Assembly (NCBI RefSeq): GCF_018278905.1 | Contig: NZ_CP046600.1 | Span: forward strand, 3,472,001-3,536,000 | DNA: 64,000 bases | Direction of reading: 5' to 3' | DNA from: Mycobacterium spongiae | GTDB taxonomy: Bacteria; Actinomycetota; Actinomycetes; Mycobacteriales; Mycobacteriaceae | Shown here: positions 1 to 64,000 of the stretch, in pieces | Layout of the letters: the number at the start of each line of letters is the position of its first letter | Position numbering within the stretch: position 1 is the stretch's first letter | Notes under the pieces: generated by a model | Told to the model about the DNA's origin: nothing | Databases searched by the model: none | What the model saw: only the letters and a program-made list of their open reading frames with translations | Position numbers and translations under genes: made by a program

Positions 1-599
1 GGGAGCTGGCCAACCCCGGCGAGGAGTTTTCCACGCTCGTGGTCACCGACCATGGTCACACCGCGGGCGACCCGTTTGGCTTCGGTCACGGATTCCAATC
101 ACCGCGGGAGACCGCGACATTCCTCATCTTCGATCAGGCCGGTGCCGATGCGACCGACGGGTTCATCAACAATTCATGGCAGATCGTCAGTACGACGCCA
201 ACCATTTTGGAGCAATTCGACATTGCGACGCTGCCGTATATGCAGGGTGCGCCCCTGACGGACCCCAGCTTCGCCGGCACGTTGATTGATCCCAGCACCG
301 CGACGGGCACGAACCTGTTCAGTGTGCTCAGCGCCTCGTTCGCCGCACAGGGTTACCCCGATATTGCGACCCAACTGATTCTGGGGTCACGCACGATCGC
401 GGCCTCGATTCCCTTCGCGGTATTCGAGCCGATAAGCGATATCGTCGCTGCGACGCCCGTCTTCTTACAAGAACCGGTCTCCTGGATCGGCGCCGGCATC
501 TACCAGTCGCTGAATATCCCGGCACAGATCTGGGTCCGGCTCACCGGCGTGACCGGCAACCAAATCATCCCGCCGGTGTTGAACCCATTCCTCACCTAG
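1..599 (+). CDS. Alkaline phosphatase-superfamily phosphodiesterase, C-terminal part
   Basis: The reading frame is open from base 3 (start lies before the window) and ends at 599, leaving 198 residues. A conserved D-H-G-H followed about ten residues later by G-H-G matches the late metal-ligand motifs (DH and H) of type I phosphodiesterase/nucleotide pyrophosphatase and sulfatase-like enzymes, where a two-metal centre hydrolyses phosphoesters. The roughly 120 residues after the catalytic core are hydrophobic and proline-rich (e.g. PPVLNPFLT at the end) and look like a mycobacteria-specific tail. Substrate and localisation cannot be told because the N-terminus is missing. Family assignment is moderate; exact function is unknown. 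Confidence 0.6.
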   Translation, partial: ELANPGEEFSTLVVTDHGHTAGDPFGFGHGFQSPRETATFLIFDQAGADATDGFINNSWQIVSTTPTILEQFDIATLPYMQGAPLTDPSFAGTLIDPSTATGTNLFSVLSASFAAQGYPDIATQLILGSRTIAASIPFAVFEPISDIVAATPVFLQEPVSWIGAGIYQSLNIPAQIWVRLTGVTGNQIIPPVLNPFLT

Positions 600-814
600 G
601 AATCGGCTGACTTAGCCGTCCATTGTTGGTCGTGTCTGGCTGCTGTTCGCCCTGTCGCGGGTGACGACGTTGTGGTGCAAGGGGTTACGCAGCTCGACCG
701 GGCGTTGGCGAATGTGGGCCGTACTTCCGGCCCCGCCATGCTTGCTTGCTCTGTGCCCTCCTAGACTCGATCGACGTCAAGACACCGTCCCCGATACGCC
801 TGCGAGGTTGCCGC

Positions 815-1201
815 GTGGCCGATGAACCATCCGCCGCAGAATCTGCTGCTGACAGCGCAGCCGAAATCGAACCCGACTACCGGTTCACTTTGGCCAACGA
901 ACGGACCTTCCTGGCCTGGCAGCGAACCTCGCTGGGGCTGCTCGCCGCTGCGGTCGCCCTCGTGCAACTCGTCCCGGAGCTGCCGATCCCGGGCGCGCGC
1001 CGGCTGCTCGGTGTGGCACTTGGCGCGCTGGCAATCCTCACCAGCGGGATGGGGCTGCTGCGGTGGCACCAGACAGATCGCGCCATGCGCCGCGATCAGC
1101 CGCTTCCGCGACACCCCACACCGGCATACCTCGCCGTGGGTCTGGCCGTGGTCGGCTTCATTGCGCTCGGCCTGGTGATCGCCAAGGCGGTCACCGGTTG
1201 A
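815..1201 (+). CDS. DUF202 membrane protein (first of pair)
   Basis: A 128-residue protein from a GTG start. An acidic, Ala-rich N-terminus is followed by the DUF202 signature [14 protein letters not shown] and three hydrophobic segments (about residues 50-70, 76-93 and 106-124). DUF202 (YidH-like) proteins are small inner-membrane proteins of unknown function. The arrangement matches M. tuberculosis Rv2272/Rv2273 (recalled). The GTG start removes 23 unconserved upstream residues and places the start just before the acidic leader. The stop overlaps the TTG start of the next DUF202 gene, so the two are probably translated together and may form a complex. Confidence 0.8.
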
Positions 1202-1536
1202 GCGACTCCACAGGACCGGGCAACGCATCACCAGACCGGGGGCTACAAGCGGAACGGACCACGCTGGCCTGGACCCGGACATCGTTTGCATTGCTCGTCA
1301 ACGGCGTGTTGCTGACGATCAAAGATATGCATAGCGCAACGTGGTCGTTGCGCCTGATCCCGGCCGGCCTCGCTGCCGCCGCGGCATCCTGCAGCTACCT
1401 GATCGCGCTCCACCGCCAGCGAACATTGAGCCAACGCCCGATACCGACCCGCATCACCCCCCGTCGCCAGGTAAATATCGTGGGGATTGCGGTGCTGGTG
1501 CTCGGGATCGTCACGGCGTTCGCCCAGCTGCTCTAG
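1198..1536 (+). CDS. DUF202 membrane protein (second of pair)
   Basis: A 112-residue protein. The best start is TTG at 1198, overlapping the upstream TGA (TTGA), which implies translational coupling. The DUF202 core reads [14 protein letters not shown], followed by three membrane helices with a basic loop ([10 protein letters not shown]) between the second and third. It is shorter than its neighbour and lacks the acidic leader, as expected for the second member of the Rv2272/Rv2273-type pair. The function of the family is not known. Confidence 0.78.
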
Positions 1537-1599
1537 ACGAGCTGTCAACCAGGCCGGTGCATCGAGCCAACTCGGCCAGAACCCCACTGCGCCAGAACC

Positions 1600-2313
1600 C
1601 TACTGCCGAAGTCTCTCGGTCAAGGTTCGAACTTCGGTCCGCAGCTCATCGATCTGCGCCGCCGTGGCGGCGCGATTCTCGGAATCGGTCTCGGCGACCC
1701 GTTGCACTATCCACGAAGCCAGTGAGGCGGTGACAACGCCGATGAGACTGATCCCGCCGATCATCAACAACACGGCGATGATCCGGCCGATAACGGTGAC
1801 CGGATACAGGTCTCCGTAACCGACAGTGGTCACCGTGGTGATGGCCCACCATACGGCGTTTCCGAAGGAGGTGATGGTCGCGCCCGGGCGGCCTCGCTCC
1901 TGGTCGAGGATGGCTAGCGACGTGACGTAGATCAGCAGCGAAACACCTGACAGCGTGTACACGAGGATTCGGCCGCGAACGGCGTTGCCGACGGCCTTCT
2001 GTAGCGCCCCGACCAGGACCACCAACCGCAACAGCCGCAGCGGTCTCATCATCGGCAGAGCAACGATGAGCAAGTCCAATAGGTGGCGAAAGAACCATTG
2101 CCGGCGGTCGGATGCCAGTGTCAAGCGCACGATGTAGTCGACACCGAAAAGGCTCCAGGCGATCCAGCTCGCCATCCACAACAGGCGCGCCTGCTCATCG
2201 TTGGGTTGCGAGAGCACCTGTACCGAGTACATCGATAGAAAGAGGATCGCGACCACGGCTAGCGGCCACTCGGTGCGCTGCTCCCAGAGCTCTTCCCAAT
2301 TTTTCTCGCTCAT
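1600..2313 (-). CDS. Voltage-gated-type K+ channel
   Basis: A 237-residue integral membrane protein. Four hydrophobic segments are followed by an arginine-bearing stretch (MMRPLRLLRLVV, an S4-like voltage sensor), a pore helix and the potassium selectivity filter T-T-V-G-Y-G-D-L, then the last helix and a short coiled coil (QIDELRTEVRTLTERLRQ) likely to help tetramerise the channel. The ATG at 2313 has a GGAGGGG ribosome site nine bases upstream, so it is preferred to an ATG nine codons earlier. It probably conducts K+ outward or inward across the plasma membrane. It is convergent with the DUF202 pair. Confidence 0.85.
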   Translation of the reverse strand: MSEKNWEELWEQRTEWPLAVVAILFLSMYSVQVLSQPNDEQARLLWMASWIAWSLFGVDYIVRLTLASDRRQWFFRHLLDLLIVALPMMRPLRLLRLVVLVGALQKAVGNAVRGRILVYTLSGVSLLIYVTSLAILDQERGRPGATITSFGNAVWWAITTVTTVGYGDLYPVTVIGRIIAVLLMIGGISLIGVVTASLASWIVQRVAETDSENRAATAAQIDELRTEVRTLTERLRQ

Positions 2314-2587
2314 GCGACTGGGCCCCTCCGACTCGATCATGGCGCTGTCCGCCCCGCTGTCGTGCTGCCGCTACAGGGTAGCGGGGCCCTGGCACCAGCC
2401 TGCCAGCGCCGCAAGTGTGGCTCAATTGCGTTGCCGTGAAATCGCTTTCGGGCAGTCGGCTACACGGCGGCGCTCGACGGCAGCGGCGACCAGTAGGCCA
2501 GCAGCCGCAGCATTACGCTGCACCACAGGCGATGCGATGCTTCCGCCGATCAACAGCGTCTCTCGACGCCGCTACTAACCTGGGCAA

Positions 2588-3175
2588 ATGGTCCCGAAGA
2601 CCGCGGACAACCGCATAGGCAGACGACGGTGCGCAGCGGTGATTCTCGTCCTCATCCTGGCGGCTAGCATTGCTCCGGCGTCATTGGTGGTGTTGCTGCG
2701 GAGCTTCGGAAGAAACCGTGGCCAGCTGCTCAGGTGTGGCTCGTTCAGGAGCCTGTTGCAGCGCTACAACGGCATCACCCGTGCGATCTCGGGAACCCCT
2801 CGGTCCTCCTTGGGGCTGCTCACCCATGAGGGGCGCCGCAGCGGGCGCACCTACCAGACATCGCTGGGCGCAAGGCCCTTCGGCGACGGTTTCCTGTTGC
2901 CATTGACGTATGGCCAGCGCACGGACTGGTACCGGAATCTGCTGGCCAGCGGTGCGGGCACGCTGGCCTGGAAAGGAAGCACCTACCACCTGGAACGTCC
3001 CAAGGTCATTTCCGGAGCCGAGCCGATGCAAGCGTGGCCGATCGCAGCCCGACTCCTGCTCCACTTAGCTGGCGTTCACGATTTCGTGCAGCTGCACGAA
3101 GTTCGGTCATCTCCGGCGGATCCATTGAGCTCCAGCTGTGCTGATCCGCGAGCGAGCTTCCGCCCGAGGGGATGA
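2588..3175 (+). CDS. Deazaflavin (F420)-dependent nitroreductase/quinone reductase family protein
   Basis: A 195-residue protein. Residues 14-37 form one hydrophobic anchor. The rest resembles the DDN family: L-L-T-H-E-G-R-R-S-G-R-T-Y-Q-T matches the conserved G-R-x-S-G-x-x-R/Y F420-binding segment, followed by a G-D-G-F-L-L-P-L-T-Y strand and D-W-Y-R-N-L. Family members use reduced F420 to reduce quinones or nitro compounds. The final 35 residues (after LHEV) are unlike the family and may be a changed C-terminus. A second, smaller member lies at 23756. Confidence 0.7.
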   Translation: MVPKTADNRIGRRRCAAVILVLILAASIAPASLVVLLRSFGRNRGQLLRCGSFRSLLQRYNGITRAISGTPRSSLGLLTHEGRRSGRTYQTSLGARPFGDGFLLPLTYGQRTDWYRNLLASGAGTLAWKGSTYHLERPKVISGAEPMQAWPIAARLLLHLAGVHDFVQLHEVRSSPADPLSSSCADPRASFRPRG

Positions 3176-3498
3176 GATCGGCAGCGTTAGATGACATTCA
3201 CACTCACAATTCTTATCGCGTCTTATTGCGTTCTCGTACGGAATTCGGCTATCGCATTGGCTTCGAGAGCAAAACTAAAGAACAAGAGCGGCGCTCTTGG
3301 GTTCGGGTGTTGCTCCACACCTGGCCTCAAGTCTGAAGCCGGCGATCGGGCCGTCACGGCATTCGCCCAGCCTATGGCAGCGCCGGCAGGCATATGCGGG
3401 GATTGGGATCGGGTCACCGCGCTTCGGTGTTTCTCCCTCGATGCATATCCTTGCTCGTTTCTCGACAACACCGGATAGACCTTCGGTATGCTCAGCGT
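3176..3498 (+). other. Low-GC intergenic stretch with a possible leaderless promoter
   Basis: No convincing gene is seen. Base composition drops here (runs such as tcacaattcttatcgcg and actaaagaacaagagcgg), unlike the preceding 3 kb. A TATGCT hexamer at 3487-3492 lies six bases before a GTG at 3499. That is the spacing expected of a -10 element driving a leaderless mRNA for the propeller gene. Confidence 0.4.
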
Positions 3499-5103
3499 GT
3501 GGCCGCGGGACACGCGAAAGACGACGAAGAGAGGCCGGCTGCGGGCGAAGAGCAAAGTGGTCGGTCATCGGTCTTGACGCAGTTCCTCCGAGAGCATGGC
3601 GGAGTTGCGCCACTGGTCGGCCTTGTGGGAATTACGACGATCATCGTCGGACTGACAACCGCATTTGGCGCGATTCGCAGCGATCACAGTTTCTGGATCG
3701 TGGTCTTCGGGGGATTATCGATTCTTTTTCTTTGGGCATCTTGGCCATTGAGCTACCTCAAGATCGCACCGAAACTGATGTCGATAAGTTCCCTCGGAGT
3801 CGCCGTTATTTCTATTGTCGCCTTACTCACGGTGATCGCAATCGCCGCGCGCCACGGGTCAGATGACACGCCCGTAGAGACTAGTGAAGAGAACGGCGTT
3901 CTAGAATCTCCCATAGAGGGCTGGGCACAGTGGAACACGCTACGGAATCGCGGGCCATCGTTCGGAACCCGCCTGCTCACAGCTGTGGCACGACCGCAAG
4001 GTGAGATCAACGTATTCGTGGTCGGCGACGATGGCCAGGTATGGAACCCTTGGACAGACAATTTGGACGACAATCGATTTTGGCATGAGGATACACTTCC
4101 TGAGAATGACTTTCTTAGGGGAACTCGTCAAGTAACGGCCGTGACAGTAAATAAGCGTGGGCACTCCACACAGGACGTGCTATTTGTTTTCGCTATCGGC
4201 AATGATGGGCAGATTTGGTGGACCGAGCTCGAGGGCCGCGACTGGAAAAACTGGGAAGCACTTCCTGCCGAGGTGAAGTTTTCCCACGCAACGCAGGCCG
4301 TGGCCGCAGTGTCGCGGATCGACGGCGTAATCGACCTGTTTGCGATGGGTATCGACGGCCAGGTCTGGTCCATCGGTTGGGAAGAGCATACAAAATGGAA
4401 GAAGTGGTTTCAGGTCTTTCCATCGAGCACATTCAACGGAAATCAAAGTGTGAGTGTCGCTGCCCGCTCCAAGTACAACGTTGATCTTTTCGTTGTTGGC
4501 CAGAAGACTGTGTGGAGCAATTACTGGTACGAGACCGAAGATGAATGGCATCCTTGGGTGCCGCTAGCGGAGCTCGCAACCAAAGAACGAGGAAAACAAC
4601 ACCCGCTCTTCCCGGACAGTCAAATTATCACCGCGATATCGAAGCCACCAGATCACGACGAACAGAGCGGCGGGGAATACAGCACAAGGGTCCCGGACCA
4701 CACAAGCATTGACCTGTTCGGGGTCGGCGCCGACGGTAGGGTCTGGAGCAACTGGTTTGAGGCGGGCCGCCTAGAGGACGACCCGTGGTATGGGTGGTTC
4801 GAAATCGGGCGAACAAGAGTCGCGAAGAATCAGCAGCTGGCTGCGATCCGTCGAGGCGCTTACAACATCGAGGTCTTCGGCGTTGGCGCCGACGGGAAAT
4901 TGCTGATGACTTTGTGGAAGGACAAGGAGCGCAATCGCCTGGACGGACGCTGGAGCGATTGGGTGCAGCCTGACGGTGTCGGCGACGAGTCGTTTTCTGA
5001 GGTTGCCGTGGTATCCACCTCCCCAGACACCCTCAACTTGTTCGCAATCGGGCACGACGGCTACCTGCGAGAAACGTCCTGGCGGGCCAGCGACTCTGGG
5101 TGA
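3499..5103 (+). CDS. Membrane-anchored seven-repeat beta-propeller protein, PLL-lectin-like
   Basis: 534 residues from the GTG at 3499; an in-frame ATG at 3394 would add 35 residues of unconserved sequence. After a short charged N-terminus come three hydrophobic segments (roughly 35-55, 61-80 and 90-110), then an extracytoplasmic domain of about 400 residues built from seven copies of a D/N-x-F-x-x-G-x-D-G-x-V-W unit: NVFVVGDDGQVW, FVFAIGNDGQIW, DLFAMGIDGQVW, DLFVVGQKTVW, DLFGVGADGRVW, EVFGVGADGKLL and NLFAIGHDGYL. Each unit is followed by W-x-x-W-type strands. The pattern matches the seven-bladed PLL/PHL fucose-binding lectins of Photorhabdus and related proteins. GC content is clearly lower than in neighbouring genes, suggesting acquisition. 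Sugar binding and the extracytoplasmic location are inferred. Confidence 0.72.
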   Translation: MAAGHAKDDEERPAAGEEQSGRSSVLTQFLREHGGVAPLVGLVGITTIIVGLTTAFGAIRSDHSFWIVVFGGLSILFLWASWPLSYLKIAPKLMSISSLGVAVISIVALLTVIAIAARHGSDDTPVETSEENGVLESPIEGWAQWNTLRNRGPSFGTRLLTAVARPQGEINVFVVGDDGQVWNPWTDNLDDNRFWHEDTLPENDFLRGTRQVTAVTVNKRGHSTQDVLFVFAIGNDGQIWWTELEGRDWKNWEALPAEVKFSHATQAVAAVSRIDGVIDLFAMGIDGQVWSIGWEEHTKWKKWFQVFPSSTFNGNQSVSVAARSKYNVDLFVVGQKTVWSNYWYETEDEWHPWVPLAELATKERGKQHPLFPDSQIITAISKPPDHDEQSGGEYSTRVPDHTSIDLFGVGADGRVWSNWFEAGRLEDDPWYGWFEIGRTRVAKNQQLAAIRRGAYNIEVFGVGADGKLLMTLWKDKERNRLDGRWSDWVQPDGVGDESFSEVAVVSTSPDTLNLFAIGHDGYLRETSWRASDSG

Positions 5104-5571
5104 GCCGTGCCGACGAGTGCGGAGTCCTCCCGCGCACCAAGCACCCGACCATTGCCACACCCGAACGGCAGCGGTACCCGGGCTGTGTGGCCACCGCGCT
5201 CACGTCGGTCTAGTTGGCCGGCGGTCTCTGGCTTATCGCTCACGACCGCCTGAGGCGCCACGTCGTCAACGGGCCTAGCGAACTCAGCAGGGGTTGGATT
5301 TGCGCGGTGCCGCGAACACGACGGCGGCCAATGTCGCCGCCGCGCCAAATACCTCCACCACGTGATCCATGGCACTGGTACTACTGCGGTGAAATCACCA
5401 TTGGCGGCCAGTATCGCTGCGGCGCCACCCGGCGCGACAATGAACGCAACGGGCAGCTTCGGGATTTCCTCAATACGGAATAGGATCCGATATTTGCTTT
5501 CGCGGTACCGCCATAGCAATAATTTCGCACCTTTCCGAGGCAGAATTAAATAGCGTCGCGTTCAGGGCAAC
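5104..5571. other. Intergenic region without a supported gene
   Basis: 468 bases between the propeller gene and lysB (convergent ends). No ORF with good codon use was found on either strand. A short minus-strand frame near 5290-5375 reads like a membrane helix (MDHVVEVFGAAATLAAVVF) but stops after 28 codons. It may be a fragment of a lost gene or chance. Confidence 0.3.
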
Positions 5572-6651
5572 TTAAGTATTGACCAGCCGCTCGCGCATCC
5601 ACGCGATTCCGCCCTCGATCTCAAACGGTGCGTAATGGGGGTCTCTATCGGCCAAGAACGTTATGCCGCTGATGATGGCCTGAACAATGCCGACGACCTG
5701 GGAGGCTGGGGTTTCGAACAGGTCGCCGACTTGCGCCGCCAGAGCGTGCGGGTGCGAGAAGAAGTCGCGGCGTGCTACCGCCTGATACACCGAGGCTTTG
5801 ATCTGGCTGGACCTGTCATCTTTGCTTTCGGCGAAGATGTCACCGGTGCGCCACACGTCGACCCAGTTGGGGGGCGTGGCGGGGAATCCGGGCAGGCCGA
5901 ACCGCCGCGCTGGGTCGAGGCCGTGGGTATCTTCGGCGCCTATCACCCATGGCCGCGCCCAGTCCGCGACACTGCCCGTTTCGCGGCACGGAAGTGCGTA
6001 TGTGAGGACACCGACGAGATCGGCTAGGCGCCAGTGCAGCGGTTTGCCGGGGAGCAAGTAGTCGACGTAGAAGTCGAAACCGACGATGGCGCCCTGCGAA
6101 TAGAATCCCAGCGCCCAGGGTGTACCAGCTGGGAACGGCACGCCGTTGTCCATGGCGTAGGACCCGACGAGGCGGGCCAGCTCGCGCACCCCGTCGTCGT
6201 TGTCGAAGGGCAGAGCTCCGTTGTTGTAGCCGATGGGTTGATGGCGGCACAGGCCGTCGGCCTCCAGCCGCGTGGCAGTGTCGGCGACCGGCCCCCGAAA
6301 CATGTCCGACAAGTGGCCTTCGACGGTGAACATGATCGGGAGGTTTGGCGCCGGCGGTGGGTAGCTGCCCAGCCGTGAGCGAACCTTGAGGTAGGTGACA
6401 GCGAAGCCCTGCGCGTCGCGGATCACCGGAAGACTTACGCGGTAGCAGAACTCTTCGACAATTGTCGCCGTGGCCTCGGTGTAGGCCGGCCCGGCGATGA
6501 AGCCCGTGTCGCGCACCCATTGGAACTTGTCGTGAAGCTTCTGGCTCAGCAGCTCGATCGCGCGCCAATTGGGCGCGTTGCGAGGCGTGTCTGGGTTGTC
6601 GACGTCGCCGACACCGAGACCGATCCAATTCCCGGCCGCGTCCCTAGCCAC
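5572..6651 (-). CDS. lysB: LysB-type mycolylarabinogalactan esterase
   Basis: 359 residues from a GTG at 6651 whose bases overlap the lysA stop (GTGGCTAG), a classic coupled phage arrangement. A longer frame to 6876 would read the lysA repeat tail out of frame and is rejected. Residues 1-80 look like a short peptidoglycan-binding-type segment ([10 protein letters not shown]). The rest is an alpha/beta hydrolase of the cutinase/LysB type with the nucleophile elbow G-F-Y-S-Q-G (Ser about 185), and a [12 protein letters not shown] region near residues 102-113. In mycobacteriophages LysB cleaves the ester linking mycolic acids to arabinogalactan and completes lysis. No holin or other phage gene is adjacent. 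Confidence 0.85.
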
Positions 6652-8098
6652 GGGCCGCGGCTTTCTCGGCCGAGGCTTTCTTGGCTCGGACTTTCCTAGC
6701 TCGTGCCTTCTTGGCTGGGGCTTTCTCAGCTGGGGCTTTCCTAGCTGAGGCTTTCGTAGCTGAGGCATTAGTGCCCGGAGTCTTCCTGGCTGCGAGTACC
6801 GCCGCGGGCGTTTGCGGCCTACCGCCAAGGGTGAACCCTGGCTTGCCCGCATCGCTGCTGCCGATCGTCGCGTCACGGATCTCTGCTAGTGACTCGACGA
6901 TTGTTTGCCAGCCCAGCATTTCCCAGCGGCCAGACATCTGCAGGAACATCTGTTGGGTGAAATCGGGAGGGATGCCGGTAGGGCTCGGCTCGGGCACCTC
7001 GACGCGCGGCTGATCGGCGGGCTTCGGGTCGAATTCGCCGCGCAGATCCTTGGCGACCTGAAGACGGAACCAGTCCATACTCAGGTTGCCGGGATCCCAT
7101 TTCACGTTGGGAGCCCGGGTCGCGTATTCCTTGTGGCCGATGACGCGGTCGGATCCATAGCCAAGCCTTCTGACCACCGCGGTGGCGGCGTCGCGCATGG
7201 TGTGGATTTGGGCGTCAGGCCAGGGTTGGCCGCGGTTGTAACTGCCGTCCGGGTTCACCGTCGGCCAGGCGCATTCGAAGCCGATCAGGCGAATGTTGCC
7301 GGTGTTGGTGCCCACGCCCGGGTAATAGCCTTGACCGGCGTGGTTGCATGGACCAACCGCGACTAGATGGCACCTGCCGTCGGGTTTGATGAGGCATTGC
7401 GCCAGGGGCCCGGCCAGGAAGCCGCCTGGCTGCTCGACACCGTCACGGATCGCCGCGACCGTCTCTCGGTCGTTGCCGGTGTGGTGGATCATCACGCCCC
7501 AAATGTCGTCCATCTGGCGATTCGGGCCGGCGCCGTTGCCGCGTCCTTGCCATCCGGCTTCGACGACCAGCCGGTCGCCGAGCGCTTCGCGCAAGACGTC
7601 TGCCAGCCACACGGGGTCGCCTTGCCAACCCGCGAGAGGCTCCGGACTCTCATCCGGCCGAGCGCTCGTTGTGCCCAGGATGCGGTTGTAGAGCGCTTGC
7701 GCCGCGCTCATGCGGGGGTCATAGCGGTCGGGGAAGGCCGACCGTTGAACCTGCTGTGCATACCAGCCCGGCGAGTTGGCATCGCTGTTGTAGTCCAGTC
7801 GCGCGAGGCGTTGGAAGAACAACCGCGCGGATTTGTGGGGATCCATACAGGTGGCGGCGTCGCCCCACCACCACGCGCCGTTGCCCCACACCACCTGTTG
7901 CTGGAATAGACCCACCGAGCGGCCGTCCGAGCCGACACGTTCGTGCGGAAGATTCAGCGACTCGGGCACTTTGTGGTTCGCGTACATGATCCAGTCGGAC
8001 TCGACGTAGACCGTGGCGAATGCGATCACGATCCCGCGGGGTGTGATGCCGAGCTCGCGGCCCGCGTGCAGGATGGCGCGGGCATAGTCGTCTTTCAT
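6644..8098 (-). CDS. lysA: LysA-type endolysin: transglycosylase-like domain plus amidase_2
   Basis: 484 residues, preceded by GAAAGGG and an ATG at 8098. Residues 1-145 resemble the lysozyme/transglycosylase-like module of mycobacteriophage lysins and tape-measure proteins (V-E-S-D-W with Glu33 as likely catalyst; [13 protein letters not shown]). Residues about 185-335 are an N-acetylmuramoyl-L-alanine amidase (amidase_2) with M-I-H-H-T-G and G-H-K-E-Y...K-W-D-P-G zinc and catalytic motifs. The C-terminus is a Lys/Ala repeat tail (K-A-x-A-K units) resembling a nucleic-acid or wall-binding tail. The protein should cleave peptidoglycan. It lacks a signal peptide, so release would need a holin or lysis. 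It forms a two-gene unit with lysB. Confidence 0.87.
6657..6761 (-). repeat. Seven imperfect 15-bp tandem repeats in the lysA 3' end
   Basis: On the plus strand the units read like gaggctttcttggct and ggggctttcctagct, seven in a row from 6657. Each codes for a five-residue Lys/Ala/Arg unit of the lysA tail. Such repeats can expand or contract by slippage, so tail length may vary between strains. Confidence 0.75.
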
Positions 8099-8133
8099 CG
8101 GTGCCCTTTCTCGTAGTAGCGATGTCGCATATC

Positions 8134-8221
8134 AACATTTTCGAGAACGTTAATAATGGTGGCTGTGGCGAGCGTGCACCAGCATTTCCGGGAACGTCAA
8201 TAACGGCGGCTGTGCCGAGCG
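8134..8221. repeat. Two imperfect 41-bp direct repeats upstream of lysA
   Basis: Copies at 8134-8174 and 8181-8221 (47-bp period) share most bases: aacattttcgagaacgttaa against agcatttccgggaacgtcaa, then taatggtggctgtggcgagcg against taacggcggctgtgccgagcg. They sit 36 bases upstream of the lysA ATG on the minus strand, so they lie in its promoter region and could be operator copies. Each contains a cgagaacg/cgggaacg core. Confidence 0.55.
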
Positions 8222-8511
8222 CGAAGCTCCGGTAGAAAAATCGCATCGCGGGCCAATGCTCATCGCCGCGCAATCATACAAATTCGGCGCACCCAGTCGC
8301 GCAACGCCGAAAACAGGATTAGCATATGGTAGCTGCCGAGTCAGCGGCACCATATTATGAATTTTACGGCCAGTAGAGGTCGATTTGAAGTGCCAAATGA
8401 AGAATTATTACTGGCATTTCCGTACCGTGCTAAAAGCCGGCCGCGCTGGCAAACGGGTGCACCCGGGCACGACCAGCCGTTGCGCTCTGTCAACAGTGAA
8501 CCCGCCGCTCC
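8222..8511. other. Intergenic stretch between lysA promoter repeats and PPE fragment
   Basis: 290 bases, AT-richer than the rest of the genome (e.g. catattatgaattttacgg near 8350). No supported gene, and nothing recognised. Confidence 0.3.
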
Positions 8512-8676
8512 CGGGTCGGGCACAGACATGACGGCCCCGGTGTGGATGGCGTCGCCGCCCGAGGTGCACTCGGCGATGCTGAGCAGCGGCCCCGGCCCGG
8601 CCCGTTGCTGGCTGCCGCGGCCGCGTGGTCGTCGCCGAGCGTCGAATACACCGACGTGGCCGACGAACTGACCGCG
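8512..8676 (+). pseudogene. Duplicated, frameshifted 5' fragment of a PPE gene
   Basis: About 165 bases nearly identical to 12920-13085, the start of the intact PPE gene. The ATG at 8528 begins the same [16 protein letters not shown] sequence. One base is lost in the run ccccggcccggcccg (ccccggtcccggcccg in the intact gene), so the frame shifts after about 25 codons, and homology stops near 8676 at codon 50. The Zur-like box of the intact gene is not present upstream here. It lies tail-to-tail with the PE_PGRS gene. The high identity implies a recent duplication or recombination event. Confidence 0.85.
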
Positions 8677-8740
8677 CTCCCGAGCAGTCTAGCGACCCGG
8701 CCCCGCCGGTCGCGCGGACTCTCCGGGAGTTCGCGGCGGG

Positions 8741-11257
8741 CTATGCCAATCCGTTGAGCCCGTTCTCGCCGACCAGGATTCCGCCGGTGCCGCCTGCGCC
8801 GGGCGTGCCCCCGGGCGTGCCGCCGTTACCGCCGTTGCCGCCGTTCCCGATGAGCACGCCGTTGCCGCCGGCGCCACCGTCCCCGGCGACACCGGCGTTG
8901 CGGTCCCCGCCGGCGCCGCCGTTGCCGCCGCTGCCGATCACCCCAGCCGCGCCGCCATCGCCGCCGGTCCCGCCGGTGCCCGTCCCGAATTCGGCCCCGC
9001 CGGCCCCGCCGGCCCCGCCGGAGCCGAAGAGGAATCCTGAGGCACCGCCGTCACCGCCGTCCCCACCGGTTGCGCCCCCTATTCCGATCCCGCCGGCGCC
9101 GCCCTGACCCCCATCTCCGAACAGCAGGCCCCCGCTCCCGCCGTTGCCGCCGGCACCGGCGGGATTACCCAGGGCGCCGCTTTGGCCGCCGCTGCCGCCA
9201 GCGCCGCCGGAGGCGCCGGCGGCCAGCAAGCCTGCAGCACCGCCGGCCCCGCCGTTGCCACCGGCATCACCGGCCCCGCCGGCTCCACCCGTGCCGCCGG
9301 CGCCGAACAACCCGCCACTGCCGCCGGACCCGCCGTTCCCGCCGTCGCTGCCGAAGGCCCCGCCGCGCCCGCCGCTGCCGCCATCGCCGAACAGCGCGCC
9401 GCTGCCGCCGGCTCCGCCAGCCCCGCCATCCGAGCCGGCCCCGCCGGTCCCCGCGGCGCCGACGAAGAAACCAGCATTGCCGCCCACGCCGCCGTTGCCG
9501 CCGCTACCACCGGATCCCCCGGTACCGCCGCTGCCGAACAGGAGCCCGCCGGCCCCGCCGCTGCCACCTGCGCCCCCGCCAGCGCCACCGGCGCCGCCGT
9601 TACCGAAGAGGACCCCGCCGGCACCGCCGGCCCCACCGGTGGTGGCACCACTCGCGCCGTTTCCGCCGTTGCCAAAGAACCATCCACCGGCCCCGCCGTC
9701 GACCCCGGACCCCGGAGTTCCGTTGGCGCCATTGCCGATCAACGGGCGCCCGGTCAGTGCCTCGGTGGGTCCGTTGATCGCGGCTAGCGCCTGCTGCTGC
9801 AGGGCGTGAATTGGGTTGGTGCTGGCCGGTGCGTTGGAACCGTCTGCGCCCAACAAGAGCCCCCCGACGCCGCCGGTCCCGGTCGCTCCCAACGTCGCGC
9901 CAGTCCCGCCGCTACCGCCGTTGCCGCCGTTACCGGTCAGCACGCCGTTGCCGCCGGGCCCGCCGTTACCGCCGGCCGCTACGCCGCTGCCGCCGCTGCC
10001 CCCGTTACCGCCGTTGCCGATCAATCCGGGTGCGCCGCCGGCCCCGCCAGCCCCGCCAGTGCTCCCACCGTTGATGCTGCCGCCGCCGGCACCGCCGGAG
10101 CCGCCGGAACCGAATAGCTGGCCGGCGTTACCGCCGGCTCCCCCTTGGCCGCCGCCCGCGGCACCGCTGCCGCCGACGCCGCCGGACCCGCCATCGCCGA
10201 AGAGTAAGCCCCCACTGCCACCGGACCCGCCGTTCGCGCCATCAGCGCTCGCGGCGCCTTCCCCGCCGGCACCGCCGGCGCCACCGGGGGCGCCGAGGCT
10301 GAGCGTGCCCGCGTCGCCGCCGGCTCCGCCTACCCCTCCTACGTTGCCACCACCTGTGCCCGAACCGCCGGCCCCGCCGGTGCCGCCCGCGCCGAACAAT
10401 CCGCCGGACCCGCCGGCCCCACCAGCCCCGCCGTCGGTGTTGAGAATGCCGGCGCCGCCGGCGCCGCCGGACCCGCCGCTGGTGAACAGCCCGCCGGCCC
10501 CGCCGGCCCCACCCGCGCCGCCTGCAATGGCGTTGACACTGGCGGCCCCGCCGGCCCCACCCACGCCAGCCGCACCGAACAGCAAGCCGGCGTTCCCCCC
10601 GGCCCCGCCGGTCCCCCCGGTCGCGCCTGGCGCGACGCCGGTCCCGCCGGCTCCGCCGGCCCCGCCCGCGCCGAACAGCAACGCCGATCCGCCGGCCCCG
10701 CCGACCCCGCCGGTGAAGCCGTTCGCGCCGGCCCCGCCAGCACCGCCGGCTCCACCGCTGCCGATCAAACCAGCGGCTCCGCCGTTACCGCCGGCGCCGC
10801 CATCAGCACCAACTCCGAGGGCCCCGGATCCGCCGCTACCGCCGTTGCCGATCAACCAACCGCCGGCCCCGCCGGGAGCGCCGGTGCCTGGGGCGCCGTT
10901 GGCGCCGTTGCCGATCAGCGGGCGCCCGGTAAGCGCTAGGACTTGCGCGTTGATGGGATCCAGCAGCGGCGACACCGCCGCGGCATCGGCGGCCGCATAG
11001 GCGCTGCCGCCGGCGGACAAGGCTTGGACGAATTGGGTGTGAAAGGCGGCGGCCTGCGCACTCAGGGTCTGATAGGCCTGCCCGTGTGCACCGAACAGCG
11101 CCGCGATGGCCGCCGACACCTCATCGGCGCCGGCGGCCAGCACACCGGTAGTCTCTGCCGCCGCAGCCGCGTTGGCCGCGTTGAGCGTCAAACTGAGACT
11201 GGTCAAATCCGTTGCCGCCGAGGCGATAAGCTCTGGCGCCGCGATCACAAACGACAT
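8741..11257 (-). CDS. PE_PGRS family protein with two PGRS modules
   Basis: 838 residues. Residues 1-95 are a typical PE domain ([20 protein letters not shown] start; [12 protein letters not shown] near the end), which directs export through type VII secretion (ESX-5 in studied species). After the linker, [11 protein letters not shown] opens a Gly/Ala-rich PGRS region of G-G-A/N-G-G repeats. Around residues 490-515 the linker-like sequence [11 protein letters not shown] and a second [12 protein letters not shown] recur, so the protein looks like two fused PGRS blocks with one PE domain. The long opposite-strand frames here are shadows of the GC repeats. The role is likely cell surface or host interaction. 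Confidence 0.92.
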
Positions 11258-11404
11258 CCGAAACCTCCCAACGGGGCCATGACTGCGCCGTCATGCCGAC
11301 CTGGGGACCGCGGGTCTCCAGGAATTATCCGTGGCGTCAGACTATCGCCAGTCCGTCGGGCGCACAACGGACTCGGATCATTGCTCCTGTATCAGCGTTC
11401 GAAC

Positions 11405-12220
11405 TCAATGACCGTGGAACTCGTCCATGGAGTTGTAGACGCCGACGCGCCGCAGGTATACGTCGCGCAGCCCGACAGGCAGCACAGCGCTGAGTACCTT
11501 ATTCATCTTCGACGTCCACGGCATCACGACGAACGGCCTGCCCGCTAGCATCGCCGCCCATGTCTTGTCGACAACGTCCTCCTGCTTGAGCATGGGGGTG
11601 AACAGAATTCCCTTGGCCCCGTCGAACATGCCAGTGTTGATGTAGGTCGGGCACACGGTGGTGACCTTGACCCGCTCATGGCCGGCCTGTTCCAGCTCCA
11701 GCCGCACAGAATCGGAAAAACCGACGGCCGCCCACTTGGAGGCGGCGTACGCGGCCATGCGGGGGATGGCGTTGAGGCCGGCCGACGATGCGATGTTGAC
11801 CAGGCGACACTGCGAGCCGGACTCGACCATCGCTGGCAGGAACTCCCGGGCCACCAGCATGGGGCCAATGGAATTGACTTCCATGGTGAGCATGAAGTCG
11901 CGCGGCTGGTTCTCCCAGAAGTAGCCGTTGCCACGCACGATGCCCGCGTTGTTGAACAGCACCTGAATCGTGCCGACGTTGGCACGGACCCGCTCGGCGG
12001 CATCGGCCACCCGGTCCTGCGACGTCACGTCGACGGTTTCGTAATAGACCGTGCCTCCGGCTGCTTCCAACTCGGCTGCAGTCTCCTTCAGCGCGGCCTC
12101 GTTGGCGTCCCAAAGGACCACGGCAGCAGCGCCCTCCTTGACGGCCTGGGTGGCGAACAGCTTGCCAAGGCCCATGGCGGCTCCGGTAACTAGGACGTTG
12201 ATCCCCTTGACCGATTGCAT
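11405..12220 (-). CDS. Short-chain dehydrogenase/reductase
   Basis: 271 residues from an ATG at 12220 with an AGGAG site eight bases upstream; an earlier in-frame start lacks this site. The Rossmann motif T-G-A-A-M-G-L-G-K (about residues 12-20), N-N-A-G near 90, the catalytic Ser of I-A-S-S-A-G and Y-A-A-S-K (Tyr/Lys) define a classical NAD(P)-dependent SDR. The C-terminal 40 residues (V-M-P-W-T-S-K-M-N-K) resemble mycobacterial SDRs proposed to act on lipids or retinol-like substrates. The substrate is unknown. It stands alone between PE_PGRS and PPE genes. Confidence 0.85.
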   Translation of the reverse strand: MQSVKGINVLVTGAAMGLGKLFATQAVKEGAAAVVLWDANEAALKETAAELEAAGGTVYYETVDVTSQDRVADAAERVRANVGTIQVLFNNAGIVRGNGYFWENQPRDFMLTMEVNSIGPMLVAREFLPAMVESGSQCRLVNIASSAGLNAIPRMAAYAASKWAAVGFSDSVRLELEQAGHERVKVTTVCPTYINTGMFDGAKGILFTPMLKQEDVVDKTWAAMLAGRPFVVMPWTSKMNKVLSAVLPVGLRDVYLRRVGVYNSMDEFHGH

Positions 12221-12892
12221 AGCTGGACTCCTCAAGGCGCCTACGGCGAAGCGATCTGGCGGCACCTACCGTTCTACCGCATCAGGCGCAAGCCCGGGCC
12301 TCGATTCGGTGCCCAACATCGCGGGGAGGGAAAAAGGGGACCGCATCCCAGATCAGCCTGGAGCTAACCGCGTTCGGCGCCTAGGACCCACCGTTTCGTT
12401 AGACGGCCGCTGTCACTTCGCCTCGCGAAAGCGCCGACTGGCGAAGACATTTCGTGACACAAGGAAGTCAAGAGCTAGATAGACAGGAGGCGGGCACACG
12501 TGGGTTTCGTCGTCGATGGTGCCGGTGTTGAGGCAGTGGTCACGTTGGCACTGGATCGCGAACCAGATCGCCTGCGCGCCCGGCCACGTACCCACGACCA
12601 GCTGACCGCCAAAATCGCTTTGGCCGCGCCCTAGCCGCGTTGCCGAGCAGTCACAGCTATCAGAGTGCAGGTACCAGTCATACAATCACCATGGCGCGCC
12701 GCCCCTGCGAGGAGTTGCCGAACTATCGCACCAGATGCTCGTGTCCCCCCACCGAGAACCCTCCACTCCGGAAACCGGAATCGATACCCTCGCTGGCCCT
12801 GTCCACCCGCGCATAGCGTCGCGATCGGCCTAGTCACGATCCGTGCGCATCTTTCCCGCGTTACCACGCGCATCGATGGTCTATCATTTTGA
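12221..12892. other. Intergenic region before the PPE gene, mostly empty
   Basis: About 670 bases without a firm gene. A 44-codon frame with a strong ribosome site is listed separately at 12500. A 90-codon minus-strand frame (12413-12685) has an odd composition rich in Cys and Trp and is not supported. Confidence 0.3.
12500..12634 (+). CDS. Possible small protein (44 aa) with strong ribosome site
   Basis: GTG at 12500 is preceded by AGGAGG at 12485-12490 (nine-base gap). The frame runs 44 codons to TAG with GC-rich third positions and begins V-G-F-V-V-D-G-A-G-V-E-A-V-V. No family is recognised. It could equally be the end or start of a decayed gene. Confidence 0.3.
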   Translation: MGFVVDGAGVEAVVTLALDREPDRLRARPRTHDQLTAKIALAAP

Positions 12893-12913
12893 TAATGAAA
12901 ATCATGTTCATCA
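12893..12913 (+). promoter_or_regulatory. Predicted Zur (FurB) box upstream of PPE
   Basis: The 21 bases TAATGAAAATCATGTTCATC plus A match the mycobacterial Zur palindrome T-N-N-TGAAAATCATTTTCA-N-N-A with one mismatch (G for T in the right arm). The box ends 22 bases before the PPE ATG at 12936. In M. tuberculosis Zur boxes control zinc-responsive genes including ppe3 and the esx-3 cluster. An overlapping ATCATTTTGATAATGA element just upstream may widen the site. Confidence 0.7.
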
Positions 12914-12935
12914 GACGGTCGGGGCGGGCACGGAC

Positions 12936-14525
12936 ATGACGGCCCCGGTGTGGATGGCGTCGCCGCCCGAGGTGCACTCGGCGATGCTGAGCAGCGGCCC
13001 CGGTCCCGGCCCGTTGCTGGCTGCCGCGGCCGCGTGGTCGTCGCTGAGCGTCGAATACACCGACGTGGCCGACGAACTGACCGCCTTGCTCGCCACGGTT
13101 GGGGCCGGCGCCTGGCAGGGACCGAGCGCGGTTCAGTATGCGGCTGCCCACCTGCCCTATCTCGCCTGGTTGAGACAGGCCAGCGCCACCAGCGCGGGCG
13201 CCGCCGCTCAGCATGAAACCATGGCAGCCGCATATACGACCGCGTTGGCGGCCATGCCAACGTTGCCCGAGCTGGCGACCAACCATGTCGTCCATGGCGT
13301 GTTGCTGGCGACGAACTTCTTCGGGATCAACACCATTCCGATTGCTCTCAACGAGGCCGACTACGTCCGGATGTGGATTCAGGCTGCCGCCACGATGACG
13401 AGCTACCAGGCAATCTCCGACGTGGCACTGGCATCGACCCCACCCACCACCCCGGCCCCGCCGATCCTGAACGCCACCGCAGCCGCCGCGACTGAGGAGG
13501 ACTGCGACGAGTGTGCTCCGGCCCCCTTCGTCCCGTTGGACAACCTCATCGCCGACATCTTGCGGTTCATCACCAACGGCTACATCAATTGGGATCCTGC
13601 CGCCGGCACCCTCAACGGACTACCGTTCGACGCATACACCGACGCAACCCAACCGCTGTGGTGGGTTGCCCGGACGCTGGAGTTCACTACCGATTTTCAA
13701 AACTTCCTGGTCCTGTTGCCGCAGAATCCGCTGGAGGCCTTCCAGTTCGTCTTTGACATCCTGTTGTTCGATCTGCCGACCCACATAGCCCAGCTCGCCA
13801 CGGCGATAGCCCAGTCCCCGCAGCTGCTGCTTGCCGCGGCACTCCCCGGCGTGGGGGCGCTGGCCGGATTCAGCGGGCTAGCCGGCCTGAGCGGCGTTTC
13901 GCCAGCGGCGACCGTGCCCGCGCTGGCCCCTGCTGCGCCCAGCATGTTGCCGCCCGTCGCCATCGCCCCGTCTCCCGTAGCTCCGGGAGTCGGAGTTGCA
14001 TCAGCGAGCGCTCCCGCGCCCGCGCCTACCGCGACCACCGTCGCCGGCGCCGCTCCGACGACCCCGCCGGCCTCCAGTGGTTGGGGACTGTTCGACCCCT
14101 ATCTGGTCCCTCCGCCTGGAATTGGGTTCGGCTCGGGAGCGAGCGCCACGGCCATCGCCGGCGCGAAGAAGAAGGCACCGGAGCCCGATAGCGCCGCCGC
14201 GGCGGCAGCCGCACGCGAACAGCGGCGAGCGCGGCGACGCAAGCGCGTTATCCAGCGCGGGTACGGAGACGAATTTTTGGATATGAACGCTGAAGTGGAT
14301 CCGGACTGGGGCACGCCGCCGGATGAGGAGCCGATCGCGTCGACGGCGGCCTCGGATCTGGGTGCCGGCGATCTGGGATTTGCCGGGACCGCGCGCAAGG
14401 AAGCGGCTGCCGAGGCCGCGGGCCTGACCACGATGGCCAGCGATGAGTTCGGCGACGGACCGAGAATTCCGATGCTTCCCGAAACCTGGCATCCGGATGC
14501 CGTCGGCGAGGAGACCGACGACTAG
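12936..14525 (+). CDS. PPE family protein, PPW subfamily
   Basis: 529 residues. The N-terminal PPE domain (about 1-175) begins [16 protein letters not shown] and carries W-Q-G-P-S and N-F-F-G-I-N-T-I-P. The middle is hydrophobic, then Pro/Ala-rich with a basic stretch (R-R-A-R-R-R-K-R). The C-terminus holds the PPW signature G-F-A-G-T and P-M-L-P-E-T-W. PPE proteins pair with PE proteins and leave the cell by type VII secretion; no PE gene is adjacent. The predicted Zur box and similarity to the PPE3 type suggest induction by zinc limitation. A broken copy of its 5' end lies at 8512. Confidence 0.92.
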   Translation: MTAPVWMASPPEVHSAMLSSGPGPGPLLAAAAAWSSLSVEYTDVADELTALLATVGAGAWQGPSAVQYAAAHLPYLAWLRQASATSAGAAAQHETMAAAYTTALAAMPTLPELATNHVVHGVLLATNFFGINTIPIALNEADYVRMWIQAAATMTSYQAISDVALASTPPTTPAPPILNATAAAATEEDCDECAPAPFVPLDNLIADILRFITNGYINWDPAAGTLNGLPFDAYTDATQPLWWVARTLEFTTDFQNFLVLLPQNPLEAFQFVFDILLFDLPTHIAQLATAIAQSPQLLLAAALPGVGALAGFSGLAGLSGVSPAATVPALAPAAPSMLPPVAIAPSPVAPGVGVASASAPAPAPTATTVAGAAPTTPPASSGWGLFDPYLVPPPGIGFGSGASATAIAGAKKKAPEPDSAAAAAAAREQRRARRRKRVIQRGYGDEFLDMNAEVDPDWGTPPDEEPIASTAASDLGAGDLGFAGTARKEAAAEAAGLTTMASDEFGDGPRIPMLPETWHPDAVGEETDD

Positions 14526-14593
14526 CTGCCCGCAGGTGCCCTATCGCCCGTACCGAAGCAGAGACATGTAGCCAGTGTCGGTTCGACGACGTC

Positions 14594-15391
14594 TCAGCGG
14601 AGAGCCGCGTTGCCGCGCACCCGGGACAACACCGCGAGCGCGGCGATCGTGACCGCGAGCAGAACGAGTGTGCAGGCGGCCGCCAACAGCGTGTCACCGT
14701 GCTCGGCTAACCCGTAGATCGTTGCCGGCAGCGTCCGCCATGTCGGCGGATACACCATGGCTGTGGCTCCGAGCTCACCCATCGACAGCGACAACGACAA
14801 CCCCGCGGCACCGCCGATCGCGGGAACGAGGAGCGGGAGTGTGACCCTGAAAAAGATCCTCAGCGGCGATGCACCAAGAGATTCGGCAGCGCGGTACAGC
14901 CCCGGATCGATGTGCTGCAATGCGGCGTCGACGGAACCGTAGGCGAACGCAAGCACCAACACTGTATGGGCGGCTACCACGATGCCAGCACGACCGCCCA
15001 GGATGAGTGGCGGTTCGTTGAAGGCGATCAGGATGCCGAGGCCGATCGCCACCGACGGCACCGCCACCGGGATATGAAAGACACCGGCGGTGAGCGTCGC
15101 AAGCCATGTCGGCGCACTGCGGGACAGGATCGCCGCCGTCACTCCCAGCGCCACCGAGATCACGCTGGCAATGATGGCGGTCTGGATGCTCACCGACAGG
15201 CTGGCGAGGTTCTCGCCGGACAGGGCCTCCCGCACGTGGTCTGCCGTCCACCCGGAGGGCACCAGCTCGGTCCAACTGGTGGCGAACGCCGCAACGGCGA
15301 TAGCGAGCACCGGCAGGGCGAAGACCATGATGCCAATGACAATGAACAAGGCCCGGGCGATTCCGCGGGAGGTCGGGCTCCACCACAACAT
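14594..15391 (-). CDS. phnV: 2-aminoethylphosphonate ABC transporter permease (PhnV-like)
   Basis: 265 residues with six membrane segments and the binding-protein-dependent permease EAA loop (Y-R-A-A-E-S-L-G-A-S-P-L-R-I-F-F). The ATG at 15391 overlaps the stop of the upstream permease by one base (TGATG). It is the last gene of the four-gene minus-strand operon phnS-phnT-phnU-phnV. With the companion permease it forms the channel for phosphonate import. Assignment to the aminoethylphosphonate type rests on the neighbouring degradation genes. Confidence 0.8.
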   Translation of the reverse strand: MLWWSPTSRGIARALFIVIGIMVFALPVLAIAVAAFATSWTELVPSGWTADHVREALSGENLASLSVSIQTAIIASVISVALGVTAAILSRSAPTWLATLTAGVFHIPVAVPSVAIGLGILIAFNEPPLILGGRAGIVVAAHTVLVLAFAYGSVDAALQHIDPGLYRAAESLGASPLRIFFRVTLPLLVPAIGGAAGLSLSLSMGELGATAMVYPPTWRTLPATIYGLAEHGDTLLAAACTLVLLAVTIAALAVLSRVRGNAALR

Positions 15392-16275
15392 CAGACCCGC
15401 CCCCCGCGCCGACCAGCCAGCCGCCGGGCAAGCAATCGTAAACCCCCGAACAGTACGAGTGACAAGATGATCTGCACACACGCGTAGACGGCCGCGGCCG
15501 GAACGTCCGCCGTGACAATGCCAGTGGTATAGATCTGCGTCGGGATCGTCCGGACACCCTTGGCACCGGTGAACGCGACGATGCCAAATTCGTTGAGCGT
15601 CAACAGCACTGTCAATCCGCCGCTAGCGGCCAACGCCGGCACGATCTCAGGGAAAAGCACGATCGCGAACACCCGCAACGGCGAAGCACCAAGACTTGCG
15701 GCGACATTCAGCTGCGCCGGTGGAAGCTGGCTATAGGCGGCGAGCAGCGGCCGGATGACAAACGGAGTGAAAAAGGTGACCTCGGCCGCCACGACGCCGA
15801 CGGGCGAGGAAAGAAAGGTTGAAAAGTCCACCGAGTCACCGAGGATCGCGTGTGCCGCTCCCGATCTGCCGTAGAGAAAGACGAACGCGAGGACGACGAG
15901 GAACGACGGCATCGCAACGATGACGTCGATGAGCTTGGACGCCAGTCCCGAGCCGCGGAAAGGGGCGAAGGCGATCAACGTCGCGACGAGTGTTCCGAGC
16001 AGCAGGCATCCGACGGTGGCCGCCACGGTGATCGTCACCGTGTTGCGCAAGGCTTCACGGAACGAACTCGAGACGAGGGTCGTCGTGATCGTCTCGGTTC
16101 CCCAGCTTCCGGTAGAAGTTCGCGTTGCCTGAGCGAGGACCCGCACCAGCGGATAGCCCGCGAAGAACACGACAATCGCCAGCGGGATCGTGACCAGGTA
16201 CCGCGATATGTCGAAACGGGTTTGCGGCGCCACTGGCGCGGCCGGCGCTTCCCCGCGTTCGAGAGTGGCCGTCAT
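15391..16275 (-). CDS. phnU: 2-aminoethylphosphonate ABC transporter permease (PhnU-like)
   Basis: 294 residues, about six membrane helices and an EAA-type loop (N-V-A-A-S-L-G-A-S-P-L-R-V-F). The ATG overlaps the ATPase gene stop (ATGA), so translation is coupled. It is homologous to PhnU/Fe3+-type permeases. It pairs with the downstream PhnV-like permease. Confidence 0.8.
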   Translation of the reverse strand: MTATLERGEAPAAPVAPQTRFDISRYLVTIPLAIVVFFAGYPLVRVLAQATRTSTGSWGTETITTTLVSSSFREALRNTVTITVAATVGCLLLGTLVATLIAFAPFRGSGLASKLIDVIVAMPSFLVVLAFVFLYGRSGAAHAILGDSVDFSTFLSSPVGVVAAEVTFFTPFVIRPLLAAYSQLPPAQLNVAASLGASPLRVFAIVLFPEIVPALAASGGLTVLLTLNEFGIVAFTGAKGVRTIPTQIYTTGIVTADVPAAAVYACVQIILSLVLFGGLRLLARRLAGRRGGRV

Positions 16276-17435
16276 GGTGCGCCGTCGACCGCGATAGCGA
16301 CCCCGGAAGGCGTCTGGAAGCGAATACCCACGGCATGGTCGGCCGCCCATTCGCAGCGCCCGAGAATGTCGACATCGAGCAAGGAGTCGGGAACGTCGCT
16401 CAGTGCCACGGTTACCCGCGTCGATGTCCCCCGCCACATCGCGGTGGTGACCCGTGCGGCGTGTGTGTCGGTGTCGCCCAGATCGTGGATCGTGGCCGCG
16501 TGCGGCCTTACGGCGAGGTCGACGATCGAACCGACCCCGACCGCTGGGGTCGCGACCGCCTGTAGGGTCACCGACGGGGCGACTTCCACCTCTGCGACAT
16601 CCGATTCGAGGTGTTTAACGATGCCGCGCAACAAGTTCGCACCGCCGAGGAACTGGGCGGTGAACTGTGTTTCCGGCGTGGCCCACAGTTCCTCCGGGGT
16701 ACCCAGGGCATGCAATTGGGCGTCGCGGAGCAACACGATCCGATCGGCGAGCGCGAGCGCCTCGGTTTGATCATGGGTGACGTAGACCATGGTGGTGTCG
16801 GGTAGGCGGTGCTTGAGTGCGGCGAGTTCGACGAGCATCGCGGCGCGAAGTTGCGCGTCGAGCGCGGACAGCGGCTCGTCGAGCAAGAGGACCTTCGGGG
16901 CGATGGCGAGGGCGCGGGCGATCGCGGCACGTTGTTGCTGGCCGCCGGATAGTTCCCGTGGCAGGCGTTTCGCGTATGCGCTCATCCCCACCAGCTCAAG
17001 GCACTCCGCGACTCGTTCGGCGGTCTCGGTCCGCGGTGTGCGCCGGGCGCGCAGCCCGAAGGCAACGTTGTCCTCGATCTTCATGTGCGGAAACAGCGCA
17101 TACGCCTGTGGGACGACGCCGATCCCACGACGAGCCGGCGGCAGGTTGGTGATATCTCGTTCGAAAAGTTGAATCCTGCCCGAGGAAGGCCGGACGAACC
17201 CCGCGAGTGCAGACAGCGCGGTCGACTTTCCCGAGCCGGACGGGCCGAGCATCGCGATTGTCTCGCCCGGCTGCACCCGGAGGCTGAAATCCCGCAATGC
17301 GGTTGTCTTGCCGTAGGTTACCGAGACGCGGGAAAAGGAGATCGCCGGTTCGGTCGTTGCCAACGACACCGATCCGGTCGGCGCCTTGATTTGCGGCGCC
17401 GCCGTGTTCTGTTGTGCCTTAATGGGATTGGTCAC
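16272..17435 (-). CDS. phnT: ABC transporter ATPase (PhnT-like)
   Basis: 387 residues. Walker A G-P-S-G-S-G-K-S-T (about residues 66-74), Q-loop, signature L-S-G-G-Q-Q-Q-R, Walker B L-L-L-D-E-P and the switch His in V-T-H-D are all intact. A C-terminal TOBE-like domain of about 130 residues follows, as in spermidine/iron/phosphonate importers. The start is GTG, overlapping the binding-protein gene stop by four bases (GTGA). It powers import through the two permeases. Confidence 0.87.
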   Translation of the reverse strand: MTNPIKAQQNTAAPQIKAPTGSVSLATTEPAISFSRVSVTYGKTTALRDFSLRVQPGETIAMLGPSGSGKSTALSALAGFVRPSSGRIQLFERDITNLPPARRGIGVVPQAYALFPHMKIEDNVAFGLRARRTPRTETAERVAECLELVGMSAYAKRLPRELSGGQQQRAAIARALAIAPKVLLLDEPLSALDAQLRAAMLVELAALKHRLPDTTMVYVTHDQTEALALADRIVLLRDAQLHALGTPEELWATPETQFTAQFLGGANLLRGIVKHLESDVAEVEVAPSVTLQAVATPAVGVGSIVDLAVRPHAATIHDLGDTDTHAARVTTAMWRGTSTRVTVALSDVPDSLLDVDILGRCEWAADHAVGIRFQTPSGVAIAVDGAP

Positions 17436-18487
17436 CGGTGCACCGCCTGATCGTAGGCTGCCATATCTGCCCGAAATGTCTGCGCGACGGAGGTCCAGTC
17501 GACCGATACGACGTCGATGCCCGCCATGACTCGACGCTGCTCGTCGTCAACGGAGTCCTGGGCGGCCGGCAGCGTCGGGAATCCAACCGCGACCGGTCCG
17601 ATGGTGCGCTGCGACTCGGGCGACAGCAGGAAGCTCAGCAGCCGGCGCGCTCGGTCCGGATGCGGGGCTCCCTTGACCATTCCAGCCGCGTACGGGACGG
17701 CCACCGTCCGCCGTTGACCGTCGTCATCGGCCGGCATGAACAGCGTGAAGTTTCCTTGGCCACTACGCAGGGTGCGAAGATTCATCTGAACATCGCCGTT
17801 GGCCACGAGGATGTCTCCCCGCGACGTCTTCTCCTGAAGTGAGCCAGTCGACTTGCTCGGCCCGACGTTGTTGGCCTGCAACTGCCGCAGATAATCCAGC
17901 GCGCGATCTTTGCCCCACATCGTGGTGAGCAGAACCAGAACCGCGGTGCCGTCACCAGCTTGGCCCGGTGTGGAGTATTGCAGCTTTCCTTTGAACCGCG
18001 GCGCGAGCAGATCGGACCAGGTGCGCGGCTTGACGGCGACCTCGTTGTTGACGATGAAGGTCAGGTAGTTGTTCACGATGTTGACATAGCGTCCCTGTGC
18101 ATCACGGGCACTGTCGGGAATGTCGGCGACGTCGGCACCGTGGCTCACGAGCAGGCCGCGCATCGCAATGTCCTGGATGAACGGAGGCAGGGTGATGACG
18201 ACATCGGCTTGAGTGTTGTGCCGCTCGTTGGTAATCCGCGCCACGGCCTCCGAGGATCCGGTTTCGACGAGGTTTACCGGGATGCCGGTTTGACGAGTGA
18301 AAGCGACGAACCGGTCTTTGTACCAGGCAGCCAAGCCGTCAGCGGAATAGACGGTGATGGTTCCGGCCCCGGTGTGACCTGTCCCGCCGCACGCGGTGAG
18401 GAGAAGAACGGCCGCGACAATCGTCGACGCGATGGCCCTAGCTGCCCTGAACGGCAATTCGCGGCGCCTCCCTTCACGGTCCGTCAC
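17432..18487 (-). CDS. phnS: Phosphonate-binding lipoprotein (PhnS-like)
   Basis: 351 residues. A basic N-terminus, hydrophobic segment and lipobox L-L-T-A-C (Cys33) mark a membrane-anchored lipoprotein. The mature part is a class II/III periplasmic binding protein of the iron/aminoethylphosphonate type (T-I-T-V-Y-S-A-D-G-L near its start; P-S-K-S-T-G-S in the middle). It is first in the operon and would capture 2-aminoethylphosphonate outside the membrane. Confidence 0.8.
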   Translation of the reverse strand: MTDREGRRRELPFRAARAIASTIVAAVLLLTACGGTGHTGAGTITVYSADGLAAWYKDRFVAFTRQTGIPVNLVETGSSEAVARITNERHNTQADVVITLPPFIQDIAMRGLLVSHGADVADIPDSARDAQGRYVNIVNNYLTFIVNNEVAVKPRTWSDLLAPRFKGKLQYSTPGQAGDGTAVLVLLTTMWGKDRALDYLRQLQANNVGPSKSTGSLQEKTSRGDILVANGDVQMNLRTLRSGQGNFTLFMPADDDGQRRTVAVPYAAGMVKGAPHPDRARRLLSFLLSPESQRTIGPVAVGFPTLPAAQDSVDDEQRRVMAGIDVVSVDWTSVAQTFRADMAAYDQAVHR

Positions 18488-18571
18488 GCGTCCCTGACAT
18501 GAGAGTCCACGTGATTACCGCGAGAATGGCGACAGTCAATGCCGTCTGTTCACACAGAGTAACGACGATGT

Positions 18572-19711
18572 TCACGCACCGGCGCCGGGGAAATGCCGCT
18601 GAGCCAAACCGAAGGCGATGGTCATACCCACCCCCGCGGTGACCACCCGTACCGACACGCGATCGCCGAGCTCGGCGACAAGGTAGTCGCCACGTGGGCT
18701 GGACGCGTACACGCCTTGCCAGCGTTCGTGAACGTTCAATTGATCGACACCGAGGACCTCGCAGATCGCACGATGCAGTGTGTCGCTGGTGTGCTCACTC
18801 AAGAAGACGTCCGTGGTCGGTTCGGTGTGGTGCGAGTCGCCAATGATCAGCGTGCCATCGGGGCGCTGGGTCAACATCACGTTGGCCTCGATATCGAGCA
18901 GATCGGGACGCGCAGCGGCCACCCGAGCGCGCAGCGCTTGTGCGGCGTCGGTCCCGGCAAACGCGGAATAGCGCAGCAGCGACGTGGCGGTCAATACGGC
19001 CGGGTCGATGACGACGCCGCCGGGAGCCTGCACCCGGGCCATCTGCAATGCGCAGCGCGCAACATCGTGTGTCTCAGCCAGTTCGGGGTACAGGTAGTCC
19101 AGATCGTGACCAACACAGACGATCACTCGTTGGCAGCGTGCGCCGCCACGTGACGTGTGCACGGTGTCGCCATCGAATCCCAGGTAGTTGGTGCGGAAAA
19201 GGACGTCAACCCCGGGCTGGTCGGCCAGCCAGGCGGCCAGCCGGTGCGCGGCAACGCGGGGGTCCACGCGCAGGTCACAGCCCAGTTCGGCGCCGCCGAC
19301 GATGTCGTCGGCCCCGCATCCGCCCAGTCTCTGGCGGACCTGGGCCGCAGTGAGCAGGCCCAGCCCTTCGTGGCCGCGCCCGGACAGCTCTTCGAGTACG
19401 GCCAATTCGTCGGAGCCGCGGGCAACCACCACACCACCGGTTTCTCGGACGGCAAGGCCGGCACGGCGCCCGAGGTCAAGCCATCGCTGGCGAGCAATCG
19501 TGGCAAGTTCGCGTAACTCGCCGGCCTGGCCGGTGACACAGACGTGACCGAAGTTTCGCACCGAGGCCCCGACCGCACGTTGGTCGCGTTCGAGGAGTAG
19601 CACCCGCAAGCCAGCATCCAAGGCCCACGCGGCGTGGGCGAGCCCAACTATCCCAGCGCCGACGACCGCGACATCGTAGGACTCAGTGGACGGAATTCGG
19701 ATCCAAGTCAC
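18572..19711 (-). CDS. FAD-dependent oxidoreductase of phosphonate catabolism
   Basis: 379 residues from a GTG at 19711, nine residues before Y-D-V-A-V-V-G-A-G-I-V-G-L; an upstream extension would cross the divergent promoter. It belongs to the DAO/glycine-oxidase fold, with the dinucleotide motif G-A-G-I-V-G, an E-R-D-Q ribose site and a late G-V-G-M-T-I FAD loop. The family found next to phosphonatase genes oxidises aminoethylphosphonate or its N-methyl form to phosphonoacetaldehyde. No PhnW transaminase is present, so this enzyme probably takes its place. It lies 84 bases downstream of no gene on its own strand and is divergent from the hydrolase. Confidence 0.75.
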   Translation of the reverse strand: MTWIRIPSTESYDVAVVGAGIVGLAHAAWALDAGLRVLLLERDQRAVGASVRNFGHVCVTGQAGELRELATIARQRWLDLGRRAGLAVRETGGVVVARGSDELAVLEELSGRGHEGLGLLTAAQVRQRLGGCGADDIVGGAELGCDLRVDPRVAAHRLAAWLADQPGVDVLFRTNYLGFDGDTVHTSRGGARCQRVIVCVGHDLDYLYPELAETHDVARCALQMARVQAPGGVVIDPAVLTATSLLRYSAFAGTDAAQALRARVAAARPDLLDIEANVMLTQRPDGTLIIGDSHHTEPTTDVFLSEHTSDTLHRAICEVLGVDQLNVHERWQGVYASSPRGDYLVAELGDRVSVRVVTAGVGMTIAFGLAQRHFPGAGA

Positions 19712-19772
19712 GCACCAAGATTGAGCGGTATCCCGATCGAGTTCAAGTGCAGCACGCGGTAGCCTGCACCCC

Positions 19773-20456
19773 ATGATCGCTCTCGTTGCCCTCGACATGG
19801 CCGGCACCACCATCGACGATGGTGGTGCCGTCTACCGCGCCCTGCAACACAGCGTGGAAGAGGCAGGGGCTACCGTTGCCGCCGACGACCTGCAGAGATG
19901 GATGGGTACCGACAAGGTTGAGGCGATCACCAACCTGCTGCGGCTGGGTGGGGTGGATCCAGCCGGCGATCTGGTCGCGAGCACCTTCGACGCGTTCCGC
20001 GCCCACTTGCGCCAGGCATACCATGACGAGCCACCGGTGGCCCTGCCCGGCGTGGCGGACGCAATCGCCGATCTGCGCGCCCGCGGCATCAAAGTGGCTC
20101 TGACGACGGGGTTTTCCGACGACGTTGCCGAACCGCTGCTCGATTCGCTGGGCTGGACCGCCGGTGACGGGCCCGATCACACGGTCGATGCCGTCATCAC
20201 CACGTCCGACGTCCCCGCCGGACGCCCGGCGCCCTACATGATTTTCCGGGCAATGGAGGCCTGCGGCGCGCACGACGTCCGTTCGGTACTCGTGGCCGGC
20301 GATACCGTGGTCGATGTTCAGTCGGGTCGCAACGCCGGCGCTGTCGCAGTCGGCGTGCTCACCGGCAAGGTCGACCGCGCCACGCTGGCGGCCGAGGATC
20401 ACGACTACATCCTCGATAGCGTCGCCGACATCCCCACCGTGCTCACACAACGCTGA
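19773..20456 (+). CDS. Phosphonatase-like HAD hydrolase (PhnX-like)
   Basis: 227 residues. The HAD nucleophile motif D-M-A-G-T-T (Asp8) is followed by M-G-T-D-K, where Lys48 lines up with the Schiff-base lysine of PhnX phosphonoacetaldehyde hydrolase (M-G-x-x-K). T-T-G-F-S (motif II), G-R-P-A-P-Y (motif III Arg) and G-D-T-V-V-D (motif IV) complete the active site. It should cleave the C-P bond of phosphonoacetaldehyde, giving acetaldehyde and phosphate. It is divergent from the FAD oxidoreductase with 61 bases between, so the two probably share a regulatory region. Confidence 0.82.
   Translation: MIALVALDMAGTTIDDGGAVYRALQHSVEEAGATVAADDLQRWMGTDKVEAITNLLRLGGVDPAGDLVASTFDAFRAHLRQAYHDEPPVALPGVADAIADLRARGIKVALTTGFSDDVAEPLLDSLGWTAGDGPDHTVDAVITTSDVPAGRPAPYMIFRAMEACGAHDVRSVLVAGDTVVDVQSGRNAGAVAVGVLTGKVDRATLAAEDHDYILDSVADIPTVLTQR
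19803..19829 (+). repeat. Perfect 13-bp inverted repeat inside the phnX-like 5' coding region
   Basis: GGCACCACCATCG, one A, then CGATGGTGGTGCC. It lies 31-57 bases after the ATG and codes for G-T-T-I-D-D-G-G-A. The mRNA could form a very stable hairpin close to the ribosome site, or the site may bind a regulator. It could also be a by-product of codon choice. Confidence 0.5.
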
Positions 20457-20581
20457 GTTTCTGCGGCTAATCGCGGTGTCTGCGACCGGCTGCAGCGCCG
20501 TGGGAACGGTTTCATAGACTCTGAAATCCCTTGGTGTGCTAGCGATCCAGTGACGACTGCACAAAGTCTCTGCAAGAGCCA

Positions 20582-22144
20582 TCAGCACGGGCCGCTGGGA
20601 ATCCCCCGGGCGGGCGCCGTTTCCTGAGTTGGTATCGATTGCGGGAATGGCACTCGATAGGGGATTGATGCCTTCACCACAGTTCCCGCCACCACATTGG
20701 GAACGCACTGCGGCAGCTTCGGAATCGCTCGAAGCCCTGGGTAATCCACGTGGGGTTTGGACGAGTTCGGTGGGACAGCGAAGTTGAACGCCGACGTCAT
20801 ATCGCCGACGGTCGCGTCCCGCCACGCGCTGATGTTGGGAACCGGGACGCCGAACCGCGCGCTGATCAATTTCAGTGTTGACGTGTGGTCGAAAGTGTCG
20901 TGAACCATCAGCGGGCCACGGCTGTAGGGCGAAATGACGATGCAGGGCACTCGAAATCCCAGACCGATCGGCCCACGTATGCCGTTGGATCCCGGCACTG
21001 AGTCGATGTCGGGCACCGTGATGTATTCACCCGGAGTGCCCGGCGGCGGGGTTGGCGGGACCACGTGATCAAAGAAACCACCGTTTTCGTCATAGTTGAC
21101 GATCAGCGCGGTCTTTTCCCACACTGCGGGATTGGACAGCAAGATCCGCAGCACGTCCACGATCGCAACTGCGCCAACAGAAACCGGAAATGCGGGATGT
21201 TCCGACAACAGGAAACCTGGTTGGACCCAGGAAACCTTGGGAAGCCGGTTGGCAATGACGTCGGCGGCAAAGTCCAAGGGGTAAGTCGGTGCGATTCCAC
21301 GGCGGGCCAAGTTCGATCTCGGATCCCCAGCCTGTTTGAAGAGATTGACCATCCCGTTGTAGCCGACGGCGGTATTGTTCAGTGCCCCAAGGAACTTGTT
21401 CTGGTAGACCTTCCAACTGATAGCGGCATCTTCGAGGTTCTCCGGCATGATGCGCCAGCTATACCGGTACACCGGGTGAATAAGGTCCTGTATCACCACG
21501 GGGCCACCACTGGTGCCCTCCGGGTCGATCCAGGCGCTCATCGAATAGAGCCGGTTGGGGGCCGTCCCGCCCAGCAGCGAAGAAAAGTAATGATCGCAGA
21601 CCGTGAACGTATCTGCAAGCAAGTAATGGATCGGGATGTCTTCGCGCCGATAGTATCCCATCGTCATCGGAACAAAGGGCCCCAACCGGGTGTTCGCCTG
21701 TGCTGGCAACCAGTTGTCGTTGGCTCCCCCGTTCCATGACTCGTGCATGGCGGTCCAGTCGTGGGCCGGGTCGTTGACGCATTCGCCATTGACCAACGGC
21801 CCGCGAGTGGTGTCGAGGCGGAACGGGAAATTGGTACCGGCCGGATCGACCGCCTGCGTCGCGGGGTTCCAGCCCGCTTGCTCGAAGACCAGCGGCGCGG
21901 TGGGGTCGTCGAACCCGCGGACAGCAGAAAGCGCGCCAAAATAGTGATCGAATGACCGATTCTCCTGCATCAAAATGACGATGTGCTCGATATCGGTCAA
22001 ATGACCCGCGCACGGTCCCGCCCCATAGGCATGCTCAATGATGGGACCCGCCAGGGACATAACTGCCCCGCCGGTGGCGGCCGCAGCCGCCTTGGCAAAA
22101 AATTGTCGACGCGTCATTCCGTCGACGGGATGTTCACGCCCCAC
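20582..22144 (-). CDS. plc: Phospholipase C, Tat-exported (first copy)
   Basis: About 520 residues from GTG at 22144 (AAGGAGG just upstream); an ATG further downstream, before T-R-R-Q-F-F, is also possible. The N-terminus is a twin-arginine signal (R-R-Q-F-F-A-K-A-A, then a hydrophobic Ala/Gly core). The enzyme core carries the PLC phosphoesterase motifs [20 protein letters not shown] and [16 protein letters not shown], which supply metal and catalytic residues. Homologues PlcA-D of M. tuberculosis cleave phosphatidylcholine and sphingomyelin at the cell surface. Two close paralogues lie at 26431 and 28237. Confidence 0.92.
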
Positions 22145-22182
22145 GCGCCTCCTTCGCGTCCTCTTCGGCAAGTGCTGATCAC

Positions 22183-22249
22183 CGTATATTGGCGCGCGCG
22201 ATTCGATACCACGTTGCGACCGGCATGTCGCTATTGGACCCGGCGTGTC
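22183..22249 (-). promoter_or_regulatory. Promoter of first plc gene with two GACAyGCCG boxes
   Basis: Reading toward the gene: GACACGCCG at 22249-22241, GACATGCCG at 22229-22221 (20 bases apart), then a TATACG -10-like hexamer at 22188-22183, 32 bases beyond the second box. The other two plc genes have the same box at 31-32 bases from their -10. Confidence 0.5.
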
Positions 22250-22263
22250 GTTCTCCGGTCACA

Positions 22264-22476
22264 TCAATCCGGCAGAGTGCGAAACACTTGACTTGTGGTC
22301 GCGTCTTTCGCGTCGGCGCCGAGCTCTTCGCGGAGAAAGTGCCTGACTTTATCGGCGACGGTATCGTCGTCGCGGCTCCGCAGATCACTGTCGATCGCCG
22401 CCAGGTGCCCAACTAGATCAAGGAACATCTCTAGTTGACGGCTCGCCACCTCAAGGGCGGTATCGAGCTTGGCCAT
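22264..22476 (-). CDS. Small hypothetical protein (70 aa)
   Basis: Seventy residues from ATG at 22476: M-A-K-L-D-T-A-L-E-V-A-S-R-Q-L-E-M-F-L-D-L-V. The sequence is amphipathic and helical with charged D/R/E stretches and looks like a genuine small soluble protein. No family is recognised. It sits upstream of plc on the same strand, but the plc promoter boxes lie between them, so co-transcription is unlikely to be the only route. Confidence 0.5.
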   Translation of the reverse strand: MAKLDTALEVASRQLEMFLDLVGHLAAIDSDLRSRDDDTVADKVRHFLREELGADAKDATTSQVFRTLPD

Positions 22477-22479
22477 GGG

Positions 22480-22842
22480 AACACGCTGTCTACGCCCGGG
22501 GACACACGCTTGCGGCTGACCTGGATTATGTTGCCGCACAGGCGACTACGCGCCTCGTTGGCCGCTAGCACCGGAGTCGAGCATGCCAGCGACATAGCCA
22601 TGTACCTGCTGGCCGGGGCGAACATTGTGCAATCCGCCTCTGCGTTGCCGCGGCCCCCAAGTTCGCGAGGGTCCTGCTAACAGGATTGACCGATTGGCTG
22701 AACCGCAAGGGATTTTGAAACCTCAGCTAGGTGCGCGGGCTGCTGGCGGTCCCGGATGACAAAGACCCCGCGGCTCAAGAACGTGCCGACTATGTCTGGG
22801 CGTCGCGCAAAGCTAACAGCGGGATTTACGACAAACTTTGAC
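22480..22842 (+). pseudogene. Decayed C-terminus of a dihydroorotate dehydrogenase-like gene
   Basis: Conceptual translation switches frame but is recognisable: L-R-L-T-W-I-M and L-R-A-S-L-A-A-S-T-G-V-E-H-A-S-D-I-A-M-Y-L-L-A-G-A-N-I-V in one frame (about 22500-22660), then from about 22658 L-L-T-G-L-T-D-W-L-N-R-K-G-F, TGA, later TAG, V-R-G-L-L-A-V-P-D-D and A-D-Y-V-W-A-S-R-K-A-N-S-G-I-Y-D to a TGA at 22842. These are the C-terminal motifs of the mycobacterial DHOD-like proteins. Only this 3' part remains, with one frameshift and two in-frame stops, so the gene is dead. Confidence 0.75.
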
Positions 22843-22876
22843 GCAATAGCTGCACGGGGGACCTGCGGGCCAGTGC

Positions 22877-23638
22877 TCAGGCTGTAAGCGCGAACTGCCG
22901 TTTGAGCATTTGGTATCCCCAGGCGAATACTAGCCAGGGCGCGATGAGCCAGGGCGCGTTGAGCAGGATGAACTTCACCCCGAGGTCGAAGAAACTCGAG
23001 GTGTTCACCGACGGTAGGCCAGCGATGATTTCGCTGCCGTAGTAGTGCCAGGTCAACACCGTGTGAGTGACGGCGGTGGACATCACCAGCAAGGTGCCGC
23101 GGAAGTCGGTGAACCGCGATCGTTTGAGCAGGATCAGACCGGTGACGCCGACACAGGCGTTGACGACCGAGAGCACCTCGATCATCAGGAAGTGCGGATC
23201 CGGATTGAGGTAGCGCAGGTCTCCACCGTCGATGTAGGCCCACCACGGGTAGGCCCAGGCGCTGTCGCGGGCGCCGGCGATGGGCCTGTGCAGGATCAGC
23301 CACCACAGCTCCCATGTCAAATGAGTTGTGTAGGAACAGATCACGAACGGCAGGACAACACCTTGCAGGCGTTCGAACCTGCTCCACCGCCGCAGCGACG
23401 GGATCGGCATGAACGCCGCAAAGATACCCGCGAAGTAGGCGAGGGTAGCTTGAACGGCGAGCAGATTGGCCATGAGCCCGCGGTCCAGGTGGCTACCGAA
23501 CACCAGGTATGTGTAGAGCGGAAAGCCCAGCACCAACGAGCCGAATGCCGCGATCCACATGACCCGCAAACCCCGCGACGGCGGCAGCGCACTGACGACG
23601 GGTTGCGAGGTAGCCGGCGTGACGGCGGTGGCGGTCAT
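22877..23638 (-). CDS. Integral membrane protein, emopamil-binding/AveC-like
   Basis: 253 residues from ATG at 23638 with AAGGAG upstream. About seven hydrophobic segments. Conserved polar features in the membrane include T-H-L-T-W-E-L-W-W, W-A-Y-I-D-G-G-D and F-L-M-I-E-V-L, reminiscent of EBP/EXPERA sterol-isomerase-like and AveC-like proteins. A second protein of the same general plan lies at 50017. The role is probably lipid or terpenoid modification in the membrane, but this is inference. Confidence 0.55.
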   Translation of the reverse strand: MTATAVTPATSQPVVSALPPSRGLRVMWIAAFGSLVLGFPLYTYLVFGSHLDRGLMANLLAVQATLAYFAGIFAAFMPIPSLRRWSRFERLQGVVLPFVICSYTTHLTWELWWLILHRPIAGARDSAWAYPWWAYIDGGDLRYLNPDPHFLMIEVLSVVNACVGVTGLILLKRSRFTDFRGTLLVMSTAVTHTVLTWHYYGSEIIAGLPSVNTSSFFDLGVKFILLNAPWLIAPWLVFAWGYQMLKRQFALTA

Positions 23639-23755
23639 CGGCGCTCCTTGTTGATGTCGCCGATCAAGGATCGCATATGCGGTGCTTCCCGAGGGTAAAC
23701 GCCGACTGTGGGTGACATGGTCACCGGCGGCCATCGCGCCACGACCGTCGCCTTT

Positions 23756-24157
23756 TCAGCCGGCGGGCGTCACGTCGCGAACCACGTCGAGATTGAGGAA
23801 CTCCGGCGCCTTGATCACCCGGCGGAGCATGAACCGGATGAGCGGCGGCATGCCGGTGGCGTTTTCGTCCCGGACGATCGTCGGCGCCTCGAGCTGATAG
23901 CGGCGCCGCCTCGTCTGCAGCTCGCAGCCGTCCGCGGCAAGCACGTTCTTCACCCAGTCCGAGCCGGACCCGTACGTCAGCGCGATCACGAACCCGTCGT
24001 GGCGACGAAAGGCCCACAGCGGGGTACGGAAGGTGCGGCCCGACTTGCGCCCGCGATGGATGACGACCGCCCATCCCGGCGCCCACGGGGCGATGAACTT
24101 GGTGAGGCGATTGAGGCCGAGCCTGTTGGCCTGGGCGACCCAGCGCGGTGCGGGCAT
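23756..24157 (-). CDS. Deazaflavin (F420)-dependent nitroreductase family protein
   Basis: 133 residues, the normal length for the family. V-V-I-H-R-G-R-K-S-G-R-T-F-R-T-P is the F420-binding signature; A-L-T-Y-G and D-W-V-K-N-V-L-A-A-D-G-C follow. It probably reduces quinones or xenobiotics with F420H2. It is divergent from a TetR gene with 85 bases between, suggesting regulation by that protein. Confidence 0.85.
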   Translation of the reverse strand: MPAPRWVAQANRLGLNRLTKFIAPWAPGWAVVIHRGRKSGRTFRTPLWAFRRHDGFVIALTYGSGSDWVKNVLAADGCELQTRRRRYQLEAPTIVRDENATGMPPLIRFMLRRVIKAPEFLNLDVVRDVTPAG

Positions 24158-24242
24158 CTCCGAAACTCCTCATTCGTGGAATTTATGTCATCAGGCTAAC
24201 GTTGGCCACCAAAGAAGTCAACGACTGTAGAATTTAGCGATC
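24158..24242. promoter_or_regulatory. Shared divergent promoter region with GAATTTA repeats
   Basis: AT-richer gap between the F420 enzyme and TetR genes. GAATTTA occurs at 24180-24186 and 24231-24237, and CGTTG/CAACG arms lie between. It is a plausible TetR operator region, but no single strong palindrome was found. Confidence 0.35.
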
Positions 24243-24824
24243 ATGCGCCCGATCGGACGACGTCCGGGCAACCCGGACACTCGCAACGACATCATCAAGA
24301 GCGCTCGGCGGCTATTCGCCGACTCCGGGTACGAGCAGACATCGGTGCGCGATATCGCCGCGGCAGCCGGCGTTGACCCGGCGCTGATCCGACATTATTT
24401 CGGCAGCAAGGCCGAACTGTTCCGATCCGCCGTGGGTTGGCCCTTCGAGCCAGACGCGATCAGCGAGCGCATCATCGAGGGTGATAGCCGCCAGATCGGT
24501 ACCCGGCTGACGCGGGTTTTCCTCGAAGCGTGGGAGCGGCCAGACTCGCGCGCACCGCTGCTGGCGATCCTGCGCGGCGCGGCCACCCATGAGGAGTCCA
24601 CCGCCCTGGTGCGTCAGTTCTTTCAGGGCCAGATGTACCCGCAGCTCGCCACGCAATTGGCCGGACCCGATAGCGAACTGAGGGTCGACCTGGCCATGGC
24701 CCAACTACTGGGCATCGCCTATTTACGGCACGTCCTACGGGTGGAGCCGCTGGCGTCCACCCCAGCCGACGAACTCATTGCGCGTGTCACACCGGCCATC
24801 GTCGCCCACCTCACGCCCGCCTGA
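24243..24824 (+). CDS. TetR family transcriptional regulator
   Basis: 193 residues. The N-terminal helix-turn-helix is typical: I-I-K-S-A-R-R-L-F-A-D-S-G-Y, then T-S-V-R-D-I-A-A-A-A-G-V-D and I-R-H-Y-F-G-S-K-A-E-L-F. The C-terminus matches the TetR_C-type ligand domain of actinobacteria (G-T-R-L-T-R-V-F-L-E-A-W). It probably represses itself and the divergent F420 enzyme gene. Confidence 0.88.
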   Translation: MRPIGRRPGNPDTRNDIIKSARRLFADSGYEQTSVRDIAAAAGVDPALIRHYFGSKAELFRSAVGWPFEPDAISERIIEGDSRQIGTRLTRVFLEAWERPDSRAPLLAILRGAATHEESTALVRQFFQGQMYPQLATQLAGPDSELRVDLAMAQLLGIAYLRHVLRVEPLASTPADELIARVTPAIVAHLTPA

Positions 24825-24950
24825 TGCGGCCTGTAAGTACAGTCAGGCTGGTGATTTGCCCCGGCACACCGGCCCCATAGGCCCTACCGATGCGCAGAAC
24901 AACCCCGATAAAGTGAAACGCTGTCCGCCACGACAAGCGTGAGGCCTTTG

Positions 24951-26330
24951 ATGAGCGACATGACAGCAGTGTTTTCAGACATCGTCGGGGACAACAACCT
25001 GCTGTCCGGCGACGCGATCCCCGAAGACTATGCCCACGATGAGGAGCTAACCGCGCCGCCGCAGAAGCCCGCCTACCTCGCCAAGCCAGCGCGCGCCGAA
25101 GAAGTCGCGCAGCTGCTGGTGGCCGCGTCCGACCACGGAGTGCCAGTGACAGCGCGCGGATCCGGGTGCGGGTTGTCGGGCGCGGCGCGGCCACAGCCGA
25201 ACGGACTGCTGGTCTCGTTCGATCGGATGAACGCCGTCCTGGAGGTCGACACAGCCAACCAAGTCGCCGTCGTTCAGCCTGGCGTGACGCTGACCGAGCT
25301 GGACGCCGCGACAGTTGATTACGGGTTGGGCTACATGGTTCACCCCGGTGAGGCGTCCTCCAGCGTCGGGGGGAACGTCGGAACCAACGCCGGCGGAATG
25401 CGCGCGGTCAAGTACGGAATAGCCCGCCACAATGTCCTCGGGTTGCAGGCCGTGCTGCCCACCGGCGAGATCATCCGAACTGGGGGCAAGATCGCGAAGG
25501 TGTCTACTGGCTACGACCTGACCCAGCTGATCGTCGGCTCGGAAGGCACATTGGCTTTGGCCACCGAGGTCGTCGTCAAATTGCATCCGCGACTCGAGCA
25601 CAACGCCAGCGTGCTGGCCCCGTTCGTCGACTTCGACCAAGTCATGGCGGCGGTGCCCAAGATCCTCGCCAGCGGGCTTACGCCATACATCTTGGAGTAC
25701 ATCGACAACATGACGATGGCCGCGCTCATCTCCACGCAGGACCTGGAGCTGGGTATTCCGGACAAAATCCGCGACAGCTGTGCGGCGTATCTCCTCGTGG
25801 CGCTGGAGAGCCGAACTACAGACCGATTGTTCGAAGACGTCGAGACTGCCGGCGAGATGCTCTCCGAATTGGGCGCGGTCGACGCCTACGTGCTCGAAGG
25901 AAGCGCGGCACGCAAGCTGATCGAGGGGCGCGAAAGGGCCTTCTGGGCGGCGAAGGCACTCGGTGCCGACGACATCATCGACACCGTCGTCCCGCGCGCA
26001 TCAATGCCGAAATTCCTGTCCACCGCGCGTGGCCTGGCAGCGGCCGCAGGCGGTGGCGCGGTCGGCTGCGGGCACGCCGGTGACGGCAACGTGCACATGG
26101 CCATCGTGTGCAAGGACCCGGACAAGAAGAAGCAGCTTATGTCCGACATCTTCGCTCTTGCAATGGAATTAGGGGGAGCGATCTCCGGTGAGCACGGTGT
26201 TGGCCGCGCCAAGACCCCATACTTCCTCGAGCTGGAAGATCCCGCCAAGATCGCCCTCATGCGCCGGATCAAGCAGAGCTTCGACCCGGCGAACATCCTC
26301 AACCCTGGCGTCGTCTTCGGCGACGCGTGA
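24951..26330 (+). CDS. FAD-linked oxidase, D-lactate/glycolate dehydrogenase type
   Basis: 459 residues from ATG 24951, the same length as M. tuberculosis Rv2280 (recalled). An FAD_binding_4 (VAO-type) domain spans about 35-215 with V-T-A-R-G-S-G-C-G-L-S-G and S-S-V-G-G-N-V-G-T-N-A-G-G. The C-terminal FAD-oxidase domain holds G-C-G-H-A-G-D-G-N-V-H and S-G-E-H-G-V-G. It oxidises a 2-hydroxy acid, likely D-lactate or glycolate, and passes electrons to the respiratory chain. It begins the stretch colinear with Rv2280-Rv2299c. Confidence 0.88.
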   Translation: MSDMTAVFSDIVGDNNLLSGDAIPEDYAHDEELTAPPQKPAYLAKPARAEEVAQLLVAASDHGVPVTARGSGCGLSGAARPQPNGLLVSFDRMNAVLEVDTANQVAVVQPGVTLTELDAATVDYGLGYMVHPGEASSSVGGNVGTNAGGMRAVKYGIARHNVLGLQAVLPTGEIIRTGGKIAKVSTGYDLTQLIVGSEGTLALATEVVVKLHPRLEHNASVLAPFVDFDQVMAAVPKILASGLTPYILEYIDNMTMAALISTQDLELGIPDKIRDSCAAYLLVALESRTTDRLFEDVETAGEMLSELGAVDAYVLEGSAARKLIEGRERAFWAAKALGADDIIDTVVPRASMPKFLSTARGLAAAAGGGAVGCGHAGDGNVHMAIVCKDPDKKKQLMSDIFALAMELGGAISGEHGVGRAKTPYFLELEDPAKIALMRRIKQSFDPANILNPGVVFGDA

Positions 26331-26430
26331 GCGCGACCGCGCCGGGGCGTCATCCGTATCGACCGAATTTGCCGATGCCGCTGGGAGTCCCAGGAGTCGG
26401 CCCAAAGGTGCGGGACCGCTAACTCCCGAA

Positions 26431-27993
26431 TTAGCAAGGTCCGCTGGAAATCCCGCGAGTGGGCGCTGTCTCTTGGGTCGGCATCGACTGCGGAAACGGG
26501 ACTCGATACGGAATCGCGGTCTTCGTAATCGTGCCGAGGACGGCGTTGGGAACGCATTGGGGTGCCTTCTGAACCGCCCGCACCACGGGGTAGTCCAGAT
26601 GCGGGCGCGACGAATTCGGCGGCACAGCAAAATTGAATGCCGACGTCATATCCCCGACCACACCGTCGCGCCACGCGCTCAGATTGGGAACCGGAACCCC
26701 AAACCGCGCGCCGATCAGCTTCAGCTGCGATGTGTGATCGAACGTGTCATGGACCATCAACGGCCCACGGCTGTACGGCGAAATGACAAGGCACGGAACC
26801 CGAAAGCCCAAACCAATGGGCCCCCGAATGCCGCCCGAACCGGTTACCGCGTCGATGTCGGGCACGGTGACAAACTCACCGGGCGTCCCCAGCGGCGCCG
26901 TCGGGGGCACCACATGGTCGAAGAAACCCCCGTTTTCGTCATAGCTGACGATCAGCGCGGTCTTTTCCCACACCGCCGGATTCGACAGCAGGATCCGCAG
27001 CACGCTCACGATCGCAATCGCGCCCGTCGACACCGGGAATGCGGGGTGCTCGGACAGCAGGAACCCCGGAAGCACCCAGGACACCTTGGGCAGCCTGTTT
27101 TTCCGGACATCCGACGCAAAATCCCTCGGGTAGCTTGGGGCGACACCAAAGCGCGCAAGGTTCGACCGCGGATCTCCGGCCTGCCTGAAATCATTCAACA
27201 TCCCGTCGTAGCCGACGACCGTGTTATTGAGGGCGCCCAAGAACTTGTTCTGGTAAATCTTCCAGCTCACGCCTGCATCCTCGAGATTCTCCGGCATGGT
27301 ACGCCAGCTGAATCGTTGCTGCGGTTGAAGAATGGGATTTGCCACCAATGGTCCCCCATCGGCGCCGTCAGGGTCGATAGTGGCACTGATCCAGTACAGT
27401 CGGTTGGGTCCGGTCCCCCCCATGAGGGAACAAAAGTAGCCATCGCACACGGTGAACGTGTCTGCCAGCAGGTAATGGATCGGGAGGTCTTGACGGGTGT
27501 AGTAGCCCATGGCTGCCGGGGTATTGCCCTGAAGCGGACTGACTGCGGCCTGCGCCGGCAACCAGTTGTCGTTGGCGCCGTTGTTCCACGCATCGTGCAT
27601 CACGATCCAGTCGTGCCCCGGATCGTTGGTACATTCGCCGGCGACCGCGGGCCCTCGGGTGGTGTCGAATCGGTACGGCACTGTGGTCGCGGCGGGGTCG
27701 TTTGCTTGCGTCATTGGGTTCCAGCCCGTTTGGGCGAACAACGGCGACCCGCTATCAAATCCATTGACGCCCGACAGCGCACCGAAGTAATGGTCGAACG
27801 ACCGGTTCTCCTGCATGAGCAAGACGATGTGTTCGATGTCGCTCAACTGCCCCCCACAAGGCCCCGCGCCGTAGGCTTTCTCAATCACCGGGCCAGCCAG
27901 GGACATCAGAGCGCCCGTGCTGCCGGCGCCCGCGGCCTTGGCCATAAATTCGCGACGCGACAGTGCATCGACTGAATTCTTGGCCACCGCCAT
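26431..27993 (-). CDS. plc: Phospholipase C, Tat-exported (second copy)
   Basis: About 520 residues. Tat signal [10 protein letters not shown] then an Ala/Gly core and A-Y-G-A-G-P-C at the mature start. Catalytic motifs [21 protein letters not shown] and S-P-Y-S-R-G-P-L are intact. GGAGG lies directly before ATG 27993 and seven bases before an in-frame GTG at 27987, so the GTG may be the real start. It is homologous to M. tuberculosis PlcA/B/C. It is followed on the same strand by no other gene, and the third plc lies 243 bases upstream. Confidence 0.92.
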
Positions 27994-28021
27994 ACCTCCC
28001 ACGCACACGTTTGAGGGCTAC

Positions 28022-28067
28022 GGTATATACACCACGCCCTCAGACCGGACACATCGCGCGGCGTGTC
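28022..28067 (-). promoter_or_regulatory. Promoter of second plc gene
   Basis: Reading toward the gene: GACACGCCG box at 28067-28059, 31 bases, then TATACC at 28027-28022, then 28 bases to the ATG. The layout is almost identical to the third plc gene. Confidence 0.5.
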
Positions 28068-28236
28068 TTGTCGAGGGCGGAAATTCAGTGCGCCCAAGCG
28101 TCAACGCACCGTTGTGGACATGGCCGATTTCTCTTCCTCGCCGAGACAACTTGGCGATGTTCATGCTCGCCGGAAACCATTGGCGCGCCCGCGCTTTCAC
28201 GCGGCAACGGGATCTTTGGGGAGCGCGACCGGTGAA

Positions 28237-29802
28237 TCAGCAAGGCCCGCTGGGAGTCCCACGCGCGGGCGTGGTTTCCTGAGTGGGCATTATCTGAGGA
28301 AAGGGCACCCGGTAAGGAGGATTTGCCTTCGCGAGCAGCGTCACCGTGTCAGGTACGCATTGCACCTGTTGCGGCACCGCCTTCAGTATCGGGTGGTTGA
28401 GAAACGGTACCGACGGGTTCGGCGGGGAGGCGAAGTTGAAGGCCGACGTCATATCGCCGGTCACACTTCGTCTCCAAGCGGTCAGGTTGGGAACTGGCAC
28501 ACCGAAGCGTGTCTCGAGCAACCGCAGCTGCGAGGTGTGATCGAAAGTGTCACTGACCACCAACGGACCACGGCTGTACGGCGAGATGATGAAGCACGGG
28601 ACGCGGTAGCCCAGACCAATCGGCCCACGGATGCCGCCGGAACCCTCGACGGCGTCAATGTCGGGCACCGTGACGAACTCGCCCGGAGTTCCCGGCGGCG
28701 CGGTCGGCGGTATGACGTGGTCAAAGAAACCCCCGTTTTCGTCGAAGCTGACGATCAGCGCGGTCTTTTCCCACACCGCGGGATTGGACAGCAGAATGCG
28801 GAGAACGCCGACGATTGCGGCGCCGCCGAATGCCGGTGCTATCGGTAATCCGGGATGCTCGGACCACTGAAACCCGGGCAGCACCCACGAAACCTGGGGC
28901 AACTTGTTGGCGAGGACATCGGCGGCGAAGTTCAAGGGATAGCCCGGGGCGATACCCCGGCGGGCCAGGTTCGACCTCGGGTTCTGGGCCTGCTGGAAAA
29001 GGTTCAGCTCGCCGTTGTAGCCGAGCGTCGTGTTGTTGAGCGCCCCCAGAGTCTTGTTTTGGTAGATCTTCCAGCTGATGCCGCCATCGTCGAGGTTTTC
29101 CGGCATGGTGCGCCAGCTGTAGCGGCCCAGCGGCTGGATGAACGGATCGACCACCAGTGGCCCCCCGTTGGCGCCGTCGGGGTCGATGGTGCCGCTCATC
29201 CAGTACAGCCGATTCGGCGAAGTTCCGCCGAGCAGCGAACAGTGATAGGCGTCGCAGATGGTGAAGGCATCGGCCAGCAGATAGTGGACCGGTTGGTCTT
29301 GGCGGGTGTAAAAGCCCATCGTCACCGGGACGTTGCCCTGCAGCGACTGTTGTACGGTCTGTGCGGGCAACCAATTGTCGTTCGCGCCATTGTTGAATGC
29401 CGCCTGGATCGTGATCCATTGGTGGGCGGGGTCGTTGGCGCATGCGCCGTTGAGGGTAGGCCCCCTGGTGGTGTCGAGCCGAAACGGCAGTGTGGTGCCC
29501 GCGGGGTCGACCGCCTGGGTCTCGGGGTTCCAGCCCATTTGGGCGAAGAGTGGCGACCCACTGTCAAATCCGTTGACCCCCGACAGCGAGCCGAAGTAGT
29601 GGTCGAACGAGCGGTTCTCCTGCATAAGTAGGACGAAGTGTTCGATGTCGCTCAAGTGCCCCCCACAGGGCCCCGCGCCGTAGGCTTTTTCGATCACCGG
29701 ACCGGCCAACGACATCGCGGCGCCCGCAGTGCTGGCAGCCGCAATCTTGGCCATGAATTCGCGACGCGACATCGCGTCGACTGAATTTTTGCTCACCGCC
29801 AT
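28237..29802 (-). CDS. plc: Phospholipase C, Tat-exported (third copy)
   Basis: 521 residues from ATG 29802 (GAGAGG upstream, with an in-frame GTG six bases on, as in the second copy). Signal [11 protein letters not shown]. The three PLC motifs are present; the aspartate of the D-E-N-G-G-F-F-D-H motif follows S-F rather than S-Y. It is closest to the second copy, including the shared start M-A-V-x-K-N-S-V-D-A, so these two are probably a tandem duplication. Expected role: hydrolysis of phosphatidylcholine or sphingomyelin outside the cell, as for PlcA-C. Confidence 0.92.
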
Positions 29803-30167
29803 GCCTCTCGGAAAAACATTTGAAAGCCACGCTATAGTCACGGCGCCACCCAGCCCGGAAACGTCATCCGGCGTGTCGAGCGTGTGATTTGTTTCGGCCT
29901 GCCGACAATGCGCCGAATATGACACGAAGCGAGTTCTGCTTCCTATGGGTTTCCCGAGTTATCCGGACAGGATTCGACCGGCAAACCCGAAGTGCGGACG
30001 CATTATTGGCGCCACGGCACCGCTTGTGCTAGCCATCGCGCCCGGGCTAAGTCACCAATCACGACGCACCGAACAACCCCCACGATGCATTTTGTTCACC
30101 CGGCGTTTACCCATCGCTAGTCGCTATGCCGTAGCCTTCTGACGCTCGATTGCCAACAGCCGGCGGC
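29803..30167. other. Divergent intergenic region plc/pitB
   Basis: 365 bases holding the plc promoter on one side and the unidentified pitB promoter on the other. No gene or RNA was recognised in the rest. Confidence 0.4.
29831..29877 (-). promoter_or_regulatory. Promoter of third plc gene
   Basis: Reading toward the gene: GACACGCCG at 29877-29869, 32 bases, TATAGC at 29836-29831, 28 bases to ATG. The segment after the -10 (CGTGGCTTTCAAATGT) also resembles that of the second plc gene. Confidence 0.5.
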
Positions 30168-31826
30168 ATGAGTCGCAACAGAAAAGACCACAGGGACGGG
30201 TATTTCGTGGCCAGCGGACTTCAGAATCCAACAACGCCGACACCGCAATACGAGGGCTTCCTAGGACCGGACCGACGGTGGCATCTCTCATTCGGTTTCC
30301 TGCTTGCAGGGTCGTTCGTCCTGTTTTCGATGTGGGCATTCGACTATGTCGGGTCAGGCGCGAATAAGATGATTTTGCTGCTCGCCACGGTGGTCGGTCT
30401 GTTCATGGCCTTCAACGTCGGCGGCAATGATGTCGCCAACTCCTTCGGCACCAGCGTGGGCGCAGGCACGCTGACGATGAAACAGGCGCTGCTGGTCGCG
30501 GCCATCTTCGAGGTCAGCGGCGCGGTGGTCGCCGGTGGGGACGTCACCGAGACCATCCGCAGTGGCATCGTTGACCTATCGGGAGTGTCGGTCAATCCGA
30601 GCGCCTTCATGAACATCATGATGTCGGCGTTGCTGGCCGCAGCACTGTGGCTGCTATTCGCCAACCGCATGGGATACCCGGTGTCGACCACGCACTCGAT
30701 CGTCGGTGGCATTGTCGGGGCCGCGATCACGCTCGGGATCGTGAATGGCCACGGCAGCAGTGCCCTCAACATGGTCCAGTGGGATCAGATCGGCCAGATC
30801 GCGGTGTCCTGGGTGCTCTCCCCCGTGCTGGGCGGACTGGTGTCCTACATCCTGTACGGCGCCGTCAAGCGACATATCCTGCTGTACAACGAACAGGCCG
30901 AGCAACGACTGCTGGAAATCAAGAAAGAGCGCCTTGCTCATCGCCAGCGGCACAAGGCGGCGTTCGAACGACTCAACGAAATACAACAAATCGCCTACAC
31001 CGGCGCCCTGGCGCGCGATGCCGTGGCGGCCAACCGCAGGGACTTCGACCCCGAGGAACTGGAGTCCGAGTACTACCGCGAGCTCCACGAAATCGACAAC
31101 AAGAAATCGTCGGTGGACGCGTTTCGAGCCTTGCAAAACTGGGTGCCGTTGGTGGCCGCCGGGGGGTCGATGATTATCGCCGCGATGCTGTTGTTCAAGG
31201 GGTTCAAGCACATGCACTTGGGCCTGACCACCATGAACAACTACTTCATCATGGCGATGGTCGGCGCCGCGGTGTGGATGGCCACGTTCATCCTCGCCAA
31301 AACACTCCGGAGCGAATCACTGTCGAGGTCGACGTTCTTGATGTTCAGCTGGATGCAGGTCTTCACCGCCTCGGGGTTTGCGTTCAGTCACGGCAGCAAC
31401 GACATCGCCAACGCCATCGGCCCCTTCGCGGCCATCCTGGATGTCCTGCGCACCGGCGCCGTTGAAGGCCATGCGGCCGTGCCCGCCGCCGCCATGATCA
31501 CGTTCGGAGTAGCGTTGTGCGCCGGGTTGTGGTTCATCGGACGCAGGGTGATCGCCACCGTGGGGCACAATCTCACCACGATGCACCCAGCATCCGGGTT
31601 CGCTGCCGAACTCTCGGCAGCCGCGGTGGTCATGGGCGCCACCGTCCTGGGCCTGCCGGTCTCGAGCACCCACATTCTCATCGGGGCGGTGCTCGGCGTG
31701 GGCATGGTGAACCGGGCCACCAACTGGGGGCTAATGAAGCCGATCGCCCTGGCATGGATCATTACGCTGCCTTCGGCGGCGATCCTCGGCTCGGTCGGTC
31801 TCGTTACGCTGGATGCGATCTTCTGA
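30168..31826 (+). CDS. pitB: Low-affinity phosphate permease PitB
   Basis: 552 residues from ATG 30168, equal in length to Rv2281. Two PHO4 halves each carry the inorganic phosphate transporter signature: [11 protein letters not shown] near residue 85 and [13 protein letters not shown] near 410. About ten membrane helices flank a central charged cytoplasmic loop (residues 235-325) rich in Glu/Arg/Gln. It imports phosphate by ion symport. Next to three phospholipases and a phosphonate locus within 16 kb, it adds to a phosphorus-acquisition theme, though clustering may be coincidental. Confidence 0.9.
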
Positions 31827-32051
31827 CCGGGAACGGTATCAAAGTCCAAAAGCATTGTGCTACAACGTGATTAGTCGGGTTATTTGTAGAGCTATTCGTA
31901 GGCGCTACCAGACCGGATGAGCGTCGGTCAGGGTGTGCTGAGCGACGGGGCCGCAAATCCGCCCCCTTTCGCGGTGGCGCCGGGTCACCAACACTAAACT
32001 GATCACGACACGAACTCGTGCACTATCCGCATCGAACGAAGTACGGGCTAG

Positions 32052-33290
32052 ATGCCAGACGTCGAGCACACAATGGCCGCGGACGGCCGCGGTAGCAGCA
32101 ATCCCCTGCGGCAGATCCTGGAACCGCTCACGCGCACCGGGGGCTTCTACGCTCGGACTTGGGGCAATTACCTGGATCGCGAACCCAGCGAGCTTCCGGT
32201 GGCACGCCCCACCCTGGCACTGGCTACGCAGGCGTTCCGCGACGAAATCGTGCTCGCCGGGTTTCGTCTGCTGCGCCCCGCCCCTGACATCGCGACACTC
32301 GACGGAATCGACCGCGAAGTGCTCGCGGCACATGAGTTGTACGAGCAGAACGGCTGGCTCAATAACCCCGAGGGGTTCTTCGCACCGCCGCCCCCGCTCG
32401 CCGACGTCACGGTCAAGCCCGTCACCAGCATGGGGCGCTCCTACCAGCGCATCGCGTTCGACAGTGGTTACGAGCCCCATGACGGCGAACCGGGCGGGAA
32501 GCGCTGGCTGAGCTACCAGGGAAACAACCGCGAGTACGCGCTGGTGCTGCGGCACCGAAAGCCGCGCCCCTGGCTGGTATGCATACACGGCGCGGAGATG
32601 GGACGCGCGGGGCTGGACCTCACGTTGTTCCGCGCCTGGCATCTGTACGCGGAGCTCGGCCTGAACGTCGTGCTACCCGTCCTTCCGCTGCACGGACCCC
32701 GCGCTCGGGGTCGACCGAAAGGCGTCGCGTTCCCGAGTGAGAACGTCCTCGACGGAGTCCACGGTGTCGCCCACGCGGTATGGGACATTCGGCGCTTGCT
32801 GTCCTGGATCCGCTCACAGGAACCCGACTCCCCGATCGGAGTGAACGGCATTTCCCTCGGCGGCCTGCTCAGTTCACTAGTTGCCAGCCTCGACGACGGG
32901 CTTGGCTGTGCGATTCTCGGAGTTCCGGCCGTGGATCTGGTCGAGCTGGTCGGCCGCCATGCCGGCCTCAGCCACCACAGCAGGCTACGCCAGACAATGA
33001 AGTCGGCCAGGTCGGTCAGCCGGATGATCTCACCGCTGTCACTGACCCCGCTCGTCCCGATGGCCGGCCGATTCATCTACGCAGGCCTTGCCGACCGCCT
33101 GGTACATCCGCGCGACCAGGTCACCCGGCTCTGGGAGCATTGGGGCAAGCCCCGGATCCATTGGTACCAAGGCGGCCACACCGGATGCTTCCGTGCCCGG
33201 CCGGTGCACCGATTCGTCGACGAGGCACTGGTACAGGCCGGATTCGTCGACCCCGCGCGGCTGCAGCGCACGCGCGAGCAGCCAGCTTGA
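32052..33290 (+). CDS. Alpha/beta hydrolase of prolyl-oligopeptidase type
   Basis: 412 residues. The first 170 residues are a mycobacterial N-terminal region. The hydrolase core begins at P-W-L-V-C-I-H-G-A and has the nucleophile elbow G-I-S-L-G-G (Ser about 273) and a late G-G-H-T-G that supplies the His. No signal peptide is apparent. It is the first of three lipid-linked genes read in the same direction (hydrolase, lipM, WS/DGAT), with 34- and 22-base gaps, a probable operon. Confidence 0.75.
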   Translation: MPDVEHTMAADGRGSSNPLRQILEPLTRTGGFYARTWGNYLDREPSELPVARPTLALATQAFRDEIVLAGFRLLRPAPDIATLDGIDREVLAAHELYEQNGWLNNPEGFFAPPPPLADVTVKPVTSMGRSYQRIAFDSGYEPHDGEPGGKRWLSYQGNNREYALVLRHRKPRPWLVCIHGAEMGRAGLDLTLFRAWHLYAELGLNVVLPVLPLHGPRARGRPKGVAFPSENVLDGVHGVAHAVWDIRRLLSWIRSQEPDSPIGVNGISLGGLLSSLVASLDDGLGCAILGVPAVDLVELVGRHAGLSHHSRLRQTMKSARSVSRMISPLSLTPLVPMAGRFIYAGLADRLVHPRDQVTRLWEHWGKPRIHWYQGGHTGCFRARPVHRFVDEALVQAGFVDPARLQRTREQPA

Positions 33291-33324
33291 CGGGTCACGC
33301 GACATCGCTTCGTAGAGTGGCGGC

Positions 33325-34602
33325 ATGGGGACAGCGCGAATCATCCATATCGTTCGGCAACTCGGGTCGTTGGCGGTCACGGCAGTCACAGCCGCGTCCA
33401 CCGTGAACGCATATCGGCCTCTGGCACGTAGCGGATACTTTTCCCTGTTGTCCTGGGCATACGGTCTCGTCGTCACAGAGTTTCCCCTGCAGACGCTGGC
33501 GAGTCAGCTCGGCGGGCTGGCACTGACAGCCCGCCGACTTACCCGGCCGGTGCGGATGCTCGCGTGGGTAGTGGCGGGCTGCTCGGCGGTGGGCTTGCTG
33601 AACTTCAGTCGCGCCGGCCGCAGCGCCGACGCCCCGCTCAACGAGGCCTTGGACATCGGCCTGGGGCGTGATCGCCGCCCTGATTCGACGGGACTGTGGC
33701 GCCGCCCAGCCGGCGGCGGCACCGCCAGGACCCCCGGACCGCTGCGCATGCTGCGGATCTACCGCGACTATGCCCACGACGGCGACATCAGCTACGGCGA
33801 ATACGGTGGCGCCAATCGCCTGGATATCTGGCGACGACCAGATCTTGACCCGACCGGGAAGGCGCCGGTGCTCTTCCAGATCCCCGGCGGCGCCTGGACG
33901 ACGGGAAACAAACGCGGACAGGCCCATCCGCTGATGAGCCACCTCGCCGAACTGGGTTGGATCTGTGTGGCGATCAACTACCGACACAGCCCGCGCAACA
34001 CCTGGCCCGATCACATCGTCGACGTCAAGCGCGCGCTAGCGTGGGTCAAGACGCATATCAGCGAGTACGGCGGCGATCCCGACTTTATCGCGCTGACCGG
34101 TGGTTCGGCCGGCGGCCACTTGTCGTCGTTGGCCGCGCTGACGCCAAATGATCCGCAGTTCCAACCGGGATTCGAGGCGGCAGACACGCGGGTGCAAGCG
34201 GCCGTGCCGTTCTACGGCATCTATGACTTCACCCGCTTCAAGGACGCCATGCATCCGAAGATGCTCCCGCTGCTCGAGCAAATGGTGGTCAAACGACCGC
34301 GCGCGGCAAACATGCAGTCCTACATTGCGGCCTCGCCGGTCACCCACGTTTCGTCCGACGCTCCCCCGTTCTTCGTGCTGCATGGCCGCAACGACTCGCT
34401 GGTCCCCGTCGAGCAGGCACGTTCCTTCGTCGAGCGGCTACGGCACGTGAGCAGTGCACCCGTCGTGTACGCCGAATTACCGCTTGCTCAGCACGCGTTC
34501 GACATCCTCGGATCGGCCCGCGCGGCACATGCGGCGATCGCCGTCGAGCAATTTCTCGCCGAGATCTACGCGACCCGACACTGCCGGAACCAATCCGGCT
34601 AA
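33325..34602 (+). CDS. lipM: Carboxylesterase LipM
   Basis: 425 residues. Two or three hydrophobic segments at the N-terminus (about 15-95) anchor the protein. The esterase domain has an oxyanion I-P-G-G-A-W (variant of H-G-G-x), the nucleophile motif G-G-S-A-G-G-H (Ser about 257) and G-R-N-D near 356, then A-Q-H-A-F with the His. It is orthologous to Rv2284 by sequence and order. It hydrolyses ester bonds of lipids, probably at the membrane. Confidence 0.88.
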
Positions 34603-34624
34603 CGAAGTCGCTAGGGTTAGCCTG

Positions 34625-35965
34625 GTGAAGCTTCTCAGCCTGCTGGACCAGATGTTCGCGCGGATGGAGACGCCGCGCACGCCGATGCACATCGGTGCGT
34701 TCGCGGTCTTCGACCTGCCCGAGGGGGCACCACGAAGCTTCACTCGCGACCTCTACGAGGCGATCTCGCAACTGGCGTTTCTGCCCTTCCCGTTCGACAG
34801 TGTGATCGCCGGCGGCCCCTCGATGGTGTACTGGAAGCAGGTACAGCCCGATCCGAGCTATCACGTCCGCTTCTCCGCTTTGCCGCATCCCGGGAGCGCC
34901 CGCGATCTCGGTGCCTTGGTCGAGAGACTCCATTCGACCCCGCTCGACATGACCAAGCCGCTGTGGGAGTTGCACCTCATCGAAGGTCTGGCCGACAACC
35001 AGTTCGCCATCTATTTCAAGGCGCACCATTGCGCGGTAGACGGCATGGGCGCGGTGAACCTGATCAAGAGCTGGCTAACCACCGACCCGGAGGCGCCCCC
35101 CGGCTCGGGCAAGCCAGAGCCGTTCGGCGACGACTACGACTTGGCCAGCGTGTTTGCGGCCACCACCACGAAACGCACGGTCGAGGGCTTTTCCGCGGTG
35201 AACGAACTCCTCGGCAGGCTGGTCAGCATGGCGCGCGGCGCCAACAGCTCGGTGCGCGCGGCACTCACCACCCCCCGCACGCCGTTCAATAGTCGGATCA
35301 ACCGGCATCGACGGCTTGCGGTGAAGGTGCTGACGCTGCCGCGGCTCAAGGCGGTGGCCAAAGCCACCGGCACCACCGTCAACGACGTCGTCTTGGCGTC
35401 GGTCGGCGGCGCATGCCGGCACTACCTGCAGAGCCTCGATGCGCTGCCGAAAGACACCCTGACCGCCTCCGTGCCGGTGGGCTACGAACGCGACGCCGAC
35501 ACGGTCAACGCGGCGTCGGGTTTCGTTGCACCGCTCGGCACCTCGATCGGAGATCCGGCGCAGCGGCTGACCAGGATCTCGGCATCAACCAGCCGCGGCA
35601 AAGCCGAACTGCTGGCCATGTCGCCGAACGCTCTACAGCACTATTCCGTCTTCGGCCTGCTGCCGATCGCAGTCGGGCAATGGAGCGGAGCGCTTGGGGC
35701 GGTCCCTCCCCTGTTCAACTTCACCGTCTCCAACGTCGTGCTGTCCAAGGAACCGCTGTACCTTTCCGGCGCCAAGCTGGATGTGATAGTCCCGGTGTCG
35801 TTCCTGTGCGACGGCTACGGTCTCAACGTCACGCTGGTCGGCTACACCGACAAGGTCGTTCTTGGATTCGTCGGCTGCCGCGACACGGTGCCGCATTTAC
35901 AACGACTGGCGCAGTACACCGGCGACGCATTCTGCGAGCTGGAGGCCGCCACCATCTCGGCGTAG
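34625..35965 (+). CDS. Wax ester synthase/diacylglycerol acyltransferase
   Basis: 446 residues from GTG 34625, 22 bases after lipM; Rv2285 is 445 residues (recalled). The acyltransferase motif K-A-H-H-C-A-V-D-G (HHxxxDG) lies near residue 135, and N-D-V-V-L-A-S-V near 257. N-terminal [11 protein letters not shown] is typical. It makes triacylglycerol or wax esters from acyl-CoA, part of mycobacterial lipid storage. Being next to LipM and another hydrolase suggests coordinated synthesis and turnover. Confidence 0.9.
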
Positions 35966-35982
35966 GCCCTCGTCGATCGCCG

Positions 35983-36573
35983 TCAAGGCCGCAGCAAGAA
36001 GTCCAGTAGCCAATTGCGTTGCGGTTCCAACTGTTTTCTTAGTGACGGGCCGTACATGCTCTTCAGCTCGGACAGCGGCATGTGCAGCAGGCCGATCCCC
36101 GCAGCAAAGGCTGTGGTGGCGCGCTTTTCGGCCTCGGCGGCGTCAAACCCATAGTCACTGAACGCCTGTCGGGTGGCCTTGAGAATCCGGCGGTCGGCCG
36201 ACAGCACGGCAGACGCGACGGAATCGTCGGAGCGCGCCCATTCCCGCATGGCTCTTTCCAGCTTGTAGAGTCGCGGCCTGACCAACAATGCCATCATTTG
36301 CGCGAGCCGCTCGCGCGGCGGAAGATCGCGCATCCCGTCGATTTGGTCACGATCTTCGTCGCGAAATTGCGACCAGGACTCGACAACCGCCCGGCGATAG
36401 CCGTCCACGTCCTCGAAATGCCAGTAGAAGCTGCCCTTGGTAACGCCGAGACGCGCGCAGAGCTGGTCGAGTTTGAGGCCGGTGAGACCCTCGTCGGCCA
36501 GAATCTCGAAGCCTGCCTGCACCCAATCATCAGCCGTCAGACGAACGTTTCCCGACTTGTGACGCGCCGCCAT
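35983..36573 (-). CDS. TetR family transcriptional regulator
   Basis: 196 residues from ATG 36573. Helix-turn-helix: A-G-F-E-I-L-A-D-E-G-L, L-D-Q-L-C-A-R-L-G-V-T-K-G-S-F-Y-W-H-F. A basic, AraR-like C-terminal domain follows. It is divergent from the flavin monooxygenase-like gene at 36697 with a 123-base gap, so it probably controls that gene and itself. It is convergent with the WS/DGAT gene. Confidence 0.87.
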   Translation of the reverse strand: MAARHKSGNVRLTADDWVQAGFEILADEGLTGLKLDQLCARLGVTKGSFYWHFEDVDGYRRAVVESWSQFRDEDRDQIDGMRDLPPRERLAQMMALLVRPRLYKLERAMREWARSDDSVASAVLSADRRILKATRQAFSDYGFDAAEAEKRATTAFAAGIGLLHMPLSELKSMYGPSLRKQLEPQRNWLLDFLLRP

Positions 36574-36696
36574 GACGCTGAGCCTACGTGAGATGCTACG
36601 CGAGGCGCGTGGAGCGACACAGCCATCGGAGCTGCGCGATCGAGGTCTACGGCCAGTCCGGGATGCGAATACCCAACTAAAAGGTACGGTGTATGC

Positions 36697-37854
36697 ATGA
36701 CTACCTTCACCGTCGGCATCACCGAGGCGCTGATCGAGCGGCTGGCGGATCGCGCGCAGGAGGCCGAGGACCTGCGCCGACTGCCTGCGGCCACCGTCGC
36801 TGACCTGACCGAATCGGGCTTCACTGAGCTGCTGAAACCGGCGCGATATGGCGGCCAGCAGGCCGACTTCACCGCAATCTTGAATCCCGCGCGCCGAATG
36901 GCGCATGGCTGCGCCTCGACAGCCTGGACCGCGGCGTTCTACACCCTGCACACCTGGATGCTGGCCCTATTCGACGACCAGGCCCAAAGCGAAGGGTTCG
37001 CGTCGCGGCCGTTCCTCGCATCGGCGCCGTTGGCACCTACCGGTCGCGGCATCACCGTCCAAGGCGGTATTCGACTGACCGGGCGATGGTCCTGGGCCAC
37101 AGGTGTGATGGACGGCAACTGGGCCATCGTCGGCGCGGTCTGCGGCCCCGATGACGCCATCTACCCCGCACTGGCGCTGGTGCCCGCCGAAGACATCGGC
37201 ATCGTCGATGTCTGGCAGACAGACGGGATGCGGGCCACCGGTTCCAACGACATCGTCATCGAGGACGTCTTCGTTCCCGCCCATCGGCTGGTCAAGGTCA
37301 GTGACATCTACGCCGGTACAACACCGGGAGCGCAGCTGTACGGCGCGGCGTGCTACCGCTGGCCGATGGTGCCCGCGCTCGCGCTGGTTGCTGCGATGCC
37401 CGCCTTGGGTGCGGCCGAGCAGGTCGAACGCATCTTCACCGAGCGGCTCTCAGAGCGCGTCCTCGCCTACGAGGGCAGCAAGCAAAAGGACAAACCGGCC
37501 GCTCAAGCACGCCTGGGCGAAGCCCGCGTCCGCCTGCGGGCACTACACGGGCTGCTCGCCGACACCACTGGGCGCATCGAGGAGCTGCTAGCGGCTGGGA
37601 GCCGCGTCCCGCGCCCGGTACGTGCCGATGCCCGCTTGGCGGCCGCGCACATCGTGCGGGAATCACGCGCGGTCATCGGCATCCTGCTCGAGGCGTCGGG
37701 CGCCAGCGCGCATTTCCTGAGCAGCCCGCTGCAACGGGCCAAACGCGACGTCGACGTGATGAGCGGACACGTGGTCTTCGACTACGACGTCAGTCGAGAA
37801 TTGGCCGGCGCATTGGCGATCGGTCTCAAAGTATCGCCGATCGCCATGCTGTGA
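36697..37854 (+). CDS. Acyl-CoA dehydrogenase-fold flavin monooxygenase
   Basis: 385 residues. The fold is that of acyl-CoA dehydrogenases, but motifs (A-H-G-C-A-S-T-A-W near residue 70; L-T-G-R-W-S-W-A-T-G-V; W-Q-T-D-G-M-R-A-T-G-S; V-I-V/I-E-D-V-F-V-P) match the HsaA/HpaB-like group D two-component hydroxylases. These hydroxylate aromatic or steroid substrates with FMNH2 supplied by a reductase. No reductase gene is adjacent. A related protein lies at 45608. Confidence 0.75.
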   Translation: MTTFTVGITEALIERLADRAQEAEDLRRLPAATVADLTESGFTELLKPARYGGQQADFTAILNPARRMAHGCASTAWTAAFYTLHTWMLALFDDQAQSEGFASRPFLASAPLAPTGRGITVQGGIRLTGRWSWATGVMDGNWAIVGAVCGPDDAIYPALALVPAEDIGIVDVWQTDGMRATGSNDIVIEDVFVPAHRLVKVSDIYAGTTPGAQLYGAACYRWPMVPALALVAAMPALGAAEQVERIFTERLSERVLAYEGSKQKDKPAAQARLGEARVRLRALHGLLADTTGRIEELLAAGSRVPRPVRADARLAAAHIVRESRAVIGILLEASGASAHFLSSPLQRAKRDVDVMSGHVVFDYDVSRELAGALAIGLKVSPIAML

Positions 37855-37855
37855 G

Positions 37856-38548
37856 CTAACGCCGGCCCGCCAGCCCGTCGATGTCGATGACTTCGCCGCG
37901 GTTGATGCTGACCCAATCACGCCCGTCGAGATACGGGCGCAGGCTCCGGGCGATGAGGTCGGCGTCGGCCGGTGACTTCGGCCGTTGCAATTCGTAGACA
38001 TGCGGTAACTCGGCCATTCCGGTAATGACACCCCACAGCTTCAGGGCGTCAGGCCCCGTCGGCGGATCCACCAGTACCGGCCCAAACAGGCATTGTCCGT
38101 CCATAAAGAGCGTGGGTACACCGTATCCGCCCGCGTCGACGACCCGCTGGTGTTCAGCACGGACGTCATCGTGGGTGGTCGAGTCCGCTAGCGCCGCGTC
38201 GAGGATGGAAGCCTCAAGGCCCAGGTCACACAGCAGGCGTCGCGCGACCTCGGGGTCATGCGGTTTGCCGCCGACGGTGTGCAGTTCCTGACCAATCGCG
38301 GCGTACCACCGATCGAGCAACGACATGTCCGTTCGGCGCAGCAGCGCCCCGATTCGCATCAAGGACCACCCGTAGGACCAATCCCGCTCCCACGGGTGTT
38401 TCTTCCCGTCCTCGCGGTTGATCTCCTCCAAGCTGAAGAACCGCCAATTGACGGTGATTCCCAACTGCGCACGCACGTCACGGATCCACAGCGAGGTCTG
38501 GTAGGCGAATGGGCACATCGGGTCGAAATGGAAATCCACGGTGGTCAT
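37856..38548 (-). CDS. DsbA-family thioredoxin-fold protein (Rv2286c-like)
   Basis: 230 residues from ATG 38548. [11 protein letters not shown] is the DsbA/2-hydroxychromene-2-carboxylate isomerase-like active region with a single cysteine. G-V-P-T-L-F-M-D-G is the conserved cis-Pro loop. No signal peptide, so it acts in the cytosol, perhaps as a mycothiol/glutathione-transferase-like enzyme. Length and order match Rv2286c. Its end nearly touches the end of the convergent flavin enzyme gene. Confidence 0.8.
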
Positions 38549-38731
38549 CGGACCTGGTTCCTCCGTCCAGAGATCCGCGATCTTCGACTGCGACGACCGA
38601 CGGCTCATCGAATTGGTACCGCCTCCAGCTTAGAACGAGCGGATATGCAGGCCCCGGGGCTGCCGCCCGGGCCCCGATGACCATCGCCACCGTCGGATCC
38701 CACCGAACCCACGTTGCGGGAGGATGGGCTG

Positions 38732-40333
38732 GTGTTCGGACTTGTGGTCATCGTTGCGCTGGTTGCCACCGTGGTTGTCGGAACGATCCTGGGCCACCGC
38801 TATCGCGTAGGTCCTCCGGTGTTGCTGATCTCGCTCGGCGCTCTGCTGGGGCTCATCCCCCGTTTCGGGGCCGTCGAGATCGATGGCGAGATCGTGCTGC
38901 TGTTGTTCCTGCCGGCAATCCTCTACTGGGAGAGCCTGAACACCAGCTTTCGCGAGATCCGCTGGAACCTGCGTGTCATCGTCATGTTCAGCGTCGGTCT
39001 GGTGATTGCCACCGCCGTGTCGGTGTCGTGGACGGCGCGAGCCCTGGGTATGGAACCGCACGCGGCGGCAGTCCTTGGCGCGGTGCTCTCCCCCACCGAC
39101 GCGGCCGCCGTGGCTGGACTGGCCAAACGCTTGCCGCGGCGAGCCCTCACTGTGCTGCGCGGTGAGAGCCTGGTCAACGACGGCACCGCTCTGGTCCTTT
39201 TCGCGGTAACCGCGTCCGTCGCGGTCGGCGGCGCCGAGGTAGGCCCGATCGAATTGGTCGGCCAGTTTGTTGGCTCCTACCTGGGCGGCGTCGTCGCTGG
39301 GTTGGTGGTCGGCGGACTGGTGACGTTGCTGCGCCGCACCATCGACGCGCCGCTCGAGGAGGGAGCCCTGAGCCTGTTGACGCCGTTCGCCGCGTTCCTG
39401 CTCGCCGATACCTTCGGATGCAGCGGGGTCGTCGCGGTCCTGGTGTCAGCCCTTGTCCTCACCTATGTCGGACCCAAGGTGATCCGCGCCCGCTCCCGCT
39501 TGCAGGCCTACGCATTCTGGGACATCACGACGTTTCTCATCAACGGGTCGCTCTGGGTCTTCGTCGGGGTCCAGATCCCAGGCGCGGTGGACCACATCTC
39601 CGGCGGCGAAGGTGGACTTCGCCACGCTGCGTTGCTGGGCCTGGCCGTCACTGGCGTCGTCGTCGCCACCCGGATCGTGTGGGTGGAACTCACCAACGTG
39701 CTGGGTCGCATCGTGGATCGGTGCATGAACAGGCCCACCCGTCACGTCGGCTTCCGCGCGCGGTGCGTGACCAGCTGGGCCGGATTCCGCGGCGCCGTAT
39801 CACTGGCCGCCGCGCTCGCGGTTCCCATGACCACCCACGATGGTGCTCCGTTTCCCGACCGCAACCTGATCATCTTCGTCGTGTCCATGGTCATTCTGGT
39901 GACCGTCCTGATCCAAGGGAGTTCGCTGCCCGCTGTCGTGCGGTGGGCTCGACTTCCCGACGACATTGCGCACGCCGACGAAGTGCACTTGGCGCGCCGC
40001 CGCGCCGCGGAAGCGGCCCTTGACGCCCTGCCTATGGTCGCCAGCGAATTCGACGTGGCACCTGAGCTGCTGATTCGGCTGACGAAGGAATACGAAGAGC
40101 ACGCTGAGCTCGTCCTTGCCGACGCGGACGCGTCGGCGCCGAACGTTCTCGCCGAGCGCAACGAGCTGCTACGGCGGGTGCGGCTGCGGGTACTCGAGCA
40201 CCAGCGCCAAGCAGTGACCGCGTTGCGCAACGACAATCGCATCGACGACATCGTGCTGCGCGAACTGCAGATGGAGATGGACCTCGAAGAGGTGCGACTA
40301 CTCGACCCCATGGAGACCAGAGACACCGCCTAG
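38732..40333 (+). CDS. yjcE: Na+/H+ antiporter, NhaP/CPA1 family (YjcE)
   Basis: 533 residues. GTG 38732 is chosen because GGGAGG lies eight bases before it; an in-frame TTG at 38714 is weaker. Twelve or so helices include the conserved transport core: L-S-P-T-D-A-A-A-V, G-E-S-L-V-N-D-G-T-A-L-V-L, and R-G-A-V-S-L-A-A-A-L. The last 140 residues are a charged cytoplasmic tail with helical coiled-coil character. It exchanges Na+ or K+ for H+. Orthologous to Rv2287 by order. Confidence 0.9.
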   Translation: MFGLVVIVALVATVVVGTILGHRYRVGPPVLLISLGALLGLIPRFGAVEIDGEIVLLLFLPAILYWESLNTSFREIRWNLRVIVMFSVGLVIATAVSVSWTARALGMEPHAAAVLGAVLSPTDAAAVAGLAKRLPRRALTVLRGESLVNDGTALVLFAVTASVAVGGAEVGPIELVGQFVGSYLGGVVAGLVVGGLVTLLRRTIDAPLEEGALSLLTPFAAFLLADTFGCSGVVAVLVSALVLTYVGPKVIRARSRLQAYAFWDITTFLINGSLWVFVGVQIPGAVDHISGGEGGLRHAALLGLAVTGVVVATRIVWVELTNVLGRIVDRCMNRPTRHVGFRARCVTSWAGFRGAVSLAAALAVPMTTHDGAPFPDRNLIIFVVSMVILVTVLIQGSSLPAVVRWARLPDDIAHADEVHLARRRAAEAALDALPMVASEFDVAPELLIRLTKEYEEHAELVLADADASAPNVLAERNELLRRVRLRVLEHQRQAVTALRNDNRIDDIVLRELQMEMDLEEVRLLDPMETRDTA

Positions 40334-40495
40334 CAACAACTATTCGGTGCGGCCGATCTTGTTCGTAAATACCGTTGCTGCACAAGGATTCTCGCGGAGG
40401 AGCACCGTGCCAGCCGATACGCTTGGATCCTTGCCCGCAATAATTCGACCATTGCCGGACTCACATCGTCGGACGACTGAAGGACAGGTACCCCG

Positions 40496-41362
40496 ATGGG
40501 CGCTGCGATTGCCAAACTGTCGGTAGCCACACCAGTAGTCACCATGGTGCCGGCAATCAGTGCCGACTGGGAGAAAAGCGCGGCGGTCGAAGACCTAGCC
40601 CAGATCGCCGAAACCGCGGACCGACTCGGCTACCACCATCTGACCTGCAGCGAACACATCGCACTGCCGGCAGCCGAACAACAGCGCCGCGGCACACGCT
40701 ACTGGGATCCGCTGGCAACGTTGGGCTACCTTGCCGCGCGCACCAGGCACATCCGATTGGCCACCAACGTGGTGGTGCTTGGGTACCACCACCCACTGGA
40801 GATTGCCAAACGCTACGGCACGCTGGACGTCGTCAGCAACGGTCGGCTCATCCTCGGGGTAGGCGTCGGCTCCCTCAAGGAAGAGTTCGACCTCGTTGGC
40901 GCCGCATTCGACGACCGTGGTCCGCGCGCAGACGATGCGCTGCGGGCGCTGCGCGCCGCACTGTCGGTGCGCCAACCCGCCTACCACGGCGAGTTCTATT
41001 CCTTTAGCGGCATGGTTGTCGACCCGTGTGCCGTGCAGGATCACGTGCCGATCTGGGTGGGTGGACGCACGATGCGATCGCTGCGGCGAGCGGCAACCTT
41101 GGCCGATGGGTGGGCGCCATTCAACGTGACACTTCGGCAGGCGCGGAGCTGGCTGGGCCAATGGGATCTTCGGCCCGGATTCGAGGTCGTTCTCGCAGCA
41201 CCATCACCGTTGGATCCGATCAACGAACCTCAGCGGGCGCGCGACCTTCTCGCAGAGACAGCCGCCCACGGCGCCAGCATCATCAGCACTACCTTCACTC
41301 ACACCTCGCTACAGCACTATCTCGAGAACTTGGCGGCGCTGACCGAGTTGAACACCGCGTGA
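40496..41362 (+). CDS. LLM-class F420-dependent oxidoreductase
   Basis: 288 residues, TIM-barrel luciferase-like. Landmarks are R-L-G-Y-H-H-L-T-C-S-E-H, T-R-H-I-R-L-A-T-N-V-V-V-L-G-Y-H-H-P and G-R-L-I-L-G-V-G-V-G-S-L-K-E-E-F, the phosphate-binding region of F420/FMN. Mycobacterial members generally use F420. The substrate is unknown. Confidence 0.85.
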   Translation: MGAAIAKLSVATPVVTMVPAISADWEKSAAVEDLAQIAETADRLGYHHLTCSEHIALPAAEQQRRGTRYWDPLATLGYLAARTRHIRLATNVVVLGYHHPLEIAKRYGTLDVVSNGRLILGVGVGSLKEEFDLVGAAFDDRGPRADDALRALRAALSVRQPAYHGEFYSFSGMVVDPCAVQDHVPIWVGGRTMRSLRRAATLADGWAPFNVTLRQARSWLGQWDLRPGFEVVLAAPSPLDPINEPQRARDLLAETAAHGASIISTTFTHTSLQHYLENLAALTELNTA

Positions 41363-41504
41363 CCCTCCCCGCCAGGCGGCTGAGCCGTTGCAGACCTCTG
41401 ACCTTGACCGTAACCCAATCGGGGCGAATCGCGCCCAGTCCATGGCTCGCTTCGCAGGCCAATCCGGCCTATATTTCTCCTGGCTATGAGCAGGAGGAGC
41501 AGGG

Positions 41505-42020
41505 ATGACGAATCCGCGCCACGGCGAGAGAACCGCTATCGGCGTCGCCGTGCTGGGCGTGTTGGTGCTAGCAGCCGCCACACCGGCCTGCTCCAGACAG
41601 GCCGAGCCAGCCGCTACCGAGAGCCCGAGTGAGGCTCCGGTGTCAGCAACCATCATGATGGACGGGCACACGCACACGATTTCCGGAGCCGTCGAGTGCC
41701 GCACCCGGCGGGCGCAACCGACCGCCACGCCTGTGGAATACGGGAATCAGACCACGGAAGTCAGCGCTCAAGACGATTCGGCGTCATTGTCGTTTTCTTT
41801 CTCCGACGCCACGCCACCCGACGTCAATGGTTTCGCCGTTTCCCTCAAAGTGGACGGCGGCAGCTACGAGATGCCCTATCAACCCGTCCGGTCTCCTACC
41901 CAACTCGAGGCGAGCAGGCAGGGCAAGAGTTACACGGTGACCGGGACCGGCCAAGCGCTAGCGCCCGGCCAAAGCGTCGCCCGCGAGTTACCGTTCGGGG
42001 TTCACGTAACCTGTCCATGA
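41505..42020 (+). CDS. lppO: Lipoprotein LppO
   Basis: 171 residues, with AGGAGGAG just upstream. The signal peptide ends in A-A-A-T-P-A-C, a relaxed lipobox with Cys about 28. The mature region contains M-D-G-H-T-H-T-I-S-G-A-V-E-C and D-V-N-G-F-A-V, as in the 19-kDa/LppO/LpqH family of mycobacterial lipoprotein antigens. It is anchored to the membrane or wall. Orthologous to Rv2290. Confidence 0.88.
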   Translation: MTNPRHGERTAIGVAVLGVLVLAAATPACSRQAEPAATESPSEAPVSATIMMDGHTHTISGAVECRTRRAQPTATPVEYGNQTTEVSAQDDSASLSFSFSDATPPDVNGFAVSLKVDGGSYEMPYQPVRSPTQLEASRQGKSYTVTGTGQALAPGQSVARELPFGVHVTCP

Positions 42021-42058
42021 TCAATCATGTTGTGTGACAAGGAAGTTAGCCGTTGCCG

Positions 42059-42925
42059 GTGAAACACACGGACTCAGCACGTGAGCAGGTCTTGATCACC
42101 ACCACCGACCTCGCACACCTCATCCAGGCGGGTTCTCCCATCGCACTCCTGGATGTGCGCTGGCGACTCGATGAACCTGACGGACATGCCACCTACCTGC
42201 AGGGACACCTGCCCGGCGCGGTTTACGTGTCACTCGAAGACGAACTCAGCGATCACCACATCGCCGGCCGCGGCCGCCACCCACTACCGTCCGGACACAG
42301 CGTGCAGGCCGCCGCGCGTCGTTGGGGAATCGGCAACGATACGCCGGTCGTAGTCTACGACGATTGGAACAGGGCCGGCTCTGCCCGAGCATGGTGGGTG
42401 CTGACCGCGGCCGGGCTGGCGGATGTACGCATACTCGACGGCGGCCTGGCTGCCTGGCGCTCGGCCGGAGGCAGCATCGAGACGGGCCCGGTGAATCCGC
42501 TGCCCGGGAATGTGACTGTGCGGCACGATGATTTGTACACGGGTGCCCGGCCCACCTTGACCGCGCAACAGTCATCCGCCGGTGGTGTCGTGCTACTCGA
42601 TGCCCGGGCGCCGGAACGCTTCCGCGGCGAGGTCGAGCCCGTCGACGCCGTTGCCGGTCACATACCCGGTGCCAAGAACGTTCCCACCGCCGCCGTCCTG
42701 GCCAGTGACGGTACCTTTCTTGGCAGCAGCCAGCTGCGCCAACTGTTTTCCGGAAAAGGCATCGACCACGACAGTGGCGTCGGCGTCTACTGCGGCTCCG
42801 GCATCACCGCCAGTGTGACTGTCGCGGCGCTCACCGCGACAGGCCATGAGGCCGCAATGTTTCCCGGGTCGTGGTCCGAGTGGAGTTCGGATCCGGCCCG
42901 CGCGGTGAGCCGAGGCCCTGAGTAG
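42059..42925 (+). CDS. sseB: Thiosulfate sulfurtransferase (rhodanese) SseB
   Basis: 288 residues from GTG 42059; a TTG two codons earlier is possible. Tandem rhodanese domains: the first carries L-L-D-V-R-W and the degenerate active loop Y-D-D-W-N-R-A-G-S-A-R, the second holds the catalytic cysteine loop C-G-S-G-I-T-A-S (Cys near 246). It transfers sulfane sulfur from thiosulfate to cyanide or thiol acceptors in the cytosol. Orthologous to Rv2291. Confidence 0.9.
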   Translation: MKHTDSAREQVLITTTDLAHLIQAGSPIALLDVRWRLDEPDGHATYLQGHLPGAVYVSLEDELSDHHIAGRGRHPLPSGHSVQAAARRWGIGNDTPVVVYDDWNRAGSARAWWVLTAAGLADVRILDGGLAAWRSAGGSIETGPVNPLPGNVTVRHDDLYTGARPTLTAQQSSAGGVVLLDARAPERFRGEVEPVDAVAGHIPGAKNVPTAAVLASDGTFLGSSQLRQLFSGKGIDHDSGVGVYCGSGITASVTVAALTATGHEAAMFPGSWSEWSSDPARAVSRGPE

Positions 42926-43031
42926 GTTACCTTGGGACCGCCGTTCCCGGACCAACCTTTGCCAGCAACTTCTCCGACGCACGCCCCGGGTACCCAACGG
43001 TGAAACACGGTCGGACAAACGAAGGGAACCG

Positions 43032-44391
43032 GTGGCGACGTCGAAAGCTCGCTGGGTTAGCCAGCGCACACGGGAGTGCAACGGTCGAGGCCGGACCCCC
43101 GTTGGGTTCGGTTACCCCGTGGCTGCCATCGGGCTGGTGCTCAGCCTGGCCGCCTGCACATCGGCCTCGCGGGATGCAGCAGCCCCGGCCCACCGCGACG
43201 CGCGTCCGGATGCGGCGGTGCCCGACGCATTTACCCCCCTCGTTGTCGAGCCGATCAGCCGGCCGACGTTCCCTTTCCCGGGCACGGACAACAAGTATCA
43301 CGTGGCTTTCGACGTGCAGATCACCAACGCCACCGGGGTGCCAGCCAGCCTCACGGCCGTCGATGTGGTCGACGCCCACGATCCGTCCAGGACGCTGGTC
43401 TCGTTCTCCGGCACCGACCTGGTGGACCCCGCCTGCAGCTATGGCGGCTGCAACCGGTTGCGATTGCTCCCCGCCAAGCCCGCCCCCGACTCGAGCATCC
43501 CCCCGCGCGCGTCGCGGTCCTTGTTGATCGATTGCGCGTTCGCAGACGAGGCGCAGTTTCCCCGAAGCGGTGATGCTGCGGTTGCATGGCACCGGCGCGA
43601 CCGCCCCCGGGTCCAAGACCCCGAACCCGATCGACACGTTGGGCGCTGTGTTCGACATATCGGCGGGCCCGCCGCGGGTGATCAGCCCACCGGTGCGGGG
43701 CGATAACTGGGTGGCGTTCAACGGATATGCCAGTCCGGGATGGGGCCACCGCGACGCGATTCTGCCGGCAAACATGACCCTCAACAACAGCCAGCGTTTC
43801 GCCATTGATTGGAAGCAGGCCAACGACCATGGCGACTTCTACGCCGGCGACCGGACCCGCAACGAGAGCTACGTCGACTACGGATCTCCCATCTATGCGG
43901 TGGCGGACGGCACCGTGACCTCGACGCTGGACGGCGTGGAAGCCAACGTGCCAGGCATCCTGCCCGCATCGGACCCCGTCCTTGCTGCGACGTTGACGAT
44001 AGACAATGTCGACGGCAACCACATCATCATGGACATCGGCTCCGGCATCTACGCCATGTACGCCCATTTGGTCAGGGGATCGCTGCTGGTGAAGCCGGGC
44101 GACAAGGTCAAGAAGGGACAGCAGATCGCGGCGCTGGGCAACACGGGTAATTCCAGCGCATCGCATCTGCATTTCCAGCTCATGGATGGCCCGTCGCTGG
44201 GAGAAGCCGACGGCGTCCCCTACGTGCTGGACAGCTTCGACTATCAGGGGCAGATTGGCGAGGCAGCGGTCTGGGATGCCGACAATTACCTCAGCGGTTC
44301 GTTTTTCGGCTCGCAGCGCCTGCCGGCCCCAGAACAGCGGACCAACCAGCTACCCGTTCTGCTGGCGCTCGTGAACTTTCCGCAGAACTGA
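43032..44391 (+). pseudogene. M23 peptidase-domain lipoprotein, broken by a frameshift
   Basis: The start is GTG 43032 with GAAGGGA upstream. Signal peptide and lipobox L-S-L-A-A-C come first, then a beta-rich N-terminal domain to F-A-D-E-A-Q-F-P. The frame then moves by one: an extra C in cagtttccccgaagcg (about 43558-43563; ttcccgaag would restore the frame). The downstream frame to 44391 continues the same protein: A-V-M-L-R-L-H-G-T-G-A, then a LytM/M23 lasso-type domain (V-D-Y-G-S-P-I-Y-A-V-A-D-G-T-V, S-H-L-H-F-Q). Total length is 1360 bases, one more than a multiple of three. Either a slippage mutation or a sequencing error. Confidence 0.85.
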
Positions 44392-44412
44392 ACGACGCTA
44401 GCGTGGTTGGTC

Positions 44413-45633
44413 GTGAGCGCCGACGCGACACCCAATCCCCTCGAAGAACCCACGCTTGAACAGCTGCGGCGTCGCACCAGCATGAAATGGCGCGCGCACG
44501 CCGCCGATGTGCTGCCGATGTGGGTCGCCGAGATGGACGTGAACCTCGCACCATCGGTGGCCGACGCCCTCCATAGGGCCATCGATGCCGGTGACACCGG
44601 ATATCCCTACGGAACCGCGTACGCGGAGGCAGTCAGTGAATTCGCCGCGGAGCGTTGGCAATGGCACGGGTTGGCGGTCAGCCGTACCGCCATCGTCCCC
44701 GACGTCATGCTCGGTGTCGTCGAAATGCTGCGTTTGGTCACCGATCGGGGCGACACCGTCATTGTGAACTCACCGGTGTACGCCCCTTTCTATGCCTTTG
44801 TTTCCCACGATGGCCGCCAGGTGCTCGAAGCACCGCTCGGCCCGGACGGGAGGCTGGATCTGGGCATGTTGGAGGAGAGCTTTGCGCGGGCGCGCGCCTG
44901 TGGTGGGAAAGTCGCCTACTTGTTGTGCAATCCCCATAATCCGACGGGAGCGGTGCACACTGCGGACGAGCTCAGCGGCGTCGCCGAACGCGCCCGCCGG
45001 TTCGGCGTCCGAGTGGTCTCTGATGAGATTCACGCGCCGATGGTGTTGTCCGGGGCGCGATTCACTCCCTATCTGAGTGTCCCCGGCGCGGGGAACGCTC
45101 TCGCGCTCACGTCCGCCTCGAAGGCGTGGAATCTGTGCGGGCTCAAGGCCGCGGTGGCCATCGCCGGTCCCGAGTCGGCCGCGGACCTGCGCCGGCTTCC
45201 GGAGGAGGTCAGTCACGGTCCTAGCCACCTGGGCATCATCGCGCACACCGCGGCTTTCAGGACCGGCGGCGATTGGCTCGACGCACTGCTGGCCGGGCTC
45301 GATGCCAACCGAACATTGCTGGGCGAACTGGTCGCCGAGCGCCTACCCGGAGTGCAGCTGCTGCGTCCGCAGGGCACCTACCTTGCCTGGCTGGATTGCC
45401 GTGGGATCGGCGTCGGCGACGAAAAGACCGACGGGCTTGCGGTGGTGTCCGATATGTCCGGGCCAGCCCGCTGGTTCCTCGACAACGCCCGTGTCGCGTT
45501 GAGTTCTGGCCATGTGTTCGGCACTGGCGGAGGCGGGCACGTGCGGATGAACTTCGCGACGTCCCGGGCAATTGTCACCGAGGCCGTGTCGCGGATGAGT
45601 GAGGCACTCAAAGGCCGAACTGGTCCTCGATAA
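44413..45633 (+). CDS. MalY/PatB-type PLP lyase (aminotransferase fold)
   Basis: 406 residues from GTG 44413. Class I/II aminotransferase fold with the PLP lysine in S-A-S-K-A-W-N-L (Lys near 239), N-P-H-N-P-T-G, and S-D-E-I-H. The opening R-R-T-S-M-K-W and P-M-W-V-A-E-M-D are the MalY/PatB signature of cystathionine beta-lyases. It probably cleaves cystathionine or related C-S bonds. Matches Rv2294 in order and length. Its 3' end overlaps the convergent ACAD gene by 26 bases. Confidence 0.88.
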
Positions 45634-46792
45634 CGCCGAGCCAGATCTGCGCCGCATCGATGGCAACCTTCTCGCTGATGAAGGCGTGCTGGGTTCCGGT
45701 GTACATGTCACGGAACGCCCGTTCCAAGCGACTGCCCTCGCGGATCGAGCTGGTTCCGGCAACAAGATGTGCCCATTGGGCGCAGCTGCGGCTGATATCG
45801 GTGGCATAGACGGCGGCCGCCCGCATATCGGCACGCATGGCCGGGGTCAGCTCGTCACCATCGGCAACAGCGGCCTCAGCGGTGGTGAAGGCATCAAGCA
45901 CCAGCAAGCGAGCGGCCCGCCACGCCGCGACATGGTGTGCCAGGCCTTTCTGGAAGGTGGGGCGACTGGCCAAGGACGCCATGTCGCTCATGCGGTACTT
46001 GGTTGCCGCCAGTTCCGCGACGTCGTCGAGCATGCTCTTGGAGACCCCAAGCGCCCACGATGCGTGACCGGCGGCGGTTACCGGCATCAGCCCCATGCGG
46101 GTTGCCGGTGAGCCGCCTCGGCGCGGCTCGCGGGTGAACAGCGGAAACGTTCGCCAATGTGGCACAAATATGTCTTGGGCGCTGTAGTCGTAGGAGCCCG
46201 TTCCCTTGAGCCCCTGCACATGCCAACCGTCGTTGAACGTGATGTCCGCCCGTGGAACAACCGCGATCTGCATGTCCGGGACGCCTTCGCTGATCCAGCG
46301 CATCTCGCCGTTGTCCATCGGGAAGAACCCCGCCGCGATGTATTGCGAATGGCCGGTGCCTGAGCCGAAGCTCCACGACCCGCTCAACCGGTAGCCGCCG
46401 TCGGTGGCAGCCCCGTGCCCGTTGGGGAAGAATTGCCCGCCCATCGTGACACGGTTGTCGTGTGCGTCGAACACCTCGGCAAAGCCTTCGTCGGGCAAGT
46501 ACGTCGCGGCCGCAAACCTCGACGGCAAGTTGGCTATGCCGATCCAGCCGAAAGAGCCATCTTGCCAAGCCATTTCGATCCACGTTTCGATCATCTCGGC
46601 GAACGACGGCTCCACGCCACCGGCGGCCACCGGGCTCAACGCCGCCATCAGCCCGGTGGACCACATCTCGTCGACGATTGCACTGGTTAGGGTACGCATC
46701 CGCTCGGATTCGCCGGCCTCGGCGGCCACCAGCTCACGCATGCCGCGTGCTAGCGAAACGACCTGGCCACTCACATCGGTTGTCGACGTCAT
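45608..46792 (-). CDS. Acyl-CoA dehydrogenase-fold flavoprotein
   Basis: 394 residues. [25 protein letters not shown] and [12 protein letters not shown] place it in the ACAD superfamily, nearer to the HsaA/DszC-type flavin monooxygenases than to beta-oxidation enzymes (the catalytic glutamate is not evident). It reads the same way as the SDR at 46848 but with a 55-base gap. The substrate is unknown. Confidence 0.75.
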
Positions 46793-46847
46793 CTGATGTT
46801 CCTATCGCTGCCCAACGACCCGAACACTACGCCGCCGGCATCACCCA

Positions 46848-47636
46848 TCAGTCCGGTAAGCCAAACAGCGAAACCACGTCATGATCGCGGCCAGCCGTGT
46901 AGCCGCCGTCGACAGCAATGGCCTGACCGGTGACAAAGGAAGCATCGGGAGACAGCAGAAACGCCGCTACGGCCGCGATCTCTTCCGGGCGACCCAGCCG
47001 TTGCAGGGCATGCTCCTTGGTGATCGACGCCAGCGGACCCGCCATCTCCGGCTGCCCCAAGACGCTGTCAGTCATCGGCGTCGCGATGAACCCGGGGCAG
47101 AGTGCGTTCGCCCTGATGCCGCTCGGGCCGTAGTCGAGCGCGATGTTCTTAGTCAACAACACCACCCCGCCCTTGGCGGCGTTGTAGGCACTGCCGCCCG
47201 CCGTGCCTTCGAGACCCTCGATGCTGGCGAGGGTCACGATCGAGCCACGCTCGCCGTCAACCCGAGGCTGTTCGATCATGCGGGCTAGCGCCGCTTTGGC
47301 CACCAGGAACGTCGCGGTGAGGTTGATCCCAATCACCCGCTGCCATTCGGCGTCGTCGAGCAGATGGACCGGGCCGCCGCCGGCAACGCCCGCCGAATGC
47401 ACAACACCGTCAAGCCGGTCGGGCACGGCGGCCAGCACGGCCGCGACCGCGGTTTCGTCGGTCGCGTCGGCCCGCACGAAGGTGAAGCCCGGGCCGAGAT
47501 CGGGCGGCGCGGACAGGTCGGTGCCCACGACGGTGCCGCCTTCGTCCAGGAGGCGCCGGGCAGTCGCCAGACCGATGCCCGACGCCGCACCCGTCACCAC
47601 GAACGTCCGCGACCGGGCACGGTCAGCGTTCAACAT
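46848..47636 (-). CDS. Short-chain dehydrogenase/reductase
   Basis: 262 residues. T-G-A-A-S-G-I-G (cofactor loop), V-H-S-A-G-V-A-G-G in place of the usual [14 protein letters not shown] and Y-N-A-A-K-G (Tyr/Lys). The C-terminus [12 protein letters not shown] is typical of FabG-like SDRs. NAD(P)-dependent. Upstream of the ACAD-fold gene on the same strand, so probably one transcription unit. Confidence 0.88.
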
Positions 47637-47798
47637 GGCCGGTCCTGTCTGAGAGGTCGAGCGGCCCTGGATTGCACAGCCAAGGCGGCCGACCCCGCGG
47701 CGGCCGCATTAGTTGGACAGGTGAAGTCTGCCACTCTCGCCGGCGCCCCGATCGTGTTTTCGCAATGAAAGTTCGCCTGATCCGCCCAGCGGTGCGCG

Positions 47799-48230
47799 CT
47801 ACTGCTCCAGCGCCCGGGCGCAGGCGGACAGGATCCTCAGAAAGGTCGAGCGTAGTAACCGGCTGCTGAGCGCCTCCGTCAGCGTGCCTCCCACATAAAC
47901 CGGGTGGGTGTAGTTGCTCCGCCAGTCGACGTGGGTGCCGTCCCCCGATGGAGTGAACGTCATGGTGCCACCCCGGTGATCGAACCTGGGGAACGCGCGA
48001 ACGATGAGGTAGGAGTAGCTGTGGGGCCGATCGTAGGCGGTGATCTCCTCGCGCCCCCACATGCCAACTCCGGTCACCTCCCGAAAGGCTCCCGCGCCGG
48101 GTTCGCAACCCTTCGCGTACCCGGCCTTGAGCACCAACGGCGCGGTGGTGAAATTGACCGGGTCGGCCAGCCAGTCGAAGACCTGTTCAACGGGTGCGGC
48201 GATCGTCCGCTCGACATGAATCTCGACCAT
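47799..48230 (-). CDS. SRPBCC (START-like) ligand-binding protein
   Basis: 143 residues from ATG 48230. V-E-I-H-V-E-R-T-I-A-A-P-V-E-Q-V-F-D-W-L-A-D is the classic opening of polyketide-cyclase/SRPBCC proteins; T-F-T-P-S-G-D-G-T-H-V-D-W is the conserved late strand. It binds a hydrophobic ligand in a deep pocket; the ligand is unknown. Divergent from the methyltransferase. Confidence 0.82.
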   Translation of the reverse strand: MVEIHVERTIAAPVEQVFDWLADPVNFTTAPLVLKAGYAKGCEPGAGAFREVTGVGMWGREEITAYDRPHSYSYLIVRAFPRFDHRGGTMTFTPSGDGTHVDWRSNYTHPVYVGGTLTEALSSRLLRSTFLRILSACARALEQ

Positions 48231-48350
48231 GAGCTCGCCGCCTTCGCACGAACCGAATTCTGCCCGACATGCTAGACCCCCGCCGACCGGCGACGGCTGG
48301 CTGGCCCCGGCCGGGGCTGGCGGCCGGATGATTCGAATAGATTCGGATCC

Positions 48351-48953
48351 ATGGCATCCGAAGCCGACCAGGTCGTCGGCATCTACCAACGCCATGCTGA
48401 CGCGTGGTCCCGTGACCGTGGCGATGAGCTGCGCGAAAAGCCTTGGCTTGACCGGTTTCTGGCTCTGCTGCCGCCGCGTCCCACGGTGCTCGACATCGGA
48501 TGCGGCAATGGCGCGCCGATCGCCCGCTACCTTGTCGAGCAGCAGTGCCGGATGACCGGGGTGGACGCCGCAAGCGCGATGATCGCCCGGTGTCGCGATC
48601 GCTTCCCGGAACACGAATGGCTCGTCGCCGACATGCGCGCCGTGGCGCTGCATCGCCGGTTCGACGGAATCGTTGCCTGGAACAGCCTTTTTCACCTCCC
48701 GGCCGAAGACCAACGGCAGATGTTCACCACTTTCGGCGACCACGCCGCACCGGGTGCCGCTGTCATGTTCACCAGCGGCCCCGCGGCCGGGGAACAGGTT
48801 GGCACCTATCGGGGCGAGCCGCTCTACCACGCCAGTCTCGACCTCGACGAGTACCGCGCGCTTCTGCACGACAACGGTTTCGACGTGGCAACGCAGGTGG
48901 TCGAAGATCCCAGCTGCGGGCGTCATACGATCTGGCTGGCGCAGCGCACGTAG
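48351..48953 (+). CDS. SAM-dependent methyltransferase, class I
   Basis: 200 residues. [13 protein letters not shown] is SAM motif I, G-V-D-A-A-S-A-M follows, and W-N-S-L-F-H-L is motif IV/V. The acceptor is unknown. It lies 161 bases upstream of the dehalogenase gene on the same strand. Confidence 0.85.
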
Positions 48954-49114
48954 CCACGGCTCCTGCCGATCTGGGGCCGATGCGCCCCCGCCGCACGTGG
49001 GCCAGTAGACAATGGCACCTGCAAGACGGCCACTGGACGACGGCCCGAGGCGCGGGCAAGCTGGCGGTGACACCGGCGCAACGCCATCGAAGCAGTCGAT
49101 CGGAGAAGCAGATC

Positions 49115-50020
49115 ATGGAAGTCCTCAGAACCCCGGAGTCCCGGTTCGAGAACCTGGTGGGCTACCCGTTCGCCGCGCACTATGCTGACGTGGCGGCGAG
49201 CGACGGCCAGCCGCTGCGGATGCACTACGTCGACGAGGGCCCGCCCAGCGGCCCGCCGGTGGTGCTGCTACACGGTGAACCGACCTGGAGCTATCTGTAC
49301 CGGACGATGATTCCGCCGCTCGCTGCCGGGGGACACCGGGTACTCGCACCCGACCTCATCGGCTTTGGCCGCTCCGACAAACCCAGTCGCCGTGAGGATT
49401 ACACCTACCTGCGGCATGTCGAGTGGGTAACGGCTTGGTTCGAGAGCCTCGAACTGACGGAGGTCACGCTGTTCGTACAGGACTGGGGGTCACTGATCGG
49501 GCTGCGTATCGCCGCCGAACAGGGTGACCGGATCGCGCGCCTGGTGGTGGCCAACGGCTTCCTGCCCACAGCGCGGACACGCACCCCTGCGGCCTTCTAT
49601 GCCTGGCGGGCTTTTGCGCGGTACACCCCCGTTCTCCCCGCCGGCCGTTTGGTGAACTTCGGCACCGCCACCAAGGTGCCCGCGGAGGTGCGCGCCGGCT
49701 ATGACGCACCGTTCCCTGATAAGACATATCAAGCTGGAGCCCGGGTGTTCCCGCAATTGGTGCCCACCTCGCCCGACGATCCGGCGATTCCGGCCAACCG
49801 GGCGGCATGGGACACGTTGGGGCGATGGGACAAACCGTTCCTCGCCATCTTCGGATCTCGCGACCCGATCCTCGGGCGAGCGGACGGACCCTTGATCGAG
49901 CACATCCCAGGCGCGGAGGGCCAGCCGCACGCCCGCATCAACGCCAGCCACTTCATCCAGGAGGACAGCGGAGAAGAACTGGCCCGACGAATTCTCGCCT
50001 GGCAGCCGATCTCGCGCTAA
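49115..50020 (+). CDS. dhmA: Haloalkane dehalogenase
   Basis: 301 residues. Nucleophile Asp123 in V-Q-D-W-G, with Trp124 and the H-G-E-P-T-W oxyanion/halide region, F-G-S-R-D-P as the acid site and A-S-H-F-I-Q-E-D for the catalytic His. It hydrolyses carbon-halogen bonds to alcohols. Orthologous to Rv2296 (dhmA-type). The stop overlaps the convergent membrane protein stop by three bases (CTAA). Confidence 0.92.
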
Positions 50021-50877
50021 CCGCTTGGCGCTGCCGTTCGTGCCTGGCGCCAATCCTCATACAGCAGCTTGCATCCCAGGTACCCGAAGATGAGGGGGAA
50101 CACGAAGTACTGGTATTGGGTCCACACCAGCGCGAGCAAGGTGTCGGCGACCCCGCCGGGCATGTTCTCGAAGCCACCGAACACTTCACTGAAGGAGAAG
50201 ATGAAGGTCGCCACGACGGGCTCTCCGGCTCCCAACACCGGGATCAAGTACCGCATTGAGGAGCGCTTCTTGTTGAGTCGCCAGAACGCCAGGGCGGTCG
50301 CGACGTTGATGAAGGCGTAGATCTCCAGGGTGAAAAACGTCGAGTTGTGGTTGACCGTACGCAGGTCGACCGACCCGAACGACGCCAGATCCCACCAGTA
50401 CATGTGCAGGACGTTCTCGCGGATCCAGGGCGTATAGGCGATGACATCGCCGAGGGTATTCAGGTCGTGAAACACGAACGGAGAGAAAATCACCCACGGA
50501 ATCTCCCAGAGCAGGTTCGTCATCACATAGGACACCATCCAGAGCACCAGGCACTCGTGGAACAGCGCCATGCGGGGGCGGTGTCTGGCGCCCGGGAGCA
50601 ACAGCGGGATGAACCATCCGTTGAGCCAGATACTGATTCCGTAGAGCGAGGCTTTGGTGCTCGTAGTGAAGTCGATGGCGCCCAGATAGAACAGGGTCGC
50701 CATGACGCCGGTTGCGCCCCAGAAGACGGCGGTCCAGATCCCAAAGGCTCGCCAGGTCCGAGGTGACACCCGGCGCTCCTCAACGGCGACCGGTTCGGCC
50801 CGGTCGAGATCGAAACTTGTCAATCTGCTCGCGGCAATGCTCTTGGACGTGCTCGTAGTAGCGCTCGTAGTACTCAT
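50017..50877 (-). CDS. Integral membrane protein, emopamil-binding/AveC-like
   Basis: 286 residues from ATG 50877; earlier in-frame starts would cross the IclR operator. About seven helices. Polar membrane residues N-L-L-W-E-I-P-W and T-L-E-I-Y-A-F-I-N recall the protein at 22877, suggesting two members of one family (AveC spirocyclase/EBP-like). It is divergent from the iclR gene with the palindromes between, so it is the likely target of IclR. The reaction is unknown. Confidence 0.6.
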
Positions 50878-50937
50878 GCCCGGCCCGCAATCTGGTTCGT
50901 CAGCCCTGGGTACTCCGCCTCCAGTGGCCCTTGCCAA

Positions 50938-50966
50938 TGTCGAAATATCGACATATCGTTCGATAT
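50938..50966 (+). promoter_or_regulatory. Double palindromic operator at the iclR start
   Basis: TGTCGA-aata-TCGACA (50938-50953, perfect 6-bp arms) is followed directly by ATATCG-tt-CGATAT (50953-50966, perfect 6-bp arms), one base before the ATG at 50968. Binding here would block the iclR transcript, which may be leaderless, and affect the divergent membrane protein gene. Confidence 0.65.
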
Positions 50967-50967
50967 T

Positions 50968-51891
50968 ATGACAGAGAGCGTAACCGCGCCCCCGATACGG
51001 AGTCAAGGCGCGTCACCGCCCACGGAGCGGGTGATCGCGGTGATCGAGCTGCTCGGCCGCAATCCGAACAAGCAGTTCTCCTTGGCCGAGATCTGCCGCA
51101 CTCTGGGCATCAGCCGTGCCACCGGTCATGCGCTGCTGACCACATTGGCCGCTCACGAGTGGGTAATCAGGGACCCGGCAACTGCGCACTACAGTTGGGG
51201 CCCGGCCATCTCTGCGCTGGCCAGGCCGGCGAACACGCCGCTACACCGGGGCGCCCTGCAGGCGTTGGCCGCCGCCACTGGCACACAGGTCATGCTGGCG
51301 CGCCGGGAGGGCACCACACTGGTGGTGACCGATACCGTCGGCGAGTGTCCACGCGGACCGAGGGTCTGGCGCGGGATGCGAACACCGTTCGTCCCCCCGA
51401 TCGGACGCGACTATGTCGCCTGGTGGAGTACCGATGCTCAGAATGAGTGGCTGGAGGCCATTGGAACGCCGAGCCGGCAATTCAAGCAGCGAATGACGGA
51501 CGTGTTCCGCGCAATTCGGCAGCGCGGCTTCGTCGTCGAACGGCTGACGCACCAGTACGTGCGGGTCTACTCCGCGCTGCGGGCGCTGAGCGCTGACGGC
51601 CAGGTCGACGAGATCACCGCTCATCTGGCCCGCGCCTACGCTGATCTCGCCGTCATCGACGTGTTGGATGACGAACTGATTGCCGGCGCGACACACAGCG
51701 TAGCCACGATATCCGCTCCGATCCGCGACCCCGACGGTACCGCGATGATGACGGTCATGGCCGCGGTGTTTACGACTCTCGACGGTGACGCTATCCGTAG
51801 TTTGGGTGCGCAACTACGCGACTCTGCGCGGGAAATCGAACAGCGCATCGGAGCCGATCACGTTGTGCCCCAGGCCTTGACGTCGGACTAA
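50968..51891 (+). CDS. IclR family transcriptional regulator
   Basis: 307 residues. Winged helix-turn-helix (R-V-I-A-V-I-E-L-L-G, F-S-L-A-E-I-C-R-T-L-G-I-S-R-A-T-G-H-A-L-L) and an effector-binding domain (T-Q-V-M-L-A-R-R-E-G-T-T-L-V-V). The operator overlaps the start, so autoregulation is likely. It may control the divergent membrane protein. Confidence 0.87.
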   Translation: MTESVTAPPIRSQGASPPTERVIAVIELLGRNPNKQFSLAEICRTLGISRATGHALLTTLAAHEWVIRDPATAHYSWGPAISALARPANTPLHRGALQALAAATGTQVMLARREGTTLVVTDTVGECPRGPRVWRGMRTPFVPPIGRDYVAWWSTDAQNEWLEAIGTPSRQFKQRMTDVFRAIRQRGFVVERLTHQYVRVYSALRALSADGQVDEITAHLARAYADLAVIDVLDDELIAGATHSVATISAPIRDPDGTAMMTVMAAVFTTLDGDAIRSLGAQLRDSAREIEQRIGADHVVPQALTSD

Positions 51892-51918
51892 TCAGCGATC
51901 GGACACGTTCGGCTGTGG

Positions 51919-52038
51919 CTACTCGTCCTTGAAGAGGAAGTCGGGCGGACCCGCCATCGCAGTTCCGGCGCAGACAACGCCCAGGCCGGTCAGGGCCGCG
52001 GAAATGGTGACAAACTTCCAGATCGCGGGGCTTCTCAT
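51919..52038 (-). CDS. Small predicted exported peptide (39 aa)
   Basis: ATG 52038 with GAGGAAGGG 8-9 bases upstream. The sequence M-R-S-P-A-I-W-K, hydrophobic I-S-A-A-L-T-G-L-G-V-V-C-A-G-T-A-M-A (signal peptidase site A-M-A) and a short mature tail G-P-P-D-F-L-F-K-D-E. If cut, only about ten residues would be released. No family recognised. Good ribosome site and signal structure argue for a real gene. Confidence 0.55.
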   Translation of the reverse strand: MRSPAIWKFVTISAALTGLGVVCAGTAMAGPPDFLFKDE

Positions 52039-52247
52039 CGTTGGGGTCCCTTCCTCGCTACCCGCGCATTTCGCGGTCACGTTCAGATTTCCCGACCGAT
52101 GTGAGTACTAGCGAAGATCACCATGAGAGGTCTCTCATCTGCCCTGTGCCCGGCGATGGTGGCCGTCGCGGCTGTCCACAAGGCAACCTGCAGAAACGAT
52201 TCCAGCGCCTCTCGACCGCCGATAGCCAGTGCGCCTACGATACGTCA

Positions 52248-52478
52248 GTGGCCACCCTGGAGAATCTCGACGCACGTCTGTGTGCCCTAGACAAAGCCCT
52301 CAAAGAATTGCTCGAGGCGATCAGAGTAGTCGAGGCTACTCAGCGCGTGTTTGCTGACGCGATGCGGGAGTTCGCTATGACAAGAACCACGGCCGAAGAC
52401 ACCAATGCGCGTATTCGCTCGATTCAAGAACGCACCGACGCGATCAACAACCACCTCATCAAGGTCTCCGACAGCTGA
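52248..52478 (+). CDS. Small coiled-coil protein (76 aa)
   Basis: GTG 52248 begins V-A-T-L-E-N-L-D-A-R-L-C-A-L-D-K-A-L-K-E-L-L-E. Heptad leucines and charged residues predict a long coiled coil. No membrane segment or known family. It sits 99 bases before a membrane protein that also ends in a coiled coil, which hints that they interact. Confidence 0.55.
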   Translation: MATLENLDARLCALDKALKELLEAIRVVEATQRVFADAMREFAMTRTTAEDTNARIRSIQERTDAINNHLIKVSDS

Positions 52479-52577
52479 CACCACCTGGCACCACACCGCC
52501 ACCCGACCGTGTACTTGGGTATCCTCCGAGCAACTCGCAACGCGCGAGAGATAGGCGGGAGACAGTGGTGAGGGGCG

Positions 52578-53054
52578 ATGGCGATGAGCAATGAGGGTTC
52601 TGGTCGGGTTGCTACCCGCACCTGGTTGGCATGGGTGCTGACGGGATCTCTGGTTGTACTGTTCGCGGCCTCCTGCTGGCTGCTGTACCAAGCGGCAGAC
52701 AATGCACACGTCAGCGAGACCCTGTGGGGCCGCTACGTCTATATCTTCGGCGCCCTCGAGGCCATCGTCTTCACGGCAATCGGATGGGTCTTTGGCAGGG
52801 AGGTCCACCGCACTGCGGCGGAGGTGGCCAACCAGGATGCCGCCAGGGCGCGCGCGGAGGTCGACAGGCTCCGCGAGCAAGCCGCTGCGGCCGCAGACCA
52901 AGCGGAGAAGGGACGCGCGCTGGCAGAGGCGGTCAAGGCTTCGATCAGCGCACTGGGCGGCATCGAGGGCATCGGGGGTGCCCACCCGCAGGTTGGCTCG
53001 ACGCCGTCGCAGCTCATTTCGCTCACCCAGATGGCCGAGAAGCTGTTCCCCTAA
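52578..53054 (+). CDS. Small membrane protein with coiled coil (158 aa)
   Basis: Two hydrophobic segments (about 15-36 and 54-72) are followed by a long Ala/Glu/Arg-rich coiled coil (A-R-A-R-A-E-V-D-R-L-R-E-Q-A-A-A-A-A) and a Gly-rich end. The function is unknown. The order suggests it may be the counterpart of Rv2297, but this could not be confirmed. Confidence 0.65.
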   Translation: MAMSNEGSGRVATRTWLAWVLTGSLVVLFAASCWLLYQAADNAHVSETLWGRYVYIFGALEAIVFTAIGWVFGREVHRTAAEVANQDAARARAEVDRLREQAAAAADQAEKGRALAEAVKASISALGGIEGIGGAHPQVGSTPSQLISLTQMAEKLFP

Positions 53055-53151
53055 CCCGCGCGCACGGCGCCGGCGTTCCAGTCACGCCAGACTCCCTCAT
53101 GGCGGCGCCCGCCAACGCGGGACGGGCGCGCTGTTCTATCGTGGCGACTAT

Positions 53152-53187
53152 GGTGGATTCGACGGCGGATTCGATGGTGGATTCGAT
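53152..53187 (+). repeat. Three 12-bp tandem repeats
   Basis: GGTGGATTCGAC, GGCGGATTCGAT, GGTGGATTCGAT in a row, ending 20 bases before the thioesterase ATG. The reading frame of the repeats would give G-G-F-D units, but no supported gene covers them. Confidence 0.6.
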
Positions 53188-53207
53188 CGCCACGATGACT
53201 GGTCCCG

Positions 53208-53780
53208 ATGACTGACTCCCCGATACACGAGAAGCTCGCGGTATCCGTCCGGCGGTTGATCGACGCAACGATCCGCACCGAGGTGAGCTCCGAAGTCGTC
53301 GCCGCGGCTACCAGCGAGATCGACAGCGTGACAGGCCAACTCGGCGCCGCTCTGATGCCTGGATCCTTCGGTGAACGAGCGGTCGCCAACGGGGCGAACC
53401 CGGTTTCGGGCAATGTCGTTGTCGGAGCGCGCAACCCGTCGGCTCCCCCGCTGGCGATCCAGCACGAAAGCGACGGATCGGTGTGGACGGAGTTCACTCT
53501 GGGTGCGGCGTACGAAGGCCCCCCGGGGTTCGTGCACGGCGGTGTTATCGCCATGATCCTCGACCACGTGCTCGGCGCGCCCGCCCACAAACCGGGACGG
53601 CCCGCATACACGGGGACGTTGACAGTGCGCTACCACCGAGCGACGCCTCTGCAGCGACCGCTGCGAGCCGAAGCCCGCATCCAGACCGTCGAGGGAGTGA
53701 AGAACTTCACGGTGGGCACCATCAGCGACGTCGACGGCACGACAGTGTCGGCCGAAGGAGTATTCATTCATCGGCGCTAG
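53208..53780 (+). CDS. PaaI-type hotdog thioesterase
   Basis: 190 residues. The hotdog core lies in the C-terminal half: G-P-P-G-F-V-H-G-G-V-I-A-M-I-L-D-H (catalytic Asp/His region), Y-T-G-T-L-T-V-R-Y-H-R-A-T-P. It hydrolyses acyl- or aryl-CoA thioesters. The N-terminal 75 residues are helical and less conserved. Confidence 0.85.
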   Translation: MTDSPIHEKLAVSVRRLIDATIRTEVSSEVVAAATSEIDSVTGQLGAALMPGSFGERAVANGANPVSGNVVVGARNPSAPPLAIQHESDGSVWTEFTLGAAYEGPPGFVHGGVIAMILDHVLGAPAHKPGRPAYTGTLTVRYHRATPLQRPLRAEARIQTVEGVKNFTVGTISDVDGTTVSAEGVFIHRR

Positions 53781-53872
53781 CCACCGTCGCGATGCCCTCA
53801 AGACAGCGGGCGATGAGCGCGACCTGATCACCGCACAGCACGGGGCCGACTGGTGTGCCCGCGCTCCGCCTG

Positions 53873-53911
53873 TTGAACAAATCAACTGTTTTATTTATGT
53901 TTTGAACAAAT
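53873..53911 (+). promoter_or_regulatory. Direct repeats upstream of alkB, likely regulator site
   Basis: TTGAACAAAT at 53873-53882 and again at 53902-53911, in an AT-rich patch (aactgttttatttatgt between). The alkB ATG is 65 bases downstream. TetR regulators (AlkX-type) of mycobacterial alkane operons bind such upstream sites; the match to a known operator is not verified. Confidence 0.5.
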
Positions 53912-53975
53912 TGTCTGATATGTTGATGGCGCCGCAGAGGGCGGCACCCCGTGAGCACGGGAGAAAGGGGCCGTC

Positions 53976-55196
53976 ATGGCGTCCACGGCACTGCAAGAGT
54001 CTCAGCTTCCGGCCGAACAGTGGCGCGACCGAAAGCGATACCTCTGGCTGGTGGGCCTGGTGCTGCCCATCTCATTGCCGATGAGCGTCGCGCTGGCGTG
54101 GGCCTTCGGCAAACTCGGGTTCAGCGCTGTCACCCCGGCGCTGTGGTGGGTCGGACCGATCCTGCTCTACGTGTTGCTACCGATCCTGGACCTGTTCTTC
54201 GGCCCCGACGGCCACAACCCGCCCGATGAGGTGATGGAACGCCTGGAGAACGACAAATACTACCGCTACTGCACGTACGCGTTCATTCCCTTGCAAATGG
54301 TCAGCTTGGTTCTCGCGTGCTACCTGTGGACGGCCGACAATCTGAGCTGGCTTGGCATCGATGGCGGCCTGGGCATCGTCAGCAAGATCGGGCTGACGAT
54401 CACCATCGGCGTTGTGGGCGGAGTGGGGATCAACACCGCCCACGAGCTGGGGCACAAGCGCGAAGACCTCGAGCGGTGGCTGTCCAAAATCACCCTGGCC
54501 CAGACCTTGTACGGACACTTCTATATCGAGCACAACCGCGGCCACCACGTCCGCGTCGCCACTCCGGAGGACCCGGCCAGCGCTCGATTCGGAGAAAGCT
54601 TCTGGATGTTTCTGCCGCGCAGCATGTTCGGCTCGCTGAAGTCTGCGTGGGAGTTGGAAAAGACCCGTATGCAGCGGATCAATAAGACCACCTGGAGCCT
54701 TCACAACGACGTCCTCAACGCCTGGATCATGTCGATCGTCCTGTTCGGCGCGCTGACTGCGGTTTTCGGATGGCAGGTCCTGCCGTTTCTCATCATCCAA
54801 GCTTTGTACGGCGCGTCACTGCTGGAGTCCGTCAACTACCTCGAACACTACGGTCTGTTGCGGCAACGCACCGAATCCGGACGCTACGAACGGTGTGCAC
54901 CGGTGCACAGCTGGAATTCCGACCACATCGTGACCAACATCTTCCTTTACCATCTGCAGCGGCACAGTGACCATCACGCCAATCCCCTGCGCCGCTACCA
55001 GACGCTGCGCAGCATGGACGGTGCCCCCAACCTGCCCAGCGGATACGCCACGTTGATCACCTTGACCTACCTTCCCCCGCTGTGGCGAAAGGTGATGGAC
55101 CACCGCGTGATTGAGCACTACGGCGGGGACATCACCGCGGTCAATATCGACCCGCGCAAGCGCGACCAGATCCTCGCCCGGTACGGAGCCCGATAA
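53976..55196 (+). CDS. alkB: Alkane 1-monooxygenase AlkB
   Basis: 406 residues, GAGAAAGG upstream. Six helices and the histidine boxes H-E-L-G-H (near 152), E-H-N-R-G-H-H (near 187), L-Q-R-H-S-D-H-H (near 330), plus N-Y-L-E-H-Y-G. The di-iron centre hydroxylates the terminal carbon of n-alkanes in the membrane using electrons from rubredoxin. The next genes are a rubA1 relic, rubA2 and a TetR regulator, the usual alkane operon. Confidence 0.95.
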
Positions 55197-55281
55197 TGGC
55201 CGATCCCCGGCGGGCAACTACGTCTACGATGAGGCCAGCGGCGTCGGCGAGAAAGCCGACTTCGAACCCCAGGAGGCCTGA
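55196..55281 (+). pseudogene. rubA1 relic with internal deletion
   Basis: An ATG overlaps the alkB stop (TAATG). In the frame starting at 55213 the bases read [22 protein letters not shown] and then TGA. These are the N-terminal Y-V-Y-D-E-A-x-G and C-terminal E-K-x-D-F-E ends of a type 1 rubredoxin with the middle removed. The upstream part is frameshifted. Both Cys-x-x-Cys pairs are gone, so no iron can be bound. Confidence 0.75.
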
Positions 55282-55282
55282 C

Positions 55283-55468
55283 GTGACAACCGATTTCAAG
55301 CTCTACCGCTGCATGCAGTGTGGGTTCGAGTACGACGAGGCGCAGGGCTGGCCCGAAGACGGTATCGCCCCGGGAACCCGCTGGGACGATATCCCCGACG
55401 ACTGGAGCTGCCCCGATTGTGGTGCGGCCAAGTCGGACTTTGAAATGGTCGAAGTCAGCCGGGCCTAG
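55283..55468 (+). CDS. rubA2: Rubredoxin RubA2
   Basis: 61 residues from GTG 55283, with AGGAGG seven bases upstream. Two iron-binding pairs, C-M-Q-C-G and C-P-D-C-G, and [19 protein letters not shown]. It carries electrons from a rubredoxin reductase to AlkB. No reductase gene is present here. Confidence 0.93.
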
Positions 55469-55537
55469 AGACCACGCCAAGAACCACTCGAAGGTCCACG
55501 AGAAGCCCACTGCGGCCCGACCACCGAAAGCACCGCC

Positions 55538-56179
55538 ATGCGCACTAATCTCGCCTACATGGTCGAGTCCCAACCCTTGCGAAACCGCAACCCGTATCAA
55601 AGCACCGCGTTGAGTCTGATGCACGACGGGGTGTTGAACGCGCTGCACGGGTTGCTTCTCGAGCGGAAGTGGTCGTCGATCACCATGGCGGACGTGGCGA
55701 CAGCGGCGGGCATCAGCAGAGGCACCCTGTACAACGAGTTCCGCTCGCGCCGCGGCCTGGCTCGCAGCTATGCCCTTCGATTGACCGACATCATCGTCAC
55801 CGGAATGCGAACGGCGATCAACGACCACTACCAGGACGGCTACGGGGCGATGCGAACCGTGTTTCGCCAATTCTTCGACCGGGTGCACAACGATCCACTC
55901 GCACAAGTGCTGCCAACCGAGAACGCTCCCAACGACATTCTCCGGCTGATCACGGTGGATAGTCAGTTTCTGGTAGATCATGCCGTCGAGCAATTGTCGG
56001 CGACCTTCCAGCACAGCTGGGTGAACGCCAGCCGGTACGACGCCGAAGTGATGGGCCAGGCCGTGGTTCGGTCCGCGCTCAGCTTTCTCGCCCTACCGCC
56101 GAGCGATTCCGACGACGCCGCACGGGGGATGGCCCACCTCCTCGCGCCCTACATCGAAGCCATCAGCACCCGGAGCTGA
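55538..56179 (+). CDS. TetR family regulator of the alkane operon
   Basis: 213 residues. HTH: S-S-I-T-M-A-D-V-A-T-A-A-G-I-S-R-G-T-L-Y-N-E-F. C-terminal ligand domain resembling AlkX-type repressors. It ends the alkB-rubA2-tetR unit and probably represses it in the absence of alkanes. Confidence 0.87.
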   Translation: MRTNLAYMVESQPLRNRNPYQSTALSLMHDGVLNALHGLLLERKWSSITMADVATAAGISRGTLYNEFRSRRGLARSYALRLTDIIVTGMRTAINDHYQDGYGAMRTVFRQFFDRVHNDPLAQVLPTENAPNDILRLITVDSQFLVDHAVEQLSATFQHSWVNASRYDAEVMGQAVVRSALSFLALPPSDSDDAARGMAHLLAPYIEAISTRS

Positions 56180-56240
56180 TCCGCCCACACCGCGCTGTCT
56201 GCACTGTCTGCGCGATGGGGATCCTCCTCGACGATGAACT

Positions 56241-57176
56241 TCAGCTCAGCTGGGGCAGGACAGCGGTGGCGAGCAGCTCTAGCTGCGCGATGTCGGAAAT
56301 GTCCAGCAGCCACGCATAGATGCGTCGCACGCCGAGGTCTGACCACTGTCCGCAACGGTCGACGACCTCCGCCGGGGTGCCCGCCAGGGCGCTCCCGGCG
56401 GGCACTTCGATGCCCAGGCGGCCCATTGCGTCGGCGCGACGAGCGATCTCGCCGTCATTGCGGCCGATGCACAGCGCGAACACCGCCGAATAGACCATCG
56501 ACTCGGCGCGCCGTCCCGAGGCGGCGACCGCCTCGGCCACTCTCTGCAGCTGTGGACCGGCCGCACCGGGTGGCGTGAGTCCCGGAAGGTTGAACTCGTT
56601 GGCAAACCGCGCCGCCAGCGCGGGTGTGCGCCTGGCCCCAAGACCTCCGATGATGATCGGCGGGCGCGGGCGCTGAGCCGGCTTGGGCAACGCGGGGCTG
56701 TCTGTGAGCTCGTAGTAGGCGCCCCGATAGTTGAACGTGGTACCGATTGGGGTGCCCCACAGGCCGGTGACGACCTCGAGCTGCTCGGTGAGCCGGTCGA
56801 ATCGCTCACCTAGTGGCGGGAACGGGATCCCGTATGCCCGATGTTCGGCCTCCAACCAGCCTGCTCCGATGCCGAGTTCGACACGGCCACCACTCATCTC
56901 GTCGACTTGGGCGGTGGAGATGGCCAAGGGACCCGGATACCTGAATGTCGCCGACGTGACCATGGTGCCGAGTCGGATTGTTGTCGTCTCGCGGGCGATG
57001 GCGGCAAGCGTCACCCAGGAATCGGTGGGTCCGGGCAGTCCGTCGCCCTTGATGGGCAGGTAGTGATCAGAGCGGAAGAACGCTGAGAATCCCAGCTTCT
57101 CTGCGGCTTGCGCGACAGCAAGCTGGTCGGCGTAGGACGCTCCCAGCTCGGGTTCCACCACGACGCGAAACTCCAC
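56241..57176 (-). CDS. LLM-class F420-dependent oxidoreductase
   Basis: 311 residues from GTG 57176 (V-E-F-R-V-V-V-E-P). F-F-R-S-D-H-Y-L, G-T-M-V-T-S-A-T-F-R-Y-P-G-P and E-L-G-I-G-A-G-W-L-E-A-E-H are typical of mycobacterial luciferase-like F420 enzymes. Divergent from the aldo/keto reductase. Confidence 0.87.
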   Translation of the reverse strand: MEFRVVVEPELGASYADQLAVAQAAEKLGFSAFFRSDHYLPIKGDGLPGPTDSWVTLAAIARETTTIRLGTMVTSATFRYPGPLAISTAQVDEMSGGRVELGIGAGWLEAEHRAYGIPFPPLGERFDRLTEQLEVVTGLWGTPIGTTFNYRGAYYELTDSPALPKPAQRPRPPIIIGGLGARRTPALAARFANEFNLPGLTPPGAAGPQLQRVAEAVAASGRRAESMVYSAVFALCIGRNDGEIARRADAMGRLGIEVPAGSALAGTPAEVVDRCGQWSDLGVRRIYAWLLDISDIAQLELLATAVLPQLS

Positions 57177-57263
57177 AGTGGCAGTCTGCCAGAACCTCCG
57201 GGCGATGTGGCGGTCGTCGCCCACACTCGCCATCGCCGAAACCGTTTCAGTACCGTGGCAGGA

Positions 57264-58244
57264 ATGAAGTACCTGGACGCCGAGGGAATCGGCAAAGTCA
57301 GTCGAATCGGTCTCGGCACTTGGCAGTTCGGCTCGCGTGAGTGGGGCTACGGGGACCGGTACGCCTTTGGGGCGGCCCGCGATATCGTGCACCGCGCCCG
57401 CGCCCTGGGAGTCACCTTGTTCGACACCGCCGAGCTCTACGGGTTCGGCAAGAGCGAGCGGATCCTGGGCGACGCGCTCGGCAACGAACGCGCCGAGGTC
57501 GCCGTGGCCAGCAAAATCTTCCCCGTTGCGCCGTTTCCTGCAGTGATCAAACACCGCGAACGCGCCAGTGCGCGGCGGTTGCAGCTCGACCGCATCCCGC
57601 TGTACCAGGTTCACCAGCCCAACCCGGTAGTCCCCGATTCGGTGATCATGCCGGGAATGCGCGACTTGCTCGACAGCGGCGCCATCGGCGCGGCCGGCGT
57701 TTCGAACTATTCACTCACCCGATGGCGAAAGGCCGACACAGCTCTCGGACGTCCGGTAATCAGCAACCAGGTTCATTTCTCGCTCGCTCATCCAGGTGCG
57801 CTCGAGGATCTGGTGCCGTTCGCCGAGCGCGAGAACCGTATCGTGATCGCCTACAGCCCGCTGGCGCAGGGACTGCTAGGTGGCAAGTACGGACTCCACA
57901 ACCGTCCTGGCGGCGTTCGCGCGCTCAACCCGTTATTCGGCACCGAGAACCTGCGCCGGATCGAACCCCTGCTGCAGACATTGCGCACAGTCGCCGCCGA
58001 TGTCGACGCCAAACCCGCACAGGTGGCGCTCGCTTGGCTGATCAGCCTGCCGGGTGTGGTCGCCATCCCCGGTGCTTCCAGCGTTGAACAGCTGGAGTTC
58101 AACGTCGCGGCCACCGACATCGAGCTGAGCACGCAAGCCCGCGACGCCCTGACCGCGGCGGCCCGCGCCTTCCGGCCGGTGTCGGCGGGGCGCGTCCTTA
58201 CCGACACGCTCCGATCCCGGGTGCGCCCGAACGGCGGGCCGTAA
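57264..58244 (+). CDS. Aldo/keto reductase
   Basis: 326 residues from ATG 57264. F-D-T-A-E-L-Y-G (Asp/Tyr), V-A-S-K (Lys), H-Q-P-N and P-G-A-S-S-V (NADPH site). Closely matches Rv2298 from memory. It reduces aldehydes or ketones with NADPH. Confidence 0.9.
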   Translation: MKYLDAEGIGKVSRIGLGTWQFGSREWGYGDRYAFGAARDIVHRARALGVTLFDTAELYGFGKSERILGDALGNERAEVAVASKIFPVAPFPAVIKHRERASARRLQLDRIPLYQVHQPNPVVPDSVIMPGMRDLLDSGAIGAAGVSNYSLTRWRKADTALGRPVISNQVHFSLAHPGALEDLVPFAERENRIVIAYSPLAQGLLGGKYGLHNRPGGVRALNPLFGTENLRRIEPLLQTLRTVAADVDAKPAQVALAWLISLPGVVAIPGASSVEQLEFNVAATDIELSTQARDALTAAARAFRPVSAGRVLTDTLRSRVRPNGGP

Positions 58245-58314
58245 ACGGGGATGGGCGGGTTCCGGAGCCGAGTATGCGTCGGCTACCGACGGCTTGGGCG
58301 TCCTCGAGGGCGTT

Positions 58315-59328
58315 CTAGAGGCCCGCGTTGCGGGCCAGGTCAATGGCGTATTGGTTCACGAACATGCCCGCGCCCGGGTCCCCGCGGCCGCAGGAACCGT
58401 CGGATTCCCCGGGACGCTTGATCCACAGGTAGGCGTCGGCATGCGCGCCGCCGGTAGCCGTGGTGGGCGGCGTGCCCAGCGCTCGGCCGCTGGGGTTACA
58501 CCAGCTGAGCGCGCTGTCGGGCGCTGGTCCGGCACCGTTGCGCGACGTGTCGACGACGTAGTGGGCGCCGTTGGTGAGCCCCGAAACGGCCTCGCCGTAG
58601 CCGATTTCCTCATCGGTGGTAAAAAAGTTCGCCGTGTTGACGCTGAAACCCCTCGCGTGGTCCAGACCGATCTCGTTGAGGCGGGCGGCGAGTTCACCGG
58701 CGCTCAACCAGCGCGAGTGGCCGCCGTCGAGGTAGACGGCCGCCGCCGGATCGCGGGCGAGGGTATCCACGGCGTAGCGCAACAGGCCGAAGCGTTCTTG
58801 CCGCTGATCGGGCGACAGGCAGTCGGCCATGGCGACCGCGTCGGGCTCGACGATGACCGCCGCCGGCAAGGAACCCAAGCCGGATGCGACGCTGTCGATC
58901 CATTGCCGGTAGCTCGCCGCCGACCCGAACCCGCCCGATGCGAAGCTGCCGCAGTCGCGATGTGGGATGCCGTACAGCGTCAGCACCGGCATGGCGCCGG
59001 CGGCCTGTGCCGCGCCCGCGTACCTCGACACGGTGCCGGCGACAGAACCAGCGGGAAATGCCTGGTCAATCCAGTACGCCTGTGGCGTATTGGCGACGGC
59101 GTCCAGCTGAGGATTCGGCGGATCGGCGCTATGCGCCGCATTCATGGCCGAGGAGATGGGGTCGACATAGAACGGTTGGCCGGCTAACGGGTTGGCCGCG
59201 TCGGCCAGGCGCACCGCCGGGGCGGGACCGTTCTGCACCGGGTCGGCTGACAAACCGATGGCGAAGACGGTCGCAACCGCCAGAAAAGGAGAGATCCACC
59301 GCGCGACCGCGCTAGCAGCTGAGGACAT
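58315..59328 (-). CDS. celA1: GH6 endoglucanase, secreted (CelA1-like)
   Basis: 337 residues from ATG 59328. A signal-like hydrophobic segment (about 11-26) is followed by a GH6 catalytic domain: V-I-V-E-P-D-A-V-A with the catalytic Asp, L-D-G-G-H-S-R-W-L and N-T-A-N-F. It cleaves beta-1,4-glucans such as cellulose. Similar to M. tuberculosis CelA1 (Rv0062), which is located elsewhere in that genome, so its position here is different. Confidence 0.88.
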   Translation of the reverse strand: MSSAASAVARWISPFLAVATVFAIGLSADPVQNGPAPAVRLADAANPLAGQPFYVDPISSAMNAAHSADPPNPQLDAVANTPQAYWIDQAFPAGSVAGTVSRYAGAAQAAGAMPVLTLYGIPHRDCGSFASGGFGSAASYRQWIDSVASGLGSLPAAVIVEPDAVAMADCLSPDQRQERFGLLRYAVDTLARDPAAAVYLDGGHSRWLSAGELAARLNEIGLDHARGFSVNTANFFTTDEEIGYGEAVSGLTNGAHYVVDTSRNGAGPAPDSALSWCNPSGRALGTPPTTATGGAHADAYLWIKRPGESDGSCGRGDPGAGMFVNQYAIDLARNAGL

Positions 59329-59437
59329 CACGCGGAAAGCATACAGATCCACTACTAGGTGTTCAGGGGGACGCCTGAACCGATCGCCGGGAGCCGCTCC
59401 CGTCCTGGTGTCTACGCCGATCTGGCCGTGGCTGCTA

Positions 59438-60127
59438 TCAGGGTGTGCTGCCGACACCTTTGCCGCGGGTGCGGCGGTGGTATCGGATCAGTGCGGGCGC
59501 AGACTTGAGTTGGTCCCATAAGGCGAGCCAGCCCCCGCGTTGCAATGATCGCCGCGCTGGGCCGGGCTTGGGCGGCGACACCTTATGCCCGCGATCGGGG
59601 GCGCTGCCCTGGTCGAGGAACTGTCGGATCGCCGGTGGGTGCGTCCAGATGTTGAGGTACTCGACGATGCCGCTGGGGTCGACGACGAAGGTGCAGTTGG
59701 GCATGCTTCCCAGCGCGCGATGCAACGTTCCGTCGAGGTCATCGATGAGGATTTCGCGCCGCTCGCCTTCGCGTTGCAGGTCGCGGGCGCAGCCGGTCTT
59801 GTCGGCGAGGTTGCGGTGTGGACCCCGACGTTCGCCGGGGTGGGCCTCACGCACGTAGAGTACCAGGAACGCCACGTCTGGATGTGCTGCCGCGATCGCG
59901 TTCATCGGCACGATTGTCGACACATGAGGTCCGCACGTCGAGGACCCTGTTTGAAGGACAAACGGGCGCCCGGCATAGTCGGCCAGTGACCGCGGTCGCC
60001 CATCAATCGTCGTCAGCGCGAAGGGCGGAAACGCCTCGCCGACGCGCGGGCCCTGCTAGTCGCCCAGGGGATAGTACTTGGGGTCGAAGCGGTCGTAATT
60101 GTAAGTCGCAGTTGTTGTTTGGGACAT
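59438..60127 (-). pseudogene. Deiodinase/redoxin-like gene with an amber stop
   Basis: ATG 60127 with AGGAAGG upstream starts M-S-Q-T-T-T-A-T-Y-N-Y-D-R-F and reaches TAG at codon 24 (60058-60056). The frame then continues 206 codons without a break: G-E-A-F-P-P-F-A-L-T-T-I-D-G-R, T-G-S-S-T-C-G-P-H (active cysteine) and L-Y-V-R-E-A-H-P-G-E. This is a thioredoxin-fold redoxin resembling iodothyronine deiodinases and peroxiredoxins. A GTG downstream could start a 161-codon product, but it would lack the cysteine. The gene is probably inactive. Confidence 0.8.
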
Positions 60128-60150
60128 GTCAGCCTTCCTCAGGTGGACGG

Positions 60151-60759
60151 TTATCGGCTGTGGTCGGCGGCCAGCGCACGCGTGTAGGTGTCGACGATGA
60201 CGGCGATGTAGGCGGCGTGGTCGTGGTGGGTGGGCGGGCGGTCGAGCACATGTGATAGAAGCGCATGAACCTGCAGCGAGCCAAGCAAGCCGAGCGCCAC
60301 CGCTTCGTGGTCAACGTCGCGGATCAGTCCGCGCTGGGTGCAACGGCCAAGCCACGCTGCCAGAGTCCGGATTCCGAGAACCGGGGCCGGCGGTGACCCG
60401 TCGGGTGGTGCGAGCAGGTCACCGATCGAGACCGTGCTCCAGCGCAGCGCGACGTAATCCTGGGATAGGCGGGCGAAGAACTCCGCTGCGGCGGTGGCGA
60501 ATTCGGAAAGCTGATCGGCGAAGGGGCGGTCGTCGGGTCCGTTGATCAATACGGCGAACACCGGCGGTGGTGACGGTGGGCGTAGCGCGTCGGTGAGCAG
60601 CCGATCGCGGCTGCCGAATCGTTTGAGGATGGCCTGACCGGAGACCCCGAGCTGTGCACCGATCGCATCGGTGGACACCGATGGACCGTGCGTGCGGATC
60701 ATCGATCGGGTCACGTCGAGGATCTCGTCATCGGAGACGCTGCGCGGACGCGGTGACAT
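60151..60759 (-). CDS. TetR family transcriptional regulator
   Basis: 202 residues. HTH: E-I-L-D-V-T-R-S-M-I, S-T-D-A-I-G-A-Q-L-G-V-S-G-Q-A-I-L-K-R-F-G-S-R-D. Its ATG overlaps the end of the FAD monooxygenase gene (TGATG), so the two are co-expressed, and a redoxin-like gene follows 23 bases on. It is the obvious candidate to bind the palindrome at 62378. Confidence 0.87.
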   Translation of the reverse strand: MSPRPRSVSDDEILDVTRSMIRTHGPSVSTDAIGAQLGVSGQAILKRFGSRDRLLTDALRPPSPPPVFAVLINGPDDRPFADQLSEFATAAAEFFARLSQDYVALRWSTVSIGDLLAPPDGSPPAPVLGIRTLAAWLGRCTQRGLIRDVDHEAVALGLLGSLQVHALLSHVLDRPPTHHDHAAYIAVIVDTYTRALAADHSR

Positions 60760-62381
60760 CAGCCCAGGGCGGTCGGCAGCGTCGAGGCCGTGACGGCGCG
60801 CAGTTGTTCGCGACGAGACGGCCGACCACGCCAGGCGATCACACCGTCGGGCCGTACCAACACCGAGGTCGGCCGGTGCGCACGGTATACGCGGTGGGCC
60901 ACACCACCACGATCCCATACGCAGAGCTGCTGCTGACCCTCGCCGGACGTTCCCGGGCTGGATGCCCGGCGGATCACGACGACGTCGATGCTGGCGTGGA
61001 GGAGTTCGCGATGGTCGGTCTGATCGCGCGCGCCACCGTCGAAGCACAGTAGGACGTGCCGGGGCGAGCGCAGGAGGTCGTGCAATCGCATCGTCGAGTC
61101 GCCACATTGCAGCGGTGCATCGGGGGCACGCTGGCCAGCACTGGGTTCGCCACCGAGGCGCGCGTGCGGCGATATCGCAGCCGTGGGTCCCGGCAGGGCG
61201 GTGCGCGGATAGGACACCGACAGCATCGTCAGGGCTTCGAGCACCCTGAGCCGAATAGGCCGGACGCGGGTCACCAGCTTCAGCATCCGTTTTCGCGCCG
61301 CGCGCAGCATCCTGGACTTGGAGGAGACCAACACGGCGTTGCGGCGGGTCTGGGCAAGCATGTGGGCCGCGACCGGCCGACGCTCTGCGTCGTAGCTGTC
61401 GAGCAGCGCCTCAGGTGCGCCTCGGCGGACGGCATCAAGTTTCCACACCAGGTTGAACGCGTCGTGCATACCGGCATTCATGCCCTGCCCGCCGACGGGA
61501 GAGTGCACGTGCGCAGCGTCGCCGGCCAGCAGCACGCGGCCTTTCCGGTATGCGCCGGCAAGACGGCTCTGGAACTGAAACGGCGCGATCCACCGCGGGT
61601 CGGAGAAGTGCGCCCGGCTCCCGACGCGGGCGCTCCACAGCGCCTCGATCGCGGCGAGATCGATCAGCGAAACATCGTGGGGACGAAGCGCATCCGTGTC
61701 TAGGGGCGTGGCCAACCGAAACAGCCCGGGTTCGGGCAGCGGGAGGACCGCGGTGGCACCGGCGTCCGACAGGAACAGGTTTATCCGGTTGGCGTCGAGG
61801 GCCGTGTCCATGTGCAGGTCTGCGACCAGAAACCACTGCGGGAACGGCTCACCGTCGAACCCAACGCCCAGCTGTTGGCGCACGCTCGAGTGCGCACCGT
61901 CGCAGCCTAAGACCCACGACACCGTCGTTTGCTCGCGTCGGCCGTCGGGGTGGGCAAGTTCGACCTCGACGCGGTCGCCCCGGTCACGAAGCGCCGCTAG
62001 CCGCACACCCCACTCCACCCCGCCACCGTCAGCGTGCACGCGGTCGAGCAGCACCCGCTCGGTAGCGTCCTGACCCAACGACAACGCGAACGGGTAGTGC
62101 GTCGCCAGACCCGCGAACGATAGGTCAGCGATCACCTCTCCGCGGTCATGAAAGCGAAAGCCACCGATCTCAACACCCACATCAACCAGGCGGGCGCTGA
62201 TATCGAGGCGCTCGAGCAACTCCAGCGTCCGGGCATGAATGCCGATGGCTTTGGACGTCGTTGACAGACCTGACGCCGCATCGACCACGCGCACTGCGAC
62301 ACCACGTCGCCCCAGCTCCGCGGCCGCCGTCAAGCCGACCGGACCCGCACCGACGATCAAGATTCGGTCGCTGCCGTCCAT
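60759..62381 (-). CDS. FAD-dependent aromatic-ring monooxygenase
   Basis: 540 residues from ATG 62381. I-L-I-V-G-A-G-P-V-G-L (FAD), G-C-D-G-A-H-S (DG motif), and L-L-A-G-D-A-A-H-V-H-S-P-V-G-G-Q-G-M-N (GD motif) show a class A flavoprotein monooxygenase (MhpA/rifampicin monooxygenase type), with a thioredoxin-like C-terminal domain. It hydroxylates aromatic compounds with NAD(P)H and O2. First gene of a three-gene unit. Confidence 0.88.
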   Translation of the reverse strand: MDGSDRILIVGAGPVGLTAAAELGRRGVAVRVVDAASGLSTTSKAIGIHARTLELLERLDISARLVDVGVEIGGFRFHDRGEVIADLSFAGLATHYPFALSLGQDATERVLLDRVHADGGGVEWGVRLAALRDRGDRVEVELAHPDGRREQTTVSWVLGCDGAHSSVRQQLGVGFDGEPFPQWFLVADLHMDTALDANRINLFLSDAGATAVLPLPEPGLFRLATPLDTDALRPHDVSLIDLAAIEALWSARVGSRAHFSDPRWIAPFQFQSRLAGAYRKGRVLLAGDAAHVHSPVGGQGMNAGMHDAFNLVWKLDAVRRGAPEALLDSYDAERRPVAAHMLAQTRRNAVLVSSKSRMLRAARKRMLKLVTRVRPIRLRVLEALTMLSVSYPRTALPGPTAAISPHARLGGEPSAGQRAPDAPLQCGDSTMRLHDLLRSPRHVLLCFDGGARDQTDHRELLHASIDVVVIRRASSPGTSGEGQQQLCVWDRGGVAHRVYRAHRPTSVLVRPDGVIAWRGRPSRREQLRAVTASTLPTALG

Positions 62382-62409
62382 AAGTTGGTAGTCTACAACC
62401 AACTTATGG
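62378..62409. promoter_or_regulatory. Perfect 12-bp inverted repeat operator
   Basis: CCATAAGTTGGT, eight-base spacer (agtctaca), ACCAACTTATGG. The ATG of the monooxygenase lies inside one arm (62381-62379). Typical for TetR/MarR-type operators; binding would block transcription or start of translation. Confidence 0.7.
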
Positions 62410-62440
62410 CGCTGGGTAGCGCCCTGCAGCGAGCGAGCGG

Positions 62441-64000
<1,560 letters not shown>

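Follow-up and report, generated by a model that had tools for sequence, protein, structure and literature searches.

Two adjoining genes on the minus strand of the Mycobacterium spongiae chromosome, lying within the 64,000-nucleotide stretch analysed here (in the following termed the window), encode a LysA and a LysB enzyme of the families found in mycobacteriophage lysis modules. Both genes are intact and, as the original prediction had stated, the start of lysB overlaps the stop of lysA, by 8 nt at 6644–6651. The longest mechanical reading frame over lysB spans 5572–6876, with GTG 6651 as the likely start; phage LysB matches, among those listed, begin at residue 81 of that frame. The location of this GTG within the end of lysA suggests that both genes share one message. 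At the DNA level the cassette occurs once in the genome. The features of the locus and its surroundings are:

5572–6651, minus strand: lysB, 359 amino acids from GTG 6651, a LysB-type esterase by sequence (S185, D271, H339)
6644–8098, minus strand: lysA, 484 amino acids, with a muramidase-like N-terminal domain, Amidase_2, a linker and a Lys/Ala-rich tail
6644–6651, minus strand: 8-nt overlap of lysB start and lysA stop (GTGGCTAG)
6647–6794, minus strand: 15-bp repeats that encode the C-terminal, Lys/Ala-rich tail of LysA (approximately residues 436–484)
8131–8227: 47-bp imperfect tandem duplication, 33–129 nt upstream of lysA, a possible regulatory region
5104–5571: gap 3' of lysB without a recognised gene; the same position is taken by the holin in a prophage relative
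3394–5103, plus strand: convergent lectin-like gene, 569 amino acids, low GC3, a neighbour outside the module
8741–11257, minus strand: PE_PGRS gene, neighbouring lysA on its upstream side
2314–24950: variable stretch with the cassette, 22,637 bp here versus 4,987 bp between homologous genes in relative G023

LysA matches the endolysin family phrog_700 in PHROGs (3.4e-85). Its residues 197–337 constitute an Amidase_2 domain (8.6e-14; PDB match 9hna, 1.1e-61), while residues 3–134 match PDB entries 8b2h ('SH3b domain-containing protein', 1.9e-19) and 8b2e ('muramidase', 2.8e-9). The Pfam and PDB matches agree with the earlier proposal of two catalytic domains and place LysA among the modular peptidoglycan hydrolases of phage endolysin families. 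Enzymes of the LysA family cut peptidoglycan, and those of the LysB family free mycolates from the wall. The window LysB, by family a putative mycolate esterase, matches phrog_102 (1.3e-50) and LysB of phage D29 (3hc7, 1.7e-9) and has the LysB-type SQG motif, the pentapeptide opening with F instead of G. Its catalytic serine, aspartate and histidine, located with the triad positions as given in PMC7022511, are invariant in all 106 aligned LysBs. By simple hydropathy, neither enzyme shows a hydrophobic signal at its N-terminus.

The two copies of the duplication just 5' of lysA are identical at 39 of 50 positions, their cores are the sole matches in the genome when up to three mismatches are allowed, and none of 1000 mononucleotide shuffles attained 29 of 40. 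The element may serve as a control site.

Chromosomal surroundings and search for phage genes

The cassette shares its variable stretch with the lectin-like gene, the PE_PGRS gene, an SDR gene, a PPE gene and an ABC-transporter set. In G023 the corresponding 4,987 bp extend from an ion channel gene to the homologue of 24951–26330. The genes upstream, as far as the ion channel (1600–2313), have co-located homologues in G010 (from about −10 kb), G023 and G007 (−8 kb). Within the stretch, DNA from 14590–20460 is matched at E 1e-100 or better in just one other of 396 genomes (own included), where the match covers one gene near 20 kb. An orthologue of the cassette at the same place was not found in the sampled genomes of the genus (248 for LysA, 396 for LysB), so that the check for conservation at this position, which the original prediction had called for, turned out negative; other lineages do keep a fixed position across species, as group C does in four genomes (see below).

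The neighbour at 3394–5103, described earlier as lectin-like, does adjoin the cassette; the label is tentative, and neither Pfam nor PDB gave the gene a sequence match. The 569-residue product shows hydrophobic N-terminal stretches, repeated VG.DG-like motifs and 28 % self-alignment, and the GC content of 4177–5103 is 57 %. A link to the cassette found no support and the gene was rejected as a module partner: it is convergent, and matches are missing from 27 other lysin loci and from 11 further ones (L181–L186, L199–L203).

Phage genes were sought by tblastn of 649 viral-contig proteins, a limited reference set, against 104 kb comprising 40 kb upstream and the window. Apart from lysA and lysB, this search returned a single, weak match of 61 aa at 52.7 kb (E 2.7e-4). 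Comparison of 39 regional proteins (between roughly −20 and +28 kb, with some PE/PPE-type genes omitted) with PHROGs gave 19 families, chiefly metabolic or without a named function, and a lone match to 'minor tail protein with lysin activity' (3.7e-11) that was not assigned to its gene of origin. These two stray matches stand against a clean absence of phage genes. In the genome as a whole, a single contig of 5.58 Mb, the capsid and portal families PF05065 and PF04860 of Pfam, the two families searched, yielded zero matches, and the nearest integrase-family matches lie at least 0.89 Mb from the cassette. The 64-kb window is devoid of tRNA genes, so that a tRNA attachment site was rejected, and no clear flanking direct repeat is present across 2300–9000.

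Similarity to viral or prophage proteins did not reveal a holin-like gene beside lysA and lysB. Prophage prophiGD43A-5 has the order lysA-lysB-holin. A holin remnant in the gap 3' of lysB was rejected, as the best alignments beyond the lectin-like gene were to host proteins (none better than E 3e-4, with the search space cut to 531 bases). Plasmid origin was likewise discarded (a single 2 % match, to a PE gene). In sum, these searches showed no clear integrase, structural gene or att-type repeat of a prophage remnant beside the cassette, and no adjoining holin as in a complete phage lysis cassette. The earlier statement that integrase, holin, structural gene and attachment site are missing nearby is confirmed, and the wider searches described here did not detect a prophage near the cassette.

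Relatives of the two lysins

Among the matches listed, the named phages closest in LysA are Moonbeam, XFactor and Pacc40 (64 % over residues 2–407). Within the genus, 148 of 248 genomes gave a LysA match, a figure not counted as conservation because many of these rows cover one amidase domain or the Lys/Ala tail alone. The LysA-like Amidase_2 genes of mycobacterial chromosomes resemble the window gene in placing such a domain in a host genome; they differ in containing one LysA domain alone (match to about residues 150–370), and an adjoining LysB was seen in G067, G207 and G111.

Identity of LysB to phage LysBs does not exceed 38 % in the best 40 of 1249 phage records, yet it reaches 52–70 % with proteins on five IMG/VR contigs. 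LysB has matches at 1e-6 or better in 55 of 396 sampled genomes, its own included. The best of these in another genome, with 68 % identity, belongs to M. xenopi and resides in a prophage (21 of 24 locus genes viral-like). Relatives at 42–43 % in G029, G161 and G099 are located in prophage-like loci, and one at 44 % lies on a 7.7-kb contig of G119 (L199), on which viral-set matches are confined to the lysins, homologues of a prophage holin region are kept and a PE-like gene adjoins. The few source names available for chromosomal LysBs are mostly 'hypothetical protein' or 'peptidoglycan-binding', with one 'Lysin B'. In the LysB tree, whose bootstrap values had not stabilised, the window sequence groups with three database sequences (100/98), and prophage and phage-free loci are intermingled in the surrounding part of the tree.

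For pairs of window and phage genes dS is near 1 (Nei-Gojobori), a value that is silent on domestication. Codon use was discarded as evidence for adaptation: lysA and lysB are host-like, yet the same two genes on an F1-type phage contig are equally so. Because codon use is uninformative and viral contigs reach 70 % identity, retention of the pair by the host was rated lower, and its being phage debris higher.

Lysin loci across the genus

The surroundings of LysB genes were surveyed in 31 of the 55 genomes with 7–20 kb of context and in seven with about 3.8 kb (G133, G148, G200, G222, G295, G350, G404; outside the phage-free count given below, inside the dN/dS sets); five extra genomes were contributed by other searches (G053, G029, G099, G161, G182), and 17 lie outside the context survey (G069, G086, G091, G147, G149, G178, G196, G226, G230, G242, G286, G322, G331, G379, G397, G401, G412). 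A locus was classed as phage-free if at least 12 kb were seen and none or one of the called genes besides lysA and lysB was similar to the viral set. Where there was one, it codes for a lysin in G405 and in G053; in G104 it is an integrase fragment, and in G238, G207, G067, G011 and G293 it is some other gene. Applied to the loci with surroundings examined, which are a selection and do not amount to a census, this rule gives 26 phage-free loci with LysB or LysA-LysB, spread over 24 genomes; in 17 of the 26, genes of both the LysA and the LysB type are present. A further twelve loci are prophage-like (G185, G344, G292, G289, G371, G077, G219, G363, G029, G099, G161, G182), and one (L199) was assigned to neither class.

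A second pair, revealed by the group III query described below, is present in M. spongiae itself, 2.8 Mb from the window cassette and between PE_PGRS and PPE genes (L181:8828-12701). It consists of a 381-aa LysB-like gene (G000:C1:694828-695973) and an 887-aa enzyme with M23, Rv2525c-like, Amidase_2 and LGFP parts (G000:C1:696038-698701); no other viral-like gene is among the ten called in 20 kb.

Several lineages of phage-free loci could be followed across genomes. In group C (G202, G046, G119, G006) LysB is located beside an enzyme of 860–877 aa, which in G006 combines M23, Rv2525c-like, LysA and amidase parts, and the flanking genes are common to the four genomes; the large LysA-like gene of G119 has no single open frame in the draft genome and is represented by its called piece alone. 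Group I, exemplified by G272, combines a LysB carrying a peptidoglycan-binding domain with a 510-aa endolysin-type partner, and its neighbours are constant in seven genomes. In group II, one or more neighbours of LysB are common to five of the six genomes, G347 being the exception. The LysB of group III, found in ten genomes, is more distant; it is 80–93 % identical to the query and has neighbours that vary between subgroups. Mean LysB dN/dS, by Nei-Gojobori counts, is 0.116 in group C (4 genomes), 0.122 in group I (7), 0.185 in group II (6) and 0.114 in group III (8; without G069 and without G104, in which the start is miscalled into a tRNA); for the partner enzymes it is 0.193 in group C and 0.149 in group I. 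Judged by these ratios, the related phage-free lineages are retained under purifying selection and are not decaying. That a LysA-LysB cassette of this kind can decay is illustrated by G053, where both genes are shortened.

Several neighbourhoods deserve mention in their own right. The shortened pair of G053 (L144, 3441-16526) lies between two nSTAND1-WD40 proteins, one of which probably carries an N-terminal TIR domain; the neighbourhood is conflict-system-like. In G104 (L166, 8644-10260) an integrase-like fragment, tRNA-Leu and lysB follow one another in a row, a vestige of phage ancestry in the group III lineage. In G238 the LysA-LysB cassette (L145, 5518-12448) is a few kb from a gene that we take to resemble HBHA, whose tail is likewise Lys/Ala-rich. 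Small homologous genes are found beside lysis cassettes at three kinds of locus (L145:12615-13112, L135:13887-14198, L227:1957-2520, L228:1976-2539); both tested products (L145, L227) are LppP/LprE lipoproteins (PF14041), possibly acting as protector or regulator.

The Lys/Ala-rich tail of LysA

A tail was scored where any segment of 30 aa within the C-terminal 150 residues held at least 25 % K+R and at least 25 % A. By this rule it is present in the window LysA, in the LysA-type genes of G053, G238, G202, G046 and G006, in the different endolysin of G405 and also in prophage-like G292; it is missing in the phage-free G347, G067, G207, G119 and G209 (where a Lys-rich stretch is N-terminal), in the group I partner (G272) and in six prophage genomes. 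None of 27 viral LysAs has the tail, and in a wider, overlapping viral-contig set it occurs in two of 65. These two (L227, L228) stem from IMG/VR contigs with lengths of 6.0 and 9.3 kb, whose gene content besides the lysins comprises a piece of an acyl-CoA dehydrogenase and an LppP/LprE lipoprotein, with no virion gene seen; though listed as viral, they are probably chromosomal cassettes. Among database LysA homologues, counted irrespective of locus context, the tail is found in 14 of 119. The association of the tail with phage-free loci is suggestive and draws on few independent lineages.

Discussion

The interpretation we put forward, with a probability of about 0.47, is that the window cassette, an envelope-lysing pair without a holin, was captured and has been kept by its host, as one case of a recurrent class. 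A two-enzyme mycobacteriophage lysis module would have been captured without the rest of the phage, or would have outlived it, in a variable stretch bearing PE/PPE genes. LysB would cut mycolic acids off arabinogalactan, and the targets of LysA would be the glycan of peptidoglycan and the MurNAc-L-Ala bond. As both proteins are devoid of a hydrophobic N-terminal segment and a holin was not found, they may wait in the cytoplasm, leak or exit slowly, or act when the membrane fails; once released, they could lyse the producing cell or cells nearby. Through its cationic tail LysA might be held on the wall, on acidic wall polymers. We infer activity, expression, release and use of the window pair. 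Of twelve LysAs produced in M. smegmatis without a holin, three led to ATP release and lysis and most were without effect, as reported in PMC3314691.

Retention by the host is favoured by the conserved catalytic residues, by the second phage-free pair in the same genome, by the 26 phage-free loci, by the low dN/dS of related modules, by the distribution of the tail and by the lack of a clear phage gene nearby. It is weakened by the missing orthologue at this place, by the viral nature of the nearest relatives with known context, by the decay seen in G053, by the limited viral reference set, by the lack of effect of most LysAs without a holin and by the exceptions to the tail rule, namely G292 and several phage-free LysAs. 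The term 'domesticated', as used in the original prediction, is accordingly well supported for the related phage-free modules, with their dN/dS of 0.11–0.19, and plausible for the window copy, which has a counterpart pair in the genome but is absent from this place elsewhere and sits in a variable stretch.

The pair could instead be phage debris, in that a prophage entered the variable stretch and recombination left lysA-lysB alone, intact because the event was recent. This explanation, doubtful though a serious candidate, stays alive through the absence of the cassette at this place in the sampled genomes, the variable site and the prophage-like nearest kin, that is the prophage and viral-contig LysBs with 68–70 % identity; the shortened G053 cassette demonstrates decay, and the row in G104 fits the same picture. 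Debris is, on the other hand, not readily reconciled with a two-enzyme unit that is whole and without clear integrase, holin or structural trace, with a second pair in the same genome and with purifying selection on other phage-free lineages.

It is improbable that the enzymes constitute a weapon, leaving lysing cells and attacking related mycobacteria from outside. A precedent is described for prophage lysins of Lactococcus lactis in PMC10377672, the LysA tail is cationic, and the LppP/LprE-type lipoproteins beside three other cassettes could be protectors. Such a lipoprotein is not found at the window cassette, however, a hydrophobic N-terminal signal was not seen in either enzyme, and access from outside is hampered by the mycobacterial outer layer, as stated in PMC3314691. 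Very improbable is a defence device in which stored LysA and LysB hasten or spoil lysis once an infecting phage opens the membrane, leading to a smaller burst: no holin of its own was found and the G053 cassette lies between two genes of the nSTAND1-WD40 type, which occurs in defence sensors, but a holin usually sets lysis timing, and the G053 genes are shortened and differ in orientation from the nSTAND genes.

Returning to a pair kept by the host, three known systems offer themselves for comparison. The LysA-LysB cassettes of mycobacteriophages (F1-type phages; prophiGD43A-5) are alike in enzyme families, gene order and gene overlap, whereas the window pair was found without a holin or other clear phage gene and its LysA has an additional Lys/Ala tail. 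In E. coli K-12 the DLP12 lysis module is described as a phage lysis operon domesticated for cell-wall maintenance and vesicle control (PMC7918800). It differs from the window pair in that it retains holin and spanins within a cryptic prophage, whereas the window cassette consists of two lytic enzymes alone, one of them a mycolate esterase by family, with no prophage found. The bacteriocin-like prophage lysins of Lactococcus lactis LAC460 are phage lysins that serve the bacterium, a role demonstrated by knock-outs according to PMC10377672; there the lysin genes are situated in prophage regions. None of the best-matching titles in the open-access literature (subscription papers aside) dealt with chromosomal stand-alone LysA-LysB pairs in mycobacteria.

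On a broader scale we propose, tentatively, that mycobacteria repeatedly took over holin-less LysA-LysB pairs for host-controlled opening of the envelope in programmed lysis, release or kin killing, and rebuilt them with Lys/Ala tails, M23, LGFP or peptidoglycan-binding modules, two such pairs being present in this genome. Recurrent phage-free pairs, with two in M. spongiae, are a broader, more interesting and testable result than a single copy, and they provide a natural set of chromosomal LysBs. If mycolate-stripping and peptidoglycan-cutting enzymes are indeed owned by the host, their genes, which can be deleted and assayed, would be candidates for self-lysis, DNA release, vesicle formation and contact killing in the genus.
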